Positions 1 to 64,000 of a stretch of 64,000 bases of DNA are shown here, one piece after another. How positions within the stretch are numbered: the first letter of the stretch is position 1; each line of letters starts with the position of its first letter. The position numbers were made by a program, and so were the translations under genes. The notes beneath the pieces were generated by a model. The model was not told the origin of the DNA. It saw only the letters and a program-made list of their open reading frames with translations, and ran no database searches. Source of the stretch: Mycobacteriales bacterium (lineage in GTDB: Bacteria > Actinomycetota > Actinomycetes > DATLTS01). The stretch lies in contig DATLTS010000041.1 in assembly GCA_035533475.1 (NCBI GenBank), positions 65,070-129,069 on the forward strand. The letters run 5' to 3'.

Positions 1-760
1 CCCGGCTGCGGGCCGCGGCCGGGTCGTGCACCGGATTCCAGATCGACGGGGCCGGCACGATCCCGGCGAGTACCGCCGCCCGGGCGAGGGCGAGCACCGG
101 ACTTCGGCTGTGCGTGACCGGGTCTAGGTCCAGGTCGCTGATCTTCACCCCGAAGTAGAAGGTGCTCGCCGCCTGCACCCCGTAGGTGCCGTTGCCGAGA
201 TACAGCGTGTTGAGGTAGCGGGTGAGGATCTCGTCCTTCGAGAAATGCTGTTCGATGCGGATCGCGAGGGCGGCCTCGCGGAGCTTGCGCAGCACGGTCC
301 GCTGGCTGCCGGTATAGACGTTCTTCACGTACTGCTGGGTGATGGTCGAGCCACCCTGCGTGGGGGAACCGGTGAGGTCCTTCCAGAGGGCCCGGGCCAA
401 TGCCAACGGGTCGATCCCCGCATTCTGGTAGAAGCGCGAGTCCTCCGCCGCGACGATCGCTTCCTTCATGACCTGCGGAATCTGACTGCTGGTGACCCGT
501 TGTTGGATCTCCGGGGAGCGGATGGTCGCGAAGGTACGGCCATGCTCGTCGACGAGCACAGCCGACTTGGGAGGAACGGTGTCGGCGAAGGTCACCGGGG
601 CCACGAGCAAGCCGGTCACGAACGAGACGAGGCCGATCCCGAGGGCGGCCACCAGCCAGAACGCCACCAGCCGGCGGCGGCGGCGGGCCCGCAAAGCACG
701 GCGCCGGCGCAGGGCCCCGGCCACGACGGAGGCCCGCGCCGCCGGACGGGTGGGCGTCAC
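1..760 (-). CDS. Class A penicillin-binding protein (glycosyltransferase part), 3' end outside window
   Basis: Peptidoglycan glycan-strand polymerase, normally also a transpeptidase, anchored in the cytoplasmic membrane. The translation starts at a GTG at 760, with an in-frame stop four codons upstream, so no earlier start is possible. It has a basic N-terminus, one membrane segment at about residues 28-55, then the family 51 glycosyltransferase hallmarks: AAEDSRFY with the catalytic Glu, QGGSTITQQYVKN, and RKLREAALAIRIE followed by YLNTLYLGNGTYGVQ. The window edge cuts the gene at about residue 253, so the transpeptidase domain cannot be checked; a monofunctional enzyme remains possible. It is divergent from bldN. 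Confidence 0.9.
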   Translation of the reverse strand, partial: MTPTRPAARASVVAGALRRRRALRARRRRRLVAFWLVAALGIGLVSFVTGLLVAPVTFADTVPPKSAVLVDEHGRTFATIRSPEIQQRVTSSQIPQVMKEAIVAAEDSRFYQNAGIDPLALARALWKDLTGSPTQGGSTITQQYVKNVYTGSQRTVLRKLREAALAIRIEQHFSKDEILTRYLNTLYLGNGTYGVQAASTFYFGVKISDLDLDPVTHSRSPVLALARAAVLAGIVPAPSIWNPVHDPAAARSR

Positions 761-858
761 GGCCCGAGCCTAAACGGCGTACGGCGGCCCCCACGGATCC
801 GGCAGCCGGGATGTTCCGGGGCATACCCGACACAGACGGCACGAATCCGGCGGAGCTC

Positions 859-888
859 GTGACCCGAAAGCCCCTCGGCGCCTAGAAT
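859..888 (+). promoter_or_regulatory. Candidate housekeeping-type promoter of bldN
   Basis: A GTGACC -35-like hexamer (859-864) and a TAGAAT -10 (883-888) are separated by 18 nt and lie 55 nt before the bldN start. The -10 is close to consensus and the -35 is partial. The divergent 761-943 gap shows no convincing BldD-type box. Confidence 0.35.
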
Positions 889-943
889 CGATCATCGGGT
901 GCCCACCGCCGCAAGCTCATGACCTGCACGATCGGAGCCGAGA

Positions 944-1702
944 ATGGTCGGCCGCCCGCTCGCCGCACTCGCCGGACCCGGTGCGCCCGGCTTCGACCGC
1001 CTCGGACTCGCGGCCGGCTTCGACCGCCTCCGGCTCGCCTTGTCCGTCACCGGGGGCGCACCGATCCCGGACACCGGGGGCTATCAGCTGCCCCGGCCGC
1101 GGGCCTCGGCCCCCGCCGGCGGCCCGGACCCGTCCCCGCCGGAGGGCGAGCAGGCCGAGGTCATGGGGGCGGTGGCCCGGGCACAGAACGGCGACGCGGC
1201 GGCCTTCGGGGAGCTTTACGACCGGTACGTGGATCAGGTCTACCGCTACGTCTACTACCGGGTCGGGGCGGCCGCACTGGCCGAAGACCTGACCAGCGAC
1301 ACCTTTCTGCGAGCGCTCCGGCGGATTGGCAGCTTTCGGTGGCAAGGCCGGGACTTCGGCGCCTGGCTGGTCACCATCGCACGCAATCTGATCGCCGACC
1401 ACTTCAAGTCCAGCCGATACCGGATGGAACTGAGCAGTGCCGACCTCATCGAGTCCGGCGCGGAACAAGCCGCCGCCGGCCCCGAGGGCGCCGTGCTCGA
1501 GGCCCTGACAAACGCCACCCTGCTCGAAGCGGTGAAACGGCTCAATCCCGAGCAGCAGGAGTGCGTCGCGCTGCGCTTCCTCCAAGGCATGTCGGTCGCG
1601 GAGACAGCGCTCGCCATGGGGAAGAACGAAGGCGCGATCAAGGCGCTCCAGTACCGGGCGGTGCGTAGCCTGGCGCGGTTGCTGCCCTCGGAGCCCTGGT
1701 GA
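944..1702 (+). CDS. bldN: ECF sigma factor, BldN ortholog
   Basis: RNA polymerase sigma factor of the BldN group, which in Streptomyces drives late differentiation genes. The ATG at 944 has a GGAG at 934-937. The product has 252 residues: an Ala/Pro-rich N-terminal extension to about residue 73, then sigma region 2 (about 76-160, with YRYVYYRVG, DFGAWLVTIARNLIADHFK) and region 4 (about 190-245, with LNPEQQECVALRFLQGMS and MGKNEGAIKALQYRAVR). Both regions match Streptomyces BldN nearly word for word as I recall it, and BldN also carries an N-terminal pro-sequence of this size. The extension includes a 27-bp tandem duplication. The next gene is the likely anti-sigma factor, and matching BldN promoter boxes follow at 1773 and 3018. 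Proteolytic processing is inferred, not seen. Confidence 0.9.
   Translation: MVGRPLAALAGPGAPGFDRLGLAAGFDRLRLALSVTGGAPIPDTGGYQLPRPRASAPAGGPDPSPPEGEQAEVMGAVARAQNGDAAAFGELYDRYVDQVYRYVYYRVGAAALAEDLTSDTFLRALRRIGSFRWQGRDFGAWLVTIARNLIADHFKSSRYRMELSSADLIESGAEQAAAGPEGAVLEALTNATLLEAVKRLNPEQQECVALRFLQGMSVAETALAMGKNEGAIKALQYRAVRSLARLLPSEPW
987..1030 (+). repeat. 27-bp tandem duplication inside the bldN pro-region
   Basis: A 17-bp identical block (987-1003 and 1014-1030) recurs with a 27-bp period and encodes FDRLGLAAG followed by FDRLRLALS. It lies wholly in the non-conserved N-terminal extension of the sigma factor, so copy number could vary without touching the sigma domains. Confidence 0.6.
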
Positions 1703-1772
1703 GCCGCGTCCCGCCTCGCCTGGTCATCGTGGGGGGCCGGATAGCCCGGATGGGTCATTTCGGGCATAGACC

Positions 1773-1801
1773 CGTAACCCGGTCGGGAGGCCCCTCGTTG
1801 A
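1773..1801 (+). promoter_or_regulatory. Sigma-BldN promoter upstream of rsbN
   Basis: CGTAAC (1773-1778), 17 nt, CGTTGA (1796-1801). These are the exact -35 and -10 hexamers reported for Streptomyces sigma-BldN (CGTAAC-N16-CGTTGA), with one extra spacer base. The -10 ends 52 nt before the rsbN ATG. In S. venezuelae rsbN is itself a sigma-BldN target, so this fits an autoregulatory sigma/anti-sigma loop. Confidence 0.8.
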
Positions 1802-1853
1802 AGACGATGAGGCCGCCGGTCGGACCGGCGCGAACGAAGGGAGCGTGGCCGCC

Positions 1854-2969
1854 ATGAGCGTGCTGCCCACCCGTCGGCGCGCCGATGCGTTCGACCGCCG
1901 GCTGCTCGGCGGCACCCCCTCGTCCGACCCGGCGCTGGCTGCGATGGCCACGCTCGCCGGCCGCCTCCAGGCGCTGCCGATCGGACCCGCTCCGGACTTC
2001 CGGGCAGCGCTCCGCCAGCGCGTGGTCGCAGTCGCGGCGGTCCAACCCGGGCCGGCCGCCGTTCCGCTGCGGGCCCGAACCGCGGAATACCTCGGGGGCT
2101 GGCGCAGCCAGCGCCGGATCGCCGTCGTGGCCGGAGGGGTCGCCGCTGCGGTCGTCATCGCCGGGGTCGGGGTCTCGGCGAGTCGGTCCCTGCCGGGAGA
2201 CCCCTTCTACCGGCTCAAGCAGGCGAGCGAGGCGATCCAGCTCGACCTCGCCCACGGCGGCTTGGCGAAGGGCCGGCTCGAACTCGAATTCGCCCGGACC
2301 CGGATGCACGAGGTGCGCCAGCTGACCGGCGTGGATACGGCGCTCGCGACCGGCCGGCCGGGGGTGGCCTCGGCCGCGGACATCGCCTTCGGTGGCAGCC
2401 GATCCGAGCGGATCCGTTCGGCCTTCGGGGCCATGGATTCCGAGACCCTCGCCGGTAGCCGCTATCTGACGGGTTACTTCCAGCAGACCGGCGAACGCGC
2501 CGCCCTCAACGCGCTGCGGAGCTTCGCCGTCCGCCAACACCGCGATCTCGAGTCGGTGCTCCCGCAGCTGCCCGCGGATGCCCGCCCCGCGGCGGATGCC
2601 GCGCTCGCAATCGTCGCGGAGGTGAGCAGTCGGGCCGGCACTCTCCTAGAGGTCGGTGCCTGCACGGCCGCGTGCACGCCGATCGCCGGGCCGCAGGCGG
2701 CTCCCAGCCCGCTGCCCAGCGACCGGCTCGGGGTGCTGCCGTGCAGCTGCGCCAACGCCAGCGCCCAACCCACGGCGGGCCCGTCCCCCTCCGCCAGCCC
2801 TGAACCGACAACCACGCCGACGCCGACGCCGTCCGGCTCCGCGTCTCCGACGCCCTCACCCACGCCGAGTCCTTCCTCGAGCCTGCCGATCCCATTGCCC
2901 ACCCTGCCCACCCCGCTGCCGACGCTCCCGCTGCCGATACCCACCCCGTCGCTGCCGGTACCCGGGTAA
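1854..2969 (+). CDS. rsbN: Probable anti-sigma-BldN factor, DUF5667 membrane protein
   Basis: Likely single-pass membrane anti-sigma factor for the upstream BldN. I chose the ATG at 1854 because GAAGGGAG (1836-1843) is 10 nt upstream; an in-frame GTG at 1845 is only one base from it. A cytoplasmic N-terminus of about 85 residues is followed by one membrane segment (about residues 88-110), then the DUF5667 part beginning with LPGDPFYRLKQASEAI, and a C-terminal tail of some 80 residues rich in Pro, Ser and Thr that should cross the cell wall. There is no zinc-finger anti-sigma motif, as expected for the RsbN type. Assignment rests on position next to bldN, topology and the sigma-BldN promoter before it. 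Confidence 0.75.
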   Translation: MSVLPTRRRADAFDRRLLGGTPSSDPALAAMATLAGRLQALPIGPAPDFRAALRQRVVAVAAVQPGPAAVPLRARTAEYLGGWRSQRRIAVVAGGVAAAVVIAGVGVSASRSLPGDPFYRLKQASEAIQLDLAHGGLAKGRLELEFARTRMHEVRQLTGVDTALATGRPGVASAADIAFGGSRSERIRSAFGAMDSETLAGSRYLTGYFQQTGERAALNALRSFAVRQHRDLESVLPQLPADARPAADAALAIVAEVSSRAGTLLEVGACTAACTPIAGPQAAPSPLPSDRLGVLPCSCANASAQPTAGPSPSASPEPTTTPTPTPSGSASPTPSPTPSPSSSLPIPLPTLPTPLPTLPLPIPTPSLPVPG

Positions 2970-3017
2970 GCGCACGCCGGTCGCCCGCCGCACCGGCAAA
3001 CCGGTTCGCGAAAACTG

Positions 3018-3045
3018 CGTAACCTTCCGGCGCCACGGTCGTTGA
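3018..3045 (+). promoter_or_regulatory. Sigma-BldN promoter upstream of the LPHTG surface protein
   Basis: CGTAAC (3018-3023), exactly 16 nt, CGTTGA (3040-3045): a perfect match to the published sigma-BldN consensus including spacing. Transcription would start near 3052, giving a 5' UTR of about 155 nt before the ATG at 3207. An inverted repeat overlaps the -10 and the predicted start site. Confidence 0.85.
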
Positions 3046-3090
3046 ACCGCTCGAACGAACTCCTGCCCCCGCCCGCGGAGTGAGCGGTTC
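3044..3090. repeat. Inverted repeat across the sigma-BldN -10 and start site
   Basis: GAACCGCTC (3044-3052) pairs with GAGCGGTTC (3082-3090), and ACTCC (3059-3063) pairs with GGAGT (3077-3081). The left arm begins inside the -10 element and ends at the predicted transcription start, so most of it would not be in the RNA. A DNA operator for a second regulator is therefore more likely than an RNA hairpin. Confidence 0.45.
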
Positions 3091-3206
3091 GTCCGAAATG
3101 CACGGTTCTCGGGGTGGATTCGTCATCGCAATATGCCGATACATCCCAACAAAGTCCCCGCCGTCGGTAGCATCGCGCCACCGCCCAACTCGGAGGTATC
3201 GGATCA

Positions 3207-4685
3207 ATGGCACAAAACCTGCGGCGTAGGGGTGCGGCAGCAGCCGCGCTCACGGTCGCCAGCGGCACGCTCCTGGCCACGGTCGCGGTAGCCGCCCCGG
3301 CTGGAGCGGCGACCAACGTCGCGCCCGCGTTCTACTCCGGCGCGACCCAGGGCAACGTCCTCGGCGTCACCCTCAACCTTCCGACCGCGCTGCCCGGCCT
3401 GCCGAACCCGGCGGCCCTGGGCCTGATCAGCGCCACCGGCACCGCCGTGCACAACACGCTCAGTGCCGCCGTGACCAACACGGCAAGCTCGTTCGCCGGG
3501 CTGGCCTCAGGCAGCCTGGTCCAGTCCGGCCCGCTCGGCATGCTCAACCGGTCCGCCTCGGCGACGACCAGCGGGGCGCGCGACGCGACCAGCAGCCTGG
3601 GCACGATCCCCAGCAACGTTCTGGTCAGTGGCTCGCTCGGCAGCCTGGCCGCGCATGTCCTGAGCGCCCTCCCGAGCAGCGTCTCCACCGCGAACCTGGC
3701 CAACCTCAGCGCGGGCCGGCTTCGCGACATCCTCGGCTCGTCCCTGGTCAACCAGATCACCAGCGTCTACAACTCGATCGAGTCCAACGCCCAGTCGACC
3801 GTGAGTTCCGCGGTCAGCACCATCGACTCGGTGCTGGGCCCGCTCGCGAGCCAGGACCCGACCGGCGCGGCCGCGCTGCTGGAGTCGCAGGTCAACAGCC
3901 TGCCGAGCCAGCTCGACTGCTCGAAGAACACGGCCTGCCTGCTCAACACCCTGCTCGACAACAACCTGCTCTCCTTCGACGCACTCGACGCCCACCAGGG
4001 GATCGTTCAGGTCGCCGACGGCGTTCAGTCGACGGCCCACGCCGGGTTGCTCGGGGTCAACGTGCTCGGTGGCCTGGTATCGGTCAACGGCTTCACCAGC
4101 GACGCGACCGCGTTCGCCGACGGCCGGCCCGGACACGCCACCGCCGCGGTCAACCCGGTCGTCGCCACCGCGAAGGTCGGAAAGCTGCAGATCACGCTGG
4201 GCAACGGCGCTACCGGAACCATCCTCGGGATCAACGTGGGTGGCCTCACCGGCCAGACCGTCACGCAGATCAACTCGGCGCTCACCACCGTGGTCAACAC
4301 GCTGAACAGCGTGCTCAACACGCTGGGCGTCTCGGTCTCCGCCACCAAGGGCACGACCAGCGTCAACCCGGACGGCAGTTCGGCGACTGCGACCGGTGGC
4401 GTGCTCACCATCGACGTCTCGGCGCCGTCACTGCCCACAGGTGGGGCGGCCACGACGGCCGGGGCGAACTCCTCCTCCGCCGCGCCGCTCGTGCAGATCC
4501 AGCTCGGTGGCGCCTCGGCGGCCGCTCGGGCCCGGCAGGCCGTGCTGGTCCCCAACAAGGTGATCACCCCGGCCACGACGGCGCTCCCGCACACCGGGGC
4601 GAACCTGCCGTTGACTGCGGGTATCGGCATGGTGCTGCTCGGGGCTGCTGCCCTGGTGCGTCGCCGGCTGATGAGCAACGGCTGA
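3207..4685 (+). CDS. Secreted cell-wall-anchored protein with LPHTG sorting signal
   Basis: Surface protein of unknown function, 492 residues. The ATG follows TCGGAGG at 3190-3196. Residues 1-35 form a signal peptide (basic n-region, hydrophobic core, AGAA cleavage site). The mature part is rich in Ala, Ser, Asn, Thr, Leu and Val with few charged residues, contains two pairs of Cys-containing short stretches near residues 232-245 (DCSKNTACLL), and shows repeated NTLNSVLNTL-like and TNTASS-like segments. The C-terminus is a classic sortase signal: LPHTG at 460-464, a hydrophobic segment, and an RRR tail. It is expressed from a perfect sigma-BldN promoter and ends in a strong terminator, so it forms its own transcription unit. 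In Streptomyces that sigma controls chaplins and rodlins; no chaplin domain is visible here. A coat or adhesion role is inference. Confidence 0.85.
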   Translation: MAQNLRRRGAAAAALTVASGTLLATVAVAAPAGAATNVAPAFYSGATQGNVLGVTLNLPTALPGLPNPAALGLISATGTAVHNTLSAAVTNTASSFAGLASGSLVQSGPLGMLNRSASATTSGARDATSSLGTIPSNVLVSGSLGSLAAHVLSALPSSVSTANLANLSAGRLRDILGSSLVNQITSVYNSIESNAQSTVSSAVSTIDSVLGPLASQDPTGAAALLESQVNSLPSQLDCSKNTACLLNTLLDNNLLSFDALDAHQGIVQVADGVQSTAHAGLLGVNVLGGLVSVNGFTSDATAFADGRPGHATAAVNPVVATAKVGKLQITLGNGATGTILGINVGGLTGQTVTQINSALTTVVNTLNSVLNTLGVSVSATKGTTSVNPDGSSATATGGVLTIDVSAPSLPTGGAATTAGANSSSAAPLVQIQLGGASAAARARQAVLVPNKVITPATTALPHTGANLPLTAGIGMVLLGAAALVRRRLMSNG

Positions 4686-4710
4686 ACGCTGCGCCGCTAA
4701 AGCGCGAAAC

Positions 4711-4743
4711 CGAAGCCCGGCCCTCCTCGAGGGCCGGGCTTCG
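4711..4743 (+). terminator. Strong hairpin terminator after the surface protein gene
   Basis: A 14-bp perfect stem (4711-4724 with 4730-4743) and a 5-nt loop, 25 nt past the stop codon. There is no T-tract, as is usual for GC-rich actinobacterial terminators. Confidence 0.8.
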
Positions 4744-4768
4744 GCGTGTTCGCGGGTAGATTGCCGCC

Positions 4769-5848
4769 GTGGCCCGCCGGAGCAGACCCGACACCCGGGC
4801 CGTGCTCGCCGGCGCGGCTTCCGCGGCGGTCGCCGAGGTGGAGGCCAGCCTGACGGTGCCGCTGGACTCGTCGGCGGCCGCATTCTTCGACGTCGACAAC
4901 ACGATGATGATGGGCGCCTCCATTTATCACTTCGCCCGGGGTCTCGCCGCACGGCACTTCTTCACCTGGCGGGACCTGGCGAAATTCGGCTGGCAGCAAC
5001 TGGCGTTCCGACTGGTTGGCCGGGAGCAGCTCGAGCACATGGCCGAAGCGAAGGAAGCCGCGCTGGCGTTCGTCGCGGGCCATCGGGTGGACGAGGTGGT
5101 GGAGCTAGGCGAGGAGATCTACGACGAGCTGATGGCCGATCGGATCTGGTCCGGTTCCCGGGCACTCGCCCAGATGCATCTCGACGCCGGCCAGCGGGTG
5201 TGGCTGGTCACGGCTGCGCCGATGGAGCTGGCCGGGCTGATCGCGCGCCGACTCGGGCTTACCGGAGCGCTCGGGACGGTCGCCGAGTCCCGGGGCGGCG
5301 TGTACACGGGGGCCCTGGTCGGCGAGCCGCTGCATGGGCCGGCCAAGGCCGAGGCGATCCGGGCGCTGGCCGCCCGGGAGGGTCTCGACCTCGGGCGATG
5401 TGCGGCGTACAGCGACTCGGCCAACGACCTGCCGATGCTCACGGCGGTTGGGCACCCGGTCGCCGTGAACCCGGATGGCGAGCTCAGGCGGGTGGCCCGG
5501 GAGCGCGGATGGGAGGTCCGCGACTTCAGAACCGGACGCAAGGCCGCCCGGGTCGGGCTCCCAGCCCTGGCCGGCGCCGCCGGGATCGCCGCGGGGATCG
5601 CGGTCGGCCTCTCCTTCCGCCGGCGGTTCCGCTCGCGGAGCCGCTCCAGCAGCCTGCCCAGCCGGTCCAGCCGCCGGCGAGTGTGCAATTTCCGACAGGA
5701 GGTCACGCTCACGGACGGGTCCGGGGTGTCGGAAATTGCACACTCGGTGGTGCGGGGGGTGGGGGGTCGGGTCAGAAGAAGACCGAACGGCGCTGCATTA
5801 GCAGCTTGTACAGGGTCTGCTGGATCGTCTCGCGCACCTGGTCGGTGA
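4769..5848 (+). CDS. HAD-IB family phosphatase (SerB1-like) with odd C-terminus
   Basis: Haloacid-dehalogenase phosphohydrolase, related to phosphoserine-phosphatase-like SerB1 of mycobacteria. The GTG start at 4769 is preceded by TAGATT and 6 nt, suggesting a leaderless mRNA. Motif I is FFDVDNT (Asp41, Asp43), motif II is VTAAP, and motif IV is [11 protein letters not shown] with the metal-binding acidic pair. A short hydrophobic stretch near residues 268-285 precedes an Arg/Ser-rich tail. The reading frame then runs through a 67-bp inverted repeat (5679-5745) and overlaps the convergent acyltransferase gene by 77 bp. The last 55 or so residues look unlike a HAD tail and may be acquired. It accompanies the PlsC/SDR genes, as in the Rv0501-Rv0505c neighbourhood. 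Confidence 0.85.
5679..5745. repeat. 19-bp perfect inverted repeat at the HAD/acyltransferase junction
   Basis: Arms at 5679-5697 and 5727-5745 are perfect reverse complements (left arm begins GAGTGTGCAATTT), separated by 29 nt. The arms are noticeably more AT-rich than the surroundings. The element lies inside the 3' end of the HAD reading frame and just past the convergent acyltransferase stop. It could be a bidirectional terminator, but the loop is long; a palindromic mobile element is the alternative. No second copy was seen in this window. Confidence 0.7.
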
Positions 5849-6806
5849 GGTTGAACACGAGCATCGGGTCGTCTGCCGCCGCCCGACCGAACTCGTCGGT
5901 GGGGATCGGCTCGCCGAACTCGATGATCCACTTGGACGGCAGTGGCAGCAACCCGAGCGGACCGAGCAACGGAAAGAACGGCGTGACCGGGACGTAGGGC
6001 AGCCCGAGGAGGCGGGCCAGCGTCTTCGCATTGCCGACGATCGGGTAAATCTCTTCGGCACCGACGATCGAGCAGGGAACGATCGGGACGCCGGTGCGAA
6101 GCGCGGCGGAAACGAAGCCTCCACGGCCGAACCGCTGAAGCTTGTACCGCTCCGAGAACGGCTTGCCGACGCCCTTGAAGCCTTCCGGGTAGACCGCGAC
6201 GAGCTCCCCACGACCCAACAGTCGCTCGGCATCGGCGTTGCAGGCGAGCGTGTGACCACCCTTGCGAGCCGCCGGCGCGATGATCGGCATCCGGAACACG
6301 AGGTCCGCGGCGAGCATGCGCAGGTGCCGGTGGGCGGGGTGGTGGTCGAGGATCGCCAGCTGGGTCATCACCCCGTCGAGCGGGACGGTGCCCGAGTGGT
6401 TGGCAACGACGAGTGCCCCCCCGGCATCCGGGATGTTGTCGAGTCCGCGGGTCTCGACCCGGAAATACCGCTCGTACAGCGGGCGGACGGCTGCCATCAG
6501 GACCCGGTCGTTGAGATCGGCATCGAAGCCGAAGTCGTCAACCTCGTAGTCGCCGGTGACGCGCCGCCGCAGGAACGCCAGCGCGCCGGCCACCTTCTTC
6601 TCCCACTCCGGCGCCGGCGCCACCAGGGACGGACTCGCCGCGCGAGCGTGCGCATCGCACAGCCCGTCGACCACCGCCGGCTCGGCACAGCGACGACCCG
6701 CGTCGTCCGTCGCGGCACATCGCGCGACCCCGCGCCGGCGCGGGCGGGAACCCGGAGGCCGGACCTCCCCGCGGGACTCGATCGGGATGACCCGCGCCTC
6801 AGGCAT
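5772..6806 (-). CDS. Lysophospholipid acyltransferase (PlsC family) with N-terminal Cys motif
   Basis: Membrane-associated acyltransferase that would acylate a glycerolipid precursor. I start it at ATG 6806, after GCGGAGGA, overlapping the stop of the upstream SDR gene; the reading frame is open further upstream but lies inside that gene. The 344-residue product has a Cys30/Cys40/Cys50/His53 knuckle that could bind zinc, then the acyltransferase domain with NHSGTVPLD (His137 and Asp144) and [11 protein letters not shown] as the substrate-binding block. The family resembles mycobacterial Rv0502. Coupling to the SDR suggests a joint lipid-modifying function, which is inferred. Confidence 0.85.
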
Positions 6807-7839
6807 CGACGGTCCTCCGCCGCTCGAGCGCGTCCAGCACGACCCGTTCGGCGCGGGCGAGCCGCTCGGGTGGCAGATGCCGATTGAGCCCCCGTCCGCG
6901 GACGAAGTCGTCAAAGGCCTCGAGCGTCGTGTAGCTCGGCCGGAAGCCGAATCCATCGATCAGCCGCGCGATGTCCACCACCCGGCCGAACTGGAGGAAC
7001 TGCATCTGCTCCGGCGAGAAGTCGACCAGGCCGGCCCGGCGAAAGGCCTGCCCGACGAAGGACACCGCCGGCGACGGTACCTGCACGGCCAACCGGCCGG
7101 CCCGGCGAATCCCCTGGGACAGCAGCAACACTCCTTCGCCGGCGACGTTGAAAGTCCCTGGATGCCCGCCGAGAGCGGCCCGGCGCAGGACTTCGATCCC
7201 GTCGTCCTCGTGCACGAACTGCATCCGGGGGTCGAAGCCGAGCACCCGGGGGACGACCGGGAGCGCGAAGTAGCGGGTAAGCGGGGTGTCAATCCGGGGG
7301 CCGATGAAGTTCGCGAAGCGCAGCATGGTGACGGCGACGTCACCCCGCCGTCGCCCGAATCCGCGAACGTAGCTTTCCACCTCGACCGCGTCCTTGGTGT
7401 ATCCGGAGCGTGGGAGCGAGCGTGGCTCTTGATCCTCGGTGAACATCGCCGGATCGCGCGGCGCGGACCCGTAGACCGAGGTCGTCGACTTCACCACCAG
7501 CCGGCGCACGCTCGGGGCCTTCTGGCATGCGGCGAGCAGCTGCATCGTCCCGATTACGTTGATCTCTTTCATCGCGGTGCGTCCGCCGGCCCCGAACGGG
7601 GTGGCGATCACGCTCATGTGGACGACGGTGTCCACTTCGGCCGAGGCGATGACCTTGGCGATGATCGGGTTGCGGATGTCGGCGCGGACGAATTCGGTCC
7701 GGCCGAGCTCGGCGCGCGGCGGAACGACGTCCACCCCGATGACCTTGGCTACTGACGGATCGGCCTGGAGCAGGGTGGCAAGTCGGCCACCGAGATAGCG
7801 GGAGACGCCCGTGACGAGAACGACACGCTGGGCAGCCAA
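6799..7839 (-). CDS. NAD-dependent epimerase/dehydratase (SDR family)
   Basis: Extended short-chain dehydrogenase fold, 346 residues, resembling mycobacterial Rv0501 (annotated GalE2). The start is a TTG at 7839, supported by GAGGAG seven bases upstream. The nucleotide-binding motif is TGVSRYLGG at residues 10-18. The catalytic region reads STTSVYGS followed by SGYTKDAVE: the Tyr and Lys are two residues apart, not the canonical YxxxK, so catalytic competence as a classical epimerase is uncertain. Its stop overlaps the acyltransferase start by 8 nt, indicating coupled translation. The 132 bp upstream (7840-7971) holds only the TTG's Shine-Dalgarno sequence as far as I can see. Confidence 0.82.
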   Translation of the reverse strand: MAAQRVVLVTGVSRYLGGRLATLLQADPSVAKVIGVDVVPPRAELGRTEFVRADIRNPIIAKVIASAEVDTVVHMSVIATPFGAGGRTAMKEINVIGTMQLLAACQKAPSVRRLVVKSTTSVYGSAPRDPAMFTEDQEPRSLPRSGYTKDAVEVESYVRGFGRRRGDVAVTMLRFANFIGPRIDTPLTRYFALPVVPRVLGFDPRMQFVHEDDGIEVLRRAALGGHPGTFNVAGEGVLLLSQGIRRAGRLAVQVPSPAVSFVGQAFRRAGLVDFSPEQMQFLQFGRVVDIARLIDGFGFRPSYTTLEAFDDFVRGRGLNRHLPPERLARAERVVLDALERRRTVDA

Positions 7840-7971
7840 GCGTCTCTCCTCAGGTGTCGGCAGGATCGGGGGGCCCCCGCCGGGTACCGCGGAGGAACCC
7901 TCATGCTAGCCGCCGGTCACGGATTCCAGGTCGGTCAAGCTCGGCGGCAGTCCAGGGCGGCCGCGGCAGGG

Positions 7972-8838
7972 TCAGCGGCGCGCGGATCCGGCCGGCTGCT
8001 GGATCCGGCTGATCACGATCGGATCTCCCCGCCCCACCCGCAGGGTGCGCCCGGCATGCCCGAGGTTCACCGCGAGGGTGACGGCGCGGAAAGCGTCCTC
8101 GCACAGCGCCAGCCGGCCCGGCGGCACGTCTCCGTAGGTCACGGTGAACGGGACGGTCAGGCTTCGCCCGTTGCACCGCAGCTCCACGCTGTCGCCGAGC
8201 GACATCCCGGCCGCCTCGAGGTCGGAGCGGGCGACGTTGAGCGACAGGTTGCCGAAGTGATCGACGTTGCGCACCTCCGCATGCACGTGATCGTCGTCCA
8301 CGACAGCATCCCGCACCCTCAGGCGCACCAGGCCGTCAACCGTGACCGACGGACCCACCTCCGCGACGGGTGTCCCGCTGGCCAGATGCGCGGCTACGGG
8401 CGCGAAGACATCCCGGCCACGGAAGGTATCGCTCGGGGTGTCCAGCCAGAGCGCGTCATTGGCGAGAACGTACGCCGCGACCGGCCCGCCGAGGACTTCC
8501 CACGCCAGCGAAAGCACACCGTTGTCGGGACCGACCAGAAGCGAGCCGTCAGCGGTCCGGACAGCCACTCCGCGAGTCGGTGTGGCCCCGCGGGGGTCGA
8601 CCAGCCCGAGGTGTACGGCGGTTGGCAGGTAGCTCATCGCCGAGGCGAACACCGTCGCCCCCTGGCCGACGTCTTGCGGCGCAACCAGGTGGCAGATGTC
8701 GAGGATCCGAACGTCGGGCGCGATCCGGCCCATCACGCCCTTACAGACACCTACGAACACGTCGTCGAGTCCGTAGTCCGACATGAACGTCACCCACCCG
8801 GAGGGCGCGGCCGGGCGCGGGCTCGTTCGCCGAGGCAT
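7972..8838 (-). CDS. SAM hydrolase / SAM hydroxide adenosyltransferase (DUF62)
   Basis: Member of the fluorinase/DUF62 family, whose non-halogenating members hydrolyse S-adenosylmethionine to adenosine and methionine. The 288-residue product shows DYGLDDVFVG near residue 21, GPDNGVLS, TFRGRDVFAPVAAHLA and NVDHFGNL, the block order of the family. I do not see features that would make it a halogenase. Its ATG follows the bS22 stop by two bases, so it is translated from the same mRNA, an arrangement not expected from its chemistry. Confidence 0.85.
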   Translation of the reverse strand: MPRRTSPRPAAPSGWVTFMSDYGLDDVFVGVCKGVMGRIAPDVRILDICHLVAPQDVGQGATVFASAMSYLPTAVHLGLVDPRGATPTRGVAVRTADGSLLVGPDNGVLSLAWEVLGGPVAAYVLANDALWLDTPSDTFRGRDVFAPVAAHLASGTPVAEVGPSVTVDGLVRLRVRDAVVDDDHVHAEVRNVDHFGNLSLNVARSDLEAAGMSLGDSVELRCNGRSLTVPFTVTYGDVPPGRLALCEDAFRAVTLAVNLGHAGRTLRVGRGDPIVISRIQQPAGSARR

Positions 8839-8840
8839 GG

Positions 8841-8939
8841 CTACTTCTTGTTGCGGCGCTGCACGCGAGTGCGCTTCAACAGCTTGCGATGCTTCTTCTT
8901 CGCCATCCGCTTGCGGCGCTTCTTGATTACCGATCCCAC
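8841..8939 (-). CDS. Small ribosomal subunit protein bS22 (COX24-type, 32 aa)
   Basis: Tiny, highly basic protein, 32 residues of which about half are Lys or Arg, containing KKRRKRMAKKKHRKLLKRT. It matches the mycobacterial Rv0500B family, identified structurally as ribosomal protein bS22 near the decoding centre and related to AURKAIP1/COX24. The GTG start at 8939 has GGAGGG five bases upstream. A longer upstream reading frame exists but its sequence is low-complexity and lacks any family similarity, so I reject it. Confidence 0.9.
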   Translation of the reverse strand: MGSVIKKRRKRMAKKKHRKLLKRTRVQRRNKK

Positions 8940-9024
8940 GATGACCCTCCGGTGGTGGCGCCGCCCCGCCACGAGGGTCCGGCCTGGGCAGCCTACCCCC
9001 CGGGGATGGCGCCGGGGCCGGGCG

Positions 9025-9237
9025 CTAACCCGCCTCGATGAAGGCTCGGCGCAGGTACTCGTGCACGGCCTGCTCGGGCACCCGGAAGGACCGACCGACC
9101 CGGACACCTGGGAGGTCGCCGGCGTGCAGCAAACGGTAGACGGTCATCTTCGACACCCGCATGAGTGCCGCCACTTCGGCGACGGTGAGGAACCGCAGGT
9201 CCCCGAGGATCGGTGGATCGGAGGATGGGCCAGGCAT
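9025..9237 (-). CDS. Excisionase/MerR-type helix-turn-helix protein (Rv0500A-like)
   Basis: Small DNA-binding protein of about 70 residues. The HTH reads FLTVAEVAALMRVSKMTVYRL, followed by the wing GVRVGRSFRVPEQAVHEYL, as in the excisionase family and mycobacterial Rv0500A. The ATG at 9237 is the best start; an in-frame GTG at 9342 would add 35 poorly conserved residues. No strong Shine-Dalgarno sequence precedes either. It lies 85 bp upstream of bS22 in the same orientation. It is related in fold to BldC but is not a clear BldC ortholog. Its target is unknown. Confidence 0.8.
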   Translation of the reverse strand: MPGPSSDPPILGDLRFLTVAEVAALMRVSKMTVYRLLHAGDLPGVRVGRSFRVPEQAVHEYLRRAFIEAG

Positions 9238-9369
9238 GGTCGCACCAGCTTTCGGTACGGGCTGGTGCACCGGCTTCCCCTCCGGCGACGTCGTCCCGCC
9301 CGTTGCCAACTCAGAGTAGCTGGTGAGGTAGCTGTGTGTCACTGGGATCGGTGAGGTCGATCCGGCGGG

Positions 9370-10170
9370 TCAGCGGACGTCGCGCAGCAGGTAGGCGGTC
9401 AGCGGCGCGTACAGGTGGGGAAGCACGTTGTCGTCCAGCGGCACCGCCACCGAGATCTTGCCTTCCGCCTCGCCCACGAACAGCGCGGGGTCGTTGCAGT
9501 CGGCGAATCCGACGGTGTCGATCCCCGCGTGGCCCGCCGCGCCGGCCCAGCCGTGGTCGGCGATGACCAGGTCCGGCGGCGCTTCCGCGTGGTTTCGAAG
9601 GGCGGCCAGGGCCGCCTCCATCGCCCGTGGCGAGTGCGTGTGGTTGAGCTCTCCCCGATTGCTCACCATGCCGACCCCACCGACCCAGCGGATCTCGCGG
9701 TGGGCTCCGGCGTTCGTCCGGTAGCTCCAGCCCGCGGCCGGGGTGACGAGGGTCGCGCCGGCGGCCTCGATTGCCGCGGCGACCGCGGCGTGGACAGCGA
9801 GCACCCCCGCCGGATGACCGGTTGCCACCATGACCCGCTGCCGGTCCACGGCCGCCCGGGAGAGTCGTTCGGCCATCGCGTCGAGACGCTCGATCGTGCG
9901 GCCGGGGTCGATGCTGTCGGGCCCCTCGGTCCGGCTCGGGTCGGGGTCGATCCCGACCCGCTCGACCATCACCTCGAACACCTCGTCGGTGGTCCACTCG
10001 TGGTCCACCGCCAAACCGAAGGTCCAGCCCTCCTGCCGGTCGCACATCCGGACGATGTTGCGCAGGTTGTTCTCTCGCGGGGTAGCGACGGCGCCGGCGA
10101 TCCGATGGGCGACCAGGTGTTCCCGCAGCGCGGAGCGGTCCGGAGGCCGCCCAGCTCGTCGCTGGCTCAC
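9370..10170 (-). CDS. Phosphatase-family protein (PF15698-like)
   Basis: Conserved actinobacterial protein of 266 residues usually annotated as phosphatase. Visible blocks are GLAVDHEWTTDEVFEVMVE, ATGHPAGVLAVH, HTHSPRAMEAAL and VIADHGWAGAAGHAGID; the several His/Asp pairs could bind metal. The GTG start overlaps the acuC stop by 4 nt (GTGA), so the two are translationally coupled. I see no signal peptide or membrane segment; it should be cytoplasmic. The substrate is not known. Confidence 0.7.
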   Translation of the reverse strand: MSQRRAGRPPDRSALREHLVAHRIAGAVATPRENNLRNIVRMCDRQEGWTFGLAVDHEWTTDEVFEVMVERVGIDPDPSRTEGPDSIDPGRTIERLDAMAERLSRAAVDRQRVMVATGHPAGVLAVHAAVAAAIEAAGATLVTPAAGWSYRTNAGAHREIRWVGGVGMVSNRGELNHTHSPRAMEAALAALRNHAEAPPDLVIADHGWAGAAGHAGIDTVGFADCNDPALFVGEAEGKISVAVPLDDNVLPHLYAPLTAYLLRDVR

Positions 10171-11336
10171 GCCGGTTGCTCCGGGTCGAGGTCGTGCAGC
10201 GGGAAAACCGCCTCCCGGCAGGCTCGGATCGACGGATCGACCGGGTTCGGCCGGGCCGGGTCGTAGCGCTCGAACTTGGCGTCGCGTCCGTCAGTCATCC
10301 GCAGCGGTGCCGGCTCGGCGGATCGGCGGGCGACGTGGTCCCGCCAGGTCTGGGGGGTCTCCAACGCCGGCGAAAGAGGCCGCCCGGCCGCCTCGGCGAG
10401 CAGATGGGTCCAGGTGCGCGGCACGACGTGAACGAGCTCGTAGCCGCCGCCGCCGACCGCCAGCCAGCGGCCCCCCCCGGCTTCGTGGGCCAGCGCATGC
10501 AGCGCGGCGTGCGCCGCCCGCTGGCCGTCGACCGAGAGCTGCAGGTGGGCCAGCGGGTCGAGCGCATGGGTGTCGCAGCCGTGCTGGCTGACCAGGATGT
10601 CCGGCCGGAAACCCCGAACGAGCGGCGGGACGACAGCAAAGAACGCCCGCAGCCAACCGGCGTCGTCGGTGCCAGGCGGGAGCGCGACGTTGACGCTGGT
10701 CCCGGCACGACCGGTCTCGTTCGGGAAGCCGGTACCGGGAAACAGGTATTCGCCGCTCTCGTGCAGGCTCACCGTCAGCACCCGCGGGTCGTCGGCGAAG
10801 ACAGCCTGAACTCCGTCGCCGTGGTGGACGTCGATGTCCACGTAGGCCACCCGCCGGGCGCCCATGCTGAGCAGCCAGGAGATGGCGACGGCTGGGTCGT
10901 TATAGATGCAAAAACCGGAGGCGGCCGCCGGCATTGCATGGTGCAGACCGCCGGCCACGTTGATCGCGTGCTGATGGGTCCCGGACCACACGGCACGGGC
11001 GGCGGCCAGGGTCGCACCGCAGATCAGAGCAGAGGCGTCGTGCATGCCGCTGAACACCGGATTGTCCGGGGTGCCCAGACCGTGGCGCAGGTCGGCCGGG
11101 CCGCCGTCGGCGCAGGTTCGGACCGCGCGGATGTAGTCCGCCGTGTGCACGAGTTGGATTTCGGCGTCGTCAGCCGCCGGCGCCGGGAGCAGCTCGACCC
11201 CGGGCAGGTCGAACACCCCGAGGTCACGCGCAAGTGCCACGGTGAGCTCGACCCGGATCGGCGCGAGCGGGTGGCTCGGACCGAAGTCGTAACCGGTCAG
11301 CGCCTCGTCCCAGACGACGGCCAACGTGGTGCTCAC
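10167..11336 (-). CDS. acuC: Acetoin utilization protein AcuC, class I HDAC-like deacetylase
   Basis: Zinc-dependent lysine deacetylase of the arginase/HDAC fold; in Bacillus AcuC deacetylates acetyl-CoA synthetase. The 389-residue product has GGLHHAMP with the two catalytic His residues, FCIYNDPAVAI, YVDIDVHHGDGVQ (metal-binding Asp-His-Asp), SQHGCDTHALDPL and the GGGGYE active-site loop. The start is a GTG three bases after the proC stop. All metal ligands and the active-site loop are present, so an active enzyme is likely. Confidence 0.88.
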   Translation of the reverse strand: MSTTLAVVWDEALTGYDFGPSHPLAPIRVELTVALARDLGVFDLPGVELLPAPAADDAEIQLVHTADYIRAVRTCADGGPADLRHGLGTPDNPVFSGMHDASALICGATLAAARAVWSGTHQHAINVAGGLHHAMPAAASGFCIYNDPAVAISWLLSMGARRVAYVDIDVHHGDGVQAVFADDPRVLTVSLHESGEYLFPGTGFPNETGRAGTSVNVALPPGTDDAGWLRAFFAVVPPLVRGFRPDILVSQHGCDTHALDPLAHLQLSVDGQRAAHAALHALAHEAGGGRWLAVGGGGYELVHVVPRTWTHLLAEAAGRPLSPALETPQTWRDHVARRSAEPAPLRMTDGRDAKFERYDPARPNPVDPSIRACREAVFPLHDLDPEQPA

Positions 11337-11339
11337 CGG

Positions 11340-12158
11340 TTACTCGTGTCCCCCGGCGAGCTCGCGAGATCGGTCCCGAGCAGCCTCCAGGGCAGCCAGC
11401 AGGGCCGCCCGCACTCCATGGTTCTCGAGTTCGCGAATCGCGTTGATGGTCGTCCCGGCCGGCGAGGTCACGGCCTCCCGCAGGGCAACCGGGTGTTCCC
11501 CGGAATCGCGCAGCATGACCGCCGCGCCGATCGCGGTCTGGACGATCAGGTCATGTGCCACCTTTCGCGGCAGGCCGAGCAGGATCCCGGCGTCGGTCAT
11601 CGCCTCGACGAGGTAGAAGAAGTACGCCGGCCCGCTCCCGGACAGCGCAGTCACCGCGTCCTGCTGCGCCTCGGGGACGCGCAGCACCTGCCCGACCGGG
11701 GCGAGTAGCGCCTCGGTCCGAACCAGGTGCTCCTCGCCGGCATGGGCGCCGGCGGACAGCACGGACATTGCCTGGTCGACCAGCACAGGCGTGTTGCTCA
11801 TGACCCGGACCACGGGGGTCCCGTCGGCAAGGCGGCGCTCGACGAATCCGGTCGGGATACCCGCGGCCAGCGAGACGACGAGCCGATCCGGTGTCAGCAC
11901 CGGACCCAGCTCAGCCAGCAGCGCGGCCATGTCCTGCGGCTTGACCGTGAGCACGAGCGTGTCGGCGCGTTCCGCCGCGCTCGAGTTGCTGACCGCGACG
12001 ACCCCGTAACGGTCGACGAGCTCCGTGGCCCGCTCCGGGCGCCGGGCGGTGATCAGCAGGTCGGCCGCGACACGCCCGGCCCGGAGCAGCCCGGACAGAA
12101 GTGCCTCGCCCATCTTGCCCGCGCCGACTACCGCAACCCGTTCGCTCATGGCGTCCAT
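11340..12158 (-). CDS. proC: Pyrroline-5-carboxylate reductase
   Basis: Last step of proline biosynthesis: NAD(P)H-dependent reduction of pyrroline-5-carboxylate to proline in the cytoplasm. It carries the N-terminal Rossmann motif VAVVGAGKMGEALLSGLL and the C-terminal signature SGSGPAYFFYLVEAMTDAG followed by VTSPAGTTINAIRELE. I start it at ATG 12158; a second ATG at 12149 is equally near the Rossmann strand. The longer open frame overlaps proline dehydrogenase and is not conserved. At 272 residues it has normal length. Confidence 0.93.
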   Translation of the reverse strand: MDAMSERVAVVGAGKMGEALLSGLLRAGRVAADLLITARRPERATELVDRYGVVAVSNSSAAERADTLVLTVKPQDMAALLAELGPVLTPDRLVVSLAAGIPTGFVERRLADGTPVVRVMSNTPVLVDQAMSVLSAGAHAGEEHLVRTEALLAPVGQVLRVPEAQQDAVTALSGSGPAYFFYLVEAMTDAGILLGLPRKVAHDLIVQTAIGAAVMLRDSGEHPVALREAVTSPAGTTINAIRELENHGVRAALLAALEAARDRSRELAGGHE

Positions 12159-12237
12159 GATGGCAGCAGCTTCGGGGCCACCCCTGGGGTCGAGGCCCGA
12201 TCGCTCGGACCGGGGACGAGCCGGACCTGGTTCGGGA

Positions 12238-13158
12238 TCAGGACCGGCTGGCCAGCGAGCGGAGGAAGAAGGCGACATTTGCCGGGCGCTCGGCGAGCCG
12301 GCGCATCAGGTAGCCGTACCACTCGTCGCCGTACGGCACGTAGACCCGGACTCGGTGACCCAGGCCGGCCAGCCGGCGCTGCTCCACCGGCCGGATGCCG
12401 TAGAGCATCTGGAACTCGAAATCCCGCGGGCCCCGTCCGGCCGGACCAGCGAGCCGCTCGGCGAGGCGGACCAGGCGCGGGTCGTGCGTCGCCACCATCG
12501 GGTAGCCGGATCCGGACATCAGAATGGAAAGGCAGCGCGCGAAGGACCGGTCGACCTCGCGGCGCTTCTGGAAGGCCACCGCCACCGGCTCGTCGTACGC
12601 CCCCTTGCACAACCTCACCCGCGAACCGGACCCGGACAGGGCCCGGCAGTCCCCCTCGGATCGGCGGAGATAGGCCTGGATCACCGCGCCGGTGGCCGGG
12701 AAGTCTCTACGCAACTCGGCCAGGGTCCGCAGCGTGGAATCGGTTGTCGTGTGGTCTTCCATGTCCAGGGTGACCGTTGTTCCGACCGCACCGGCAGCCG
12801 CGCAGATCGTTCGTGCGTTCTCCAGGGCCATCGCCGGATCGAGCGCCTGACCGACGGCGGACAGTTTCACCGACACCTCGGCGCCACCGGTCAGCCCGTC
12901 CCGGTCGAGCCGGCCGAGCAGCGCGACATAGGCCTGGGTGGCTGCCCGGGCCTGGCCGCGGTCCCGGGTGTCCTCCCCGAGGTGGTCAAGGCTCACGTCC
13001 AGCCCGCGGCCGATCAGCTCAGCCGTCACCCGAACCGCGTCGTCGAGAGACTCACCGGCCACGAAGCGGGCCACGACCGACCGCGACACCGGAGCTCGGG
13101 CCACCAGGTGGCGGATCCGCTGGTCCCGGGCGGCCCATTGCAGCAGGCGGCGGAGCAC
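12238..13158 (-). CDS. Monofunctional proline dehydrogenase
   Basis: FAD enzyme that oxidises proline to pyrroline-5-carboxylate, 306 residues, PRODH domain only without the P5C dehydrogenase half. The family signature is complete: SVKLSAVG, DMEDHTTTDSTL, IQAYLRRSEGDC, RLCKGAYDEP, FEFQMLYGIR, and RVRVYVPYGDEWYGYLMRRLAERP with the substrate-binding arginines. It is upstream of and parallel to proC, which catalyses the reverse conversion. Shared transcription of an anabolic and a catabolic proline enzyme is notable. Confidence 0.9.
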   Translation of the reverse strand: MLRRLLQWAARDQRIRHLVARAPVSRSVVARFVAGESLDDAVRVTAELIGRGLDVSLDHLGEDTRDRGQARAATQAYVALLGRLDRDGLTGGAEVSVKLSAVGQALDPAMALENARTICAAAGAVGTTVTLDMEDHTTTDSTLRTLAELRRDFPATGAVIQAYLRRSEGDCRALSGSGSRVRLCKGAYDEPVAVAFQKRREVDRSFARCLSILMSGSGYPMVATHDPRLVRLAERLAGPAGRGPRDFEFQMLYGIRPVEQRRLAGLGHRVRVYVPYGDEWYGYLMRRLAERPANVAFFLRSLASRS

Positions 13159-13225
13159 CCGTACTCCTCCTCGGTCGACGCCGCACGCGCCGGCTCAACG
13201 CACGCCGGTCCAGCGCGGGGCCAGG

Positions 13226-14002
13226 CTATCCCGGGGCGGCGGTCAGGCCGGCGAACACGTACGGCGCAACGAACCGCTCACGGATCTCCCCGAACGGGTC
13301 GAGGGCGTGACGGACCTCGTCGAGGAACTCGAGGCGGCGGCCACCGAGGCGGAGCACGATCGAGTGGGTGCCCAGGAGGCGGACATGGTCCTCGACACCG
13401 ACGATTCGCGACCATCCGATCGACCCGGTGCGGGCGACCCACAATCCGGCCTCGCGCAGCACGTCGGCGTAACCCCGGGCGAGCGCCGTCGGGTCGGCCG
13501 ACACCGGATGCGAACCGAGATCCCAGCGCGCGAAAACCTCGCCCTGAGCGAGCTCCCAGTCGACATCGTCGGACAGCTCGGCGTTGCCCCACCACAGTCC
13601 CAACCAACCGCGGCCGTCGGTTACCCGGCGGACCTCGGCAGCGGTGGCCGCGCCGTCGAACCAGTGCCAGGCGGTGGCGCTGGTGACGACATCGAAGCTT
13701 CCCGCCCGGAACGGCAGCCGCTCGGCTCGGGCGACGACCGCGGGCTCGCGCCCGCAATCCTGGCTACGGAGTAGCTGGATCATTCCGAATCCGAGGTCGG
13801 CGCTGACGACCCGGGCGCCCCGCTCGCGCAGCGCCCGGGTCGCAAGACCGGTTCCGGCTCCGAGGTCGAGCACTCTCCGGTCGGCCAGTCGACCCACGGT
13901 CTGTTCGACGAGGTCGTACAGCTCGGGGGGATAGGCCGGTCGGAAGGCGTCGTAGTCCCCGGCGACCTCGGAGAACCACGTGCCGGGCGATTCCGCCGTC
14001 AC
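13226..14002 (-). CDS. Class I SAM-dependent methyltransferase
   Basis: Methyltransferase of unknown substrate, 258 residues. SAM-binding motif I is [15 protein letters not shown] near residue 44; [13 protein letters not shown] is the post-II motif seen in Methyltransf_11 enzymes. The GTG start overlaps the isomerase stop as GTGA, so translation is coupled. A longer open frame continues upstream through the isomerase gene but is out of register with it and carries no recognisable domain. Confidence 0.82.
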
Positions 14003-14919
14003 GCGGTCGTCCCCGCGGCGTCCGCCGGAGGGCCGCTCACCGCCGCGTGGCCGCTCACCGCCGGATCCGGGGCCCGGGCGCCGGGCTGCGACCGGCGCCA
14101 GGCGGCGGGATCGGTCTCCAGACCGACGGCGAGGTTGAGCCTGGTGAACGCCAACGCCTCGGCCAGATCCGCCTCCCGGTCGGCCCGGCTCTCCGCCCGA
14201 CGGGTGTTCACCTCGACGACAACAGTCCCGTCGAAGCCACGACCCGCGAGGAACTCGAGCATTCCGACGCACGGCTGTTCGCCGCGACCGGGGATCAGAT
14301 GCTCGTCGCGCGCAGACCCGACCCCGTCGGCCATGTGCACGTGCACCAGACGGTCGCCCAACGCGCTCGCCATGGCCAGCGGGTCCGACTGGGACACCGA
14401 GGTGTGCGACAGGTCCAGGGTCACATGGCGGTAGTCCTGGTCGACCGGGGACCAGTCCGGCGCATACGGCACTACCGAGCGCCCGCGGGCCCGCAACGGA
14501 AACATGTTCTCGACCGCGAAACGGACGTCGGTCTCGGCGGCCATCCGCTCGATGCCTTCCACGAAGTCCCGCGCATAGTCGCGCTGCCAACGGAACGGAG
14601 GGTGCACAACGACCGTGCTGGCGCCGAGATCCTCGGCCGCCTTGCGGGCGCGCAGGAGCTTCGGCCAGGGCTCGCTGCCCCAGACGCGCTGGGTCACTAG
14701 CAGGCAGGGCGAGTGGATCGCGAGGATCGGCATGCCGTGGTAGTCCGAGAGCCGGCGCAAGGCGTCGATGTCTTGGCTCACCGGATCGGTCCAGACCATG
14801 ACCTCGAGGCCGTCGTAGCCGAGTCGCGCGGCCATCTCGAAGGCGCTCGCCGTCGATTCGGGATAGGTCGATGCGGTGGACAGTGCCACTTTCGCCTCGG
14901 GCACGCGGAGCACGCTCAC
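13999..14919 (-). CDS. Sugar phosphate isomerase/epimerase (AP endonuclease 2-like TIM barrel)
   Basis: TIM-barrel protein of the xylose-isomerase-like group, 306 residues, similar to mycobacterial Rv0498. Barrel landmarks are [52 protein letters not shown] and VVVEVNTRR, providing the His/Glu/Asp metal site. The GTG start has TACGCT six bases upstream on its strand, so it is probably leaderless. It heads the methyltransferase operon and is divergent from the Cys-rich gene with only 35 bp between. Confidence 0.8.
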
Positions 14920-14954
14920 TCCCGAAGCGTAGACGGAGCCTTAGGCTGCCTCCC

Positions 14955-15692
14955 GTGACCGAGGTTGACCTGGAATTCCCCCGTGAGTGGCTCGAGTTCA
15001 CCGATCCTTCGGACCCGGAGGTGATTTTCCGCTGCGACCTCACGTTCCTGCTTTCGCATTGGGGCTGCATCTTCGGCCGCGGCTGCAAGGGGATCCGGGC
15101 CGATCGCCCGGACGACGGCTGCTGCTCGCTCGGAGCGCACTACAGCGACCGTGCCGACGAGCAGCGGGTGCGGGCGGCCGCGGCGGAACTTACCCCCGAA
15201 CTCTGGCAGTACCACGCGGCCGGCCGGCGCGGGTTGTCCACCGTCGACGAGGGCAAACGGCGAACCCGAACCGTCGATAGTGGCTGCATCTTCCTCAATC
15301 GGCCTGGCTTCGCTGCCGGCGCCGGCTGCGCATTGCACGGTTTGGCGCTGGCAACCGGGCGCCATCCACTCGAAACCAAACCCGATGTCTGCTGGCAGCT
15401 TCCGATCCGCCGCTCCTTCGCCTGGGAGGATCGCCCGGACGACACTAAGGTTCTCGTCACGACGATCGGGGAGTACGACCGAAGGGCCTGGGGGCCGGGC
15501 GGGTCGGAACTGCACTGGTGGTGCACGTCGGATCCGAAGGCGCACACCGAGCCCGAGCGGCTCTACCGCACCTACGCCCCCGAGCTGACGGCGCTGCTGG
15601 GGGAGCCGGCCTTCGCCGAGCTCGAGCGGTTGTGCGATCTGGCGGTGTCGACCGGACGGGCCGCGCCACACCCGGCCGATTCTTCGCCTTAA
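14955..15692 (+). CDS. Conserved cysteine-rich protein, possible metal-binding (DUF3109/YkgJ-like)
   Basis: Protein of 245 residues with about nine Cys residues in conserved-looking settings: [62 protein letters not shown] and HWWCTSDP. The pattern resembles YkgJ/DUF3109 proteins thought to hold zinc or an iron-sulfur cluster; this link is by pattern only. I begin at GTG 14955, seven bases after TAGGCT, and not at the far-upstream start inside the divergent promoter region. No signal peptide or membrane segment is seen. Function unknown. Confidence 0.7.
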
Positions 15693-15741
15693 CGAGGCCT
15701 CCTCTCCCATTTCCGTCACTGCCTGCGGCTAGCGTGCCGGC

Positions 15742-17139
15742 ATGGCGATCCGCGGGGTGCGGGAACGAGCGACGTTCCGGTGTGCGGAATGCTCGACGGT
15801 GGCCGCGAAATGGGTAGGTCGCTGCCCCGAATGTCAGGCGTGGGGATCGGTCGTCGAGCACGGGCGCGCCCCGGCCGCCGGGCGGGTAACCGCACCCGCG
15901 GTCGAGATCGTGGAAGTCGACCCGATGTGCGCGGGACCGGTCCCGACCGGCCTCGGTGAGTTCGACCGGGTGCTCGGCGGCGGCCTGGTCCCCGGCGCGG
16001 TCGTTCTGCTCGCCGGCGAGCCGGGGGTGGGGAAGTCGACGGTACTGCTCGACGTCGCGGCTCGGGTGGCGCGGGGCGGTGGCCGGTCGCTCGTCGTCAG
16101 TGCCGAGGAATCGACCGCCCAGGTCCGGCTGCGGGCCGAACGAATCGGCGCGCTCAGCCGGTCCCTCCTGCTGGCCGCCGAGACCGACCTGGCGGCCGTC
16201 ATCGGCCAGGTGGAGGCGGTGGATCCCACCTTCCTGGTCATCGATTCGGTTCAGACGGTCGGGCACGCCGAGGTCGACGGGCTGCCGGGCGGGATCAGCC
16301 AGGTCCGGGAAGTCGCGACCGCGCTGACCCGGCTGGCCAAGGCGCGCGGGATGGCCACGGTGCTCGTCGGCCACGTGACCAAGGACGGCTCCGCGGCGGG
16401 ACCTCGCACCCTCGAGCATCTGGTCGACGTGGTGCTCTATTTCGACGGCGACCGGCATTCCAGGCTCCGGCTGCTCCGGGCGGTGAAAAACCGTTACGGA
16501 AGCACCGAGGAACTCGGCTGTTTCGATCTCGGCCCGGGGGGCATCGTCGGGCTGCCCGACCCGAGCGGCCTGTTCCTCTCCCGCTCTGACGTCCCGGTGC
16601 CGGGCAGTACCGTGACGGTTGCGCTCGAGGGGCGGCGGGCGCTCGTCGCCGAAGTGCAGGCTCTCGTCGGCGGGGCGGTTCAAGCCAGTCCGCGTCGGGC
16701 GACCAGCGGGCTCGACCCGGCCCGGCTGGCCATGGTGCTCGCCGTGGTCGAGCGCCGCGGCGGGGTCGCGATCGGCGGCCGTGACGTCTACACGTCCACG
16801 GTGGGAGGGGCGCGGATCGTAGAACCCGCGGCCGACCTGGCGCTCGCCCTCGCCGTCGCCGGGGCGGCGGTCGGCGCCGCGCTCCCGCCGGATCTCGTCG
16901 TCATCGGTGAGGTCGGGCTGACCGGCGACATCCGGGCGGTCCGGGGCCTTGACCGCCGGCTCGCCGAGGCCCGACGCCTCGGATTCAGCCAGGCGGTCGT
17001 ACCGCGCGACGTCGGCGAGGCGCCGCCCGGACTGTGCCTGCACCCGGTACCGAACCTCCGGTCGGCACTCGGATTTCTGACCGGAAGTCCGCCGCAGGGA
17101 GGCCCGGTCGTGACCCTTCCGTCACCAACCAGAGCATGA
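15742..17139 (+). CDS. radA: DNA repair protein RadA
   Basis: Branch-migration helicase acting with RecA in recombinational repair. The 465-residue product has the N-terminal zinc finger (Cys14, Cys17, Cys28, Cys31), Walker A GEPGVGKST near residue 92, Walker B FLVIDSVQT, the RadA-specific KNRYGS motif and a C-terminal Lon-protease-like domain. The ATG is six bases after TAGCGT, so a leaderless mRNA is likely. disA follows 48 bp downstream, the usual pairing in Actinobacteria. Confidence 0.95.
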   Translation: MAIRGVRERATFRCAECSTVAAKWVGRCPECQAWGSVVEHGRAPAAGRVTAPAVEIVEVDPMCAGPVPTGLGEFDRVLGGGLVPGAVVLLAGEPGVGKSTVLLDVAARVARGGGRSLVVSAEESTAQVRLRAERIGALSRSLLLAAETDLAAVIGQVEAVDPTFLVIDSVQTVGHAEVDGLPGGISQVREVATALTRLAKARGMATVLVGHVTKDGSAAGPRTLEHLVDVVLYFDGDRHSRLRLLRAVKNRYGSTEELGCFDLGPGGIVGLPDPSGLFLSRSDVPVPGSTVTVALEGRRALVAEVQALVGGAVQASPRRATSGLDPARLAMVLAVVERRGGVAIGGRDVYTSTVGGARIVEPAADLALALAVAGAAVGAALPPDLVVIGEVGLTGDIRAVRGLDRRLAEARRLGFSQAVVPRDVGEAPPGLCLHPVPNLRSALGFLTGSPPQGGPVVTLPSPTRA

Positions 17140-17187
17140 TCGTCAAGTAGACTCCCACGCAACCCGGACGACCAGCGAGGAGCCTGC

Positions 17188-18282
17188 GTGGCAGCGAGCG
17201 ACCGAGCCGACGGCCCGGATCTGCTGCGATCCGTGCTGGCCGCTGTCGCCCCGGGGACCGCTCTGCGCGATGGGCTGGAGCGGATTCTGCGCGGCAACAC
17301 CGGCGGCTTGGTCGTGCTCGGATATGACCGGGTGGTCGAGTCGCTGTGCACGGGCGGATTTCCGCTCGACGTCGAGTTCTCGGCGACCCGGCTGCGCGAG
17401 CTGGCCAAGATGGACGGCGCCATAGTCCTCGACGACACCGCCGTGCACATCATCCGGGCCGCAACCCACCTGGTGCCGGATCCGACGATTCCCACCGAGG
17501 AGTCCGGCACCCGACACCGGACCGCGGAGCGGGTCGCCAAGCAGACCGGCTACCCGGTGATTTCGGTGAGCCAATCGATGCGGATCATCGCGCTCTACGT
17601 CGACGGCCGCCGCTACGTCCTCGACGACTCAGCCGCCATCCTCTCGCGGGCCAACCAGGCGCTGGCCACGTTGGAGCGTTACAAGCTGCGGCTCGACGAG
17701 GTGAGCGGGACCCTGTCCGCGCTCGAGATCGAGGACCTCGTAACGGTCCGCGACGCCACTGCGGTGACCTTGCGGCTGGAGATGGTCCGCCGAATCGCCA
17801 GCGAGATCGACGGCTACGTGGTCGAGCTGGGCACCGATGGCCGGCTGCTCTCGCTACAGCGGGACGAGCTGATGGCCGGCGTCGAGAGCGAACGCGAACT
17901 CGTGGTCCGCGATTACATGCCACCGGCCACCGGGCGAAGGCACCGCAGCGTCGACGACGTGCTCAACGACCTCGACACGCTGACCGGCACAGATCTGCTC
18001 GACCTGGGAACGGTGGCAAAGGTCTGCGGGTTCGCCGGGTCACCGGACGTGCTCGACGCGCCGGTCAGCCCCCGCGGCTATCGGTTGCTCGCCCGGGTTC
18101 CGCGCCTGCCACGGTTGGTCGTCGACCGGCTCGTCGAGCACTTCGGCGGGCTCCAGAAGCTCCTGGCCGCGACGATCGAGGACCTACAGGCGGTGGAGGG
18201 CGTCGGGGAGTCCCGAGCCCGCAGTGTCCGCGAGGGCCTGTCCCGACTGGCCGAATCCTCGATCCTCGAGCGCTACGTCTGA
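17188..18282 (+). CDS. disA: DNA integrity scanning diadenylate cyclase DisA
   Basis: Makes cyclic di-AMP from two ATP and scans DNA for branched structures. The DAC domain shows the DGA motif (Asp76-Gly77-Ala78) and GTRHRTAER (RHR at 109-111), both needed for catalysis. A linker and a C-terminal helix-hairpin-helix region ([19 protein letters not shown]) follow. The GTG start has GAGGAG seven bases upstream. The last 99 bp overlap the convergent cheW. mutY, which often follows disA in related genomes, is absent here. Confidence 0.95.
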
Positions 18283-18693
18283 GCGGGCCGCGGTCAGCCG
18301 GACCAGCCGGTGCAAATCGACGAGGAGAACTGGCCCGTCCGGACCTTGCCGCACGTCGATGACGTAATCCGGTAGGGCCCGAGGGGGCGCCGCGCCGGAT
18401 TCGGCGAGCTGGTCTGGGTCGAGCACGGCCACGACGCCGTCGACCGCGATGCCGATCGGCTGTCCGCTGCCATCGTCGAGGACGAGGATGTCGCCGGTGT
18501 CCCGGTCGGCGCCGGCGCCCCGGACGTCTAGGACCGGTAACGGGTTGCCGCGCAGGGTAATCACCCCGGTTAGCGGCGGTGCCATCCCGGGCAGTTCGGT
18601 GAGGCCCACGAGTCGGACCACCTCGCGGATCTCGTTGAGCGGGGTGGCGAAGATCCGCTGCCCAAAGGCGAACGTGACGAAGCCTTGGCTCAT
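18184..18693 (-). CDS. cheW: CheW-like coupling protein
   Basis: Chemosensory scaffold protein linking receptors to a kinase. The start is ATG 18693, overlapping the cheR stop (ATGA). The CheW fold is recognisable: [23 protein letters not shown], then [27 protein letters not shown] and [16 protein letters not shown]. The fold ends near residue 137, and the remaining 30 or so residues are encoded antisense to the disA 3' end. No CheA or receptor gene lies in the window, so the partner is elsewhere or is the local histidine kinase. Confidence 0.85.
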
Positions 18694-20087
18694 CGCCGTC
18701 CAACCGATCCCGTGACGGCGCCCTGCGGCTCGGTCCGGTCGGCGAGCTGCCGGCAGAGCGTGGCAAGCTCGGCTGGCCGACGCCCCCCGAGCTCCGGGGC
18801 GATGGTGGTCGGCGGCCAATCGCACAGCGCGCCGGCCGCGGCCCGGTATGCCCGGGCCGCGGCTGCCGGCTCGCCAAGCCGCTCGAGCGCGCCACCGAGC
18901 AGGAACTGGGCGAGCCCGTCGGCCGGCTCTAGGTACACCGCCTTACGAAGGCTCGACATCGCCTCCGCATCCCGGCCAAGGTTGGTCAAGGACAGGCCGC
19001 GTAGATAGTGCGCCTCGGCGCGCAGCGGGTCGAACTCGATCATCGAATCGGTGAGGTTGACCGCCTCGTCGTAACGACCACCCGCCAGGCTGGCGCGCAC
19101 CGCGCCGACGGTTGGTCGGCTCGGCGCCGGCGGGGCCGTTACCCGCTCTGCCCGGCGCGGCTGCAGCCGCCGCTCACTGCGACGGGCGACCGGGGGTTCA
19201 GCGGTGCGGCGGTCCGGGAGGACGGCCCGGCGCTCCGGAACCCCGTCCAAGCGCCGGTAGACGAAGGCGTCGCCCAGGCCAACGAGGGAAAACTCGTCCG
19301 AGATCTGCCAGAGCGTTTCGGCGTGGCCGAGAAAAAGGTAACCCCCGTCCCGGACGGCGGTGTGCAGCCGGCGCATCAGCGCGACCGTCGTGTCCCTCCG
19401 GAAGTAGATCGTGACGTTGCGGCAGAGAATGAGATCGAGACTGCCCGGCTCGAACGGAGTCGGGTCGGTGACCAGGTTGTGATGGCGAAACTCGACGAGG
19501 CGTCGGACGTCCTCGCGCACTTCGAGCATGCCGGGTTGGTCGGCACACGGGGTGAGCCACCGCGCGACGTCGACGGGGTCGGCAAGGTGCAACGACCGTT
19601 CCCCGTAGCGGGCGCGCCGGGCAGCCGCAAGCGCGCGAGTCGACACGTCGGTGGCGATGATCTTCACATCCAATCCCGGGTTGGCGGGAAGCAGCTCCCC
19701 GATCAACATCGCGACCGTGTAAGGCTCCTCGCCGGTCGAGCACCCGGCGCTCCATACCCGCAGGTGGCCGCCACGCTCGCCGGCGGACTGGAGGAGCTGC
19801 GGCAGCACGTGCCGGCGAAGAGCGCGGATCTGCGGCGGGTTCCGGAAGAAGTGGGTCTCCGGGATGGTCACCTCGTCCAGCAGCAGCTGACGTTCGGGCT
19901 CGCCCGCCGGGGTGTCGAGCAACCGCAGGTAGCTGTCGACGTCGGGGCAACCGGACGCCCGAAGCCGCTCGCCCAGCGACAGCGCGAGCGAGTCCCGTCG
20001 GGTCCCGTCGAAGACCAGGCCCGCCGCTTCCCGCAAAACCAGACAGAGCGCCTCGAACTGCGCGTCGTCGAGGATCACTCGGTTCAC
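18690..20087 (-). CDS. cheR: CheR-type methyltransferase with C-terminal TPR region
   Basis: SAM-dependent glutamate methyltransferase of chemoreceptors. The CheR_N helix bundle is followed by TIPETHFFRNPPQI, the SAM motif RVWSAGCSTGEEPYTVAM and LDLILCRNVTIYF, so the catalytic core looks complete. Residues from about 340 to 440 form two to three tetratricopeptide-like repeats (for example AEAHYLRGLSLTNLGRDAEA), found in CheR proteins of alternative chemosensory systems rather than flagellar ones. The GTG start overlaps the cheB stop by 4 nt. Confidence 0.9.
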   Translation of the reverse strand: MNRVILDDAQFEALCLVLREAAGLVFDGTRRDSLALSLGERLRASGCPDVDSYLRLLDTPAGEPERQLLLDEVTIPETHFFRNPPQIRALRRHVLPQLLQSAGERGGHLRVWSAGCSTGEEPYTVAMLIGELLPANPGLDVKIIATDVSTRALAAARRARYGERSLHLADPVDVARWLTPCADQPGMLEVREDVRRLVEFRHHNLVTDPTPFEPGSLDLILCRNVTIYFRRDTTVALMRRLHTAVRDGGYLFLGHAETLWQISDEFSLVGLGDAFVYRRLDGVPERRAVLPDRRTAEPPVARRSERRLQPRRAERVTAPPAPSRPTVGAVRASLAGGRYDEAVNLTDSMIEFDPLRAEAHYLRGLSLTNLGRDAEAMSSLRKAVYLEPADGLAQFLLGGALERLGEPAAAARAYRAAAGALCDWPPTTIAPELGGRRPAELATLCRQLADRTEPQGAVTGSVGRR

Positions 20088-21232
20088 GGTTGCGCCTCGG
20101 CTGGCACGGCCAACAGGTCGAGCAGGGTGGAGCCAATTTCCGGTAGCGGGAGGACCCGGTCGGCGGCACCGAGCGCGGCCGCCGCGCCCGGCATCCCGTA
20201 TACGGCCGAGGTGGACTCGTCCTGGGCGATGGTCATGGCGCCGCGGTCGTGCATCTCCTGCAACCCGAGCGCCCCGTCACGGCCCATCCCGGTGAGGAGC
20301 ACGCCGATCGCCTCGGAGCCCAGCTGGGCGGCCACCGACCGGAAGGTCGCATCGATGCCGGGGATATGGAACTGGGTCGGCGGCGGGACCTCGGTGGTCA
20401 CCCGCAGGTGATCGTGCACGATGAGGTTCAGTCCGCTCGGGGCGACCGTCACCGTTCCCGGTGCCAGCCGCCGTCCGGACTGGCCAACCGCAACCGGCAG
20501 CGCGATCAGCTCGTCGAGCCAGCCGGCGAGGCCCTCGATGAATCCGTCGGCCATGTGCTGGACGACGAGAACTGCGATGTCAAGGCCGGCCGGGAGACTG
20601 CCGAGCACGGTCGCCAGTGCCTGTGGACCGCCGGTGGATGCGCCGATGGCGAGCAGTCGCACGCCGCTCGGCCGGACGTTCGGAGCCGGTTCCGGGGTCA
20701 CGTCGGACCGGGGTTCTGGCGCGGGGCGTTTCGGGCTGAGCGCGGTGCCGCCGGCATGGCCGCGCAATCGTCCACGCGGATGGGTGATCACCCGGATCCG
20801 GCTGGCGACCCGAAGCCGGCTGCGGAGCTCCTCCGCGTGGTCCTCCATGCGGCCGGCGTGTTCCGGGCCCGGCTTCCCCACGACGTCGACCGCACCCGCG
20901 GCCAGCGCCGCCCGGGCGTTGGCATTGTCGGTGCCGTCGACGAAAGAGGAGTAGACCAGGATGGGCGTGGGTCGCGTTGCCATGATGCGCTCGATCGCTT
21001 CGATCCCGTTCATCAACGGCAGATCGAGATCCATGAGCACGGCGCCCGGGCGCAGGCGTTCGACCAGAGCGATCGCCTCCCGACCGTTCCGCGCCTCGCC
21101 GACGACACTCAGATCGTCACCGGCCTCGATGACCGCGCGGAGAAAACGTCGCTGGACCGGGGAATCGTCGACGACGACGACGGCCAGCGGAGGCCGCTTT
21201 GCGGGCAGGACGCTCACGTCAGTTCCCGACAC
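20084..21232 (-). CDS. cheB: Chemotaxis response regulator methylesterase CheB
   Basis: Receiver domain plus protein-glutamate methylesterase, 382 residues. The receiver carries the acidic pair VVDDSPVQ and phosphoacceptor Asp68 in MDLDLPLMNG. After a Pro-rich linker the esterase domain shows GASTGGPQAL (catalytic Ser), VVQHMADGF (His) and LTGMGRDGALG (Asp). I use the GTG at 21232; another GTG at 21217 lies just past the stop of the Hpt gene and is also possible. All catalytic residues are present. Confidence 0.92.
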   Translation of the reverse strand: MSGTDVSVLPAKRPPLAVVVVDDSPVQRRFLRAVIEAGDDLSVVGEARNGREAIALVERLRPGAVLMDLDLPLMNGIEAIERIMATRPTPILVYSSFVDGTDNANARAALAAGAVDVVGKPGPEHAGRMEDHAEELRSRLRVASRIRVITHPRGRLRGHAGGTALSPKRPAPEPRSDVTPEPAPNVRPSGVRLLAIGASTGGPQALATVLGSLPAGLDIAVLVVQHMADGFIEGLAGWLDELIALPVAVGQSGRRLAPGTVTVAPSGLNLIVHDHLRVTTEVPPPTQFHIPGIDATFRSVAAQLGSEAIGVLLTGMGRDGALGLQEMHDRGAMTIAQDESTSAVYGMPGAAAALGAADRVLPLPEIGSTLLDLLAVPAEAQP

Positions 21233-21572
21233 ACAACTCGGCCTGCATCGCCTCGACGCAATGCGCTGCCGCGTCAGCGACCTCCGTCGGCACCCGGTCC
21301 ATGCCAGGCTCGCAGTACGGGTTGAGGAGTAGCTCGCACCGGCGGGCCAGTTCGGCGACCGCCGGCCGGTTCACGATGATCGCGCTACTGGCCAGGGTGT
21401 GCGCGTCGCCGCGCAGGGCGATGGCGGCGTCCGGGGCGCCGGCGGCCCGCAGCCGCTCGACAGCGTCGCGCATCCGGGGTAGGCGCTGCGCGACTTCGCC
21501 GGCGAACGCCGCCGCGAGCGCCTCGGCGAGAGTCGACGCGGATGGCGGAGCGGCAACTGCCGGATCGGACAC
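21219..21572 (-). CDS. Hpt-domain phosphotransfer protein
   Basis: Single histidine phosphotransfer domain of 117 residues. The GTG start at 21572 has GGAGGG five bases upstream. The phosphoacceptor motif is AHTLASSA (His58) where the classic Hpt motif is HxLKGSA; the helices around it fit a four-helix bundle. Its 3' end overlaps cheB by 14 bp. It probably relays phosphate from a kinase to the CheB receiver, a role normally played by the P1 domain of CheA, which is missing here. Confidence 0.8.
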   Translation of the reverse strand: MSDPAVAAPPSASTLAEALAAAFAGEVAQRLPRMRDAVERLRAAGAPDAAIALRGDAHTLASSAIIVNRPAVAELARRCELLLNPYCEPGMDRVPTEVADAAAHCVEAMQAELCVGN

Positions 21573-21673
21573 CAAGCCCTCCGCCCTAGGTCGGAGCCGG
21601 AAACGGCCCCTAGGTGGTGTCGTCCGAGATCGTCTTCGGCTTGAGGTCCCGACGGTCCAGTGGGGTCCGGCGG

Positions 21674-22741
21674 CTACGCATCCCCCGACCGAGCCGTCAA
21701 CGGGAACGTCGCCCAGAAGGTGGTCCCGTCCTCCCCGCGGCTGGAGACCCCGACCGAGCCTCCGTGCCCGATGGCGATTCGGCGGGTGATCGATAGGCCG
21801 AGACCGAGGCCCGGCACCCCGCGGTGGTCGCTGCTCGCGGAACGGGCATAGCGTTCGAAGATCCGGTCCTGGTCGGAGGCCGGGATCGGCTCGCCCGGGT
21901 TGTGCACCTCGAAGCGAGCGAAACCTCGGCTTCGGACCACCCGCACCGTGACCGTGGTGTCGTCCGCCGTGTACGTGACCGCGTTTCCGACCAGATTGTC
22001 CAGGGCCTCGCGGATCAGCTCGGGCTCGGCGGCGCACGTGTCGGGCGCGTCGGGGCCCCCAACGATCTGGATCCGGATCCCCCGCCGGGTCGCGGCGAGG
22101 TCGTGGTCGCCCAGGATCCGGTCGAGCAACGGCCGGACGGCCACCTCTGTCCACGCCGGGCGCACCCCGGTCACCGCGATCCGCTCGTCGATGAGCACCC
22201 GTCCGATGAAGCCGCTGATCCGGTCGAGAGACTCCAGGAGGCCGATCCAGGACCGCTCGGTCTGCTCCGGTTCGAGCTCGGCGCCCTGCTGGCGGAGCAA
22301 CTGGGCATACCCCTTCGCCGCGGCCAGGGGCGAGCGCAGGTCGTGCCGCGCGGCATCGGTGAGCTCGCTGCGCCGCACCGCTTCCGCCGCCCATCCCAGC
22401 GCTACGGCGGCGTACGCGGCCAGGTCGGTGAGCAGGGCGGTGTCGTGGTCGTCGAACGTCCGGCCGCCGGGCGCGTTCGCGACCGTGATCTCCGCGCGGC
22501 CGGCCCCTTCCAACGGGACCGGCACGGTCAGGCAGGGACCGTCCGGGCCGGGGTCGCCCGGGACGACGACATCATCGAGCACGACCTCGGCGTGGTCGGC
22601 CGCGCACAGGTCGCTGGCGGTGGCGGCGACGGTCGCGAGCACCCCGGCGACATCGGGGGGGGTGCCGAGGAGGCCTGCCGAGAGCGCGGTGAGCCTGCGC
22701 AGCCCGTCAACGTACGAAGCGGTGCGGTCCTCGCTCAACAC
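21674..22741 (-). CDS. Soluble GAF-type sensor histidine kinase
   Basis: Cytoplasmic sensor kinase of 355 residues without membrane segments. An N-terminal GAF-like region (about 10-120) is followed by HisKA with ARHDLRSPLAAAKGYAQLL (His133) and an HATPase domain with an N box (LIREALDNLVGNAVTYT), FEVHNPGEPIP and GLGLGLSITRRI. It starts 24 bp after the clpC stop on the same strand, so it may be read through from clpC. The 100 bp before the Hpt gene (21573-21673) contain two ACCTAGGG copies and no obvious promoter. It is the likely kinase of the che cluster, replacing CheA, by position. Confidence 0.82.
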   Translation of the reverse strand: MLSEDRTASYVDGLRRLTALSAGLLGTPPDVAGVLATVAATASDLCAADHAEVVLDDVVVPGDPGPDGPCLTVPVPLEGAGRAEITVANAPGGRTFDDHDTALLTDLAAYAAVALGWAAEAVRRSELTDAARHDLRSPLAAAKGYAQLLRQQGAELEPEQTERSWIGLLESLDRISGFIGRVLIDERIAVTGVRPAWTEVAVRPLLDRILGDHDLAATRRGIRIQIVGGPDAPDTCAAEPELIREALDNLVGNAVTYTADDTTVTVRVVRSRGFARFEVHNPGEPIPASDQDRIFERYARSASSDHRGVPGLGLGLSITRRIAIGHGGSVGVSSRGEDGTTFWATFPLTARSGDA

Positions 22742-22765
22742 GGTCCCCCGGACGAGACGAAGGCC

Positions 22766-25300
22766 TCAGCCAGCCGTCTCGCCGGCCGCCGAGGGCCCGG
22801 TGGCGGCCACCGGTGGCGCGTCGGGAACGGGAGCCGGGGCAGCTTCGCCGCGGAAGGTGAACGACGCACCCTGCCCCTGCTCGTCGGGGGTCCCCTCGAG
22901 GTCAACGACCACGATATGGCCCGGCTTCAGCTCCCCGTACAGAATCTTCTCGGAGAGGACGTCCTCGATCTCGCGTTGGATGGTGCGCCGCAACGGCCGC
23001 GCACCGAGTACCGGGTCGTAGCCCTTGGTCGCGAGCAGCAACTTCGCCGCGGGGGTCAACTCCAGCCCCATGTCCTTGTTCCGGAGCTGCTCGTCGAGCC
23101 GCTTGAGCAGGAGATCGACGATCTCGATGATCTCCTCCTGGGACAGCTGGTGGAAGACGATGACGTCGTCGATCCGGTTGAGGAACTCGGGGCGGAAATG
23201 CTGCTTGAGCTCCTCCATGACTTTCGCTTTCATCCGGTCGTAGTCGACCTGCTTGTCCCCGCCTTTGGAGAACCCGAGGTTGAAGCCCTTGGCGATGTCC
23301 CGGGTGCCGAGGTTCGACGTCATGATGATGATCGTGTTCTTGAAGTCGACCACCCGGCCCTGGGCGTCGGTGAGCCGCCCGTCCTCCAGGATCTGCAACA
23401 GCGTGTTGAAAACATCGGGATGGGCCTTTTCGATCTCGTCGAACAGGACCACCGAGAACGGCTTGCGGCGGACCCGCTCGGTGAGCTGGCCGCCCTCCTC
23501 GTATCCGACATAGCCGGGGGGGGAACCGACCAAGCGGGACACGGTGTGCTTCTCCATGAACTCGCTCATGTCGAGCTGGATCAGCGAGTCCTCGTCACCG
23601 AAGAGGAACTCGGCGAGGGTCCTGGACAGCTCGGTCTTCCCCACCCCGGACGGGCCGAGGAAGATGAACGAGCCCCCGGGGCGCTTGGGGTCCTTGAGCC
23701 CGGCCCGGGTCCGGCGGATGGCCTGCGACACAGCCTTGATCGCCGGTTCCTGACCGACCACTCGACGGTGCAGCTCGTCCTCCATCCGGAGCAGACGGCT
23801 GGTTTCCTCCTCGGTCAGCTTGAAGACCGGAATTCCGGTCCACGTAGCGAGCACCTCGGCGATCTGCTCGTCGTCGACCTCGGCCACGACGTCCATGTCG
23901 CCGGCCTTCCACTCCTTCTCGCGCTGCGCCTTCTCGCCGAGCAACTGCTTCTCGTTGTCGCGCAAGGCGGCGGCCTTCTCGAAGTCCTGCGCGTCGATCG
24001 CGCTTTCCTTCTCCCGGCGCACCCCGGCGATCCGCTCGTCGTACTCACGAAGGTCCGGCGGTGCCGTCATCCGGCGGATCCGCATCCGCGAGCCGGCCTC
24101 GTCGATCAGGTCGATCGCCTTGTCCGGCAGGAACCTGTCGCTGATGTAGCGGTCGGCCAGGGTGGCCGCGGCAACCAGAGCGGCATCGGTGATCGACACC
24201 CGGTGGTGCGCCTCGTAACGGTCGCGGAGCCCCTTGAGAATTTCGATCGTGTGCACGAGGGTCGGCTCGCCGACCTGGATCGGCTGGAACCGCCGCTCCA
24301 GCGCGGCGTCCTTCTCCAGGTGCTTGCGGTACTCGTCCAGCGTGGTCGCACCTATCGTCTGCAGCTCGCCACGAGCCAGCATCGGCTTGAGAATGCTCGC
24401 GGCGTCGATGGCGCCCTCGGCGGCACCCGCGCCGACCAGCGTGTGCAGCTCGTCGATGAACAAGATGATGTCCCCGCGGGTGCGGATCTCCTTGAGAACC
24501 TTCTTCAGTCGCTCCTCGAAATCGCCGCGATAGCGGGAACCGGCGACGAGGGCGCCCAGGTCGAGGGTGTAGAGCTGCTTGTCCTTGAGTGTTTCCGGCA
24601 CCTCGCCCTTGACGATGGCCTGGGCCAGACCTTCGACTACGGCGGTCTTGCCGACCCCCGGCTCCCCGATGAGCACCGGGTTGTTCTTCGTCCTCCGGGA
24701 GAGGACCTGCATCACCCGCTCGATTTCCTTCTCCCGACCGATGACCGGGTCGAGCTTGCTCTCGCGGGCAGCCTGAGTGAGGTTGCGGCCGAACTGGTCG
24801 AGGACGAGGCTGGTGCTAGGGGTGCCCTCGGCCGGGCCCGCACCGGCCGGCTCTTTCCCGCCCTGGTAACCGGACAGCAATTGAATTACCTGCTGGCGCA
24901 CCCGGTTCAGATCGGCGCCCAGCTTTACGAGCACCTGGGCGGCTACGCCCTCTCCTTCGCGGATCAAGCCGAGCAGGATGTGTTCGGTGCCGATGTAGTT
25001 GTGACCGAGTTGCAATGCCTCGCGTAGGGAAAGCTCGAGAACCTTCTTCGCCCGGGGGGTGAACGGAATGTGCCCGCTCGGTGCCTGTTGGCCTTGCCCG
25101 ATGATCTCCTCGACCTGCTGGCGCACCCCTTCGAGGGAAATGCCGAGACTTTCCAAGGCCTTCGCCGCCACGCCCTCGCCCTCATGGATCAACCCGAGCA
25201 GGATGTGTTCGGTTCCGATGTAGTTGTGGTTAAGCATCCGGGCCTCTTCTTGGGCCAAGACGACAACCCGCCGCGCGCGGTCGGTGAATCTTTCGAACAT
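22766..25300 (-). CDS. clpC: ATP-dependent Clp protease ATPase subunit ClpC
   Basis: AAA+ unfoldase feeding ClpP, and essential in mycobacteria as ClpC1. The start is ATG 25300 ([11 protein letters not shown]) with GAGGAG upstream; the open frame beyond it is noncoding. The 844-residue protein has two Clp_N repeats (each with [11 protein letters not shown]), AAA-1 with GEPGVGKT, a UVR-like middle region, AAA-2 with [12 protein letters not shown], and the C-terminal D2-small domain. The 171 bp upstream to lsr2 (25301-25471) must hold its promoter; TAGCAT at about 42 nt from the start is a possible -10. Confidence 0.97.
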
Positions 25301-25471
25301 GTGTCGCTCCTCACAGAGCGGGTGCGGGAAACCCCGCCACCGCATGCTAGCCCCGTCCCGGCCGACCTGCCGCCGGGACGACCGCGACGGTTCCGCTGGC
25401 CCGCCGCTGTAGCCATGCAACGAGTCGTCGGCCCTGGCTGTTCCGCACTGAACCCCCGTGGCGGCGATCTT

Positions 25472-25813
25472 TCAGTGTGCGGCGTCGTAGCGTTCGGCGA
25501 GCGACGCGGGAATCCGGCCACGCTCGCTCACCGCGATGCCCTGATTGCGGGCCCATGCCCGGATCTCCGCGCTGCGCTGGCGGTCCGGCCCCCCGCCGCC
25601 TCCGCGGCGGCTGTTCCGGCGACCAGGGCGGCCCCCCACCCGACGACCGGCCGCGACGTAACTGGCCATCTCGTCGCGCAGCCGACTGGCGTGCGCGGCA
25701 CAAAGATCGATCTCGTAGCCGACACCATCCAGACCGAGAACCACGGTTTCGTCCCCGGGCGTCTCGTCGCCGTGCAGATCACAGACGAGAATCACCCGAA
25801 CTCGTTGCGCCAT
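25472..25813 (-). CDS. lsr2: Nucleoid-associated protein Lsr2
   Basis: H-NS-like xenogeneic silencer that coats AT-rich DNA. The start is ATG 25813 (MAQRVRVILVCD) with GGGAGGA seven bases upstream. The dimerisation half (residues 1-60) includes LVCDLHGDE and VGYEIDLCAAHASRL; the C-terminal DNA-binding domain ends in SERGRIPASLAERYDAAH with the RGR minor-groove hook. The 147-bp gap upstream (25814-25960) is conspicuously AT-rich for this genome, which would suit autoregulation by Lsr2. Confidence 0.95.
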   Translation of the reverse strand: MAQRVRVILVCDLHGDETPGDETVVLGLDGVGYEIDLCAAHASRLRDEMASYVAAGRRVGGRPGRRNSRRGGGGGPDRQRSAEIRAWARNQGIAVSERGRIPASLAERYDAAH

Positions 25814-25960
25814 GTCAATTCCTCCCACTGGTGTCAATTTGCTAAACGGGCATCAAGTTTATCCGAAATCGACCAGCCGGTATCCGTCGATAGTTTCCTA
25901 ATCGGAATTTTCGGCGCAGGATATCGAGTGGTTCCGGACGGCGGATCGGTTTTCCACCGA
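25814..25960. promoter_or_regulatory. AT-rich lsr2 promoter region
   Basis: This short gap is clearly richer in A and T than the rest of the window and has runs such as AATTTTC and TTTATCC. On the minus strand TAAACT about 45 nt before lsr2 could be its -10; no good -35 is evident. The composition makes it a plausible Lsr2 binding site. It also contains the end of the lysS transcript. Confidence 0.4.
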
Positions 25961-27445
25961 CTATTGCGGTCGGACCAGGGGAAAAAGAATGGTCTCCCGG
26001 ATGTTGCCGCCGGTTAGCAACATGAGCAGCCGATCGACGCCCAGCCCCAACCCGCCACTCGGCGGCATGCCGTATTCCAGGGCGCGGAGAAAATCCTCGT
26101 CGAGGTGCATGGCCTCCGGGTCCCCACCGGCGGCGAGCAGCGACTGCTCGGTCAGGCGGCGCCGTTGCTCCACCGGATCGACAAGCTCGCTGTAGGCCGG
26201 GGCGAGCTCTACCCCGCGCACGACGAGGTCCCAGGCTTCGCTGAGTCGCGGGTCGAGCCGGTGTGGTCTGGCCAGCGGCCTGACCTCGGCGGGATAGTCC
26301 CTGACGAAGGTTGGCTCGACCAGCGTGTGCTCGACTAGCTTCTCGAACAGTTCGAGGACAACCGCTCCGGCACCCCAGTCGGGCTGGAGCCCGACCCCGT
26401 GCCGCTCGGCGATCAGGCGGAGCGCCTCGACTGGAGTGTCGACCGTCACCGACTCCCCGCACACGGCGGCAACGGCGTCGTGGACCGTGACGGCATGCCA
26501 CGGAGCGGCGAGGTCGAGCTCGCCGCCGCGCCCGTCCGGGATCAGCGTCGTCCCGAGGGCCGTCGCGGCGTCGATCACCAGGGCGCGGGTGAGCTCGGCC
26601 ATCGAGTCGTAGTCGCCATAGGCCTGGTAGGCCTCGAGCATCGTGAACTCGGGGCTGTGGGTCGTGTCCACGCCTTCGTTGCGAAAGATCCTTCCGATCT
26701 CGTAGACGCGCTCGATCCCACCGACTACGAGCCGCTTGAGGTGCAGTTCGAGTGCGATCCGCAGGTACATGTCCTGGTCGAACGCGTTCAGGTGGGTGCG
26801 GAACGGCCGGGCGGCCGCCCCGCCATGCATCTGCTGCAGGACCGGGGTCTCGACCTCTACGAATCCGCGCAGGCGCAGGGTCTGTCGGAGCGAGGCGAGC
26901 ACGGCATCCCGCGCGTGCACCATCCGGCGCGCTTCGGGGTTGACGATCAAATCGAGGTAGCGCTGCCGGACCCGTGCCTCCGGGTCGGACAATCCCTGGT
27001 GCTTGTCCGGCAACGGATGCAGCGCCTTGGCGGTTAGCCGCCAGCTCGCTGCCCGAACCGACAACTCGCCCCGCCGCGAGCTGACCACCTCGCCCTCGAC
27101 CCCGATGTGGTCGCCGAGATCGACATCGGACTTCCATGCCGCAAGGGCATCCGCCCCGACGCCGTCGAGGTCGAGCATGACCTGTAGGTCCGCAGTGCCG
27201 TCGCGCAGCGTGGCGAAGCAGAGCTTGCCGCCGTCCCGGCGCAAGACAACCCGGCCGGCGACGGCGACCCGTTCGCCGGTCGCGCTGTCGGGTGACAGGC
27301 CGACGAAGCGCGCGTGCAGGTCCGCCGCGGTCGCGGTTCGTGGGTACCCCACCGGATAGGGGTCCCCACCGGCTGCCCGGATGCGGTCCAGTTTCGCTCG
27401 CCGAACAGCGGACTGCTCCGGAACGTCACCCGCCGGATCAGTCAT
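25961..27445 (-). CDS. lysS: Class II lysyl-tRNA synthetase
   Basis: Charges tRNA-Lys. The 494-residue product has an N-terminal OB-fold (VAVAGRVVLRRDGGKLCFATL) and a class II catalytic core with motif 2 (YEIGRIFRNEGVDTTHSPEF) and motif 3 (GGLGLGVDRLLMLLTG). ATG 27445 overlaps the coaX stop by 8 nt, which makes it the last gene of the DUF2520-panC-panD-nadB-nadC-coaX operon. The local lysS-lsr2-clpC order matches M. tuberculosis Rv3598c-Rv3596c. Confidence 0.95.
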   Translation of the reverse strand: MTDPAGDVPEQSAVRRAKLDRIRAAGGDPYPVGYPRTATAADLHARFVGLSPDSATGERVAVAGRVVLRRDGGKLCFATLRDGTADLQVMLDLDGVGADALAAWKSDVDLGDHIGVEGEVVSSRRGELSVRAASWRLTAKALHPLPDKHQGLSDPEARVRQRYLDLIVNPEARRMVHARDAVLASLRQTLRLRGFVEVETPVLQQMHGGAAARPFRTHLNAFDQDMYLRIALELHLKRLVVGGIERVYEIGRIFRNEGVDTTHSPEFTMLEAYQAYGDYDSMAELTRALVIDAATALGTTLIPDGRGGELDLAAPWHAVTVHDAVAAVCGESVTVDTPVEALRLIAERHGVGLQPDWGAGAVVLELFEKLVEHTLVEPTFVRDYPAEVRPLARPHRLDPRLSEAWDLVVRGVELAPAYSELVDPVEQRRRLTEQSLLAAGGDPEAMHLDEDFLRALEYGMPPSGGLGLGVDRLLMLLTGGNIRETILFPLVRPQ

Positions 27446-28217
27446 GGCGCAACTCCGCATTCTTGTCGAAGACCAATCGGAGGCCGATCAGCGTGAGGTC
27501 CGGCTCGTGGATCTCGATCGTCTCGCTCTCGGCCAGCAGGAGCGGCGCCAGCCCGCCGGTGGCGACCACCCGGACGTCCCCGCCGAGCTCGGCCACGATC
27601 CGCCGCACCAACCCGTCGACCTGGCCGGCGAACCCGTAGAGCACACCGGACTGCAGTGCCTCGACGGTGCTTTTCCCGATGACCGAACGCGGCCGGGACA
27701 GCTCGACCTTGAACAGCCGGGCGCCGCGCGCGGCTAGGGCGTCGAGGCTGATCTCGATCCCCGGCGCGATGGCACCGCCGAGGAACTCGCCCTTGGCGGA
27801 TACCACGTCGAAGTTCGTCGAAGTCCCGAAGTCCACGACCACCGCCGGGCCGCCGTGCAGGTGGAATGCGGCCAGTGCATTGACGATCCGATCGGCCCCC
27901 ACCTCCCGGGGATTGTCGTAGAGCAGAGGCACCCCGGTCCTGACTCCAGGTTCGACGATGACCGCCGGCACGTCCGGGTAGTAGCGGGCCAGCACGCCAC
28001 GCAGCTCCTGAAGCACGGCGGGCACGGTCGAACAGGCGCTGATCCCGACCGGGCGCGGCAGGCCTTCGAGGAGGCCGCGCAAGAGCAGGGCTAGCTCGTC
28101 GGCAGTGGCCCGGGCGTCGGTCTTGATCCGCCAGGATTCGGTCAGTTCGTCGGCCTCGAAGCAGCCGATGACAGTGTGCGTGTTGCCGACGTCGATCGCG
28201 AGCAGCACCGGGTTCAC
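27438..28217 (-). CDS. coaX: Type III pantothenate kinase
   Basis: First committed step of CoA synthesis: phosphorylates pantothenate. The 259-residue ASKHA-fold protein shows the phosphate-1 motif LLAIDVGNTHTVIG, GADRIVNALAAFH, VVVDFGTSTNFDVV and the ATP-site GGLAPLL. The GTG start overlaps the nadC stop (GTGA). The frame is open for hundreds of codons upstream but that part is antisense-register noise over nadC. Confidence 0.93.
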   Translation of the reverse strand: MNPVLLAIDVGNTHTVIGCFEADELTESWRIKTDARATADELALLLRGLLEGLPRPVGISACSTVPAVLQELRGVLARYYPDVPAVIVEPGVRTGVPLLYDNPREVGADRIVNALAAFHLHGGPAVVVDFGTSTNFDVVSAKGEFLGGAIAPGIEISLDALAARGARLFKVELSRPRSVIGKSTVEALQSGVLYGFAGQVDGLVRRIVAELGGDVRVVATGGLAPLLLAESETIEIHEPDLTLIGLRLVFDKNAELRHD

Positions 28218-29107
28218 CCTTCTCTGATCGGGCGCAGGTCCATGCCCATGTCGAGCGCCGGCGCGGAGTGCGTAAGCGCCCCGACGGAGAGGAAGTCGAC
28301 CCCGGTCTCCGCGACCGCCCGGGCCCGGTCCAATGTGAGTCCGCCGGTGGCCTCGATCACCGCACGCCCGGCGACGCGGCGCACCGCCTCGGCCAACTCG
28401 ACGACGGTCATGTTGTCGCAGAGCAGAAACCCGGCGCCAGCCGCGACGGCGTCGTCGACCTGCTGAAGGGTGTCGCACTCCACCTGAACTTCGATTCCGG
28501 GAAACGTCGCGCCGATCGCCCGGAAGGCCTCGGCCACGCCTCCGGCCGCCAGAACGTGGTTGTCCTTGACCAGGCCGCCGTCGTAAAGCCCCATCCGCTT
28601 GTTCCGGCCCCCACCGCAACGAACGGCGTACTTCTCCAGCACCCGTAGGCCAGGCGTCGTCTTGCGGGTGTCGAGGATCACCGCGCCGGTCCCAGCCACC
28701 GCGTCCACCCAGCGGCGGGTCGAGGTCGCGACGCCGGAGAGGTGGCACAGCAGGTTGAGAGCTGTCCGCTCGGCCGTCAAGAGGGCCCGGACGAGGCAGC
28801 GGGCAGAAAGGACGACGTCCCCGGATGCGACCGGGTCGCCATCGACCCGGCACGCCTGGATGACCACCGCGTCGTCGCTGACGATCTCGAGGACAGCGGC
28901 GACGACCGGCAGCCCGGCGATGACCCCGTCCGCGTGGGCCACGAAGTCCGCGGCACCGTCGAGGTCGAACGGGACGGTCGCGACGCTCGTCACGTCGAGC
29001 CCATCCCCCAGGTCTTCGGTCAGGGCCCGGTGAACCAACTGCTCGATGTCCTCCGGGTCGAGCCCGGCGGCGGCCAGGGTTTCCCGGGTCGACGCCCGCA
29101 GGGTCAT
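28214..29107 (-). CDS. nadC: Quinolinate phosphoribosyltransferase
   Basis: Converts quinolinate and PRPP to nicotinate mononucleotide in de novo NAD synthesis. Of 297 residues, landmarks are ALTEDLGDGLDVTS at the N-terminus, RTALNLLCHLSGVAT, ILDTRKTTPGLRVLEKYAVRCGG and HRMGLYDGG-like KRMGLYDGGLVKDNH, then ATGGL and SVGALTHS. ATG 29107 overlaps the nadB stop by 4 nt. Confidence 0.95.
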   Translation of the reverse strand: MTLRASTRETLAAAGLDPEDIEQLVHRALTEDLGDGLDVTSVATVPFDLDGAADFVAHADGVIAGLPVVAAVLEIVSDDAVVIQACRVDGDPVASGDVVLSARCLVRALLTAERTALNLLCHLSGVATSTRRWVDAVAGTGAVILDTRKTTPGLRVLEKYAVRCGGGRNKRMGLYDGGLVKDNHVLAAGGVAEAFRAIGATFPGIEVQVECDTLQQVDDAVAAGAGFLLCDNMTVVELAEAVRRVAGRAVIEATGGLTLDRARAVAETGVDFLSVGALTHSAPALDMGMDLRPIREG

Positions 29108-30732
29108 AACGGTCCCAGCGTCGCCCGCGGCGTCCCGTCGCCGTCGAGCCGCACGTGGACGCGCACCTGCCCGAAGCGGGTCCGCTCGGGATTCGGGAAG
29201 TCCTCCCGCCAGTGGCAGCCGCGGCTCTCCTCCCGCGCGGTCGCGGCTGCGAGCAGGGCCCGCGCCACGAGGTGGAGATTCGTCGCCTGCCAGGCATCCG
29301 GGTCGCAGGGGACGCCCGACCGCTCACCCAGCACGGTCAGCGTCTTCTCCGTGGCGCTGAGGCTTCCGGCACTACGCAGGACGCCGGCCCCGTCGCTCAT
29401 CGCCCGAGCCAACTCCGCACAGGCCCGGGGCTCGACAAGGCCGACCACCCGGGGTTCCGGCGCCCCCGGCGGGGGGGAACCGGCTTGGCCATCCGGATCG
29501 GCCACCAACGCGTCCCCGATCCGAGCAGCGAAGACGAGACCCTCCAGCAGCGAGTTCGATGCAAGCCGATTCGCACCGTGCACACCGGTGCAAGCGACCT
29601 CTCCGCACGCGTAGAGGCCGGGCACCCCGGTTCGACCGGACAGGTCAGTGCGAAGGCCACCGCTCGCATAGTGCGCCGCCGGGGCGACCGGGATCCGGTC
29701 CGTAACCGGGTCCACTCCCGCCGCTCGGCACGACGCCATGATCGTTGGGAAGCGGGCGTTCAACGTCTGCGCTCCGAGCCGGCGAGCGTCCAGGAAAAGG
29801 TGATCGGCTCCGGTCTCCGCCATTACCCGAGACATTCGCCGGGTCACGACATCGCGCGGCGCCAAATCCTCGAGCGGGTGCACGCCGGACATCACGCGAC
29901 GACCGGAGGCATCGAGCAGGACGGCGCCCTCACCACGCATTGCCTCGCTGACCAGGGGCTGCTGGCCACGTGCCTGCGGCCCCAGCCAAAGCGCAGTCGG
30001 ATGGAACTGGACGAACTCGAGGTCAGCCACCTCCGCCCCCGCACGCAGGCCGAGGGCCACCCCGTCGCCGGTCGATACCCCCGGGTTCGTGGTCACCGCA
30101 TAGACCTGACCCAGGCCGCCGGTAGCCAGCACCACGGCCCGCCCCAGCGCCGCCCCGACCCCGTCTCGTGAGCCCTGGCCGAGAACGTGCAGAGTAACCC
30201 CGGCCGCTCCGCCTTCGCGGCCGAGGATGACGTCGAGGACAAGCGCGTGCTCGATCACCTCCACGTCGTCGCTGGCTCGGACGGCGGCGACCAGCGCCCG
30301 GGAGACTTCGGCGCCGGTGGCATCCCCGCCAGCGTGTGCGACCCGGCTGCGGTGGTGCCCGCCCTCCCGGGTGAGCGCGAGCGATCCGTCCGGATCACGG
30401 TCGAATGCGGCACCCAGCCCGAGCAGTTCGCGGACCCGGTGCGGCCCCTCCCGGACCAGGACATCGACGGCCGCAGGATCGCAGAGTCCGACCCCGGCCT
30501 CCAGCGTGTCGTCACGGTGCTGCTCGGGGCTGTCGCCCACACCCAGCGCAACGGCGATCCCACCCTGCGCCCACCGGGTGGAGCCGGCGTCGAGAGCGGC
30601 CTTCGTCACGAGCAGCACCCGACCCGCCCGGCGGGCATGGAGGGCAGCGGTGAGACCGGCCACCCCACTGCCGACGACGACCACGTCCGCCCGGACGGTC
30701 CAGCCCGGGGCGGCCGCAGGCAGCCGGATCAT
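29104..30732 (-). CDS. nadB: L-aspartate oxidase
   Basis: FAD enzyme that makes iminoaspartate, the first step of de novo NAD synthesis. The 542-residue protein has the dinucleotide motif [17 protein letters not shown] near residue 18, [23 protein letters not shown], and [25 protein letters not shown], followed by the flavoprotein C-terminal helical domain. Start overlaps panD stop. nadA, the partner quinolinate synthase, is not in this window although nadB and nadC are adjacent. Confidence 0.95.
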
Positions 30733-31154
30733 CCGGTGTCCGCGCGGAGTGCGTCACCGCGAACGGTGGCCAGGTGCGGCAGCGGCTCGGCCGGATCGGT
30801 TCCGAGCTCCGTCATCTTGTTGTCCGCGTCGACGAAGACCACCCTCGGCTGGAAGGATCGCGCGTCGGCATCGGAGAGCGTGCAATAGCTGATCAGGATG
30901 ACCAGGTCGCCACGATGGACGAGCCGGGCAGCCGCGCCGTTGATGCCGATGATCCCGCTGCCCCGCGGCCCGGGGATCACGTAGGTCTCCAGCCGGGCTC
31001 CGTTGGTTACGTCGACCACGGCGACCTGCTCTCCGGCGAGCAGGTCAGCGGCCTCCATCAGCTCAGCGTCCACCGTCACCGATCCGACGTAGTCCAGATC
31101 CGCCTGCGTGACCGTGGCCCGATGGATCTTGGACTTCAGCATGGTGCGGAACAT
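30729..31154 (-). CDS. panD: Aspartate 1-decarboxylase proenzyme
   Basis: Pyruvoyl enzyme that makes beta-alanine for pantothenate. The 141-residue proenzyme begins [20 protein letters not shown] and has the self-cleavage site at Gly24-Ser25 in DYVGSVTVD, plus the catalytic region around residues 54-75 ([21 protein letters not shown]). Length is normal. It sits between panC (13-bp gap) and nadB (4-nt overlap), so CoA and NAD precursor genes are co-transcribed; both pathways draw on aspartate. Confidence 0.96.
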
Positions 31155-31167
31155 AGGGAAGGCTCCT

Positions 31168-32043
31168 TCAGCCGAGGGGAGGGTTCTCGGGGACGCGCAC
31201 GTCGAGCCGGCAGTTGTCGATCAGCCGGGTAGTGCCGACCCGGGCTGCCACGAGCAGCCGAGCCGGACCTCGCCAGTCGTCGGGTACCTCATCGAGGTCC
31301 GCCTCGTCGACGAGCACGCAGTAGTCGAGCTCCAATCCCTGCTGACCGGCCAACACCCCAGCCGCGGCAGCTCGCCCCGGGACGGCACCGCGGGCAACCG
31401 CGACCCGGGCGGCCTCGAGCGCGCGCGGGATGGCGAGCGCCGCGGTCCGATCGGCCGCGTCCAGGTGGCGGTTGCGGCTGGAAAGGGCCAACCCGTCGTG
31501 GTCACGAACCGTCGGCTCGGACAGCACCGCAACCGGTAGGTCGAGGTCGGTTACCAGGCGGCGGACCAGGAGGAGCTGCTGGGCGTCCTTCTCGCCGAAA
31601 ACGGCGACGTCCGGCCGGGTGAGCTGGAACAGTTTCGTCACCACGGTCAGCGCGCCGTCGAAATGACCCGGTCGGCTGGCACCTTCCCAGCGATCTCCCA
31701 ACCGGCCGGCGCTCACCCGGATCGCCGGCTCACCGTGCGGATAGACGTCGGTCACGGTCGGCGCGAACACGAGGTCGACCCCGGACGCGGCGCATTTCTC
31801 GAGATCGTCGTCTGGGGTTCGCGGATACCTGGCGAAGTCCTCCGCCGGTCCGAACTGCAATGGGTTCACGAACAGCGTCACCAGGACGCTCGCCGCCGCG
31901 GCCCGCGCGGTCGCCAACAAAGCCGCGTGGCCCGCGTGCAGCGCGCCCATGGTCAGCACGACGGCGACCGGCCCGGGCATCGCGAGCCGCGCCGACGCGA
32001 GCTCGTCCCGGTTACGGGCCACGGTCATGGCGGGGGGCGTCAC
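31168..32043 (-). CDS. panC: Pantothenate synthetase
   Basis: ATP-dependent condensation of pantoate with beta-alanine. The 291-residue product has [18 protein letters not shown] with the HxGH nucleotide motif, [47 protein letters not shown] and SSRNRHL (the KMSKS counterpart). The start overlaps the upstream DUF2520 gene by 4 nt. Confidence 0.96.
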
Positions 32044-32963
32044 GACGCTGAGCCTCCCTCGGTGGCGAGCACGTCGAGCAGCGCCTCGGCGGCGGCCGGC
32101 GTCAGCCGGCGACGAGCCAGCGCCCGATCGGCGGTGAGACGGGCCAGCGCCACGTATCCGGGCACGGTCTCCGGGGCGGCCGCCCGCAGTGCCGCCAAAT
32201 GCACCGCCACGGTGCCGGCGTCACCGCGGGCGACCGGTCCGGTCACGGCCGAGTCGCCATGGCGCAGCGCGTTGTCGAGCGCCGCACCGAGCAGGGGGGC
32301 GAGCATGCGTTCGGGCTGGTCGACCCCGGCCGCGCGGAGCAGGTCCACGGTCGTAGTCACCAGCGTCATGAGGTGGTTGGCGCCACCGGCAAGTGCCGCG
32401 TGGTACAGCGGCCGCGCGGCTTCCGGGACGAAGGCCGGCTCGCCGCCCATCTCGATGACCAGCGCCTCGGCCACCGGACGCAACGGTTCCGGCGCGGTGA
32501 CTCCGAACATCGCGCCGGCGAGTCGGGCCAGGTCGGTACCGGTACCGGCGAAGGTCATGACCGGATGTAGGGCGAGCGGAAGTCCACCGGCCCGAGTCAG
32601 TGGCCCGAGCACGGCCAGCCCATATCGGCCACTGGGGTGGACGGTCAAGGTGCCGGGAGCGAGCCGGTCGCTGGCCGCCAATCCGGACACCAGCCCGGGA
32701 AGGACGTCGTCGGGGACCGCCAGCAGCACCAGCCCGGCACCGACTAGCACCTCATCCGGGGCCACCAGCGGGACACCGGGGAGCATGACCTCGGCGCGGC
32801 GCCTGGAGTCGGTCGAGACGCCGCTCGCGGCGATCACCCGATGGCCGGCCCGCTGAAGCGCCGCCCCCAACGTCGCCCCGACCCGGCCCACCCCGAGGAC
32901 CCCGACGGCGAGCCGGCCAGGCCTCGCGTCGGGCAGCGTGGCGGAGGGCCCCTGAGCGGCCAT
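32040..32963 (-). CDS. Rossmann-like / DUF2520 oxidoreductase family protein
   Basis: Two-domain protein of 307 residues: an N-terminal dinucleotide fold (GVLGVGRVGATLGAALQRAGH) and a C-terminal helical DUF2520 domain (YHAALAGGANHLMTL, GPVARGDAGTVAVHL). The start is ATG 32963; a longer frame runs into the divergent promoter. The architecture resembles 6-phosphogluconate dehydrogenase-type reductases such as ketopantoate reductase, and the gene is coupled to panC by a 4-nt overlap. A PanE-like role is therefore an attractive but unproven guess. M. tuberculosis Rv3603c occupies the same position. Confidence 0.8.
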   Translation of the reverse strand: MAAQGPSATLPDARPGRLAVGVLGVGRVGATLGAALQRAGHRVIAASGVSTDSRRRAEVMLPGVPLVAPDEVLVGAGLVLLAVPDDVLPGLVSGLAASDRLAPGTLTVHPSGRYGLAVLGPLTRAGGLPLALHPVMTFAGTGTDLARLAGAMFGVTAPEPLRPVAEALVIEMGGEPAFVPEAARPLYHAALAGGANHLMTLVTTTVDLLRAAGVDQPERMLAPLLGAALDNALRHGDSAVTGPVARGDAGTVAVHLAALRAAAPETVPGYVALARLTADRALARRRLTPAAAEALLDVLATEGGSAS

Positions 32964-33035
32964 GGGCGCGTTCCAGTCCTCACCGGGTACCGGACGATGT
33001 CGGGTCCAGGGTAGCGGGTGGCTAGGTTTGCGGTC

Positions 33036-34034
33036 ATGGCCGGCCCAGCGCTCGGAGAGCGAGGCTGGCAACCCTGGCGGTCCGCGATGGCCGCACTCAC
33101 CGCTCCCGGCGGTTTCTACCGCCGCGGCGGCGCCAGGCAGTTCCGCACCGCGGCAAGGTCCGAGCTGTTCGCGGCGGCATTGCTCCGCCTCATCCAGACC
33201 GTGGACACGGCGCTGGCTCGCCCGGCCCGACTACAGGTCGTCGATGTTGGCGCCGGTGGGGGGGAGCTTCTCACGGCGTTGGCCGCCCTGGCCGATCGGG
33301 AACTGGCCAGCCGCCTCGACCTGCTCGGGGTGGATGTGGAAACTCGACCGGACCAGCTCCCGGCCGTGATCGGCTGGAGCCATCGGCTGCCGGCCGCGAT
33401 CTCCGGCTGTGTCGTGGCCCACGAGTGGCTGGACACGGTGCCGATCGACGTCGTCGAGCGCACACCGGCCGGGCTGCGCGTGATCGAGGTCAATGGGCGC
33501 GGTGAGGAGCGCCGGGCCGGAAAGCCGACCGCCCGGGACGCGGCCTGGGTCGGCGAATACTGGCCCGGCGCTCAGCGGGCCGAAGTGGGCTGGCGACGCG
33601 ACGTCGCATGGCGGGCACTGGTGCGCCGGGTTCGGGCCGGGTTGGCCGTAGCGATCGACTACCAGGCCGACCCGACGGTCAGCCCGCTCGGGACTCTCAC
33701 CGGCTACCGGGATGGCCGGCAGGTCCGACCACTCCCGGATGGCCGGACCGACATCACCGCCCACGTCCTGTTCGGCTCGCTCATCGACCCGGAAAGCCGC
33801 CTTCTGACCCAGGCCGAGGCGCTCGAACGGCTCGGCCCGCCGTCGAGCCTCCCCCCGCGGAGTGCGGCCGACAACGATCCGGGCGGCTACCTGCGCACCC
33901 TGGTGCGCATCGGGGAACGGGCCGAGCTCGCTCGACCGACCGGGTGGGGTGGGTTCGGCTGGTTGGTCCGGGCCGTGGGCATGCCCCACCCGGACGATCT
34001 CGTCGGGTCAACCGCCATCGGAGCCTCCGATTAG
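33036..34034 (+). CDS. MidA/NDUFAF7-family SAM-dependent (arginine) methyltransferase
   Basis: Class I methyltransferase of 332 residues of the MidA/DUF185 type; the mitochondrial member NDUFAF7 dimethylates an arginine of the complex I 49-kDa subunit. The family features visible are GGFYRRGGARQFRTAA near residue 25, SAM motif I LQVVDVGAGGGELL at 67-80, SGCVVAHEWLDTVPIDVV (family block ending in the conserved Glu-Trp-Leu-Asp), AIDYQ and DITAHV. ATG 33036 is seven bases after TAGGTT, which suggests a leaderless mRNA. The next gene encodes a NuoD-like protein carrying the target arginine motif. Confidence 0.83.
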   Translation: MAGPALGERGWQPWRSAMAALTAPGGFYRRGGARQFRTAARSELFAAALLRLIQTVDTALARPARLQVVDVGAGGGELLTALAALADRELASRLDLLGVDVETRPDQLPAVIGWSHRLPAAISGCVVAHEWLDTVPIDVVERTPAGLRVIEVNGRGEERRAGKPTARDAAWVGEYWPGAQRAEVGWRRDVAWRALVRRVRAGLAVAIDYQADPTVSPLGTLTGYRDGRQVRPLPDGRTDITAHVLFGSLIDPESRLLTQAEALERLGPPSSLPPRSAADNDPGGYLRTLVRIGERAELARPTGWGGFGWLVRAVGMPHPDDLVGSTAIGASD

Positions 34035-34112
34035 CCGAGCCAGCAGGGCCCCGGTGAGCTTCGCGGTCCAGGGCAACGCCTTACCCCAGCGCGGGTGCCG
34101 GCCCGGCGCACG

Positions 34113-35249
34113 ATGACGACTCCCGGCAGCGTGGGGGTCGGGGGCGCCGGAGCGGGGGCCGACGCCATCGTGACGATCGGTCCGCAACACCCGTCCGCGC
34201 ACGGCGCCCTCCGGCTCGCGGTGCACCTGGACGGGGAGGTGATCCGCCGTGCCGAGCCGGTGATCGGATACATGCATCGCGGCGCCGAGAAGCTTTACGA
34301 GGTTCGGGACTACCGGCAGATCGTCATGCTCGCGAACCGGCACGACTGGCTATCGGCGTTCGCCAGCGAGCTCGGCGTCGTGCTGGCCGTCGAACGGATG
34401 ATGGGTCTCCGGATTCCGGAGCGGGCCACCTGGCTCCGCACCCTGCTGGCCGAGCTCAATCGCGCAGTCCATCACCTGGCTTTCCTCGCCGCATTCCCGC
34501 TCGAGCTCGGTGAAACGGCCGCGGCCGCGGCCGCGACCGCCGGTCGCGAGTCGCTCCTCCGGTTGCTGGAGGCGGCGTCCGGTGGCCGGGTGCACTTCAT
34601 GTTCAACCGGGTCGGCGGACTCAAGTCAGACGTGCCGGACGGGTGGCTGGCCGAGCTGCTGCGTGCCCTGCCGGCGGTCCGGACCACGATCGACTCAGAG
34701 CTACGGTCGGCGCAGGCCGCGGCGAGCTTCCGGGAGGCCACCGAAGGCGTCGGGCGGCTCGCCGCTTCGGTAGCCGAGGCGTACGGGGTGAGCGGCCCGG
34801 TGGCTCGGGCCTCCGGTCTAGACCTGGACCTGCGCCGGGACGACCCCTACCTCGGCTATCCGGAGCTGGATCTGCCGGTCGTCGGCAGGACCAGCGGTGA
34901 CTGCCTGGGCCGGTTCGACTGTCTGCTCGAGGAGACGTGGGTCGCCCTCGACCTCGTCGAACAGTGCGCGCAACGGCTAGCCGGGCTCACCGGCCCGGTT
35001 TCGGTCCGGCTCCCCAAGGTCGTGCGGGCTCCCGAGGGCGAAACCTACGCCTGGACCGAGAACCCCTCCGGGATCAATGGATATTTCCTCGTATCGCGCG
35101 GCGAGGCCACCCCCTGGCGGCTCAAATTGCGCACCGCGTCTTTCAACAACGTCCAGGTCCTCCGCGAGATCCTGCCCGGTGCACAGCTCGGGGAACTCAC
35201 GGTCATTCTGTCGTCGCTGTTCTTCGTCGTCGGAGACCTGGACAAGTAA
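34113..35249 (+). CDS. Orphan NuoD-like (complex I 49-kDa subunit) protein
   Basis: Homolog of NADH-quinone oxidoreductase subunit D, 378 residues, without neighbouring nuo genes. I see [15 protein letters not shown] (His30 matches the quinone-binding His38 of Thermus Nqo4), [12 protein letters not shown] (Arg56 aligns with the NDUFS2 arginine methylated by NDUFAF7), [45 protein letters not shown], and the C-terminal GDLDK. At the position of Nqo4 Tyr87 the sequence has Trp (RHDWL) and at Asp139 it has Glu, by hand alignment. Length and both ends fit the family. Start: ATG 34113; GTG 34095 is an alternative and no strong Shine-Dalgarno precedes either. Similar lone nuoD copies exist in Streptomyces. 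Confidence 0.85.
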
Positions 35250-35280
35250 CTCCGACCTCGGGCACCGCGCCCGTGCACGG

Positions 35281-35595
35281 TCAGTCGCGGGTCCGCAGGT
35301 AGTCGATGAAGCGTGCCCGCATCAGCGGCTCCGCGTCACCGAGGTCGTGACCGAACACCTCCCGGACCGCTGCCACGGCCTCGGCGATACCTCCGGTGAT
35401 GTTGCCAGCCGACCCATCCTCGGTGGCGATGCTGCGTGCCGCCGGGACGTGTTCGAGCAGGTCCCAGAAGAAGGCGACGTCGATGTGGCGCTCGGCGACG
35501 GCGAAGGCCTGATGCCGCAGCTCCTCGGTCGTGAGGCGCTCGAGCTCCTCGACAGTCCGACCCTCGGTCACGCCGTCACTGTAGCGACCGGTCAC
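35281..35595 (-). CDS. Conserved hypothetical protein
   Basis: Small acidic cytoplasmic protein of 104 residues, not recognised. It is predicted mostly helical, with VEELERLTTEELRHQAFAVAERH and a C-terminal MRARFIDYLRTRD. Its GTG start overlaps the DUF3180 stop by 4 nt, so it is the last gene of the folate operon; a GTG at 35571 is a possible alternative start. No signal peptide, membrane segment or Cys motif is visible. Confidence 0.6.
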   Translation of the reverse strand: MTGRYSDGVTEGRTVEELERLTTEELRHQAFAVAERHIDVAFFWDLLEHVPAARSIATEDGSAGNITGGIAEAVAAVREVFGHDLGDAEPLMRARFIDYLRTRD

Positions 35596-36050
35596 TCGGC
35601 GGCCGCACGCTCATCCTCGGAACCAGCCGGCGGACGTGGCACGCGGCACACCCCCTCGAGGAGCAACGCGGCAACGACCAGAGCCACCGCCCCCACGAAA
35701 CCGGCCGCCCCGATCGGGACGTCCCGACCGGCCCCGTGCGAAGCAAGGTAACCGAGCAGCCCGGCGTAGCCGCCCGCGAAGACCGCGCCGGCAAGCGAAG
35801 ACGCCTTGGCGAGGGCAGCCACCCTGGCGACCGCGAGTGGCATGATCGGTTTGGTCCGCGGCCGCCCCTGCAATCGGGAGCGGACGGACTGGGCCATCCC
35901 GGCCTCGGCCAGCGCAAGCACGAAGAGCAGGACGGGTGCGCTGACGGGCAGCGGCGGCAACGCCGAGTAGACGACCCGGGCTCCGACGAAGGCGGCCAGA
36001 GCAACCGCGGCGAACACGGCAGCCAGTACGACCGGTCGGGTCGGTCTCAC
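35592..36050 (-). CDS. DUF3180 membrane protein
   Basis: Actinobacterial membrane protein of 152 residues with four hydrophobic segments (approximately 6-25, 33-52, 75-97, 112-133) and a basic loop SRLQGRPRTKPIMPLAVARVAALAKA between the second and third, a pattern typical of DUF3180. The GTG start overlaps the folK stop (GTGA). It sits after folK in other Actinobacteria too (Rv3605c position). Role unknown. Confidence 0.8.
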   Translation of the reverse strand: MRPTRPVVLAAVFAAVALAAFVGARVVYSALPPLPVSAPVLLFVLALAEAGMAQSVRSRLQGRPRTKPIMPLAVARVAALAKASSLAGAVFAGGYAGLLGYLASHGAGRDVPIGAAGFVGAVALVVAALLLEGVCRVPRPPAGSEDERAAAE

Positions 36051-36541
36051 GTCGACCGGAGGGTCAAGTCGTCGCGGCGGCGAATGCCCCGAACGTCGAG
36101 TTGCGCCAGGAGATCCGCGGCCCGTCCCGCGCCGGCGATCCTGGCCTGCGGGTCGACATCGAGCCACGGCGCGAGGACGAACGGGCGCAACCGGGCACGC
36201 GGATGCGGCAGGGTCAGCGCGGGCTCGTCACTGACCAGCTCATCGACCGCGATGACGTCCACGTCCAGCGAACGGGGGGCCCAGCGTTCAACACGCTCGC
36301 GACCGGCCCGGTGCTCAGCCGCCAATGCCGCGTCGAGCGCGAGACGTGGCCCGACGACCGCAGTCAGACAAACGGCGTTGAGGAAAAGCTCGGATCCCAG
36401 CATCCCCTGCGGGACGGACTCGTAGACCGGGGACACCCGCACGGCCCCGCACCGTTCGGCCAGGGTGTCCACGCCCAGTTGGAGCCGGCCGAGCCGATCC
36501 CCGAGATTGGAGCCCAGCGAGAACACCGCGGGCCAGGTCAC
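36047..36541 (-). CDS. folK: 6-hydroxymethyl-7,8-dihydropterin pyrophosphokinase
   Basis: Transfers pyrophosphate from ATP to the pterin in folate synthesis. The 164-residue product has the N-terminal FSLGSNLGDRLGRLQ, YESVPQG, FLNAVCLTAV, ERWAPRSLDVDVIAVDE (the usual RxGPRTLDLDIL block with the two metal-binding Asp residues) and LPHPRARLRPFVLAPW. The start overlaps the folB stop by 4 nt. Confidence 0.93.
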   Translation of the reverse strand: MTWPAVFSLGSNLGDRLGRLQLGVDTLAERCGAVRVSPVYESVPQGMLGSELFLNAVCLTAVVGPRLALDAALAAEHRAGRERVERWAPRSLDVDVIAVDELVSDEPALTLPHPRARLRPFVLAPWLDVDPQARIAGAGRAADLLAQLDVRGIRRRDDLTLRST

Positions 36542-36900
36542 CGCCGGGACCGGCGCAGGCTGACGAGGACATCCGCGACCGAGACGCCGACCGGCGCCTG
36601 CGGCTTGTGGACGGTGACCTCGACCTCGAGGATGCGCTCGTCCTCGAGGACCACCCCGGCAATCCGTTCAGCCAGGGTCTCTAGCAAGGCGACCGGCTCG
36701 CCACCGAGAACCGCGGCCACCCGGCCGGCGACGGCCGCGTAGTCAACAGTGTCCGCGAGCTCGTCGCTCGCCGCGGCCGCGCTGGTGTCCAGGTGAACCG
36801 TGACGTCCGCGACGAACAACTGGCCGGCCACTCGCTCGGTCGCGAGTACCCCATGGCGCCCATGCACCCGCAACCCGCGGATCTCGATCCGGTCGGTCAC
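36538..36900 (-). CDS. folB: Dihydroneopterin aldolase
   Basis: Cleaves dihydroneopterin to hydroxymethyl-dihydropterin in folate synthesis, 120 residues. Landmarks are RIEIRGLRVHGRHGVLATER, VDYAAVAGRV, LLETLAERIAGVVL and VTVHKPQAPVG, giving the conserved Glu and Lys of the active site. I start at GTG 36900, overlapping the upstream NTF2-like stop by 4 nt; the frame stays open upstream over that gene. Confidence 0.92.
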   Translation of the reverse strand: MTDRIEIRGLRVHGRHGVLATERVAGQLFVADVTVHLDTSAAAASDELADTVDYAAVAGRVAAVLGGEPVALLETLAERIAGVVLEDERILEVEVTVHKPQAPVGVSVADVLVSLRRSRR

Positions 36901-37322
36901 GAGAAGCTGGGCCCGCTCGGAGCGATGACGGGTGAGGCATGGTGAACCCAGAGCCGCCATTCGGACCCACGGCGACGGAAGACATTGGTCGCGCAGGCTC
37001 GCGCACTTTCGGCCAGGCCACCCGCGTCGTCGGCCACACCGGTCAGAATGTTCTCCTCGCATGTCACCACGGCGACATCCCCCTCGACCCGGGCGACGAT
37101 CCCGGTGAGGAAGAACTGGATGTAGACCGTATTGGCCATGATCACCGACCAGGACCGGAGCACTCGCCCACGCCCGGACACCGGCGGCCATCCGGGGTGG
37201 ACGCAGACCACGTCGTCGTCGGGGTCCCAAACCACGGACATCCGATCGATGTCACCGGCCTCGAAGGCGGCGTAGAGCTCGGCGTTGGCAGCCGTGACCG
37301 CGGAGATCTCGGTGGAATTCAC
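36897..37322 (-). CDS. SnoaL/NTF2-like protein in the folate operon
   Basis: Cone-shaped NTF2-like fold, 141 residues: YAAFEAGDIDRMSVVWDPDDDVVCVHPGWPPVSGR matches the SnoaL_3/DUF4440 group. It overlaps folP and folB by 4 nt on either side. The same insertion between folP and folB occurs in Streptomyces from memory, so a pterin-related role is likely but undefined. No catalytic residues can be named with confidence. Confidence 0.75.
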   Translation of the reverse strand: MNSTEISAVTAANAELYAAFEAGDIDRMSVVWDPDDDVVCVHPGWPPVSGRGRVLRSWSVIMANTVYIQFFLTGIVARVEGDVAVVTCEENILTGVADDAGGLAESARACATNVFRRRGSEWRLWVHHASPVIAPSGPSFS

Positions 37323-38212
37323 CGAGTCCGCTCCGATGCCGCGGCCCGGGCGGCGGCGGCGACCTTGACGGCATCGAGATTGGGTCCCACCTCATGCACC
37401 CGCACCCCCCAGGCGCCGGCCGTCGCGGCCAGGGCGGTCACCGCCACGGTCGCGTCGTCGCGAGCCGACACTGGGCGGTCGGCACCGTCCGGGGCGGCCA
37501 GCACCTTGCCGAGAAACGACTTCCGGGAGGCACCCACGAGAACCGGTCGGCCCAGCGCAATCACGGCCTCGAGCCCGGCGATCAGCGCCCAGTTGTGTTC
37601 CGCGAGCTTGGCGAATCCAAGGCCCGGGTCGAGGATCACCGAACCCGGGTCGACGCCGGCGTCTACGACGGCGTCCATGGCCCGGCGCAACTCGGCGCAA
37701 ACCTCGTTGACGACATCGGCGTAGACGGCCCGCTCGAGCATGTCTCGGCTCGGTCCGCGGTTATGCATGACGACATAGGGGACACCCGTGTCCGCTACCA
37801 GCCTCGGGAGCTCCGGATCTGCCGCGCCTCCGCTGACATCGTTGACGACGCGGGCACCGGCGCGCAGGGCCGCCTCCGCGGTCGACGCCCGGGAGGTGTC
37901 GATGCTCACGATCGCGCCCGCCTCCGCAAGCGCGGCAACGACGGGCTCGACCCGACGAAGCTCCTCGGCCGCGGTTATCTTGACCGCCCCCGGTCGGGTC
38001 GACTCACCACCGACGTCGAGGATGTCGGCCCCCGCCGCGAGCAGGGCCAGGCCGTACTTGACGGCGCTGTCAGCATCGGCGAAGGCACCCCCGTCGGAGA
38101 ACGAGTCCGGCGTCACGTTGATGACCGCCATGATCCGGCAGCGCGGGAGTCCGGGCAGCCCACGCACTGACGGGAAGGCCGGCCCGGAGTCGCGCCAGCC
38201 GGAGTCGGACAT
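37319..38212 (-). CDS. folP: Dihydropteroate synthase
   Basis: Condenses p-aminobenzoate with the pterin pyrophosphate; the sulfonamide target. The 297-residue TIM barrel has MAVINVTPDSFSDGG, ADILDVGGESTRPGA, RVVNDVSGG, VILDPGLGFAK, LVGASRKSFLG and the C-terminal RVHEV. ATG 38212 is six bases after TACGCT on the minus strand, so a second, leaderless promoter may operate here inside the operon. Gap to the upstream lysyltransferase gene is 23 bp. Confidence 0.94.
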   Translation of the reverse strand: MSDSGWRDSGPAFPSVRGLPGLPRCRIMAVINVTPDSFSDGGAFADADSAVKYGLALLAAGADILDVGGESTRPGAVKITAAEELRRVEPVVAALAEAGAIVSIDTSRASTAEAALRAGARVVNDVSGGAADPELPRLVADTGVPYVVMHNRGPSRDMLERAVYADVVNEVCAELRRAMDAVVDAGVDPGSVILDPGLGFAKLAEHNWALIAGLEAVIALGRPVLVGASRKSFLGKVLAAPDGADRPVSARDDATVAVTALAATAGAWGVRVHEVGPNLDAVKVAAAARAAASERTR

Positions 38213-38235
38213 GACCTCAGCGTAGGTGAAGTCGC

Positions 38236-39987
38236 TCAGGCCGACCGGGCCCCGGCAAGCCGGCGCAGCCGACGCAGGGCCGGCCGAGGCCAGACGATGA
38301 AGGCTTCCGCCTCGAGCGCGGCGACGGCGATCCGGGGCAGGTCGCGAGCGCTCGGGTAGCAGATGAAGCGCGGCTCCCAGATCGGCCTGAACTTCGCGTT
38401 GAACCGGTACAGCGACTCGATCTGGAACCACCGGGAGATGAAGACGAGCAGCCCGCGCCATGCCTTGAGGACCGGGCCTGCCCCGAGCCGCTCCCCCCGC
38501 TCGAGTGCGGACCGGAACACCGCGAAATTCAGCGAGATCCGACGAACTCCGAGATCCGGCGCGCAGCGAAGGGTCTCCACGATGAGGAACTCGTTGAGTC
38601 CGTTGTCAGCCGAGCGGTCCCTACGCATGACATCGAGGGAGAGCCCGTCACGGCCCCACGGCGCGAAGTGCAGGAAGGCGCAGAGCGTCCCATCCCGCTC
38701 GGCGGTCACCGCCACGCAGTCCCGGTCCGCTGGGTCACCGAAGCGGCCCAGGGCCATGGAGAACCCGCGCTCGGTCTGGGCGCCGCGCCAGGCAGCTGCC
38801 TGCATGCGCAGCTGCTCGATCTCCGCGGGCGGGATATCACCGACCCGGCGCAAGCGGCAGCAGTACCCGGCGCGCTCTACCCGGGCAGCAGCCTGACGGA
38901 CGTTGCGCATGGCCCGGCCCTCCAGGCTGAAATCGCAGACCTCGATGATCGCCTCGTCCCCGAGCTCTAGGGCGGACAGCCCGGCCTCGCGGGTCCACAC
39001 CTCGCCGCCGAGTTCACTGCAGCCCATCACGGCCGGTACCCACGCGTGCCGATGCGCGTCGGCGAGGAAGGCGGCGATTGCACCGGGCCAGGCCTCCGGA
39101 TCGCCGAGCGGGTCACCGCTAGCCAGCATGACGCCGGAGACCACCCGGTAGGCGATGCATGACTTTCCGGTGGTCGACCAGACGACGTTTTTGTCTCGTC
39201 GCAGGGCGAAGTAGCCCAGGGAGTCCCGGGTCCCGAACTGACCCAGCAACTCGCGCATCCGTCGTTCGTCCTCGCCTCCCAGCGACGCCAGCGGCTCGGG
39301 TGGGCGCAGGGCCAGGTACGCGGTGGTCATGGCGATGAGGACACCGAGTGCTACCAAGCTGTCGCTGACGATGTCCTCGACCCGGGAGTTGCGGAACCGG
39401 ACGTGCCCGGTGACGCCGATCAGGCCCTTGAGCACGTACCCGAGCTGGGTGCTCAGCGACGGCGCGCCGATCAGGTCGTGTCGGCGAACCGCGAGCATCG
39501 CAAAGCCCAAACCGACCGAAAGTGCGAGAAGGCCAAAGAAGGCGAGGAGGGCTGACCACCGGGTCCGAGGGTCGCCGGCAGCCGGAAACTCCGCACGGAG
39601 CAGCAAACTGGCGGCGAGCAGGACGACCGAGATGGTCGCCTCCTCGATATCGAACCCTTTCACGACGTGAAGCACGACGCTGATCGCGAGCAACGCGACG
39701 ACCGCTTGCCATGCCCTCCGCTTCCGTCGGCGCAGTCCGTGCGCGAGCAGAAGGAACAGGATGCCAACGACGATGGTCAGGGCGGTCGCTGCATGGGTGA
39801 TCGCCCCGGGCAGCACCCGGTTGAGCGCGGCCACTCGACCGCGCAGTCCCGGGGTAACTCCGCTGCCGATGTCCAGCAAACCGATGAACGTGGCCAGCCA
39901 CCCGGCCAGCCTTGGCACCCACGGCCAATGCCAGGTGCGGTCCAATCCGACGGGGTCGGTACCGGGGACGGCGCTCGGCCGGCTCAC
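38236..39987 (-). CDS. MprF-like lysyltransferase (DUF2156) membrane protein
   Basis: Probable aminoacyl-phosphatidylglycerol synthase, 583 residues. The N-terminal part has about six membrane segments (within residues 27-235), the C-terminal half is a cytosolic double-GNAT DUF2156 domain (about 255-565) with [77 protein letters not shown] and [15 protein letters not shown]. Such enzymes move lysine from Lys-tRNA to phosphatidylglycerol, lowering envelope negative charge. It lacks the LysS-like domain fused in mycobacterial LysX. The GTG start overlaps the folE stop (GTGA), an unusual home between folE and folP. Confidence 0.82.
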
Positions 39988-40595
39988 CGACCGAGGATAA
40001 GGCTCAGCGCCTCGCTCCGGGTCGACTGCGAGCTGCGCAGCTGACCCCGGACCGCGGAGGTGATGGTTTTCGAGCCGGGCTTGCGCACCCCGCGCAGTGC
40101 CATGCAAAGGTGCTCGGCCTCGATCACGACAATGACTCCCCGCGGCCGTAGGTGGCGGTCCATCTCGTCGGCGATCTGGGTGGTCAGCCGCTCCTGGACC
40201 TGCGGTCGGCGAGCCAGCACGTCGACCAACCGGGCGATCTTGGACAAGCCGGTGATCTGACCCTCCGGGTTCGGGATGTAGCCGACGTGGGCGACACCGT
40301 GAAACGGCACCAGGTGGTGCTCGCACATGGAGGCCAGCTCGATGTCGCGGACGATCACCATCTCGTCGTGTCGGGCGTCGAACATCGACCCGAGCACCTC
40401 GCCCGGATCAAGGTGGAGGCCCCCGAACATCTCCGCGTACGCCCGAGCGACCCGCTGGGGGGTGTCGCGCAAGCCAGCCCGTTCGGGGTCTTCGCCGATC
40501 GCCAGGAGGATCTCCCGGACTGCCGCGCTGATCCGCGCCAGGTCGATCGGGCCGGCGTCCGGCCTGCCGGTCCCGGGCGCCAGGTGTCCGGCCAC
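39984..40595 (-). CDS. folE: GTP cyclohydrolase I
   Basis: Makes dihydroneopterin triphosphate from GTP. The 203-residue product shows [50 protein letters not shown] (zinc Cys and His), [21 protein letters not shown] and [15 protein letters not shown], which contains the third zinc Cys. GTG 40595 begins one base after the ftsH stop, so the two are coupled; the upstream open frame is inside ftsH and is discarded. Confidence 0.95.
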
Positions 40596-40596
40596 G

Positions 40597-42798
40597 TCAG
40601 CCGGTCGCCCCCGGTTCGGGCCGACGCCGCGGCGTCCGGCCCTTCTCCTTGGCCGCCGGCCTACCCTTCTTGGCACGCGGTACGTCCGCGGTGCGCTCGG
40701 CGCCGCCGGTCGAGCGTCGGGAGCCGGGTGGCTCCGCTGCGGTGGCCCGGCGCCCGCCCGCGCGTCCGCTCCGACCGGATCCATCGCGGGTTCCGTTCCC
40801 CGCGCCATTCCCGCCGTTCGATGCCGAGCCGTTACCGCTTCGAGGCGTACGGGCCCGACCGAGTCCGGCGACGTCCTTCGGGCCCAGCAGGGCCAGTTCG
40901 TTCGGCGTGAGAACGGGGGGGACGTCCTTGGCCGGCCGACGGCGCGGGCTGGCAAACACCCGCGAAGGACGTTTCGTCACCGAGGCGAAGACCTCCGCGA
41001 GGTCGTCCTTGTTCAGCGTCTCCTTGTCGAGCAGGCGCAGGACGAGATTGTCCAGAACGTCGCGGTACTCGACGAGGATGTCCCAGGCCTCGTCGTGGCC
41101 CTGCTCGATGAGTGCTCGCACCTCGTCATCGATCTGGGCCGCGACGTCTTCGGAGTAGTCCCGCTGATGCCCCATGTCGCGACCGAGAAAAACCTCACCG
41201 TTCTCCTGGCCGAACTTGCGGGCCCCGAGCCGATCGCTCATCCCGTACTGGGTGACCATTGCCCGGGCGGTCGCCGTCGCCTTCTCGATGTCGTTGGCCG
41301 CACCCGTCGTGGGCTCGTGGAAGACGAGCTCCTCGGCGGCCCGGCCGCCGAGGGCGTAGGCAAGTGTGTCCATCATTTCGGACCGGGTCAGCGTGTACTT
41401 GTCTTCGGTCGGCAGCACCATCGTGTAGCCCAGGGCGCGACCACGCGGCAGGATCGTCAGCTTGTGCACGGGATCCATGTTGGGCAACGCGAAGGCCACC
41501 AGGGCGTGACCGCCCTCGTGGTAGGCCGTGACCTTCTTCTCCTTGTCCGACATCACCCGACTCTTTCGAGTCGGGCCGGCGAGGACACGGTCGATCGACT
41601 CTTCCAGCATGGCGGTGGTGATCTGTCTGGCATTCGAGCGAGCCGTCAGCAGGGCGGCCTCGTTTATGACGTTGGCCAGGTCGGCCCCGGTGAAACCCGG
41701 CGTGCGCCGCGCGATCACGTCAAGGTCGACTTCGGGGGCGGCGGGCTTGCCCTTGGCGTGCACCCGGAGGATCGCTTTCCGCCCTTCCAGATCCGGCCGA
41801 TCGACGACGATCTGCCGATCGAAGCGACCTGGGCGCAGCAGGGCCGGGTCGAGGATGTCCGGGCGGTTCGTCGCGGCGATCAAAATGACGCCGCCCTTGA
41901 CATCGAAGCCATCCATCTCGACTAGCAGCTGGTTGAGGGTCTGCTCCCGCTCGTCGTGGCCGCCGCCGAGTCCCGCGCCGCGGTGGCGTCCCACGGCGTC
42001 AATCTCGTCGACGAAAATGATGGCCGGAGCATTCGCCTTCGCCTGCTCGAACAGGTCCCGCACCCGCGAGGCGCCGACGCCGACGAACATCTCCACGAAG
42101 TCCGACCCGGAGATCGAATAGAAGGGCACCCCCGCCTCGCCGGCGACCGCCCGGGCGAGCAGCGTCTTCCCGGTTCCGGGCGGACCGTAAAGCAGCACGC
42201 CCTTCGGGATCTTGGCGCCGATCGCCTGGAATTTCGCCGGATTCTCCAGGAACTCCTTGATCTCTTGAAGTTCCTCGATCGCCTCGTCCACACCGGCCAC
42301 ATCGGCGAAGGTGGTCTTCGGCGTGTCCTTGCTGACCAGTTTCGCCTTGGCCTTGCCGAACTGCATAACGCGGCCGCCGCCGCCCTGCATCTGGTTGAGG
42401 AAGAACAACATGATCAACAGAATGAAGACGAAGGGCAGGAGGCTGAAGATCAAGCTGATCAGCTGGTTGGGGTGCGAGACCTTGATGTCCGTGGCGACAC
42501 CGTGAGAGTCGAGCTCGCTGACCAGGGCGGCGTCGTAGTGCTGGGTGTAGGACGAGGTGAGCTTGGTCGCGTTCTTCGTGGCGGCGCTGGCCGACTTCAC
42601 GACGACCTCGATCGCCTGATTCTTGTCGTCGACGATGGCCGAGGCGACGTTGCCGACGGCAATCTGGTGCTCGATCACCGAGAGGTCGACCGACGTATAC
42701 CCGCTGGCGTTGGCCAGGACCGAACTGAGCGAGAACACGAGTATGACGAGGACAACGATCCAGAGGATCGGACCCCGGGACATCCGCTTGAAATTCAT
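40597..42798 (-). CDS. ftsH: ATP-dependent zinc metalloprotease FtsH
   Basis: Membrane AAA+ protease for quality control, 733 residues. Two membrane segments (about 10-30 and 115-135) flank the extracytoplasmic domain; the AAA module has Walker A GPPGTGKT near 205-212, [15 protein letters not shown] and the [24 protein letters not shown]; the protease site is [12 protein letters not shown] near residue 430. The final 100 residues are a low-complexity Gly/Arg/Ser/Lys tail found in actinobacterial FtsH. It heads the folate operon, the same arrangement as Rv3610c. Confidence 0.97.
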
Positions 42799-42990
42799 CG
42801 ATTCGGGCCGCCGGCGGCGCCCGTCCCTCCTGCCACGCTCGTGGTCCCCTGTACGGCCCGGAAACCCGCCGAACAGCGTTCAGCCCGCCCTCCGGTCCCG
42901 CAACCGCAGGAATGTTGACGGTACACCGCACCGGATCGCACCGCCGCGCAGCGGGCTACCCGACTGAACGTTCGGCCAGGCTCCGTTGTT
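42799..42990. other. ftsH upstream region, no clear element
   Basis: Part of a 331-bp gene-free stretch (42799-43129). The ftsH promoter must lie here, but no convincing -35/-10 pair was found by eye. The rest of the stretch holds a small tandem repeat and the hpt terminator, listed separately. Confidence 0.4.
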
Positions 42991-43035
42991 CCGAGTTATC
43001 AGAGCTGTCCGAGGTATCGGAGCTGTCCGAGCTGT
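42991..43035 (+). repeat. 18-bp tandem repeat between hpt and ftsH
   Basis: Two adjacent 18-bp units (42991-43008 and 43009-43026) differ at two positions, and a third partial unit (43027-43035) repeats CCGAGCTGT. All units share CCGAG...GAGCTGT-type ends, so the array also contains short inverted AGCT-centred halves. Function unknown; variable-number repeat or clustered operator half-sites are both possible. Confidence 0.6.
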
Positions 43036-43091
43036 TGCAGCCGAGAGGCACCGGAGCCGGGCCGACCTCGGCCAAGTCTACCAGCGGACGA

Positions 43092-43130
43092 AGCCCCCCC
43101 GCGGCAGCAGCGAGGTGCCCCGGGGGGGCT
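43092..43130 (-). terminator. Hairpin terminator after hpt
   Basis: AGCCCCCCCG (43092-43101) pairs with CGGGGGGGCT (43121-43130), and GGCA with TGCC inside, leaving a 9-nt loop. The stem begins within the last base of the hpt stop codon and would stop transcription of the dacB-DUF2342-tilS-hpt unit before ftsH. Confidence 0.75.
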
Positions 43131-43711
43131 CAGCCGCCGGTCGTCCGGGCGAGCACTTCGGCCCGCAACGTTGCGACGAAGGGCAGGTTGCGGTATCGCT
43201 CGGCATAGTCGAGCCCGTAGCCGACGACGAAGTCGGTCGGCAAGTCGAAACCGACGTAGCGCACCGGCACGCCGAGCTTGACCGCCTCGGGCTTGCGGAG
43301 GAGGGCGCACACTTCGACGGTCGAGGGTCCCCGCGAGCGCAGGTTACGAACGAGCCAGGACAGGGTGAGCCCGGAGTCCACGATGTCCTCGACTACGAGC
43401 ACATCACGGCCGGCGATGTCTCGGTCAAGGTCCTTGAGAATGCGTACCACCCCGGACGAGGAGGTCGAAGACCCGTAGGAGGAGACGGCCATGAACTCCA
43501 TGGACAGCGGGGAGTGCATCGCCCGGGCCAGGTCTGCCATGACCATGACGGCGCCCTTGAGTACCCCGACGAGCAGGACCTCCCGGCCGGCGTAGTCCGC
43601 ATCGATGGCCGCCGCCAGGTCAACAATCTTGCGGGCGATCTCCTCCTGGCTCACGAGCACCCGATCGACGTCCGGGTGCTCGGCGCGCAGGGCCGGACGG
43701 ATCGGGGGCAT
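43130..43711 (-). CDS. hpt: Hypoxanthine phosphoribosyltransferase
   Basis: Purine salvage enzyme, 193 residues. The fold shows [34 protein letters not shown], the PRPP loop [17 protein letters not shown] and [26 protein letters not shown] start at ATG 43711, nine bases after GGAAGG; an ATG at 43729 adds six residues. The N-terminus overlaps tilS by about 92 bp on the same strand in another frame, so either tilS has a nonessential tail or the true hpt start is later. Confidence 0.92.
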
Positions 43712-44666
43712 CGAAGCGCAGCCTTCCATACGCCCGAACGGCGACCAAGCCGCCCGGCAATGAGACCGGCCCCTGCCCCCGCCAGGCGGTCACGAGGCGG
43801 TCCATCGCGGCGACATGAGCGGCAGTCACGGCGGTGGGCGGCGCCCCCGCATCAAGGGCCGCCCGACGAAGGACGCGGCTGCGCACGCCCGCCGGAAGCC
43901 TGGTCAGCGCCACCGTGCTGAGCGGGTCCGCGTCGGCAAGGGCCATGTCGGCCCAGACGTCGAGGGCCTCCGCGTCGGCGCGCAGCAGCGCGGCGGTCCG
44001 AGCGAGCGCCCGGGCGACTCCGGGCCCCAGCGCGGCCTCGAGCACCGGCAACGCCTGGTGCCGAACCCGGCTCCGAGCGTATTTCGGGTCTCGGTTGTGC
44101 GGGTCGTCCCACACCGGAAGGCATTCGGCGGCGCAGGCGGCTCGCATAGTGGCCCGGGGGAGGTCGAGCAGCGGCCGTCGGTAATGCCCGCGGATCGGTG
44201 CCATCCCAGCGAGGGATCTGGCGCCAGAACCGCGCGCGAGGCCGAGCAGCACCGACTCCGCCTGGTCATCCCGGGTGTGCCCCAGCAGGATGACGGTCGC
44301 GCCGAGCCGCTCCGCGACCGAATCGAGGACGGCGTAGCGAGCGTCCCGAGCAGCGGCCTCCGGTCCGGTGCCTCGCTGCACGACGTCGACCCTCGTGGTC
44401 TCGACCGGCGCCAGACCGATCCGGGCCGCCCATAGCGCGACCGCAGCGGCCCGCTCGGCGGATCCGTTCTGCAGTCCGTGGTCGACGGTGACCGCCCCGG
44501 CCCGAAAGCCAGCCCGCGGCGCGATTCGGGCGAGCGCAGCGGCCAGCGCTACCGAATCCGCCCCCCCGCTGACCGCGGCGACGACCAGGGTTCCGGCTGG
44601 AAGATCGGCCAGGGACCGTCGCACGGCTCGCCGGACCTCGGCGACCGGCCCAGGCGGCCCGGCCAC
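43620..44666 (-). CDS. tilS: tRNA(Ile)-lysidine synthetase
   Basis: Modifies the wobble cytidine of the CAU-anticodon tRNA-Ile to lysidine. The 348-residue product has the PP-loop [18 protein letters not shown] near residue 30, [37 protein letters not shown] and RPLLDLPRA, followed by [22 protein letters not shown]. The GTG start is three bases after the DUF2342 stop. The C-terminal 30 residues, overlapping hpt, are Arg/Gly/Pro-rich and not family-like. Confidence 0.9.
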
Positions 44667-44669
44667 TGG

Positions 44670-45755
44670 TCAGGCGGACTCGATGGCGGAGCCGACGCCC
44701 GGCACCCGGCGTAACCAGGCGGCTGGGTCTCGGATCTCGGCACCGGTGGGCAGGGTCCGGGCGGACGCCCAGATCCGGTTGAAGCCGGCCATCCCTACCT
44801 GCGAGACGACAGCGCGGACGAAGGCGGCCCCCTCTGCATACTGCTTGAGCTTGAGGTCGATGCCGAACAGGCGACGCACCATGCGTTCCAATGGGTTCGC
44901 CGTGGCACGGCGGTCCTCGAAACGGCGGCGGAGTTCGGGTACCGACCGGACGAGCCGCTCGCCAACTTCATCCATCACGTACTCGGCGTGGCCTTCGACG
45001 AGACTCATGAATCCGGTCAGCCGGTCGAGGATGACGCGCTGCTCCGGGGTCTGAACGATCTCGATGAGGCTGCGTTCGCCACGGTGCCGGGCCGCGTCAG
45101 CGACGACCACGAGAGCGTCGCGCAGCCGAGCCGCCAGAGCGGCCGGATCGAGGTCACTCGCCAGCAGGAACGCCGAGATCTCGCTGAGCACGTGCTCGCG
45201 CAACCAAGGCACCGCGGTGAACTGGGTCCGGTGGGTGACCTCGTGCAACGCCACCCACCGCCGGAAGTCCCGCGGGTCGACCCCCAGGCGGCGTTCGGTC
45301 TCGACGATGTTCGGCGCCACCAGAGAAAGCCGGCCGGACCCCTGGCCGGGGGGGAGGAACACCTCGTACTGGCCGAGGACACGGGTCGCGAGGTAACTCA
45401 GCAGGGCCCCCACCTGCACGGCAGCAACCCGGGAGCCGATCGCCGTTACCGCCGCAGACGCGCTGACCCCGCGGGCCGACAGCAGCTGCTCGGCGAGCGG
45501 ATCGACGACGAGACGGAAACCGGTGATGTTGCTCCGGATCCAGTCCGGCCGGTCCACCACAACCACCGGCCCGGCCGTCGGATCCCCAGTCAGGCTCGTG
45601 AGCGCGCTGACATGCTCTTCGGCCTCGACGGCCGCGGCCCGCAGGTCGACGACGACGGCCTCCGCCGCCGCGTAGCCGATCGCCGGTCCGGGCGGGACGA
45701 GCCGGCATGCCGTGGCGACCGCGAGGTCCCAGTCGACGAGCCGGGGGGCTGACAT
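44670..45755 (-). CDS. DUF2342 zinc-dependent metalloprotease family protein
   Basis: Actinobacterial family annotated as putative hydrolase or coenzyme F420 biosynthesis-associated protein, 361 residues. The zinc motif HEVTHRTQF (HExxH) lies near residue 170, followed by a downstream FMSLVEGHAEYVMDEVG that can supply the third ligand. No signal peptide is present, so it should act in the cytoplasm. Position between dacB and tilS matches M. tuberculosis Rv3626c. The substrate is unknown. Confidence 0.85.
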   Translation of the reverse strand: MSAPRLVDWDLAVATACRLVPPGPAIGYAAAEAVVVDLRAAAVEAEEHVSALTSLTGDPTAGPVVVVDRPDWIRSNITGFRLVVDPLAEQLLSARGVSASAAVTAIGSRVAAVQVGALLSYLATRVLGQYEVFLPPGQGSGRLSLVAPNIVETERRLGVDPRDFRRWVALHEVTHRTQFTAVPWLREHVLSEISAFLLASDLDPAALAARLRDALVVVADAARHRGERSLIEIVQTPEQRVILDRLTGFMSLVEGHAEYVMDEVGERLVRSVPELRRRFEDRRATANPLERMVRRLFGIDLKLKQYAEGAAFVRAVVSQVGMAGFNRIWASARTLPTGAEIRDPAAWLRRVPGVGSAIESA

Positions 45756-45760
45756 GTCCC

Positions 45761-47107
45761 CTACGGTACGGGCGCACGCCGGCAGCCGCAGCCGGCGAGG
45801 GTCGCCACCAGGTTGTCGAGGGCTGGTTCGGCGAGCTCGAACCTCGGCGCATGCGGGGCCAGGACGACGAACACGAGCAACCGGCCGGAGGTGTCGACCA
45901 CGGTCCCGGCGAGGCTGCTCACCCCGTCCAGGCGCCCGCTCTTCGCCCGGACCAGTCCGGCCGCGGCCGCCGCCGGACCGGAGCGGTAGCGACCCGCGAG
46001 GGTCCCGGTGAAGCCGGCGACGGGTAGCCCCTCGAGCACCGGACGCAGTTCCGGGTGGCCGGGCTCGGCGATCACGGTGAGGAGGCGGGCCAGCAGCATC
46101 GGCGGCACCACGTCGAGCCGAGAGAGCCCGCTCGCATCGGCGAGGTAGAGCCCGGTCGGATCCAGCCCCAGCCGAACCAACTCGGAACGGGTAGCGGTAG
46201 CGCCCCCCAAGAACGTCGCCGGATCGCCCAGGCGCACTGCAACTGCCCGGGCCAAGGCCTCGGCGAGGTCGTTGTCGCTGTCGGTCAGCATCTGCTCCAC
46301 CAGGCTCAATACCGGCCGGGAATCGACCTCGGCCAGGATCCGGTCGCCGGCAGCGGACGCCTGCCGCTCGATCGCGGTGGAGACCACGAGCCCCGCCGAC
46401 CGCAGGTCCGCGGCGAAGACCTCCGCAGCTTGATCGGCTGGATCCTCGGTGCGCAGCGGCCCGGTCCCCGAGCTGAGCCGTCCCTCCTGGTACTCGAGCG
46501 GGACCACCGGCGCGACGTCACCCTCGGCCACGTAGTGCGGTAGCCATCCGGCGGCCACCGAATCCCCGGCGTATCGAGAGAGATCAACGGCCAGCTGAAC
46601 CTGCCGCAGGCCACGGGCACCGAGCGCCCGGGCGGTCGCGGTGGCCAGGTTGGGCAGGCCGTCGAACTGCGGGTCGCCGCCGCCCACGAGGATCACGGTG
46701 CTGCCGTCGAGGACGGTCACCGTTCGCAGCCGGGCCTGCGGACCCAGGGCCTCGAGGGCGGCGACCGCGACCACGAGCTTGACCGTGGAAGCGGGCGGCA
46801 GCGGCACGTCGGCGTTGCGACCGAAGAGTACTGATCCGGTTACCGGGTCTAGCACGACCGCGCCCACGCCCGGCCCGGCGCCTCCCGCATCGATCGCAGC
46901 GCCGAGACGGGCGGCCAAGGCGCTGGGCCGCGGATCCGGGGCCGCCGGAGACAGCTCGGGGAGCAAGGCCGGCCGCTCCGTCGCGGAAGGCGGGGCGACG
47001 GGGACCGACGCGCCCCCACGGGCCCCCGCCGCCGAGCTCCAGGTCGCACCTCCTCCGGCCGCCGCGAGGGCGACGGCCGCCGCGAGGGCGAGCCGGCTCG
47101 CGAGCAT
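45761..47107 (-). CDS. dacB: D-alanyl-D-alanine carboxypeptidase (PBP4/DacB family)
   Basis: Secreted peptidase S13 that trims or cleaves peptidoglycan cross-links. ATG 47107 was chosen for the strong AGGGAGG seven bases upstream; ATG 47131 would place that ribosome site inside the gene. Residues 1-28 are a signal peptide. The serine-penicillin-binding motifs are PASTVK (Ser107, Lys110), SDN in [12 protein letters not shown] and KSG in RAKSGRLDG, so it should be active. Length is 448 residues. It is divergent from ppa, with 49 bp between. Confidence 0.92.
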
Positions 47108-47156
47108 CTGCGGGCCTCCCTGCTCGGACATCAGGTGCAGGCGCGACACTAGCGGC

Positions 47157-47645
47157 GTGGACTTCGAGGTCACGGTGGAGATCCCGCAAGGGAACCGGAA
47201 CAAGTATGAGATGGATCACGACACTGGCCGGATCCGGCTCGACCGGATGCTGTTCACCTCAACCCGCTATCCCGCCGACTACGGGTTCATAGAGGGCACC
47301 CTCGGCGCCGATGGCGACCCGCTCGACGCGCTCGTTCTGGTCCAGGAACCGACTTTCCCGGGTTGCTTGATCACCTGCCGAACGATCGGCATGTTCCGAA
47401 TGACGGACGAGAAGGGCGGCGACGACAAGGTGCTCTGCATCCCGGCCCACGATCCGCGGCTAGCCCATCTCCAGGAAATCGACGACGTGGCGCACTACGA
47501 CCGGCTCGAGATCCAGCACTTCTTCGAGGTCTACAAGGAGCTGGAACCCGGTAAGAGCGTCGAAGGCGCCACCTGGGCGGGACGCGAGGCAGCCGAAGCG
47601 GAGATCCTCGTCTCGCGGCAACGGGCCGAGAGAACCCACAGCTGA
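47157..47645 (+). CDS. ppa: Inorganic pyrophosphatase
   Basis: Hydrolyses pyrophosphate, pulling biosynthetic reactions forward. The 162-residue type I enzyme has [46 protein letters not shown] with the metal-binding Asp triad, and [11 protein letters not shown]. The GTG at 47157 is six bases after GACACT, so the mRNA is probably leaderless. Its stop codon lies inside the stem of its terminator. Confidence 0.96.
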
Positions 47646-47677
47646 TCGTGCCCACGGCTCTCCGTGGGCACGATCAG
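47642..47677 (+). terminator. Very strong hairpin terminator after ppa
   Basis: A 16-bp perfect stem (47642-47657 with 47662-47677) with a CTCT tetraloop. The stem includes the ppa stop codon. It also lies 22 bp beyond the convergent small membrane gene, so it may serve both. Confidence 0.88.
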
Positions 47678-47698
47678 TTCGGCGGTGATGCAGTGCGG

Positions 47699-48013
47699 TC
47701 AGGCAGTCTTCGTCCGATCGCGGCTGCCGAAGCTCATCGAGAACCCGAGGCCGCCGACGAGCACGCGAAGGAACTCGCCGACGCCGATGAGCACGATGCC
47801 GCTCGCGACCGGGTTCATCCATGCCTCGCGCAAGTGCTGGCCGAAGACGGTGAACACCGAGTAGTTCAACGCCCAGCACACAGCCATGGCGACGAGAACC
47901 GAGCCGGTACGGCGGAGCGAGCTCGGAATCTTGACCGGAGATAGCTCGTCGACCACCTCGCCGACGACAGCTAGCGCGAGCGCGAGGCCCAGCAAGACGA
48001 CGAAGGGGTACAT
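47699..48013 (-). CDS. Small three-helix membrane protein
   Basis: Unrecognised protein of 104 residues. The ATG at 48013 has AAAGGA eight bases upstream. Three hydrophobic segments are visible (about 3-20, 38-56 and 68-86), with a C-terminal SFGSRDRTKTA. It is divergent from the ECF sigma gene 130 bp away across a perfect 14-bp palindrome, so it may be a target of that sigma factor or of its regulator. Function unknown. Confidence 0.7.
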   Translation of the reverse strand: MYPFVVLLGLALALAVVGEVVDELSPVKIPSSLRRTGSVLVAMAVCWALNYSVFTVFGQHLREAWMNPVASGIVLIGVGEFLRVLVGGLGFSMSFGSRDRTKTA

Positions 48014-48099
48014 GGGATGTTCCTTTCGTGAACACCGGTTCCGGTGCGGGGGCGACGCGGCGCGCCGCTCACCCTGGTTGGACTCGTTCGGCGACCATT

Positions 48100-48113
48100 G
48101 GTTACCGGTAACC
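48100..48113. promoter_or_regulatory. 14-bp perfect palindrome between membrane gene and ECF sigma gene
   Basis: GGTTACCGGTAACC is a full palindrome in the 130-bp divergent region (48014-48143), 30 bp before the sigma ATG. The symmetry suits a dimeric regulator. No clear ECF -35/-10 pair was recognised on either strand. Confidence 0.45.
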
Positions 48114-48143
48114 CCTGCGGATTCGCGGGGTCCAAGGAGTCGG

Positions 48144-48743
48144 ATGGACGTCGACGCCGCCATGGTGCGTGCCTGCCAGCGGGGCGAGCCCGGGGCGCTG
48201 GACGCGCTGATCCGGGCCACCTATGCCCAGGTGTACCGCTTGTGTCAGCGGATGCTGGCCGACCCCGAGGAGGCCGCGGATGCGACCCAGGAAGTGTTCA
48301 TCCGGGTCACCCGGTCGGTACTCGGCTTCCGTGGCGAGTCGGCGTTCGGCACCTGGCTGCACCGGGTGACGGTCAACGTGTGCCTGACGGCGCTGCACCG
48401 ACGTACCAGGGCGCGATCCACCGGGGTCGTGGCTGGCCGTCAGCCGTTCGCCGTTCCCGGCGACCTCACGGCGGAACGGCTGGCCGCCCAGAACCCGAAC
48501 CCTGCCGACCAGGCGATCCGCGCCGAGCTGGCCCGTCGGGCGGAACGCGCCGTAGCGACGCTGCCCGAGGACGCGCGAACCGTGGTCGTCCTGCGTGACC
48601 TCGAGGGACTGTCGACGAAGGAAGTGGCCGACCTGCTCGGGGTGAGCGAATCCGTGGTCAAGGTTCGGCTGTGTCGCGCGCACGCCAGACTGCGCCGCGA
48701 CCTCGCGGACGGTCCGCCGGGCCGTCTGGCGGGCGACGCGTGA
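48144..48743 (+). CDS. ECF-family RNA polymerase sigma factor
   Basis: 199-residue extracytoplasmic-function sigma. The ATG follows AAGGAG at 48134-48139; a longer open frame exists but crosses the divergent promoter. Region 2 reads LIRATYAQVYRLCQRMLADPEEAADATQEVFIRV and GESAFGTWLHRVTVNVCL; region 4 reads ATLPEDARTVVVLRDLEGLSTKEVADLLGVSESVVKVRL. It ends TGATG with the anti-sigma gene, so the pair is made in fixed ratio. The stress it answers cannot be read from the sequence. Confidence 0.9.
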   Translation: MDVDAAMVRACQRGEPGALDALIRATYAQVYRLCQRMLADPEEAADATQEVFIRVTRSVLGFRGESAFGTWLHRVTVNVCLTALHRRTRARSTGVVAGRQPFAVPGDLTAERLAAQNPNPADQAIRAELARRAERAVATLPEDARTVVVLRDLEGLSTKEVADLLGVSESVVKVRLCRAHARLRRDLADGPPGRLAGDA

Positions 48744-49156
48744 TGACGCCGAAATTCTGCCGCGAAGTTCAGGCACAACTGCCCGCGCTGGCCGGCGGGG
48801 AGCTTTCCGGCTGGAGCGACCGGACGGTGCGGGCGCATCTGCGGCGCTGCCCGGAGTGTGCCGGGCAGTGGGCCGATCAGCAGCAGCTCGGCACCGGTCT
48901 CAGCGCGCTGCGGGCGCACCCACCCGAGCCCCCAGCGCAGCTGCTCGACACCCTGCTCGATCAGGCCCGGGAGCCCGGCCTGAGGGCCCGCGCAGCGGTC
49001 CCTGCCCGCGGCGCCCTGAGCGGCGCGCGCCCAGAACTGTCGGTCGCGTTTCTCACGGTCGGGGCGCTGGCTTCGACCGCGCTGGGTTGGGCGGCCTGGC
49101 AGGGCGGACGGTCCGCCTGGCGGCACGGTGCCCGGCTGGCGACCCGACGTCGCTAA
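48743..49156 (+). CDS. Zinc-finger (ZAS) membrane anti-sigma factor
   Basis: Partner of the upstream ECF sigma, 137 residues. The N-terminus has the zinc anti-sigma pattern FCREVQ...HLRRCPEC (His-x3-Cys-x2-Cys), suggesting possible redox sensing as in RsrA-type proteins. One membrane segment (about 108-128, VAFLTVGALASTALGWAAW) is followed by a short basic tail, so almost nothing is exposed outside. Confidence 0.85.
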   Translation: MTPKFCREVQAQLPALAGGELSGWSDRTVRAHLRRCPECAGQWADQQQLGTGLSALRAHPPEPPAQLLDTLLDQAREPGLRARAAVPARGALSGARPELSVAFLTVGALASTALGWAAWQGGRSAWRHGARLATRRR

Positions 49157-49187
49157 TGGCCCGGCCCCGGCCAGTAGCCTCGCGCCC

Positions 49188-50288
49188 ATGACCCTCCCCG
49201 TTCTGCGCCTCGCCGGAGTGCCCCTCCCGCTGGTCGGGCCGGCCCGGATCTACGTCTGCGGAATCACGCCCTACGACGTCACGCACCTAGGCCATGCTTC
49301 GACGTTCGTCTGGGCCGACGTGCTGGCTCGGATCCTGCGCGGTGGCGGAGTCGAGACCGCGACCTGCCGAAACATCACCGACGTCGACGACGTTCTCGAC
49401 GCGGCGGCTCACCGAGCGGGCGCGTACGTCGACCGGTTCGCCGCCGTGCAGCAGTTCCGCTTCGACCAGGACATGACCGCCCTGGGCGTACGCCGGCCCG
49501 AGCACGAGCCGCGTGCGCGCGGCCACATCGGCCAGGTGATCCGACTGGCCGGCATCCTGCTCGACGGGGGGCATGCCTACCGGCGCGGCGGCTCGGTCTT
49601 CCTCCCCGGCGAGGCCGTGGCCCGGCGAGCCGGACTCGACCAGGGGAGGGCCGGGGCGCTCGTTGAAGAGTTTGGTGGTCATCACGAGGCTGCCGAGAAC
49701 GCACTCGACGCCGTGGTGTGGCAGTCCTCTTCCGGCGACGAGCCAGCCTGGGACAGCCCGTGGGGACGCGGCCGGCCGGGTTGGCATGCCGAATGCGCCG
49801 CTATGGCGCTCGCGACTTTCGGCTCCTCCGTCGACGTACACGCCGGCGGGCGGGATCTTGCGTTCCCGCACCATGCCTTCGAAGCCGCGATGGCCGAGGC
49901 CGCGACCGGCGTCGTCCCGTTCGCGCGCGGATGGCTCCATGTCGGGGCCGTGCGCAAGGACGGCCGGAAGATGGCGAAGTCCGTCGGGAATCTCGTGCTC
50001 GTCGGTGACCTGCTGGCGTCCTACCCAGCGCCCGCCGTACGGCTGCTCATCCTCGACCGACCGTGGGCTTCGGACTGGGACTTCGAGCCGGCCGCGGTCG
50101 ACGCGGCCGCTGGCAAATTGCAAGATGTGTACGCGGCGGCTGCCCGCAGTTCCGGACCGACGTCGGCCGTGCCCGAGGTGGAGCGAGCGCTCCTCGACGA
50201 ACTCGATGTGCCGCGAGCGCTCAGCATCGGCTTGGAGGCGGGCGGCGAGGCGGCCCGCCGACTATCCGCCATCCTCGGTTTGCTGTGA
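49188..50288 (+). CDS. MshC-like / CysRS-like cysteine ligase
   Basis: Class I aminoacyl-tRNA-synthetase fold of 366 residues that would activate cysteine. The first signature is IYVCGITPYDVTHLGHA, whose ITPYD form is typical of mycothiol ligase MshC rather than of CysRS (PTVYD). Others are NITDVDDVL, NALDAVVWQ, GRPGWHAECAAMAL, GRDLAFPHHAFE and KMAKSVGN (KMSKS variant). Zinc ligands Cys and His are present. It is shorter than usual MshC (about 410) and lacks the CysRS anticodon domain. ATG 49188 is seven bases after TAGCCT. It may be the mycothiol enzyme or a paralog for another cysteine conjugate. Confidence 0.7.
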   Translation: MTLPVLRLAGVPLPLVGPARIYVCGITPYDVTHLGHASTFVWADVLARILRGGGVETATCRNITDVDDVLDAAAHRAGAYVDRFAAVQQFRFDQDMTALGVRRPEHEPRARGHIGQVIRLAGILLDGGHAYRRGGSVFLPGEAVARRAGLDQGRAGALVEEFGGHHEAAENALDAVVWQSSSGDEPAWDSPWGRGRPGWHAECAAMALATFGSSVDVHAGGRDLAFPHHAFEAAMAEAATGVVPFARGWLHVGAVRKDGRKMAKSVGNLVLVGDLLASYPAPAVRLLILDRPWASDWDFEPAAVDAAAGKLQDVYAAAARSSGPTSAVPEVERALLDELDVPRALSIGLEAGGEAARRLSAILGLL

Positions 50289-50342
50289 GCACCGGGCCGC
50301 GTCCGCGGTCGCACCTTCCGCGTCCGGCGAGACACTGATCTG

Positions 50343-50828
50343 ATGCGGATGTCGGCCAAGGCGGAGTACGCCACCCGGGCGATGGCCGAGCTGGCCGTAC
50401 GCGACCCGGTAGGCCCGCCACTCAAGGCCGAGGAAATCGCCGCAGCTCAAGACATTCCCGCCAAATTTCTCCTCGGAATCCTCGGTGAGCTTCGGGCGGG
50501 CAACCTGGTGCGCAGCCGACGCGGGCCCGACGGCGGCTACCTTCTCGCGCGACCGGCGGAGACCATCACCCTGGCGGATGTGATCCGCTGCATCGACGGG
50601 CCGCTGGCCAGCGTCCGCGATCTGAGCCTGTCCCTCATGCACTACACGGGGCCCGCCGAACCGCTCACGGATGTCTGGATGGCGTTGCGCTCGAGCATCC
50701 GGACCGTGCTCGAGGCCGTGACCCTCGCCGACCTCGCCGGCCGCCGCCTCCCGACACACGTGGCGGCACTCGCCGGTCAGTACCGCCGGGAAGAGCTGGA
50801 CCGGCACCCGCCAGCTCGGGAGGTCTGA
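50343..50828 (+). CDS. Rrf2-family transcription regulator
   Basis: Winged-helix regulator of 161 residues, starting [17 protein letters not shown], with [26 protein letters not shown] as the family wing and linker. The three-Cys cluster loop of IscR/NsrR is missing: only Cys83 is present, so it probably does not bind a standard all-Cys iron-sulfur cluster. An RsrR-like mixed-ligand cluster or no cofactor remain possible. ATG 50343 follows GACACT by six bases. Confidence 0.83.
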
Positions 50829-50836
50829 CTCCGGCG

Positions 50837-51481
50837 ATGCTCGACTCCGAGCGCGCTCGCCTCGCCGATGCCGGCCGCGAACTGGCCGCCGAGCGGCTCG
50901 TCCTGGGCACGGCCGGCAACCTCAGCGCCCGGGTTGGAGGTCACCTGCTGGTGAGCCCGACCGGCGTCCGACTCGGCGACCTTAGGGCCGAAGACGTGGC
51001 CATCGTCAACCTCTCCGGACAGGTCCTGGACGGGCCTCGGCCGCCGACGTCCGAACTCGCCATGCACCTGGCGCTGTACGAGCGAGCGGACGTCGCCGCG
51101 GTTGTGCACACACATGCCCCGCTGGGAGTCGCCGTTTCGTGTGTCGTCGACGAGCTGCCCTGCCTGCACTACCAGATGCTGACGTTCGGTGGCCCGGTCC
51201 GGGTCGCCCCATACGCGACTTTCGGCAGCGCTGCGCTCGCCGAATCGGTGCGCGGCGCTATGCACGAACGCACCGCCGCGCTGATGGCCAACCACGGATC
51301 GGTCACCGTCGGACGCGACCTGCGGACGGCTCTCGAGCGGACGGTCCTCCTGGAATGGGCGTGCGCGGTCTACTGCCGCGCCTCGGCTCTCGGCCAGCCC
51401 AGATCACTGGGCCCGGACGAAATCGCGGCGGTCGCCGCTGCGGCCAAGGAGCTCGATTACCCCGGGCTGCTCGGGGACTAG
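50837..51481 (+). CDS. Class II aldolase/adducin family protein
   Basis: Zinc-dependent aldolase of the fuculose-phosphate type, 214 residues. Metal ligands are in VVHTHAPLGVAV (His-x-His) and ANHGSVTVGRDL (His), with the substrate phosphate loop GTAGNLSARVGGHLLVSPTG near the N-terminus. It begins 8 bp after the Rrf2 gene and is probably co-transcribed with it. The substrate is not specified by the sequence. Confidence 0.85.
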   Translation: MLDSERARLADAGRELAAERLVLGTAGNLSARVGGHLLVSPTGVRLGDLRAEDVAIVNLSGQVLDGPRPPTSELAMHLALYERADVAAVVHTHAPLGVAVSCVVDELPCLHYQMLTFGGPVRVAPYATFGSAALAESVRGAMHERTAALMANHGSVTVGRDLRTALERTVLLEWACAVYCRASALGQPRSLGPDEIAAVAAAAKELDYPGLLGD

Positions 51482-51544
51482 GCGCGCTCCACGCCAGCCG
51501 GGTCCACTCCCGTTCGAGTCGACGTCACGAAACAATATTTCTCG

Positions 51545-51574
51545 TTGGGCGGCGGGCGAATCCGGTCGTATATT
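51545..51574 (+). promoter_or_regulatory. Orphan promoter
   Basis: TTGGGC (51545-51550), 18 nt, TATATT (51569-51574). The -10 is among the best in the window. Transcription would begin near 51581, just before a GGGAGGTGG ribosome-site sequence. Confidence 0.5.
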
Positions 51575-51607
51575 GGCCGCACGCGAGAAGGGAGGTGGTC
51601 CGCTTAC

Positions 51608-51646
51608 ATGTGTTTACAACGGACTCGTGAGGTGACTGTCCGCTAG
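51608..51646 (+). CDS. Possible 12-codon leader-type ORF
   Basis: ATG to TAG encodes MCLQRTREVTVR. GGGAGG lies 11-16 nt upstream. In another frame a GTG at 51595 opens VVRLHVFTTDS and stops at 51630, overlapping it. Such short peptides with an early Cys codon can be attenuator leaders, but no gene follows on this strand, so the unit may be a relic or a small RNA. Confidence 0.3.
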   Translation: MCLQRTREVTVR

Positions 51647-51804
51647 TCGCCGACCCGTGATCTCGTGCGTCGGGTACGGCGCACGGCGAATTCCCGGCAG
51701 TCACCCGGCCCTCGAGCGTCGGTCTTAGTCCAACCGGCCCTGGCGATCCAGGAAATGCTCGGGGGCCGCTGCCTGCCGCGGGTCGCTCAGCGAAGCCGGG
51801 TCGC

Positions 51805-53112
51805 TCAGATCAGAGCAATCCAGGTCGCCGCGTCGGCAACACCGGTGACACCGAGGTGGGCACGCTGCTGGAATGCACGCACCGCGGCCACCGTCTGGGG
51901 GCCGTCGGAGCCGTCGACGGACAACCGGAAGCCGTGCGCCCGCAGACCAACCTGGAGTTGCTCGACTGTCGTTCCCTGCTCGCCCTGCCGGATCGGAAGC
52001 TTGAGCAGCGGGGCCGGGCGGAAGGCCGTCGGGAGCAACCCGTCCAGCCAGAGCGGCTCCTCACGGACAACCTGGCCGGTGTAGGGGGCATTGACGATGG
52101 TGTCGTGGCCGACGTAGAGCGCAACGTGGTAAATGGTCGTCGGTTGCACGAGATCGCTCGCATAGAAGACGAGGTCACCGGCCTGTAGCCGATTCAGCGG
52201 CACCGCGACACCGGCGCCGTACTGTGCACCGGCTACTCGGGGGACCGCGAGCCCGACCGACCGGTAGGAGGCATACACCAGGCCGGAGCAGTCATAGCCC
52301 TTCGGTCCCGTACCGCCCCACTGGTAGGGGTGGCCACGTTGGGCCAGGGCGAAGCGCATCGCGGCGGCGGCGATCGGGTCGGTGCTCGTCCCCGACGCCT
52401 TGGCGAGACCGCTCGTGAGCCGGATTACCTCGGAGCGCACCGCGGCCTGAGCGGGGCCGTCCTTTGGGGCGGCGTGGGCACCGGGCGATTGCACCTGAGC
52501 CGACGTCGGCTTGACCAAAGTTCCGGTCACCGCGCAGGCCGGGGTGTGCGCCAGCCTGAGGCCGAACCAGGTCAACGGGCCGACCGTTCCGGTGACGGGC
52601 TGGTGGAGGCGGCGTTGGGTCGCGACGAGGGCGGCTCGGGTCAAAGGTCCGAACCCGCCGTCGGGGGTGGTACCGATGGCGCGCTGGAGGACAGCCACCG
52701 CCGGCCCGACATCACCTTCGGTGAGCGTGGCGCAGGTGGCGCCGACACCGGTGCCAGCCGCTGGCTGGCCGCAGGCGGCCGTGGCCGTACCAAGCGGCAA
52801 GGCATGCCACGTCGCACCATCCACGACGCCGGTCACCGCCAGCCGATGAGCCCGTTGAAAACGCTCGACGGCACGGCGAGTCATCGGGCCGTAGTCTCCG
52901 TCGGCAGCAACCAGAACCGCCTTCTGGATGGTGGCCACCGCCGGACCGACGGCCCCCAAGGAAAGACTCGCGCAGATGGTGGTGACCGACCGGGCGGGAA
53001 CCGGGCCGGCCTGGGCTGCTGCGGTCAATGCGGCAGTCGGCACCAGGGCGGCGGCGGTGAGCGCCACGCCGAGCACACGCATGCCCGACGCCTGCCCGAT
53101 CGAGCTAGCCAC
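51805..53112 (-). CDS. Secreted NlpC/P60 peptidase with three peptidoglycan-binding domains
   Basis: Cell-wall endopeptidase, 435 residues. GTG 53112 has AGGAG eight bases upstream. A signal peptide (about 1-36) is followed by two PG_binding_1 repeats (about 45-105 and 125-188), a linker, the NlpC/P60 domain with YDCSGLVYAS (Cys275), IYHVALYVG (His329) and IVNAP (Asn341), then a third peptidoglycan-binding repeat (about 370-435, QGEQGTTVEQLQVGLRAHGF). The catalytic domain sandwiched between binding repeats is unusual. The 106 bp upstream (53113-53218) show no clear riboswitch. Confidence 0.92.
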   Translation of the reverse strand: MASSIGQASGMRVLGVALTAAALVPTAALTAAAQAGPVPARSVTTICASLSLGAVGPAVATIQKAVLVAADGDYGPMTRRAVERFQRAHRLAVTGVVDGATWHALPLGTATAACGQPAAGTGVGATCATLTEGDVGPAVAVLQRAIGTTPDGGFGPLTRAALVATQRRLHQPVTGTVGPLTWFGLRLAHTPACAVTGTLVKPTSAQVQSPGAHAAPKDGPAQAAVRSEVIRLTSGLAKASGTSTDPIAAAAMRFALAQRGHPYQWGGTGPKGYDCSGLVYASYRSVGLAVPRVAGAQYGAGVAVPLNRLQAGDLVFYASDLVQPTTIYHVALYVGHDTIVNAPYTGQVVREEPLWLDGLLPTAFRPAPLLKLPIRQGEQGTTVEQLQVGLRAHGFRLSVDGSDGPQTVAAVRAFQQRAHLGVTGVADAATWIALI

Positions 53113-53218
53113 GGAAAGGTCTCCTGATGGTTGTGGTGCCGCTGTTGCCCATGTGAAAGGTCGGCGCCGGACCCAGCCGACTTGACCGCCAGGGCGGAAA
53201 CCGGAGAAATCGACGGCG

Positions 53219-54091
53219 TCAAACGAGGCGAGGTCGAACGCTGCACACCGGCACGCGGTCGCCGACGCCAGCGAATCTCCGCAAGCGCGGCCGGCCGAAC
53301 TCCACCTGTTTCAGGTCGTCCGCGACCGCGTCGCGCAGATCGCCCGTCACCAGCACCTGTCCCGCATGCGCTAGCTCGGTGACCCGGGCCGCGACGTTGA
53401 CCACATGCCCCACCACGTCGTTGCGCTGCACAACCACGTCCCCGTGGTGCGCACCGGCGCGCACGCGCAACGACCCCGGACGTGCCGCCACCAACTCCAC
53501 GCCGGCGAGCACCGACGCGGAAGCTTCCGGGAACGTCATGAGCAGACCGTCGCCGAGGCGCTTCACGACCCGCCCGCCCCGGCTGCGGACAATGGGTCCG
53601 GCGCTTCGATAGTGCTCGACGAGGAGCCGGGCCGCCGCCTCATCGCCTTCAGTGGCGGTGAATCTGCTGAACCCTTCGATGTCGGTAAACATCACCGCCA
53701 GCCGACTCGTCGACGCGGCCGGATCCCGCTCCGCGTCCGACGAAGCGGACAGCACCTCCACGGCGGACAGCCCGAGAGCGGCAAGGGTGGACGGCCGCCG
53801 CTCGACCAGCCGCGCAAGTGACCGCTCCAGGACTTCGAATGGCGTCGCGCTCGTCATCGGGCCACTGCCCGGCTCGTCGACCCAGTCCCTTCGGAGCAAG
53901 CCCACATCCGTCATCCCGGCGAGCAATCCCGGGTCGGTGCGGCGGAGGAAGTCCACCAATCGCCCAGCCATGGCCGTGTGCACCGTTCCGACCACATGAC
54001 GGCCACCGGCGAGTCGCCTGGAGAGCGGGCGGAAGGGCCGCTCGGGTTGTTCCTCCACGTTGTGATGATGCCCGAGGCGGGGGATCATCAC
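53219..54091 (-). CDS. Class III nucleotidyl cyclase
   Basis: Soluble cyclase of 290 residues. The catalytic domain (about 125-285) has the metal-binding VMFTDIEGFSRFT, RSRGGRVVKRLGDGLLMTF with the second metal Asp, and VVGHVVNVAARVTELAH with the Asn/Arg transition-state pair. The N-terminal third has no recognised sensor domain or membrane segment. The ORF opens at ATG 54091 but ATG 53971 (MAGRLVDFLRR) may be the real start since preceding residues look random. Adenylate cyclase is likelier than guanylate cyclase from the Lys in KRLGD, as inference. Confidence 0.85.
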   Translation of the reverse strand: MMIPRLGHHHNVEEQPERPFRPLSRRLAGGRHVVGTVHTAMAGRLVDFLRRTDPGLLAGMTDVGLLRRDWVDEPGSGPMTSATPFEVLERSLARLVERRPSTLAALGLSAVEVLSASSDAERDPAASTSRLAVMFTDIEGFSRFTATEGDEAAARLLVEHYRSAGPIVRSRGGRVVKRLGDGLLMTFPEASASVLAGVELVAARPGSLRVRAGAHHGDVVVQRNDVVGHVVNVAARVTELAHAGQVLVTGDLRDAVADDLKQVEFGRPRLRRFAGVGDRVPVCSVRPRLV

Positions 54092-54167
54092 AGACCCGGC
54101 TGCGATGATTCCCGGCGTTCGGGAGCCTTCTCAGTGGCGACGGCGTCCGAACGTGGAGGAGATCACG

Positions 54168-54788
54168 ATGCGCTTGACGTTGCACACCTTCCTCACCCTG
54201 GACGGCGTCATGCAGGCGCCAGGCGGACCGAACGAGGACCGGGACGGTCAGTTCGAACACGGGGGTTGGTCGTTCCCGTACGGCGACCCGGACTTTGGCC
54301 GAGCCATGACCGGTTGGTTCGCCAACGCCGATGCGTTCCTCCTCGGCCGCAGGACCTACCAGATATTCAGCGCTCACTGGCCACTGGTAACCGACCCTGA
54401 GGACCCGATTGCGAGCAGGCTGAATTCGCGGCCGAAGTTCATCGCCTCGACGACCCTCGGAGCCGTCGACTGGCCCGGCGCCACGCTGCTCGACAACGAC
54501 ATCGTCGCCGAGGTCGCCGACCTCAAGCAGCAGCCCGGGAACGAGCTTCAGGTGCATGGCAGCGGAGGACTCGCGCAGACCCTGATCGAGCAGGATCTAA
54601 TCGACGAGTACCGTCTCCTGATCTTCCCGGTCCGCCTCGGATCCGGCAAGAGACTCTTTCGGGAAGGCGCAAGAGCGGCGGCGCTCCGGCTGACATCCAC
54701 CACGACGACGAGCATGGGCGTGATCATCAGCACATACCAGCCGGCCGGGAGCGCCCAGTACGGCTCGTACGAGAACAGCGCATCCTGA
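54168..54788 (+). CDS. RibD C-terminal-like dihydrofolate reductase family protein
   Basis: Reductase-fold protein of 206 residues. ATG 54168 has GGAGGAG seven bases upstream. Family marks are TLHTFLTLDGVMQAPGG, FANADAFLLGRRTYQIFSAHWP, KFIASTT, ELQVHGSGGLAQTLIEQDLIDEY and FPVRLGSGKRLF. It is divergent from the cyclase. Substrate unknown; such genes are common accessory genes and are not evidence of folate synthesis. Confidence 0.85.
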   Translation: MRLTLHTFLTLDGVMQAPGGPNEDRDGQFEHGGWSFPYGDPDFGRAMTGWFANADAFLLGRRTYQIFSAHWPLVTDPEDPIASRLNSRPKFIASTTLGAVDWPGATLLDNDIVAEVADLKQQPGNELQVHGSGGLAQTLIEQDLIDEYRLLIFPVRLGSGKRLFREGARAAALRLTSTTTTSMGVIISTYQPAGSAQYGSYENSAS

Positions 54789-54822
54789 GCTCCGGTGAGA
54801 CGCGGCGGATACCGTCACGGGC

Positions 54823-55212
54823 GTGACCTTCGGACTGGAACATCCAATGCTGCTTTACGACGGAGACTGCGCCTTTTGCACCGCGAGTGCCCGCCGGATC
54901 TCCGCCCGTTGGCGCGGGCCGGCCACGGCGGTGGCCTGGCAGCGGCTTGGCGGGGAGGGGCTGGCCCGCCTGGGGCTGACGGTGAGCGACGTGGAGCAAG
55001 CGGCCTGGTGGGTCCAGCCCGACGGATCGCGGAGTGCCGGCCATCTGGCGATCGCGCACGCGCTCATCGCCAGCGGCGGCTGGCGAGCCGCCATCGGCAG
55101 GCTCCTGGGCGCGAAGAAACTGCGCTGGGCGTTCGCTCCGGCCTATCGCGCGGTTGCCCGGCACAGACACCGCCTACCGGGCGCTACCGAAGCTTGTCGC
55201 CGGGACGGGTAA
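54823..55212 (+). CDS. DCC family thiol-disulfide oxidoreductase (DUF393)
   Basis: Small protein of 129 residues with the defining motif LLYDGDCAFCTASAR (Asp-x-Cys-x2-Cys near residue 13) and the later R-x-x-A-L-like AIAHALIASGGWR. No membrane segment is evident. The GTG start at 54823 follows the preceding gene by 34 bp, so both may be one transcript. Redox role is family knowledge only. Confidence 0.85.
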   Translation: MTFGLEHPMLLYDGDCAFCTASARRISARWRGPATAVAWQRLGGEGLARLGLTVSDVEQAAWWVQPDGSRSAGHLAIAHALIASGGWRAAIGRLLGAKKLRWAFAPAYRAVARHRHRLPGATEACRRDG

Positions 55213-55282
55213 ACCCCGCTCGCTTTCGCCCGCCCCCTCAACAGCCTCACCCTCCGACCGGGAAGTGTCAGATACTCCCTCC

Positions 55283-55726
55283 GTGCCCCGGTACAAGGTC
55301 ACCCTGATCGCCGAGTTGGAGTCGCGACTGCCGCCGGATGCCCAGCTGCTTCGCACCGCGACCGGAGTCGCGGTCGAAATCATCGCCGGAAACTTCGTGA
55401 AGTTCAGCACGACCCAGCGCGGACGCGACCACCGCTGTGCCGCCGACCGGGTCACGGTCGACGTAGCCGGGTCGCTCGCACCGACGGCATCGCTGGTGGG
55501 TCCCGCGGTTTGGACCGTTCGACGCACCGGACTCCTCGCGCTCAGCGGTCGAAGGACCGGCCGGTCCTTCGCAGGAAACGGCGACGACGATGGGCTGACC
55601 GGGGTGCGTGAACCCCGTCGCCCGCTCCCCCCGACCGGGAGTACCTCACTCGTGATCGACAACCAACCTGGGCGAAAGCCCAGGTCAGAAGCCAGATGGA
55701 GCCGCCTAACGGAATCGAACCGTTGA
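55283..55726 (+). CDS. Doubtful ORF, possible small protein overlapping the tRNA
   Basis: 147 codons from GTG 55283, which is six bases after GATACT, the same spacing as other leaderless starts here. The first 90 codons have the strong third-position GC bias of a real gene (MPRYKVTLIAELESRLPP), but the second half loses it, passes through a 22-bp palindrome and ends inside the antisense tRNA-Thr. It could be a genuine 90-residue protein whose end has decayed. No family recognised. Confidence 0.35.
   Translation: MPRYKVTLIAELESRLPPDAQLLRTATGVAVEIIAGNFVKFSTTQRGRDHRCAADRVTVDVAGSLAPTASLVGPAVWTVRRTGLLALSGRRTGRSFAGNGDDDGLTGVREPRRPLPPTGSTSLVIDNQPGRKPRSEARWSRLTESNR
55550..55571. repeat. 22-bp perfect palindrome without loop
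   Basis: CGAAGGACCGG followed immediately by CCGGTCCTTCG. A loop-free palindrome cannot form a good RNA terminator without losing central pairs, so a DNA site for a dimeric protein is also possible. It is 126 bp from the 3' end of the tRNA gene. Confidence 0.6.
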
Positions 55727-55772
55727 CCTGCTCATTACGAGTGAGCCGCTCTGCCGACTGAGCTAAGGCGGC
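55697..55772 (-). tRNA. tRNA-Thr (anticodon CGU)
   Basis: 76-nt cloverleaf read from 55772 to 55697. The acceptor stem GCCGCCT pairs with AGGCGGC, and the T-loop is GGTTCGATTCC. The anticodon loop CTCGTAA sits on a closed 5-bp stem (CTCAC... not fully paired at its base, TGAG opposite), giving CGT for ACG codons. The 3' CCA is encoded. Confidence 0.95.
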
Positions 55773-55802
55773 GGACGCCTAACGGCCCGTCCAGTCTATG
55801 GG

Positions 55803-57416
55803 TCAGGAGCACACGGTGCCCGGACGGGGCAACTGCCGCGCGATGAGATATGCGTCGACATAGCCGTCGATGCAGCCGCTGCGTAGGTAGGCCGTGTGCC
55901 CGTCGCTGTTGTAGCTCAACAGTGTCGTGCGCAGTTGCCGGGCCAACGCCTGGGCCCACTGGTAGGGCGTCGCCGGATCGCGGGTGGTCCCGACGACCAG
56001 GATCGGCGGAGCGCCACCGGGCGAGATCGCGTGCGGCGTCTCTGCTGGTGGCACCGGCCAGTAGGCGCAGGCGAGGCCACCCCACTCGATGGCGGCGCCA
56101 AAGTACGGAGCGATCCGCTCGTTCCTAGCCGCCGCCCGCTCGTAGGTCGTCAGGTCGGTCGGTGACGGTCGATCGACGCAGTTGATCGCGGTGTTCGATT
56201 CGAGTTCGTTGGTGTAGGTGCCATTCGGGTTGCGTCCGACAAAGGCATCAGACAGTGCGAGGATCGGCGCGCCGTTCCCCCGCTCCGCAGCCGCGAGCGC
56301 TCGCTCGAGCGCGGGCCATCCGTAGGTGGGGTCGTAAAGAGTGAACGCGAGGCCGCTGAAGAACTCACCGGCGCCTGCGGTCCGGCCGCCACCCCCGGGC
56401 AGCGGATGATCGTCCACCGCACGGGTCAGGCGGTTGAGCTCCGCCATTGCGGCGGACACGCTCGAGCCCAGGGGACAGTTCGCCCCTTGCACACAGAACG
56501 CGAGAAAGTCGTCGAGATCCGTCTGGAACCCCTCGGCCTGAACCTCGTTGAGCTGGTCGACGGTAAGGGACGGGTCGAGTGCTCCGTCGAGAACGAGCGC
56601 CCGGATGTGGCTGGGGAAGAGCTGCACATATTTGGCACCCAGATAGGTCCCGTAGGAGAACCCCAGGTAGGTGAGCTTGGCATCGCCCACCGCCGCTCGG
56701 AGCACGTCCATGTCGCGGGCCTCGTCGAGCGTGCTCACGTGGGCGAGCAGTGCTCCACTTTCGTGCTCACAACCACCGGCGAACAGCTTCGCCAGGGTCA
56801 CGAGGTTCGACAACTCGCCAGGTGCATCCGGAACCGGATCGGCCGCGACCTCCTCGTCCAGCGCGTGCGGGGACAGGCAGCGTACGGGAGTGGACTGGCC
56901 GACCCCACGGGGGTCGAAGCCAACGATGTCGAAACGGTCCCGGATAGCGGCCGGAAAGCTCTGTGCCGCGTCGAGCACGAACTGGACACCTGAGGCACCG
57001 GGGCCCCCGGGGTTGACGAGTAACGACCCGATCCGACCCGCAGTGTCGCGTGCGCGCAACCGAACCGCGGCCACCGTGATCGTCTGGCCACCGGGCTGGC
57101 GGTAATCGAGCGGAACGCGCAACGTGGCGCACTGGAACCCGTTGTTGCAACTGGACCAGGACAGCCGTTGGGCATAAAAGGCCCGGAGGGCGGCTGCCGG
57201 ACCGGTGGCGCTGGGGGCGGCCAGCGCCGACCCGGTAGCGCTGACCGCGGGAGTCGCGGTGCCCCGAGCCGGGCCGTGCGCCGGGCTACTGCAGGCGGCA
57301 GCGGCGGTGACGAGGCAGGCCAGTACTGCGGCTAGGCGTCTGCGGATGTCTGCTCCTCTTCCGCGCGTACGGTTCCATCCCGGCGAGAGGTCTCGTAATC
57401 CTGCCGGGAGCCGCAA
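55803..57416 (-). CDS. Secreted alpha/beta hydrolase, tripeptidyl aminopeptidase (S33) type
   Basis: Exported serine peptidase, 537 residues. The N-terminus has a long basic n-region, a hydrophobic core and LVTAAAAC, a possible lipobox whose Cys would be lipidated. The hydrolase domain has LLVNPGGPGASGVQF (oxyanion), GFDPRGVGQSTPVRC, the nucleophile elbow LGFSYGTYLGAKY, and C-terminal VVGTTRDPATPYQWA (Asp) and SDGHTAYLRSGC (His). The only in-frame start is TTG 57416, which overlaps ricT by 85 bp; GAAAG precedes it. Family members release tripeptides outside the cell. Confidence 0.85.
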   Translation of the reverse strand: MRLPAGLRDLSPGWNRTRGRGADIRRRLAAVLACLVTAAAACSSPAHGPARGTATPAVSATGSALAAPSATGPAAALRAFYAQRLSWSSCNNGFQCATLRVPLDYRQPGGQTITVAAVRLRARDTAGRIGSLLVNPGGPGASGVQFVLDAAQSFPAAIRDRFDIVGFDPRGVGQSTPVRCLSPHALDEEVAADPVPDAPGELSNLVTLAKLFAGGCEHESGALLAHVSTLDEARDMDVLRAAVGDAKLTYLGFSYGTYLGAKYVQLFPSHIRALVLDGALDPSLTVDQLNEVQAEGFQTDLDDFLAFCVQGANCPLGSSVSAAMAELNRLTRAVDDHPLPGGGGRTAGAGEFFSGLAFTLYDPTYGWPALERALAAAERGNGAPILALSDAFVGRNPNGTYTNELESNTAINCVDRPSPTDLTTYERAAARNERIAPYFGAAIEWGGLACAYWPVPPAETPHAISPGGAPPILVVGTTRDPATPYQWAQALARQLRTTLLSYNSDGHTAYLRSGCIDGYVDAYLIARQLPRPGTVCS

Positions 57417-58234
57417 ACACTAGCTTTCGGGCAGGCGCACCGGGCCCCGGAGTCGGACAGCCGGACGACGACCTGTTCGGCCGGAACGTTGTAGCCGACG
57501 ACCCGGCCCGCCCCCTCCGGGGTATCGACGGCAGTGCCCAGTGCGGGAGCTTCGGCCTTGAACTTCTGATACAGCGGGTGCTCGTACTTAAGACAGCACA
57601 TCAAGCGACCGCACGCGCCGGAGATCTTGAGCGGATTCACCGGAAGATCCTGGTCTTTCGCCATCCGGACCGAGACCGGCTCGAAGTCTTTGAGAAACGT
57701 CGAACAGCACAGATCGCGCCCGCAGGGTCCGATGCCGCCCTGCACTCGCGCCTCGTCGCGAGCACCCAGTTGGCGCAGGATGACCTTGGCCCCGAGACTC
57801 CGGGACAGGCTACGTACCAGCTCCCGGAAGTCGACCCGGTGAGGCGCGGAAAAGTAGATCGTGAACCGGTCTCCCGACCATCCGGGCGGCCGAGCGGGAT
57901 CGCGGTCGCGCACGTCGACGAAGTCCACGCCGACGATCTTCATGGGCGCACCCGACTCGCGGACGAGGCGCTTGACCAGTACCCGGGCTTCCGCGCGACG
58001 TCGGCGGTTGCGCTCGTCTCGCTCCAGGTCGGCCTGGCTGGCCAGTCCGCCCAGCTGGGGTAGCCCACCGACCTGCTCGTCAACCCACTGTGGCGCCCAG
58101 ACACACTCGGCGACTTCCGGCCCGTCTTCGGTCGGCACCAGGACTTTGTCTCCCACCCGTGGAGCGTGTCGCCCCGGGTCCAGGTAGTAGAGCCGTCCAT
58201 GGCGCTCGAAGCTCACGGCGCAGATCATGCCCAC
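57332..58234 (-). CDS. ricT: PSP1-domain protein RicT (YaaT homolog)
   Basis: Iron-sulfur-containing regulatory subunit; in Bacillus YaaT/RicT joins RicA and RicF to modulate RNase Y and development. The 300-residue protein has the PSP1 core (VVLVPTEDGPEV-like KVLVPTEDGPEVAECVW, ARVLVKRL, MKIVGVDFV, RFTIYFSAPHRVDFRELV) and Cys groups GPCGRDLCC and GACGRLMCC. The start GTG 58234 has GGAGGGAGG 15 bases upstream; ATG 58228 is an alternative. RicA/RicF partners are not seen nearby, as is common in Actinobacteria. Next gene upstream is holB. Confidence 0.88.
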   Translation of the reverse strand: MGMICAVSFERHGRLYYLDPGRHAPRVGDKVLVPTEDGPEVAECVWAPQWVDEQVGGLPQLGGLASQADLERDERNRRRRAEARVLVKRLVRESGAPMKIVGVDFVDVRDRDPARPPGWSGDRFTIYFSAPHRVDFRELVRSLSRSLGAKVILRQLGARDEARVQGGIGPCGRDLCCSTFLKDFEPVSVRMAKDQDLPVNPLKISGACGRLMCCLKYEHPLYQKFKAEAPALGTAVDTPEGAGRVVGYNVPAEQVVVRLSDSGARCACPKASVCGSRQDYETSRRDGTVRAEEEQTSADA

Positions 58235-58316
58235 GAGCGGGTGACCTCCCTCCGGGATGCGTGTCGATCAGCCTATGTCGCACATCTCGCACCCGCTGGC
58301 CGCCGCGGGACGAATC

Positions 58317-59483
58317 TCAGCTGGCGTGCAGGGCCAGCAGCATGGACTCAACGGCGAGCAACGGCGCCACATTCGCCTCGATCGCCGCGCGGGCATCGAG
58401 AATCGCCTCGATCCGGCGCAGACTGGCCTCCGTGGTGGTGGCCGCTGCCGTCGCGGCCAGCGCCGGCCCCAGATCCGCGCAGGTCAACGGGACCGGCGCC
58501 GACCCGCGGCCGAGCTGGAGGACGAGCACGTCCCGGTAGAACCCCGCCAGGTCGGTCAGGGCCCGGTCGAGCGCATCGCGCTTGCTTCGGGTGAGCCGGG
58601 AGCGCTGCGCGTCCTCGAGGTCCTTGAATGTGCCGGCACTGCCCCTCGGCCGGCGCGAACCACCCACACCCATCGCGACCTCCAGAGCCGACAGCTCACT
58701 GGCGTCCCGCTCTACCGTCGCGGCAGCCGCCTCGTTGTCGGCCGCCGCGACTAGAGCTTCCGCAGCGGCGAAGCACCTGGGCACGGTTGCGACTGCCGCC
58801 GGAATGGCCAGCACATCGCGCCGGCGGGCCCGCCCCTGCTCGTCGCGGGCCAGCCAGCGTGCACGGCCGACGTGTCCACCGGCAGCCTGCGCGGCGAACT
58901 GCGCGATGGCTCGGTCCACACCCTCGCGCCGGACCAGATGGTCGGTTACGGCACGGACCGAGGGGAGCCGCAGGCTGATCAGGCGGCACCTGGAACGGAT
59001 CGTGGGCAAGAGATCTTCCGGAGAGGGCGCGCAGAGCAGGAAGACACCCCGCGGGGGCGGTTCCTCGATCGCCCGGAGCAGGGTGTTTCCGGTCCGGTCC
59101 TCCATGCGGTCGGCGTCCTCGATCACGGTGATCTGCCACCGGCCCAGGCTGGGGCTTCTGGCGGCCCGCGAGACGATCTCCCGGGTTTCCCGGATCGACA
59201 GGTGCAGCCCTTCGGGCACGACGTGATCGACGTCGGGGTGCGTCCCAACCTGCACGGTGCGGCAGGAATGGCAGTCTCCGCAGCCACTGGACGGGCATTG
59301 GAGCGCAGTCGCGAAGGCCCGGGCGGCTACCGATCGGCCGGATCCGGGCGGTCCGGTGAAGAGCCAGGCGTGGGTCATCGACGCGCCGAGGCGCCCGGCA
59401 AGTTCGTCGGCCGCGGACGCCACGGCCTCGGTCAGCCGGGCGATCACTGAGCCCTGGTCGATGAGCCCGTCGTACGCGTTCAT
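58317..59483 (-). CDS. holB: DNA polymerase III subunit delta-prime
   Basis: Clamp-loader subunit, 388 residues. It has AWLFTGPPGSGRSVAARAFA (P-loop with GSGRS in place of GKS, fitting a non-hydrolysing delta-prime), a zinc finger C-x8-C-x2-C-like CPSSGCGDCHSC, DADRMEDRTGNTLLRAIEEPP and FLLCAPSPEDLLPTIRSRC (SRC motif). ATG 59483 overlaps the thymidylate kinase stop by 4 nt. The tmk-holB coupling is the usual arrangement. Confidence 0.92.
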   Translation of the reverse strand: MNAYDGLIDQGSVIARLTEAVASAADELAGRLGASMTHAWLFTGPPGSGRSVAARAFATALQCPSSGCGDCHSCRTVQVGTHPDVDHVVPEGLHLSIRETREIVSRAARSPSLGRWQITVIEDADRMEDRTGNTLLRAIEEPPPRGVFLLCAPSPEDLLPTIRSRCRLISLRLPSVRAVTDHLVRREGVDRAIAQFAAQAAGGHVGRARWLARDEQGRARRRDVLAIPAAVATVPRCFAAAEALVAAADNEAAAATVERDASELSALEVAMGVGGSRRPRGSAGTFKDLEDAQRSRLTRSKRDALDRALTDLAGFYRDVLVLQLGRGSAPVPLTCADLGPALAATAAATTTEASLRRIEAILDARAAIEANVAPLLAVESMLLALHAS

Positions 59484-61564
59484 AGGTCCGCCCTTGCGGC
59501 GGGCCTGGCTGCCTCCGCCGCGGTCGCCGTCACCGGCTTGGGGAGCAATGGCTCGACTCGGGCGCGGACCAGGCTGGCGACTTCGTCGGCGGGCAGCCCC
59601 GCGTCCACGACTAGGTAACGGTGGGGTCGGCGGCGGGCGAGTTCAAGGAAGCGCGCCCGTACCCGGTCGTGAAACTCCGTCGGCTCCGACTCGATGCGGT
59701 CCAGGGGGGCTCGCCTGCGCGCCAGGCCGAGCTGCGGCGAGACGTCGAGGACGACCGTAAGGTCCGGAACCAGACCATGGGTGGCCCATCGGGAGAGTCG
59801 GGCTACCTCGCCGGCGGCCAGGGTCCGGCCGGCCCCCTGGTAGGCCAGCGAAGAATCAACGTAACGGTCGGTGACGACAACCGCGCCTCGGTCTAGCGCC
59901 GGGGCAACTACCTCGTCGACATGCTGGGCCCGATCGGCGGCATAGAGCAGGGCCTCGGTTCGCGGGGCCATCGGCTGATCGCGCCGGTCCAGCAATGTGG
60001 CCCGCAACTGCTGCCCGACGGTCGTGGCTCCCGGCTCCATAGTGGTTACCACTGGATGGCCGTGCTCGGCAAGCCAGTCAGTGAGCAGCGCCACCTGCGT
60101 GGACTTACCCGCCCCGTCCCCGCCTTCGAAGGCGACGAAAACACCGCGGGGGTGCCGGCGCCCGGGTGCGACGAACGCTCCGAGCAGCTCCGACCACAGC
60201 GGGACGCCAGGATGATCGTCCATCAGCCGGTAGCAGGCGACGCCGATCACGGCGCAGACGACCCCGGCCCCGAGCAGCGTCACGACGACCCCGTCGACGC
60301 GCAGTCCCACGTGGACGAAGTGGAAGCGATGCGGGCCGATGGCTCCGGCGATGAACGGTGTGGTGGCCAGGACAAGGAGCAGGTCGATCCGCATGACCGT
60401 GTAGATGAACGAGAACGTCCGGCCGCGGCGATCGTCGGACACCTCGAGCCCCACCAGGGTGATCGCCGTCACCCAAGTGATCCCCGCGAAGAAGCCGACG
60501 ATGAACGTCATGAGGATGGCCAGCAGGAGGTTCGGCATCACCGCGTCGACCGCGAGCGCGACCCCGGCGCTGATGATCACTAAGCCCATGAGCCGTCGAC
60601 GCCCCAGGCCCGGGACGACCCGACTCGCGCTGAGCATGCCGATAGCGAGGCCGAGGAAGACGGTTGCGAACAAGGTTCCATAGGCGGCGTTGCCGCCGCC
60701 CAGGTCAGCAGCGAACGGTCTCCCCAAACCGATCGTCGCGGCTCCGGCGGCGACCGCCCCGAGGATGCCGATGGTAAGACCGCGTAACCATCGGGACGAG
60801 CCGATGAAGCGCCAGCCCTCGGAGATCGATCTGACCATCCCGACCTGCTCGCTGCCCTCGGGAGTGACGCGAGCTCGCGCCCGGGAGATTTCCGGGATCC
60901 GGAACACGGTGTATGCGGAGTACAGGAACGTCCCGGCATCGAAGTAGAGGGCGAGATCCACCGAATTGGTTTTTGCCTTCAGATAAGGCAAACCCGCCGC
61001 CAAGGCGCTGTTCAGCAGAGAGACGAGGGAGAACACTCCGGCCGCGACCGCCGCCGAGCCGTACGACGAGATAAGCGAGAGCTGGTTGGCCGCTTCCAGC
61101 CGATCGCGGGGCACCAGGTTGGGGACCGACGCTTCCTTGGCGGGAATCCAGAACAGGCTGAAGCACTCGGTGAGAAAGGATGCGATGAACAGCCACGACA
61201 GTGTGCGCACCAGTGGGATCGACGCGTAGAGGCCGAAGCGCACGATATCCGCGACGACCATCGTGTAACGCCGATCGAAACGGTCGACGAACGCCCCGGC
61301 GAAAGGCCCGATGACGAGCGCCGGGAGCAGGCGCACGATGAGGATGCCGCCGACGGCGTACGCCTGATGGGAGTAGCCGTGCACGAGCGCGTAGGCGAGC
61401 GCCGTCGTGGCGAGCAGGCCGAGCCAATCTCCGAGGCTGGACAGGGACAGGTTGATCCAGAGCCGGCGGAACGCCGGTATGCGTAAGACCGTGAACAGGC
61501 CGGGAGGCTGGACGATAGCCACGTCATCGCCGTCGGATCGGCGGATGGCGTCCGGGCTGGTCAT
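59480..61564 (-). CDS. tmk: MFS transporter-thymidylate kinase fusion
   Basis: 694-residue fusion. Residues about 25-455 form an MFS-type domain with some 12 membrane segments and LLPALVIGPFAGAFVDRFDRR as motif A; the C-terminal 220 residues form thymidylate kinase, with P-loop FEGGDGAGKST (481-489), the DRYVDSSLAYQG block and a lid with Arg-rich LARRRAP. The kinase phosphorylates dTMP for DNA synthesis and is essential in most bacteria. The EPGATTVG segment replaces the usual EPGGT. A similar fusion is known in Streptomyces. No stop or frame slip separates the two halves. Confidence 0.9.
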   Translation of the reverse strand: MTSPDAIRRSDGDDVAIVQPPGLFTVLRIPAFRRLWINLSLSSLGDWLGLLATTALAYALVHGYSHQAYAVGGILIVRLLPALVIGPFAGAFVDRFDRRYTMVVADIVRFGLYASIPLVRTLSWLFIASFLTECFSLFWIPAKEASVPNLVPRDRLEAANQLSLISSYGSAAVAAGVFSLVSLLNSALAAGLPYLKAKTNSVDLALYFDAGTFLYSAYTVFRIPEISRARARVTPEGSEQVGMVRSISEGWRFIGSSRWLRGLTIGILGAVAAGAATIGLGRPFAADLGGGNAAYGTLFATVFLGLAIGMLSASRVVPGLGRRRLMGLVIISAGVALAVDAVMPNLLLAILMTFIVGFFAGITWVTAITLVGLEVSDDRRGRTFSFIYTVMRIDLLLVLATTPFIAGAIGPHRFHFVHVGLRVDGVVVTLLGAGVVCAVIGVACYRLMDDHPGVPLWSELLGAFVAPGRRHPRGVFVAFEGGDGAGKSTQVALLTDWLAEHGHPVVTTMEPGATTVGQQLRATLLDRRDQPMAPRTEALLYAADRAQHVDEVVAPALDRGAVVVTDRYVDSSLAYQGAGRTLAAGEVARLSRWATHGLVPDLTVVLDVSPQLGLARRRAPLDRIESEPTEFHDRVRARFLELARRRPHRYLVVDAGLPADEVASLVRARVEPLLPKPVTATAAEAARPAARADL

Positions 61565-61623
61565 GGTCTCCGGTCTCGAAGGCGCCCAGCGGCCTCCGTT
61601 CTCGGGGCCGCTCGCGATTCAGC

Positions 61624-64000
61624 CTAACCGCCGCCTGGACCCTTCCGTCGGGAAGAACGCCGCCGTGGAGCGGCCGGGCCGCGGGCCCGACGGTCGGCGA
61701 GGAGCTCGGCCCCGCGTTCTGTGGTCACCGTAGCGACGTCGTCCCCTTTGCGCAGGCTCGCGTTGGTCTCGCCGTCGGTGACGTACGGACCGAACCGACC
61801 CTCACGCACCAGCATCGCCCGTCCGGTCGCGGGGTCGACCCCGAGCTCACGCAGCGGCGGCGCGGCGGCAGCCCGACCGCGACCGCGGGCTTTCGGCTGT
61901 GCGAGCAACGCGAGCGCCGCGTCGAGGTCGACGGTGAACAGCGACTCCTCCGATTCCAGGGACCTCGACTCACTGCCCTTTTTCACGTACGGCCCGTATC
62001 TACCGTTCTGCGCGGTGACCTCCTCCCCGTCCGGGGCGGTCCCGAGCGTCCGGGGCAGCGAAAGCAGCTGCAGGGCGTCCTCGAGGGTCAGCGAGTCCAG
62101 CGACTGGGACTTGAGCAGCGACGCGGTCCGGGGCTGCTCAGCCGAGCCCTCGGGCAGAACGGTAGTCACATACGGACCGAACCGCCCGGACCGCGCGACG
62201 ATGTCGAGGCCACTGTCGAAGTCGGTGCCGAGCAGCTTGTCCCCGGATGGTTGCTCGAGTAGTTCGACGGCCTTGTCGAGCGTCAGCTCGTCCGGCGCGA
62301 GATCCTCGGGGACGCTCGCCCGATCGTCGTCGCGCTGAACGAAAGGCCCATACCGACCGACCCGGACGACGATCGAGCGGCCGGATGCGTCGACCCCGAT
62401 GGGGATCGAGTTCACCTCACGGGCGTCGATCTCTGCGAGCTGCTCGGAGACCTGGGACTGCAGGCCCGCGGCGGTGGCCTCTCCGGACGCCGACCCGAAG
62501 TAGAAACGGGTCAGCCACGGCACCCCCTGCTGCCGCCCGTTCGCGATCTCGTCGAGGTCGTCCTCCATCGAGGCCGTGAACCCGTAGTCGACCAGCCGGG
62601 AGAAGTGCCGCTCGAGCAGGCCGACAACCGCAAAAGCGGTGAAACTCGGGACGAGCGCCTGGCCGCGCCGGAAAACGTAGCCACGGTCCTGGATCGTGCC
62701 GATGATGCTCGCGTATGTCGACGGGCGGCCGACACCCAGCTCCTCGAGCGCCTTGACCAGGCTGGCCTCGGTGTATCGGGCGGGTGGGTTCGTGGCGTGG
62801 CCCTGCGGTTCGATGCCGGCGGCCGTGAGCGATTGGCCGGCGGCCAGGGCTGGCAGCCGGCGCTCGCGATCGTCAAGGTCCCCCTCCGGGTCATCGCTGC
62901 CCTCGACATAGGCACGGAGGAAGCCCGGGAACGTGATCATCTTGCCGGTTGCCGCAAATTCGGCGACCTCACCGCCGCTCGACGTGCCGGATGCCCGCAC
63001 CGACACTGACTGACCCACAGCGTCGGTCATCTGTGAGGCGACGGTGCGTCGCCAGACCAGCTCGTAGAGACGCAACTCTTCGCTGGACAGCTCGCCAGCC
63101 AGTTGCGCCGGCGTTCGGAAGCGGTCACCAGCCGGTCGAATCGCCTCGTGCGCCTCCTGAGCGTTCTTCACCTTCTTCTCGTACCGCCGCGGCGCCGCAG
63201 GCACGTAGGCGTCCCCGTACATTTCCCGGGCCTGGTCGCGAGCGGCCACCAGAGCGGTGTCCGACAGCGTCGTCGAGTCGGTTCGCATGTAGGTGATGTA
63301 GCCGTTCTCGTACAGTCGTTGAGCGATCCGCATCGTGGTCTGGCTTGACAATCTCAGCTTGCGCCCCGCCTCCTGCTGGAGCGTGCTCGTCATGAACGGC
63401 GGGTAGGGCGAGCGCCGGTACGGCTTGTCCTCGACGCCGCGGACGCTGAACTCGATCCCGCGCAACCGCTCGGCAAGGGCCCGCGCGGCTGCCTCGTCGA
63501 GTTGACTGGCCTTCGCCGTACGCAAGCGTCCGTCTTCACCGAAGTCCCGGCCGGTGGCGACCCGCTCCCCATCCAAGGCGACCAAGGCTGCGCTGAAGCT
63601 CGTCGGTTCGCCAGGCTCGGCCGGCTCCCGACCCGTGTCAAAGGTGGCCTCGAGATCCCAGTAGGACGCGCTCCGGAAACGGATCCTCGCGCGCTCGCGT
63701 TCGACAATGATCCGGGTCGCCACCGACTGGACCCGGCCAGCGGACAGCCCGCGCATCACCTTCTTCCATAACACCGGGGAGACTTCATAGCCGTAGAGCC
63801 GATCGAGGATGCGCCGCGTCTCCTGGGCGTCGACGAGGGCCCGGTCGATGTCGCGTGGGCTCTCCACCGCCTCCCGGATCGCCTGCGGCGTGATCTCGTG
63901 GAAGATCATCCGACGAACCGGAACGCTTGGGCGGAGAACCTCGACGAGGTGCCAGGCGATGGCCTCACCCTCACGGTCCTCGTCAGTCGCGAGGAAGAGC
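61624..64000 (-). CDS. topA: DNA topoisomerase I, 5' end outside window
   Basis: Relaxes negatively supercoiled DNA. The frame is open to the window edge and begins LFLATDEDREGEAIAWHL, the end of the Toprim domain, so the first 100 or so residues are missing. Active-site Tyr is in ENGYITYMRTDSTTLSD. Four C-terminal repeats of the GRFGPYV type follow (around GRYGPFV, GRFGPYVTT, GRYGPYVKK, GRFGPYVTD), then a short basic tail. An ATG at 63909 is only internal. It is divergent from nothing here and 59 bp from the tmk fusion. Confidence 0.95.
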   Translation of the reverse strand, partial: LFLATDEDREGEAIAWHLVEVLRPSVPVRRMIFHEITPQAIREAVESPRDIDRALVDAQETRRILDRLYGYEVSPVLWKKVMRGLSAGRVQSVATRIIVERERARIRFRSASYWDLEATFDTGREPAEPGEPTSFSAALVALDGERVATGRDFGEDGRLRTAKASQLDEAAARALAERLRGIEFSVRGVEDKPYRRSPYPPFMTSTLQQEAGRKLRLSSQTTMRIAQRLYENGYITYMRTDSTTLSDTALVAARDQAREMYGDAYVPAAPRRYEKKVKNAQEAHEAIRPAGDRFRTPAQLAGELSSEELRLYELVWRRTVASQMTDAVGQSVSVRASGTSSGGEVAEFAATGKMITFPGFLRAYVEGSDDPEGDLDDRERRLPALAAGQSLTAAGIEPQGHATNPPARYTEASLVKALEELGVGRPSTYASIIGTIQDRGYVFRRGQALVPSFTAFAVVGLLERHFSRLVDYGFTASMEDDLDEIANGRQQGVPWLTRFYFGSASGEATAAGLQSQVSEQLAEIDAREVNSIPIGVDASGRSIVVRVGRYGPFVQRDDDRASVPEDLAPDELTLDKAVELLEQPSGDKLLGTDFDSGLDIVARSGRFGPYVTTVLPEGSAEQPRTASLLKSQSLDSLTLEDALQLLSLPRTLGTAPDGEEVTAQNGRYGPYVKKGSESRSLESEESLFTVDLDAALALLAQPKARGRGRAAAAPPLRELGVDPATGRAMLVREGRFGPYVTDGETNASLRKGDDVATVTTERGAELLADRRARGPAAPRRRSSRRKGPGGG

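Follow-up and report, generated by a model that had tools for sequence, protein, structure and literature searches.

The bldN locus

The window, i.e., the whole stretch of 64,000 nucleotides that was analysed (G000:C41:65070-129069), belongs to a genome of 3.27 Mb (68 contigs, 70% G+C) that is not from Streptomyces, as an earlier reading of the sequence alone (the sequence-only reading) had stated. It contains a gene for the sigma factor BldN with the gene for the anti-sigma factor RsbN adjoining it directly downstream, followed by the genes for a predicted surface protein and for a HAD-IB family hydrolase (Table 1).

Table 1. Genes and sequence features around bldN, in window positions.
Feature	Position	Strand	Basis
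bldN, BldN-family ECF sigma factor	944..1702	+	TIGR02952, PF04542/PF08281, PDB 6dxo_A
Predicted BldN-type promoter of rsbN	1773..1801	+	-35 CGTAAC 1773-1778, spacer 17, -10 CGTTGA 1796-1801
rsbN, membrane-anchored anti-sigma factor	1854..2969	+	PF18915, BLASTP, profile-profile comparison, TM segment
Predicted BldN-type promoter of the surface gene	3018..3045	+	-35 CGTAAC 3018-3023, spacer 16, -10 CGTTGA 3040-3045
Predicted secreted, sortase-anchored surface protein, 492 aa	3207..4685	+	TIGR01167, alignment A2
LPHTG sortase motif, residues 460-464	4584..4598	+	Sequence; a hydrophobic helix and an RRR tail come after it
HAD-IB family hydrolase	4769..5848	+	TIGR01490, synteny table

The assignment of the sigma factor to BldN, already made from its likeness to the Streptomyces protein, is borne out by TIGR02952 (212.4 bits, cut-off 206.45), and its closest solved structure is the RsbN-sigmaBldN complex (6dxo_A, E 4.7e-66). 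It is the single BldN of the genome at E<=1e-30, and comparison with Streptomyces shows strong conservation of its regions 2 and 4. An N-terminal extension of ca. 76 aa precedes region 2 (944-1170) and includes a short FDRLRLAL-like stretch that resembles the GLAALR of relatives. Streptomyces BldN is a proprotein, and its N-terminal extension is removed by proteolysis.

The neighbour, which had been described only as an anti-sigma gene, can be named more precisely, since homology to crystallised Streptomyces RsbN (6dxo_D, the protein used for comparison), a DUF5667 domain and a transmembrane helix identify its product as RsbN (class ASDIII). It is composed of an N-terminal region with RRAxxF and LRxRLVA motifs, the helix (residues 89-107, mean hydropathy 2.5), DUF5667 (PF18915, 35.3 bits vs. 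a gathering score of 27) and a proline-rich tail. BLASTP aligned it with Streptomyces RsbN over the membrane-proximal region (8e-10), and a profile-profile comparison matched the RRAxxF..LRxRLVA stretch to the sigma-binding region of that protein (94.7% probability, E 6e-8). Such a protein would sequester and inhibit BldN at the membrane. Its most likely start codon is the ATG at 1854 rather than the alternative GTG at 1845, because a Shine-Dalgarno sequence (AAGGGAG) lies just upstream, and transcription is expected to start at ca. 1807-1809.

The surface protein is built of a signal peptide (positive by a crude test), an extracellular part of ca. 400 residues with two beta-rich modules and long helices between them, and the LPHTG C-terminal sorting signal (TIGR01167, 17.4 bits vs. 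a cut-off of 15.9), in which T463, G464 and R485-R487 are invariant across alignment A2 (13 orthologues). Neither the chaplin domain PF03777 nor any other Pfam family matched it. It may be a diverged member of the choice-of-anchor P family of NCBIfam (NF040603), because four of the 13 orthologues match (best E 1.1e-6), although the window copy itself does not. The structure model has medium-low confidence (mean pLDDT 62), and its fold matches were discarded as spurious beta-barrels (TM-scores <=0.2 on a low-confidence model). Orthologues were found in 16 of 198 genomes (the present one included), nearly all in one group, in which the genomes that bear names are Frankiales, Frankiaceae or metagenome-assembled genomes of a similar kind. 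Wherever both are on the contig, rsbN and the HAD gene flank it. In Micromonospora and Salinispora it is absent and the HAD gene comes directly after rsbN; in Streptomyces the HAD gene is on the opposite side of bldN.

Two rare and conserved promoter-like sites

The sequence-only reading had pointed to two exact CGTAAC/CGTTGA pairs, one before the anti-sigma gene (spacer 17) and the other before the secreted-protein gene (spacer 16). Both are found exactly where it put them, and they are the sole exact matches in the window on both strands with spacers of 15 to 18. From base composition, 0.011 such pairs would be expected per 64 kb and 0.54 per genome (Poisson p ca. 6e-5 for two in one window), and 100 dinucleotide-preserving shuffles of the window gave none. 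The genome-wide frequency of the motif, a check named beforehand, was not that of chance either: pattern searches of the whole genome returned three exact pairs vs. none for the reversed control, each of the three lying no more than ca. 165 bp upstream of a gene of its own strand. Likewise, a weight matrix trained only on the rsbN sites of other genomes gave its two highest scores in the window to these two sites (25.2 and 23.4), the next score being 16.4. This third-best BldN-like site, at 56524-56551, reads TGGAACCCC-N-TCGTTGA. A BldN site that would point to autoregulation was not found before bldN (best matrix score -2.0), nor were BldD-like boxes (AGTGA-N0-18-TCAC) in positions 1-5000.

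One explanation would be that hexamer pairs of this kind simply arise by chance in a GC-rich genome and that their placement is luck. With one mismatch and a spacer of 16, the count for this genome is in fact near that of the control (9 vs. 6), that is, mostly background, and only the site before a SigH-type gene (see below) was retained from this set. The exact pairs do not follow this trend, two of the three being within 1.3 kb of bldN, and the conservation of the sites across families, to which we now turn, refutes the idea, so that we give it practically no weight. Separately, CGTCAC-type matches in this genome (L138, L140, L144, L145 and L146) were dropped, as no convincing gene start was seen downstream.

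The footprint of the rsbN site was drawn from loci in 198 genomes of the class, of which 81 have BldN, plus named genomes. Leaving out the genome studied here, 63 of the 66 distinct sequences that follow bldN carry a site with at least nine of the 12 consensus bases, with spacers of 17 (51 of the 63) or 16 (12 of the 63); the Streptomyces site reads CGTAACCC-N-TCGTTGT. An exception is genome G012 (locus L020), where the rsbN start is 2 nt past the end of bldN and the separate site is missing, and therefore sigma and anti-sigma factor are probably co-transcribed there. In Streptomyces venezuelae, rsbN is already known to have its own BldN-dependent promoter (PMC4255298), and what the rsbN site adds is a further case of known biology, now at the scale of the class.

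The surface-gene site is present in all 17 orthologous loci scored (16 of 16 if our own is not counted), often ca. 105 bp ahead of the start codon. When leaders are compared across families, the two hexamers alone stand out, and both the spacer and the rest of the leader diverge, leader conservation being limited to one family. We found no RNA element in these leaders, Rfam giving one sub-threshold chance match. Such footprints, together with the rarity of the motif in the genome, argue that both sites in the window are BldN-type promoters, as the sequence-only reading had proposed, and the bldN product would start transcription at promoters of the form CGTAAC-N16/17-CGTTG.

Further members of the predicted regulon

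A regulon pattern (CGTAACY-N14/15-TCGTT) was built from the rsbN and surface-gene sites. In 20 genomes it gave 67 matches vs. seven reversed-control matches. As a positive control, rsbN and bldM of the two Streptomyces genomes were both among the genes it picked up. In the genome under study, the genes behind it are rsbN, the surface protein gene, a sortase gene and a gene for a SigH-type sigma factor.

The sortase gene (C41:137130-137891) is outside the window, ca. 72 kb from bldN. Judged by its domain (PF04203, 89.1 vs. 26.6), the product is a sortase, and it appears closest to class E, whose model NF033747 is the best match yet stays below its cut-off (114.8 bits vs. 160). It would be expected to act on the LPHTG protein of the window. 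A BldN site precedes 12 of the 15 orthologues, whereas all 14 paralogues lack one (Fisher p 9e-6, relatedness ignored); here as in our other tests, p-values overstate the strength of the evidence because related loci are not independent. The -10 element of our own sortase gene, CGTTTC, is a weaker match. The exceptions are the three orthologues of family f11 (G010, G033 and G051), none of which has the BldN consensus. The sortase link is therefore not universal, and the f11 promoters suggest a change of sigma factor. The three loci (L149, L150 and L152) have a GGAACT-N-GCGTTGG-like sequence in the place of the BldN site, and the same genomes also carry two bldN paralogues.

It might then be asked whether the hexamer pairs in general are read mainly by another ECF sigma factor of similar specificity, BldN being a mere neighbour. 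Sigma-like candidates are numerous in the genome (43 at first look), ECF sigma factors share AAC-type -35 elements, and some sites in f11 belong to the GGAAC type. Against this, the same hexamers are found at rsbN and bldM, known BldN targets in Streptomyces, the site is found after bldN all through the class, and BldN itself has conserved recognition regions. We find this explanation very improbable.

The SigH-type gene (locus L139, also outside the window) is well supported as such (NF006148, 303.9 bits vs. a cut-off of 208). SigH genes stand behind a BldN-type site in seven genomes, a set that was found through the motif and so is not a fraction of anything. The third exact pair of the genome (L001, on another contig) is ca. 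40 nt upstream of an ATG that opens the gene for a 169-aa protein, whose N-terminus resembles a signal peptide; no BldN site was detected before its homologues (L178-L181), which are few and distant. Among the other genes behind sites, 17 of 26 look exported, vs. 10 of 74 control genes from the window (a crude test, p 1.3e-6). In relatives, other exported proteins behind BldN-type sites were seen at L184, L211, L212, L213, L215 and L218, two of them with LPFTG sorting signals, one cupredoxin-like and one weakly trypsin-like. The circuit of the sequence-only reading, in which the sigma factor drives its anti-sigma factor and a surface protein, thus keeps both of its targets and had been drawn too small, since it probably takes in the sortase, SigH and a second secreted protein as well.

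Chaplins and BldM

The Streptomyces targets, chaplins and bldM, would seem to lie outside the circuit. No chaplin (PF03777) was found in our genome, in 16 clade relatives or in G094, and the two Streptomyces controls gave 11 and six matches. BldM has orthologues in our genome and in 14 relatives (54-63% identity), our own (L248, G000:C48:68621-69220, 63%) being thus encoded in a chaplin-free genome. None of these 15 non-Streptomyces loci has a BldN site within 400 bp upstream of bldM, whereas an exact site is present in both Streptomyces; even over the whole retrieved bldM loci outside Streptomyces there was a single weak matrix match (13.0). At sampled chaplin genes of the two Streptomyces the sites were themselves weak or undetected by the matrix, so a missing match is not proof of missing control. 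In addition, bldM could be expressed without BldN, since Streptomyces has a second bldM promoter that does not depend on it (PMC4125116). A review from 2013 inferred from co-distribution that the step from BldN to BldM arose very early (PMC4255298).

There is a more conservative way to see all this, namely that we have before us an ordinary Streptomyces-like BldN-RsbN system, in which the surface protein and the sortase are local substitutes for chaplins within the same network logic. The sigma factor, the anti-sigma factor, the autoregulated rsbN promoter and a hydrophobic or wall-anchored output are all known in Streptomyces, where the long chaplins are likewise sortase substrates. Against it stand the 15 bldM genes without a BldN site, the site at the SigH gene and the presence of a dedicated sortase in the regulon, and we consider it unlikely.

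A conserved switch and its proposed output

Our preferred reading, which we hold with good though not complete confidence, is that a conserved self-limiting sigma-BldN/RsbN developmental switch has had its output rewired to a sortase-anchored surface coat. RsbN would hold BldN at the membrane until its release. Free sigma-BldN would then recognise CGTAAC-N16/17-CGTTG and transcribe rsbN, by which the membrane anti-sigma factor would be rebuilt and the response would limit itself. At the same time BldN would drive a surface module made of the adjacent LPXTG protein, the unlinked dedicated sortase and further exported proteins, and the sortase would join the LPHTG protein to peptidoglycan. By driving the SigH-type sigma factor, it may also pass the signal on and extend the cascade. 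The module would be made in a developmental or surface-growth phase, as an output of this lineage in place of the chaplins, rodlins and BldM of Streptomyces. Sequence comparison shows which genes and sites are present, how far they are conserved and what is missing, and from there we infer BldN binding, RsbN sequestration, the pairing of sortase and substrate and the developmental timing.

The system shares with that of S. venezuelae and S. coelicolor the sigma family, the adjacent membrane anti-sigma factor with DUF5667, the BldN-type promoter between the two genes, the promoter consensus and a surface-protein output. It differs in the chaplin-free genome, in a bldM without a BldN site and in what the output consists of, i.e., the LPXTG protein beside rsbN, the putative sortase and SigH. 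Another likeness is to the Streptomyces long chaplins ChpA-C with SrtE, also secreted, sortase-anchored and under BldN control (predicted for the window protein). However, the window protein is devoid of PF03777 and its sorting motif is LPHTG, not the LAxTG of Streptomyces long chaplins. Along similar lines, the filamentous actinomycete Actinoplanes missouriensis has SrtE and the wall proteins CwpA, CwpB and SspA, i.e., a class E sortase with hydrophobic, non-chaplin proteins of LPxTG type (PMC13251363), a likeness by type. There, substrate and sortase genes are at separate loci, transcription of srtE is basal during sporangium formation and no link to BldN was reported (PMC13251363).

The wider version of this reading is one on which we are evenly divided. 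It holds that in a little-studied Frankiales-like clade the ancestral BldN-RsbN switch builds a chaplin-free sortase-anchored layer and starts SigH, and that the step from BldN to BldM belongs to the Streptomyces side, the regulon having exchanged its targets while its self-limiting core stayed fixed. BldN is the commitment point to aerial growth in streptomycetes, and most knowledge of its regulon comes from Streptomyces. In the present case the regulon can be read from the DNA of a distant lineage, with the core (sigma factor, anti-sigma factor and self-limiting promoter) constant and the outputs different. The bldM genes that have no BldN site outside Streptomyces speak against a very early origin of the step from BldN to BldM. 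Besides, BldN becomes a candidate regulator for sortase-anchored coats made without chaplins, a kind of surface recently shown to matter in Actinoplanes.

Follow-up and report, generated by a model that had tools for sequence, protein, structure and literature searches.

A dispersed family of long-armed palindromes so far found only in one actinobacterial genome

Introduction

Many descriptions of dispersed palindromes exist for Proteobacteria, where a RAYT transposase often accompanies them. According to PMC3733652, most GTAG REPs have stems of 6–9 bp, and CGTC REPs have stems of 8–9 bp, loops of 4–5 nt and a terminal CGTC tag. Rickettsia palindromic elements, according to PMC10969869, are about 150 bp long, encode a conserved peptide and insert in frame within genes.

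Here we describe a palindrome with much longer arms in a 64,000-nt stretch of DNA from a Mycobacteriales bacterium (assembly GCA_035533475.1, contig DATLTS010000041.1, positions 65,070 to 129,069; hereafter, the window). It lies at the junction of two convergent genes, one for a HAD-superfamily hydrolase and one for an acyltransferase. We think it probable, with moderate confidence, that this palindrome is a lineage-specific, non-coding, interspersed repeat, copied to sites between genes and apparently mobile.

Results

The palindrome at the HAD–acyltransferase junction

The features of the junction are collected in Table 1. The initial annotation of the window had placed a 19-nt inverted repeat at 5679–5745; this repeat is real, and its arms extend to 20 nt with 100% complementarity. 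The description of an Arg/Ser-rich tail interrupted by AT-richer arms is also correct by reading of the sequence. When up to three mismatches are allowed, the 17-nt core of the arm has two matches in the window, both with 0 mismatches; 100 shuffles gave a mean of 0.07 matches, and none reached two. The energy of the hairpin as RNA is −40.3 kcal/mol (z −6.80) on one strand and −40.2 kcal/mol (z −8.72) on the other; as DNA it is −26.7 kcal/mol (z −8.55); for each molecule, 0 of 200 shuffles were equally stable. An Rfam search returned nothing at the element, its single match (4671–4762) lying far below the cut-off. Upstream, a GC-rich hairpin with 16-nt arms and a 3-nt loop (4710–4744) follows an open reading frame that ends at 4685 and looks like an ordinary terminator before the HAD gene.

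Table 1. Features at the HAD–acyltransferase junction (window coordinates).
Feature	Position	Strand	Remarks
HAD-superfamily hydrolase frame (PF12710)	4769..5848	+	runs through the element; codons 5771–5848 not coding-like
Stretch common to the window copy and the L009 copy	5654..5797	+	~24 bp left and ~50 bp right of the element
Left half-site, CGAGTGTGCAATTTCCGACA	5678..5697	+	20 bp
Interior (loop)	5698..5726	.	29 nt, varies among copies; CACGCTC core
Right half-site	5727..5746	-	exact reverse complement of the left half-site
Acyltransferase (PF01553)	5772..6674	-	convergent with HAD; stop triplet at 5772

As the initial annotation stated, the element lies within the HAD frame, which leads into an antisense overlap with the acyltransferase gene; we confirm this overlap, which is 77 nt long including the acyltransferase stop codon. 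With a codon model, the HAD frame past the element scores −1.05 per codon (GC3 31%), the antisense acyltransferase tail scores +0.37 per codon, and the element itself is neutral (0.01). Because the frame beyond the element scores as non-coding, the acyltransferase tail as positive and the element as near zero, the HAD extension is most simply explained as read-through after the old stop was lost, not as an adapted domain.

The HAD orthologs do end earlier, as had been anticipated. The tail that follows the RDFRTGRKA motif has a median length of 29 aa in the relatives (74 readable loci of 80) vs 100 aa here; 73 of the 74 have a shorter tail, the only one of at least 70 aa being that of L118 (410 aa). 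By HAD identity (73–82%), the nearest five relatives are MAGs of Frankiales/Frankiaceae. In L040, L041, L056 and L044, the distances from the HAD stop to the acyltransferase stop are 0, 19, 12 and 39 bp, and the element is absent; L040 and L041, near relatives that have the same two convergent genes, provide ‘empty sites’ from genomes in which HAD is 80–82% identical, that is, not from close strains. Elsewhere the gap between the two genes is variable (12 to 1446 bp, median 109.5) in the 14 of 80 HAD loci where our script found the acyltransferase; on recheck of five loci, the acyltransferase was found in four but not in L112.

A family of paired half-sites

The check proposed with the initial annotation, a search of the genome for the arm, revealed that the arm is not unique. 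In this genome (3.27 Mb, a draft of 68 contigs), the 17-nt core has 31 forward and 31 reverse matches with up to three mismatches; the reversed-pattern control has 1 and 0. The 62 arms fall into 31 inward-facing pairs; no arm is unpaired, and each has its partner within 63 bp. A 32nd, decayed copy (L037) was found by similarity, so the family has ~32 copies; L037 is excluded from the tests of arm pairing, target duplication and identity, for which n = 31. The core element is 51–63 bp long.

The half-site is 20 bp long (consensus CGAGTGTGCAATTTCCGACR) and sharply bounded: at every position from 1 to 19, the consensus base is present in 57 to 64 of the 64 half-sites, the last position is a purine in 62 of 64, and the flanks drop to background. 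Both 19-nt arms are exactly consensus in 23 of 31 copies, and arm identity averages 98.2% over the 19 positions. The pairwise identity of the interiors averages 0.43 (shuffled interiors, 0.33). Interior lengths are discrete: 28 or 29 nt in 24 of the 32 copies, 17 or 18 nt in seven and 25 nt in one. The arms are too invariant for a test of co-variation or compensatory change; at the variable last base, where base-pair upkeep was tested in 31 copies, none was found. In 29 of the 31, both arms have a purine there, yet the two match as a base pair in only 8 of 31 (13.6 expected).

Several interiors have sequences in common. A CCACGCTTGG-like core is found with up to two mismatches, in either orientation, in 11 of 32 copies and with three to five in the other 21, a weak similarity that was scored without a control. 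The interiors of four copies (L020, L023, L035 and L036) contain CGACACGCC, which is also found in the loop of the GATCATGG families of G400 and G139; this is a possible hint that these may have a common origin.

Placement relative to genes

We located the copies relative to genes called with a simple codon model of our own, without annotation. Seventeen of the 32 are in tandem gaps, eight between convergent genes, six between divergent genes, and one, the window copy, at a convergent junction but inside the HAD frame. Thus, 31 of 32 are intergenic by this gene caller, although the L026 copy overlaps a gene by 35 nt under another start choice.

The initial annotation had likened the window repeat to Rickettsia palindromic elements; the part of this claim that stands is that the element is palindromic and dispersed. 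An insert of that kind, tolerated in genes and extending HAD by a translated tail, would explain why the HAD frame is open through the element and why its tail is so long; also, the arm lacks stop codons in all six frames (as do 10% of shuffled arms), and each copy has four to six of its six frames open. However, the intergenic position of nearly all copies and the poor coding score past the element make such an in-frame coding insert very improbable; the score of the element itself is neutral on this point.

A two-way terminator had been offered as the alternative. Terminators of this type, or RNA hairpins that stabilize 3′ ends, spread as a convenient sequence, would be expected at the convergent window junction and would benefit from the very stable RNA hairpin; in 14 of the 17 tandem gaps, the stop of the upstream gene is closer to the copy than is the start of the downstream gene. 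However, by reading of the sequence there is no T-run after the window hairpin on either strand, and a terminator scan that detects only loops of 3–8 nt found none; also, what is conserved in the family is the sequence of the arms, not their pairing alone.

A further comparison is with the relative G400, in which another palindrome, unlike that of the window in sequence, occupies the HAD/acyltransferase junction (L047:3791–3857; GTTGATCATGGACTTTGCAACA within 25-nt arms, 17-nt loop). It belongs to a separate set of dispersed palindromes (GTTGATCATGG...; L047 and L171–L203) with arms of about half GC. The 18-nt arm has 49 forward and 51 reverse matches in G400 with up to two mismatches and 0 in 14 other genomes, including the genome of the window. 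We fetched 34 distinct elements of about 50, leaving out those cut by contig ends and counting L047 and L187 (G400:C56), which are the same place, once. Of these, 23 are convergent, 10 tandem and 0 divergent, with one at a contig edge. By the gene caller, TGA(TCA) provides one or more neighbors with their stop codon in 14 of 34. The arms co-vary: two-sided changes occur in 8 of 22 pairs, and 96.1% of cells are paired vs 92.4% after shuffling (0 of 500 shuffles as high); the kinship of copies can beat shuffles without structure, but slid controls also fall far below.

The G400 family is terminator-like and, unlike the window family, is found at convergent and tandem 3′ ends, has co-varying arms and has a TGATCA able to supply stop codons. 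The two families differ in divergent placement (6/32 in the window family vs 0/33 in the G400 family, p 0.011) and in convergent placement (9/32, the HAD copy counted in, vs 23/33, p 0.0012). The G400 family therefore looks like a set of two-way terminators and the window family does not. That a terminator-like palindrome occupies the same junction in G400 is consistent with such a role for the window copy; with six copies between divergent genes, the role is not supported for the window family as a whole, and we consider it quite unlikely.

Duplicated units and neighbors

Some copies share more than their half-sites. Six copies (L014, L015a, L015b, L016, L017 and L021; subfamily B) have ~18 bp to the left and ~46 bp to the right of the half-sites in common. 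In the four of the six that were compared, identity is 0.79–1.00 within a unit of ~133 bp (−21 to +112) and 0.25–0.38 outside it, and the right flank is found in the genome only alongside the palindrome (40 of 44 candidates scored). Subfamily B is, then, a discrete unit at several unrelated places, with edges that lie outside the inverted repeats. By eye, a GGTTAGGC-like octamer is found at both ends of the unit in L014, L016, L017 and L021, with no exact duplication within copies; the left octamer varies among copies, and the right one is nearly constant. These octamers could mark an insertion rule.

Subfamily A consists of the window copy, L009 and L010. The L009 copy (G000:C18:84123–84258; L009:1549–1680) shares flanks on both sides with the window copy (Table 1): identity is 0.79 on the left and 0.93–1.00 over the element plus the 25 bp that follow, then gapped but clear to ~5797, with background outside. 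The L009 copy bears ~26 bp of the end of the acyltransferase gene, including its last codons, although its own neighbors encode TfoX_N and WS_DGAT proteins. Because the acyltransferases of relatives also end in RRSVFF-type codons, the L009 copy most likely derives from the window locus. Subfamily A looks more like the result of imprecise segment duplication than of exact transposition.

The sharp-edged B unit at unrelated places and the L009 copy with its acyltransferase tail are the evidence, from sequence comparison, that copies have been duplicated to new sites. In the pairs L022/L033 and L012/L027, the interior is in common and the flanks hardly at all. For 17 of 31 copies there is no sister interior with at least 0.80 identity, and their arms are nonetheless intact; this pattern is not predicted by simple recent copy-and-paste and would call for either cut-and-paste or site-by-site selection.

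Selection at each site might be exerted by the host. The copies could be inverted half-sites, read on duplex DNA by a dimeric protein (e.g., a chromosome organizer or a widespread regulator) and held at whole-turn spacing, their spread being old and incidental. Near-invariant arms around interiors of low identity fit this explanation, as does spacing in steps of ~11 nt; the last base, so often a purine on both sides and so seldom paired, makes reading of duplex DNA likelier than reading of a hairpin. However, ordinary operators are far less specific than a 20-bp half-site that shows so little degeneracy. The neighbors also speak against it. About 62 flanking genes were called, and the products of 50, including the HAD and acyltransferase pair of the window, were scanned. 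Pfam matches were obtained for 48; the families are diverse and point to no common pathway, so we rejected a pathway regulon. The orientation of the elements is mixed, and the duplicated units carry their flanks. On balance, we regard host sites under selection as rather unlikely.

Spread among relatives

The element is not a fixture of the orthologous locus: its arm is found in 0 of 80 HAD loci. At up to one mismatch, it is absent from 59 other genomes, which are related at the class level only. In the genomes of 14 nearer relatives there are no paired arms; four have a single match at two mismatches, and in one of these 14 genomes the control pattern matches once. No family was revealed by a looser two-arm pattern in 392 other genomes of the class, five of which have one or two unrelated chance matches; the two-arm pattern has no match in collections of viral contigs and genome contigs, in which the record of the window itself may be absent. 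Against 20 plasmid records and 6 phage records, similarity searching yielded nothing beyond short, weak matches (best E 1e-2 and 0.2, respectively). A de novo search for palindromes in two relatives, with 20 contigs taken from each (135 kb in one and 301 kb in the other), found no family like that of the window; the output was restricted to arms of 16 nt or more, or of 12 nt or more where GC did not exceed 0.72 and the loop had at least 6 nt. To judge from the genomes covered, the family may be confined to this actinobacterium, the only genome in which it has so far been found. No published description of the palindrome family of the window or of G400 was found in the literature searched, which was covered mostly at the level of abstracts.

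Other palindromes were encountered in these genomes. TTGATCATG...CATGATCAA-ended palindromes are found in 23 of 393 genomes of the class, 16 of them in one family (f19), with 52 copies in G133 and 0 in the genome of the window; their inner arms differ between genomes (G133, G101, G143, G058 and others). Like the window family, they have long arms and are dispersed, and some have a CGACACGCC-like loop core; the G400 copy at the HAD/acyltransferase junction is one of them. In G395, three AAACGATCATGAG-type palindromes with 37-nt interiors and GGCAGC/GCTGCC-like stems are found on one contig (L161:254–314, 9901–9963 and 11004–11068). In G402, a third relative, a palindrome with 15-nt arms (CTGATCAAGGTGCAG) and a 25-nt loop lies just behind the HAD gene (L091:3225–3279). 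Its arm, TGATCAAGGTGCAG, has nine matches in G402 and two to eight in each of 14 other genomes at up to one mismatch, so the palindrome is perhaps not a member of a family.

Discussion

Our preferred explanation, a non-coding repeat copied into intergenic DNA, can be put in terms of the following mechanism. The two near-invariant, inverted 20-bp half-sites are most likely the recognition sites of an enzyme or other protein that acts in trans, and mobility would depend on this protein. The interior would be a spacer, the length of which matters more than its sequence; the ~11-nt steps between the lengths correspond to about one helical turn. We favor recognition of duplex DNA over recognition of an RNA hairpin because of these steps and because the innermost base of the arm is an unpaired purine. 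Copying may take along adjoining DNA, that is, the ~133-bp unit in subfamily B and the tail of the acyltransferase gene in subfamily A. The window copy would have landed between the convergent HAD and acyltransferase genes; as no HAD stop codon occurs before the element, HAD reads on for 56 codons, and this read-through is probably a by-product of the element.

A bolder version of this explanation is that the repeat is a self-spreading element, a cassette of two near-invariant 20-bp binding sites for one protein that are helically phased. It would be moved without a Y1 transposase or target duplication, would be able to carry gene ends, and would be kept intact while its interior drifts. We offer this only tentatively and think it improbable; if true, mobility would be tied to a host function, for example, chromosome organization.

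Long near-invariant half-sites, drifting interiors, phased spacing and the lack of a recognizable mobilizer together raise the question of what moves or maintains this actinobacterial family. The window and G400 families also illustrate that palindromes unlike in sequence can hold equivalent places, and they provide a contrast between mobile and functional palindromes.

Comparison with known repeat classes

The window family resembles REPs and REPINs, that is, short palindromes that are dispersed and intergenic, have tens of copies, are able to form hairpins and are often species-specific; the window family is likewise dispersed, intergenic and present in many copies. It differs from GTAG REPs in its 20-nt arms and its interior of 17–29 nt. 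None of the 64 arms has a conserved GTAG (or GTRG) head, and a search of 12 draft genomes for the RAYT/Y1 transposase (PF01797) found 0 in the genome of the window and 0 in 11 relatives, whereas the positive control matched in 5 of 14 known genomes; as drafts, the 12 may lack the gene through gaps in assembly. We therefore rejected identity with the REP/RAYT system. CGTC REPs, as dispersed palindromes without a dedicated transposase, are similar in that respect; however, with 20-bp arms, the same long interior and a TGTC/CGTC at the inner end of the arm, the window family matches them neither in stem and loop nor in a terminal CGTC/TGTC tag.

With MITEs, as they are generally characterized (see also PMC10969869), the family shares its shortness, lack of coding capacity and inverted repeats. 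Subfamily B occurs as a discrete unit at several places, but its edges lie outside the inverted repeats. Unlike MITEs, the family has a poorly conserved interior and no clear target duplication, and no parent insertion sequence was found that shares its ends. For target duplications (31 copies, eight offsets, lengths 2–8), matches are near the expectation from mispaired flanks except at offset 4, where there are 4 vs 1.3 expected at 3 nt, 1 vs 0.2 at 4 nt and one 7-nt match, a CG-rich run in L033. No autonomous element with the same ends was found in the 68-contig draft, where such an element may have been lost in assembly gaps.

With Rickettsia palindromic elements, the family has in common that it is palindromic, that it is open in a reading frame and that one copy lies inside an open reading frame. 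Differing from REPs, MITEs and Rickettsia elements in the features that define each of them, the window family is best filed as a new variant among the dispersed palindromic repeats of bacteria.
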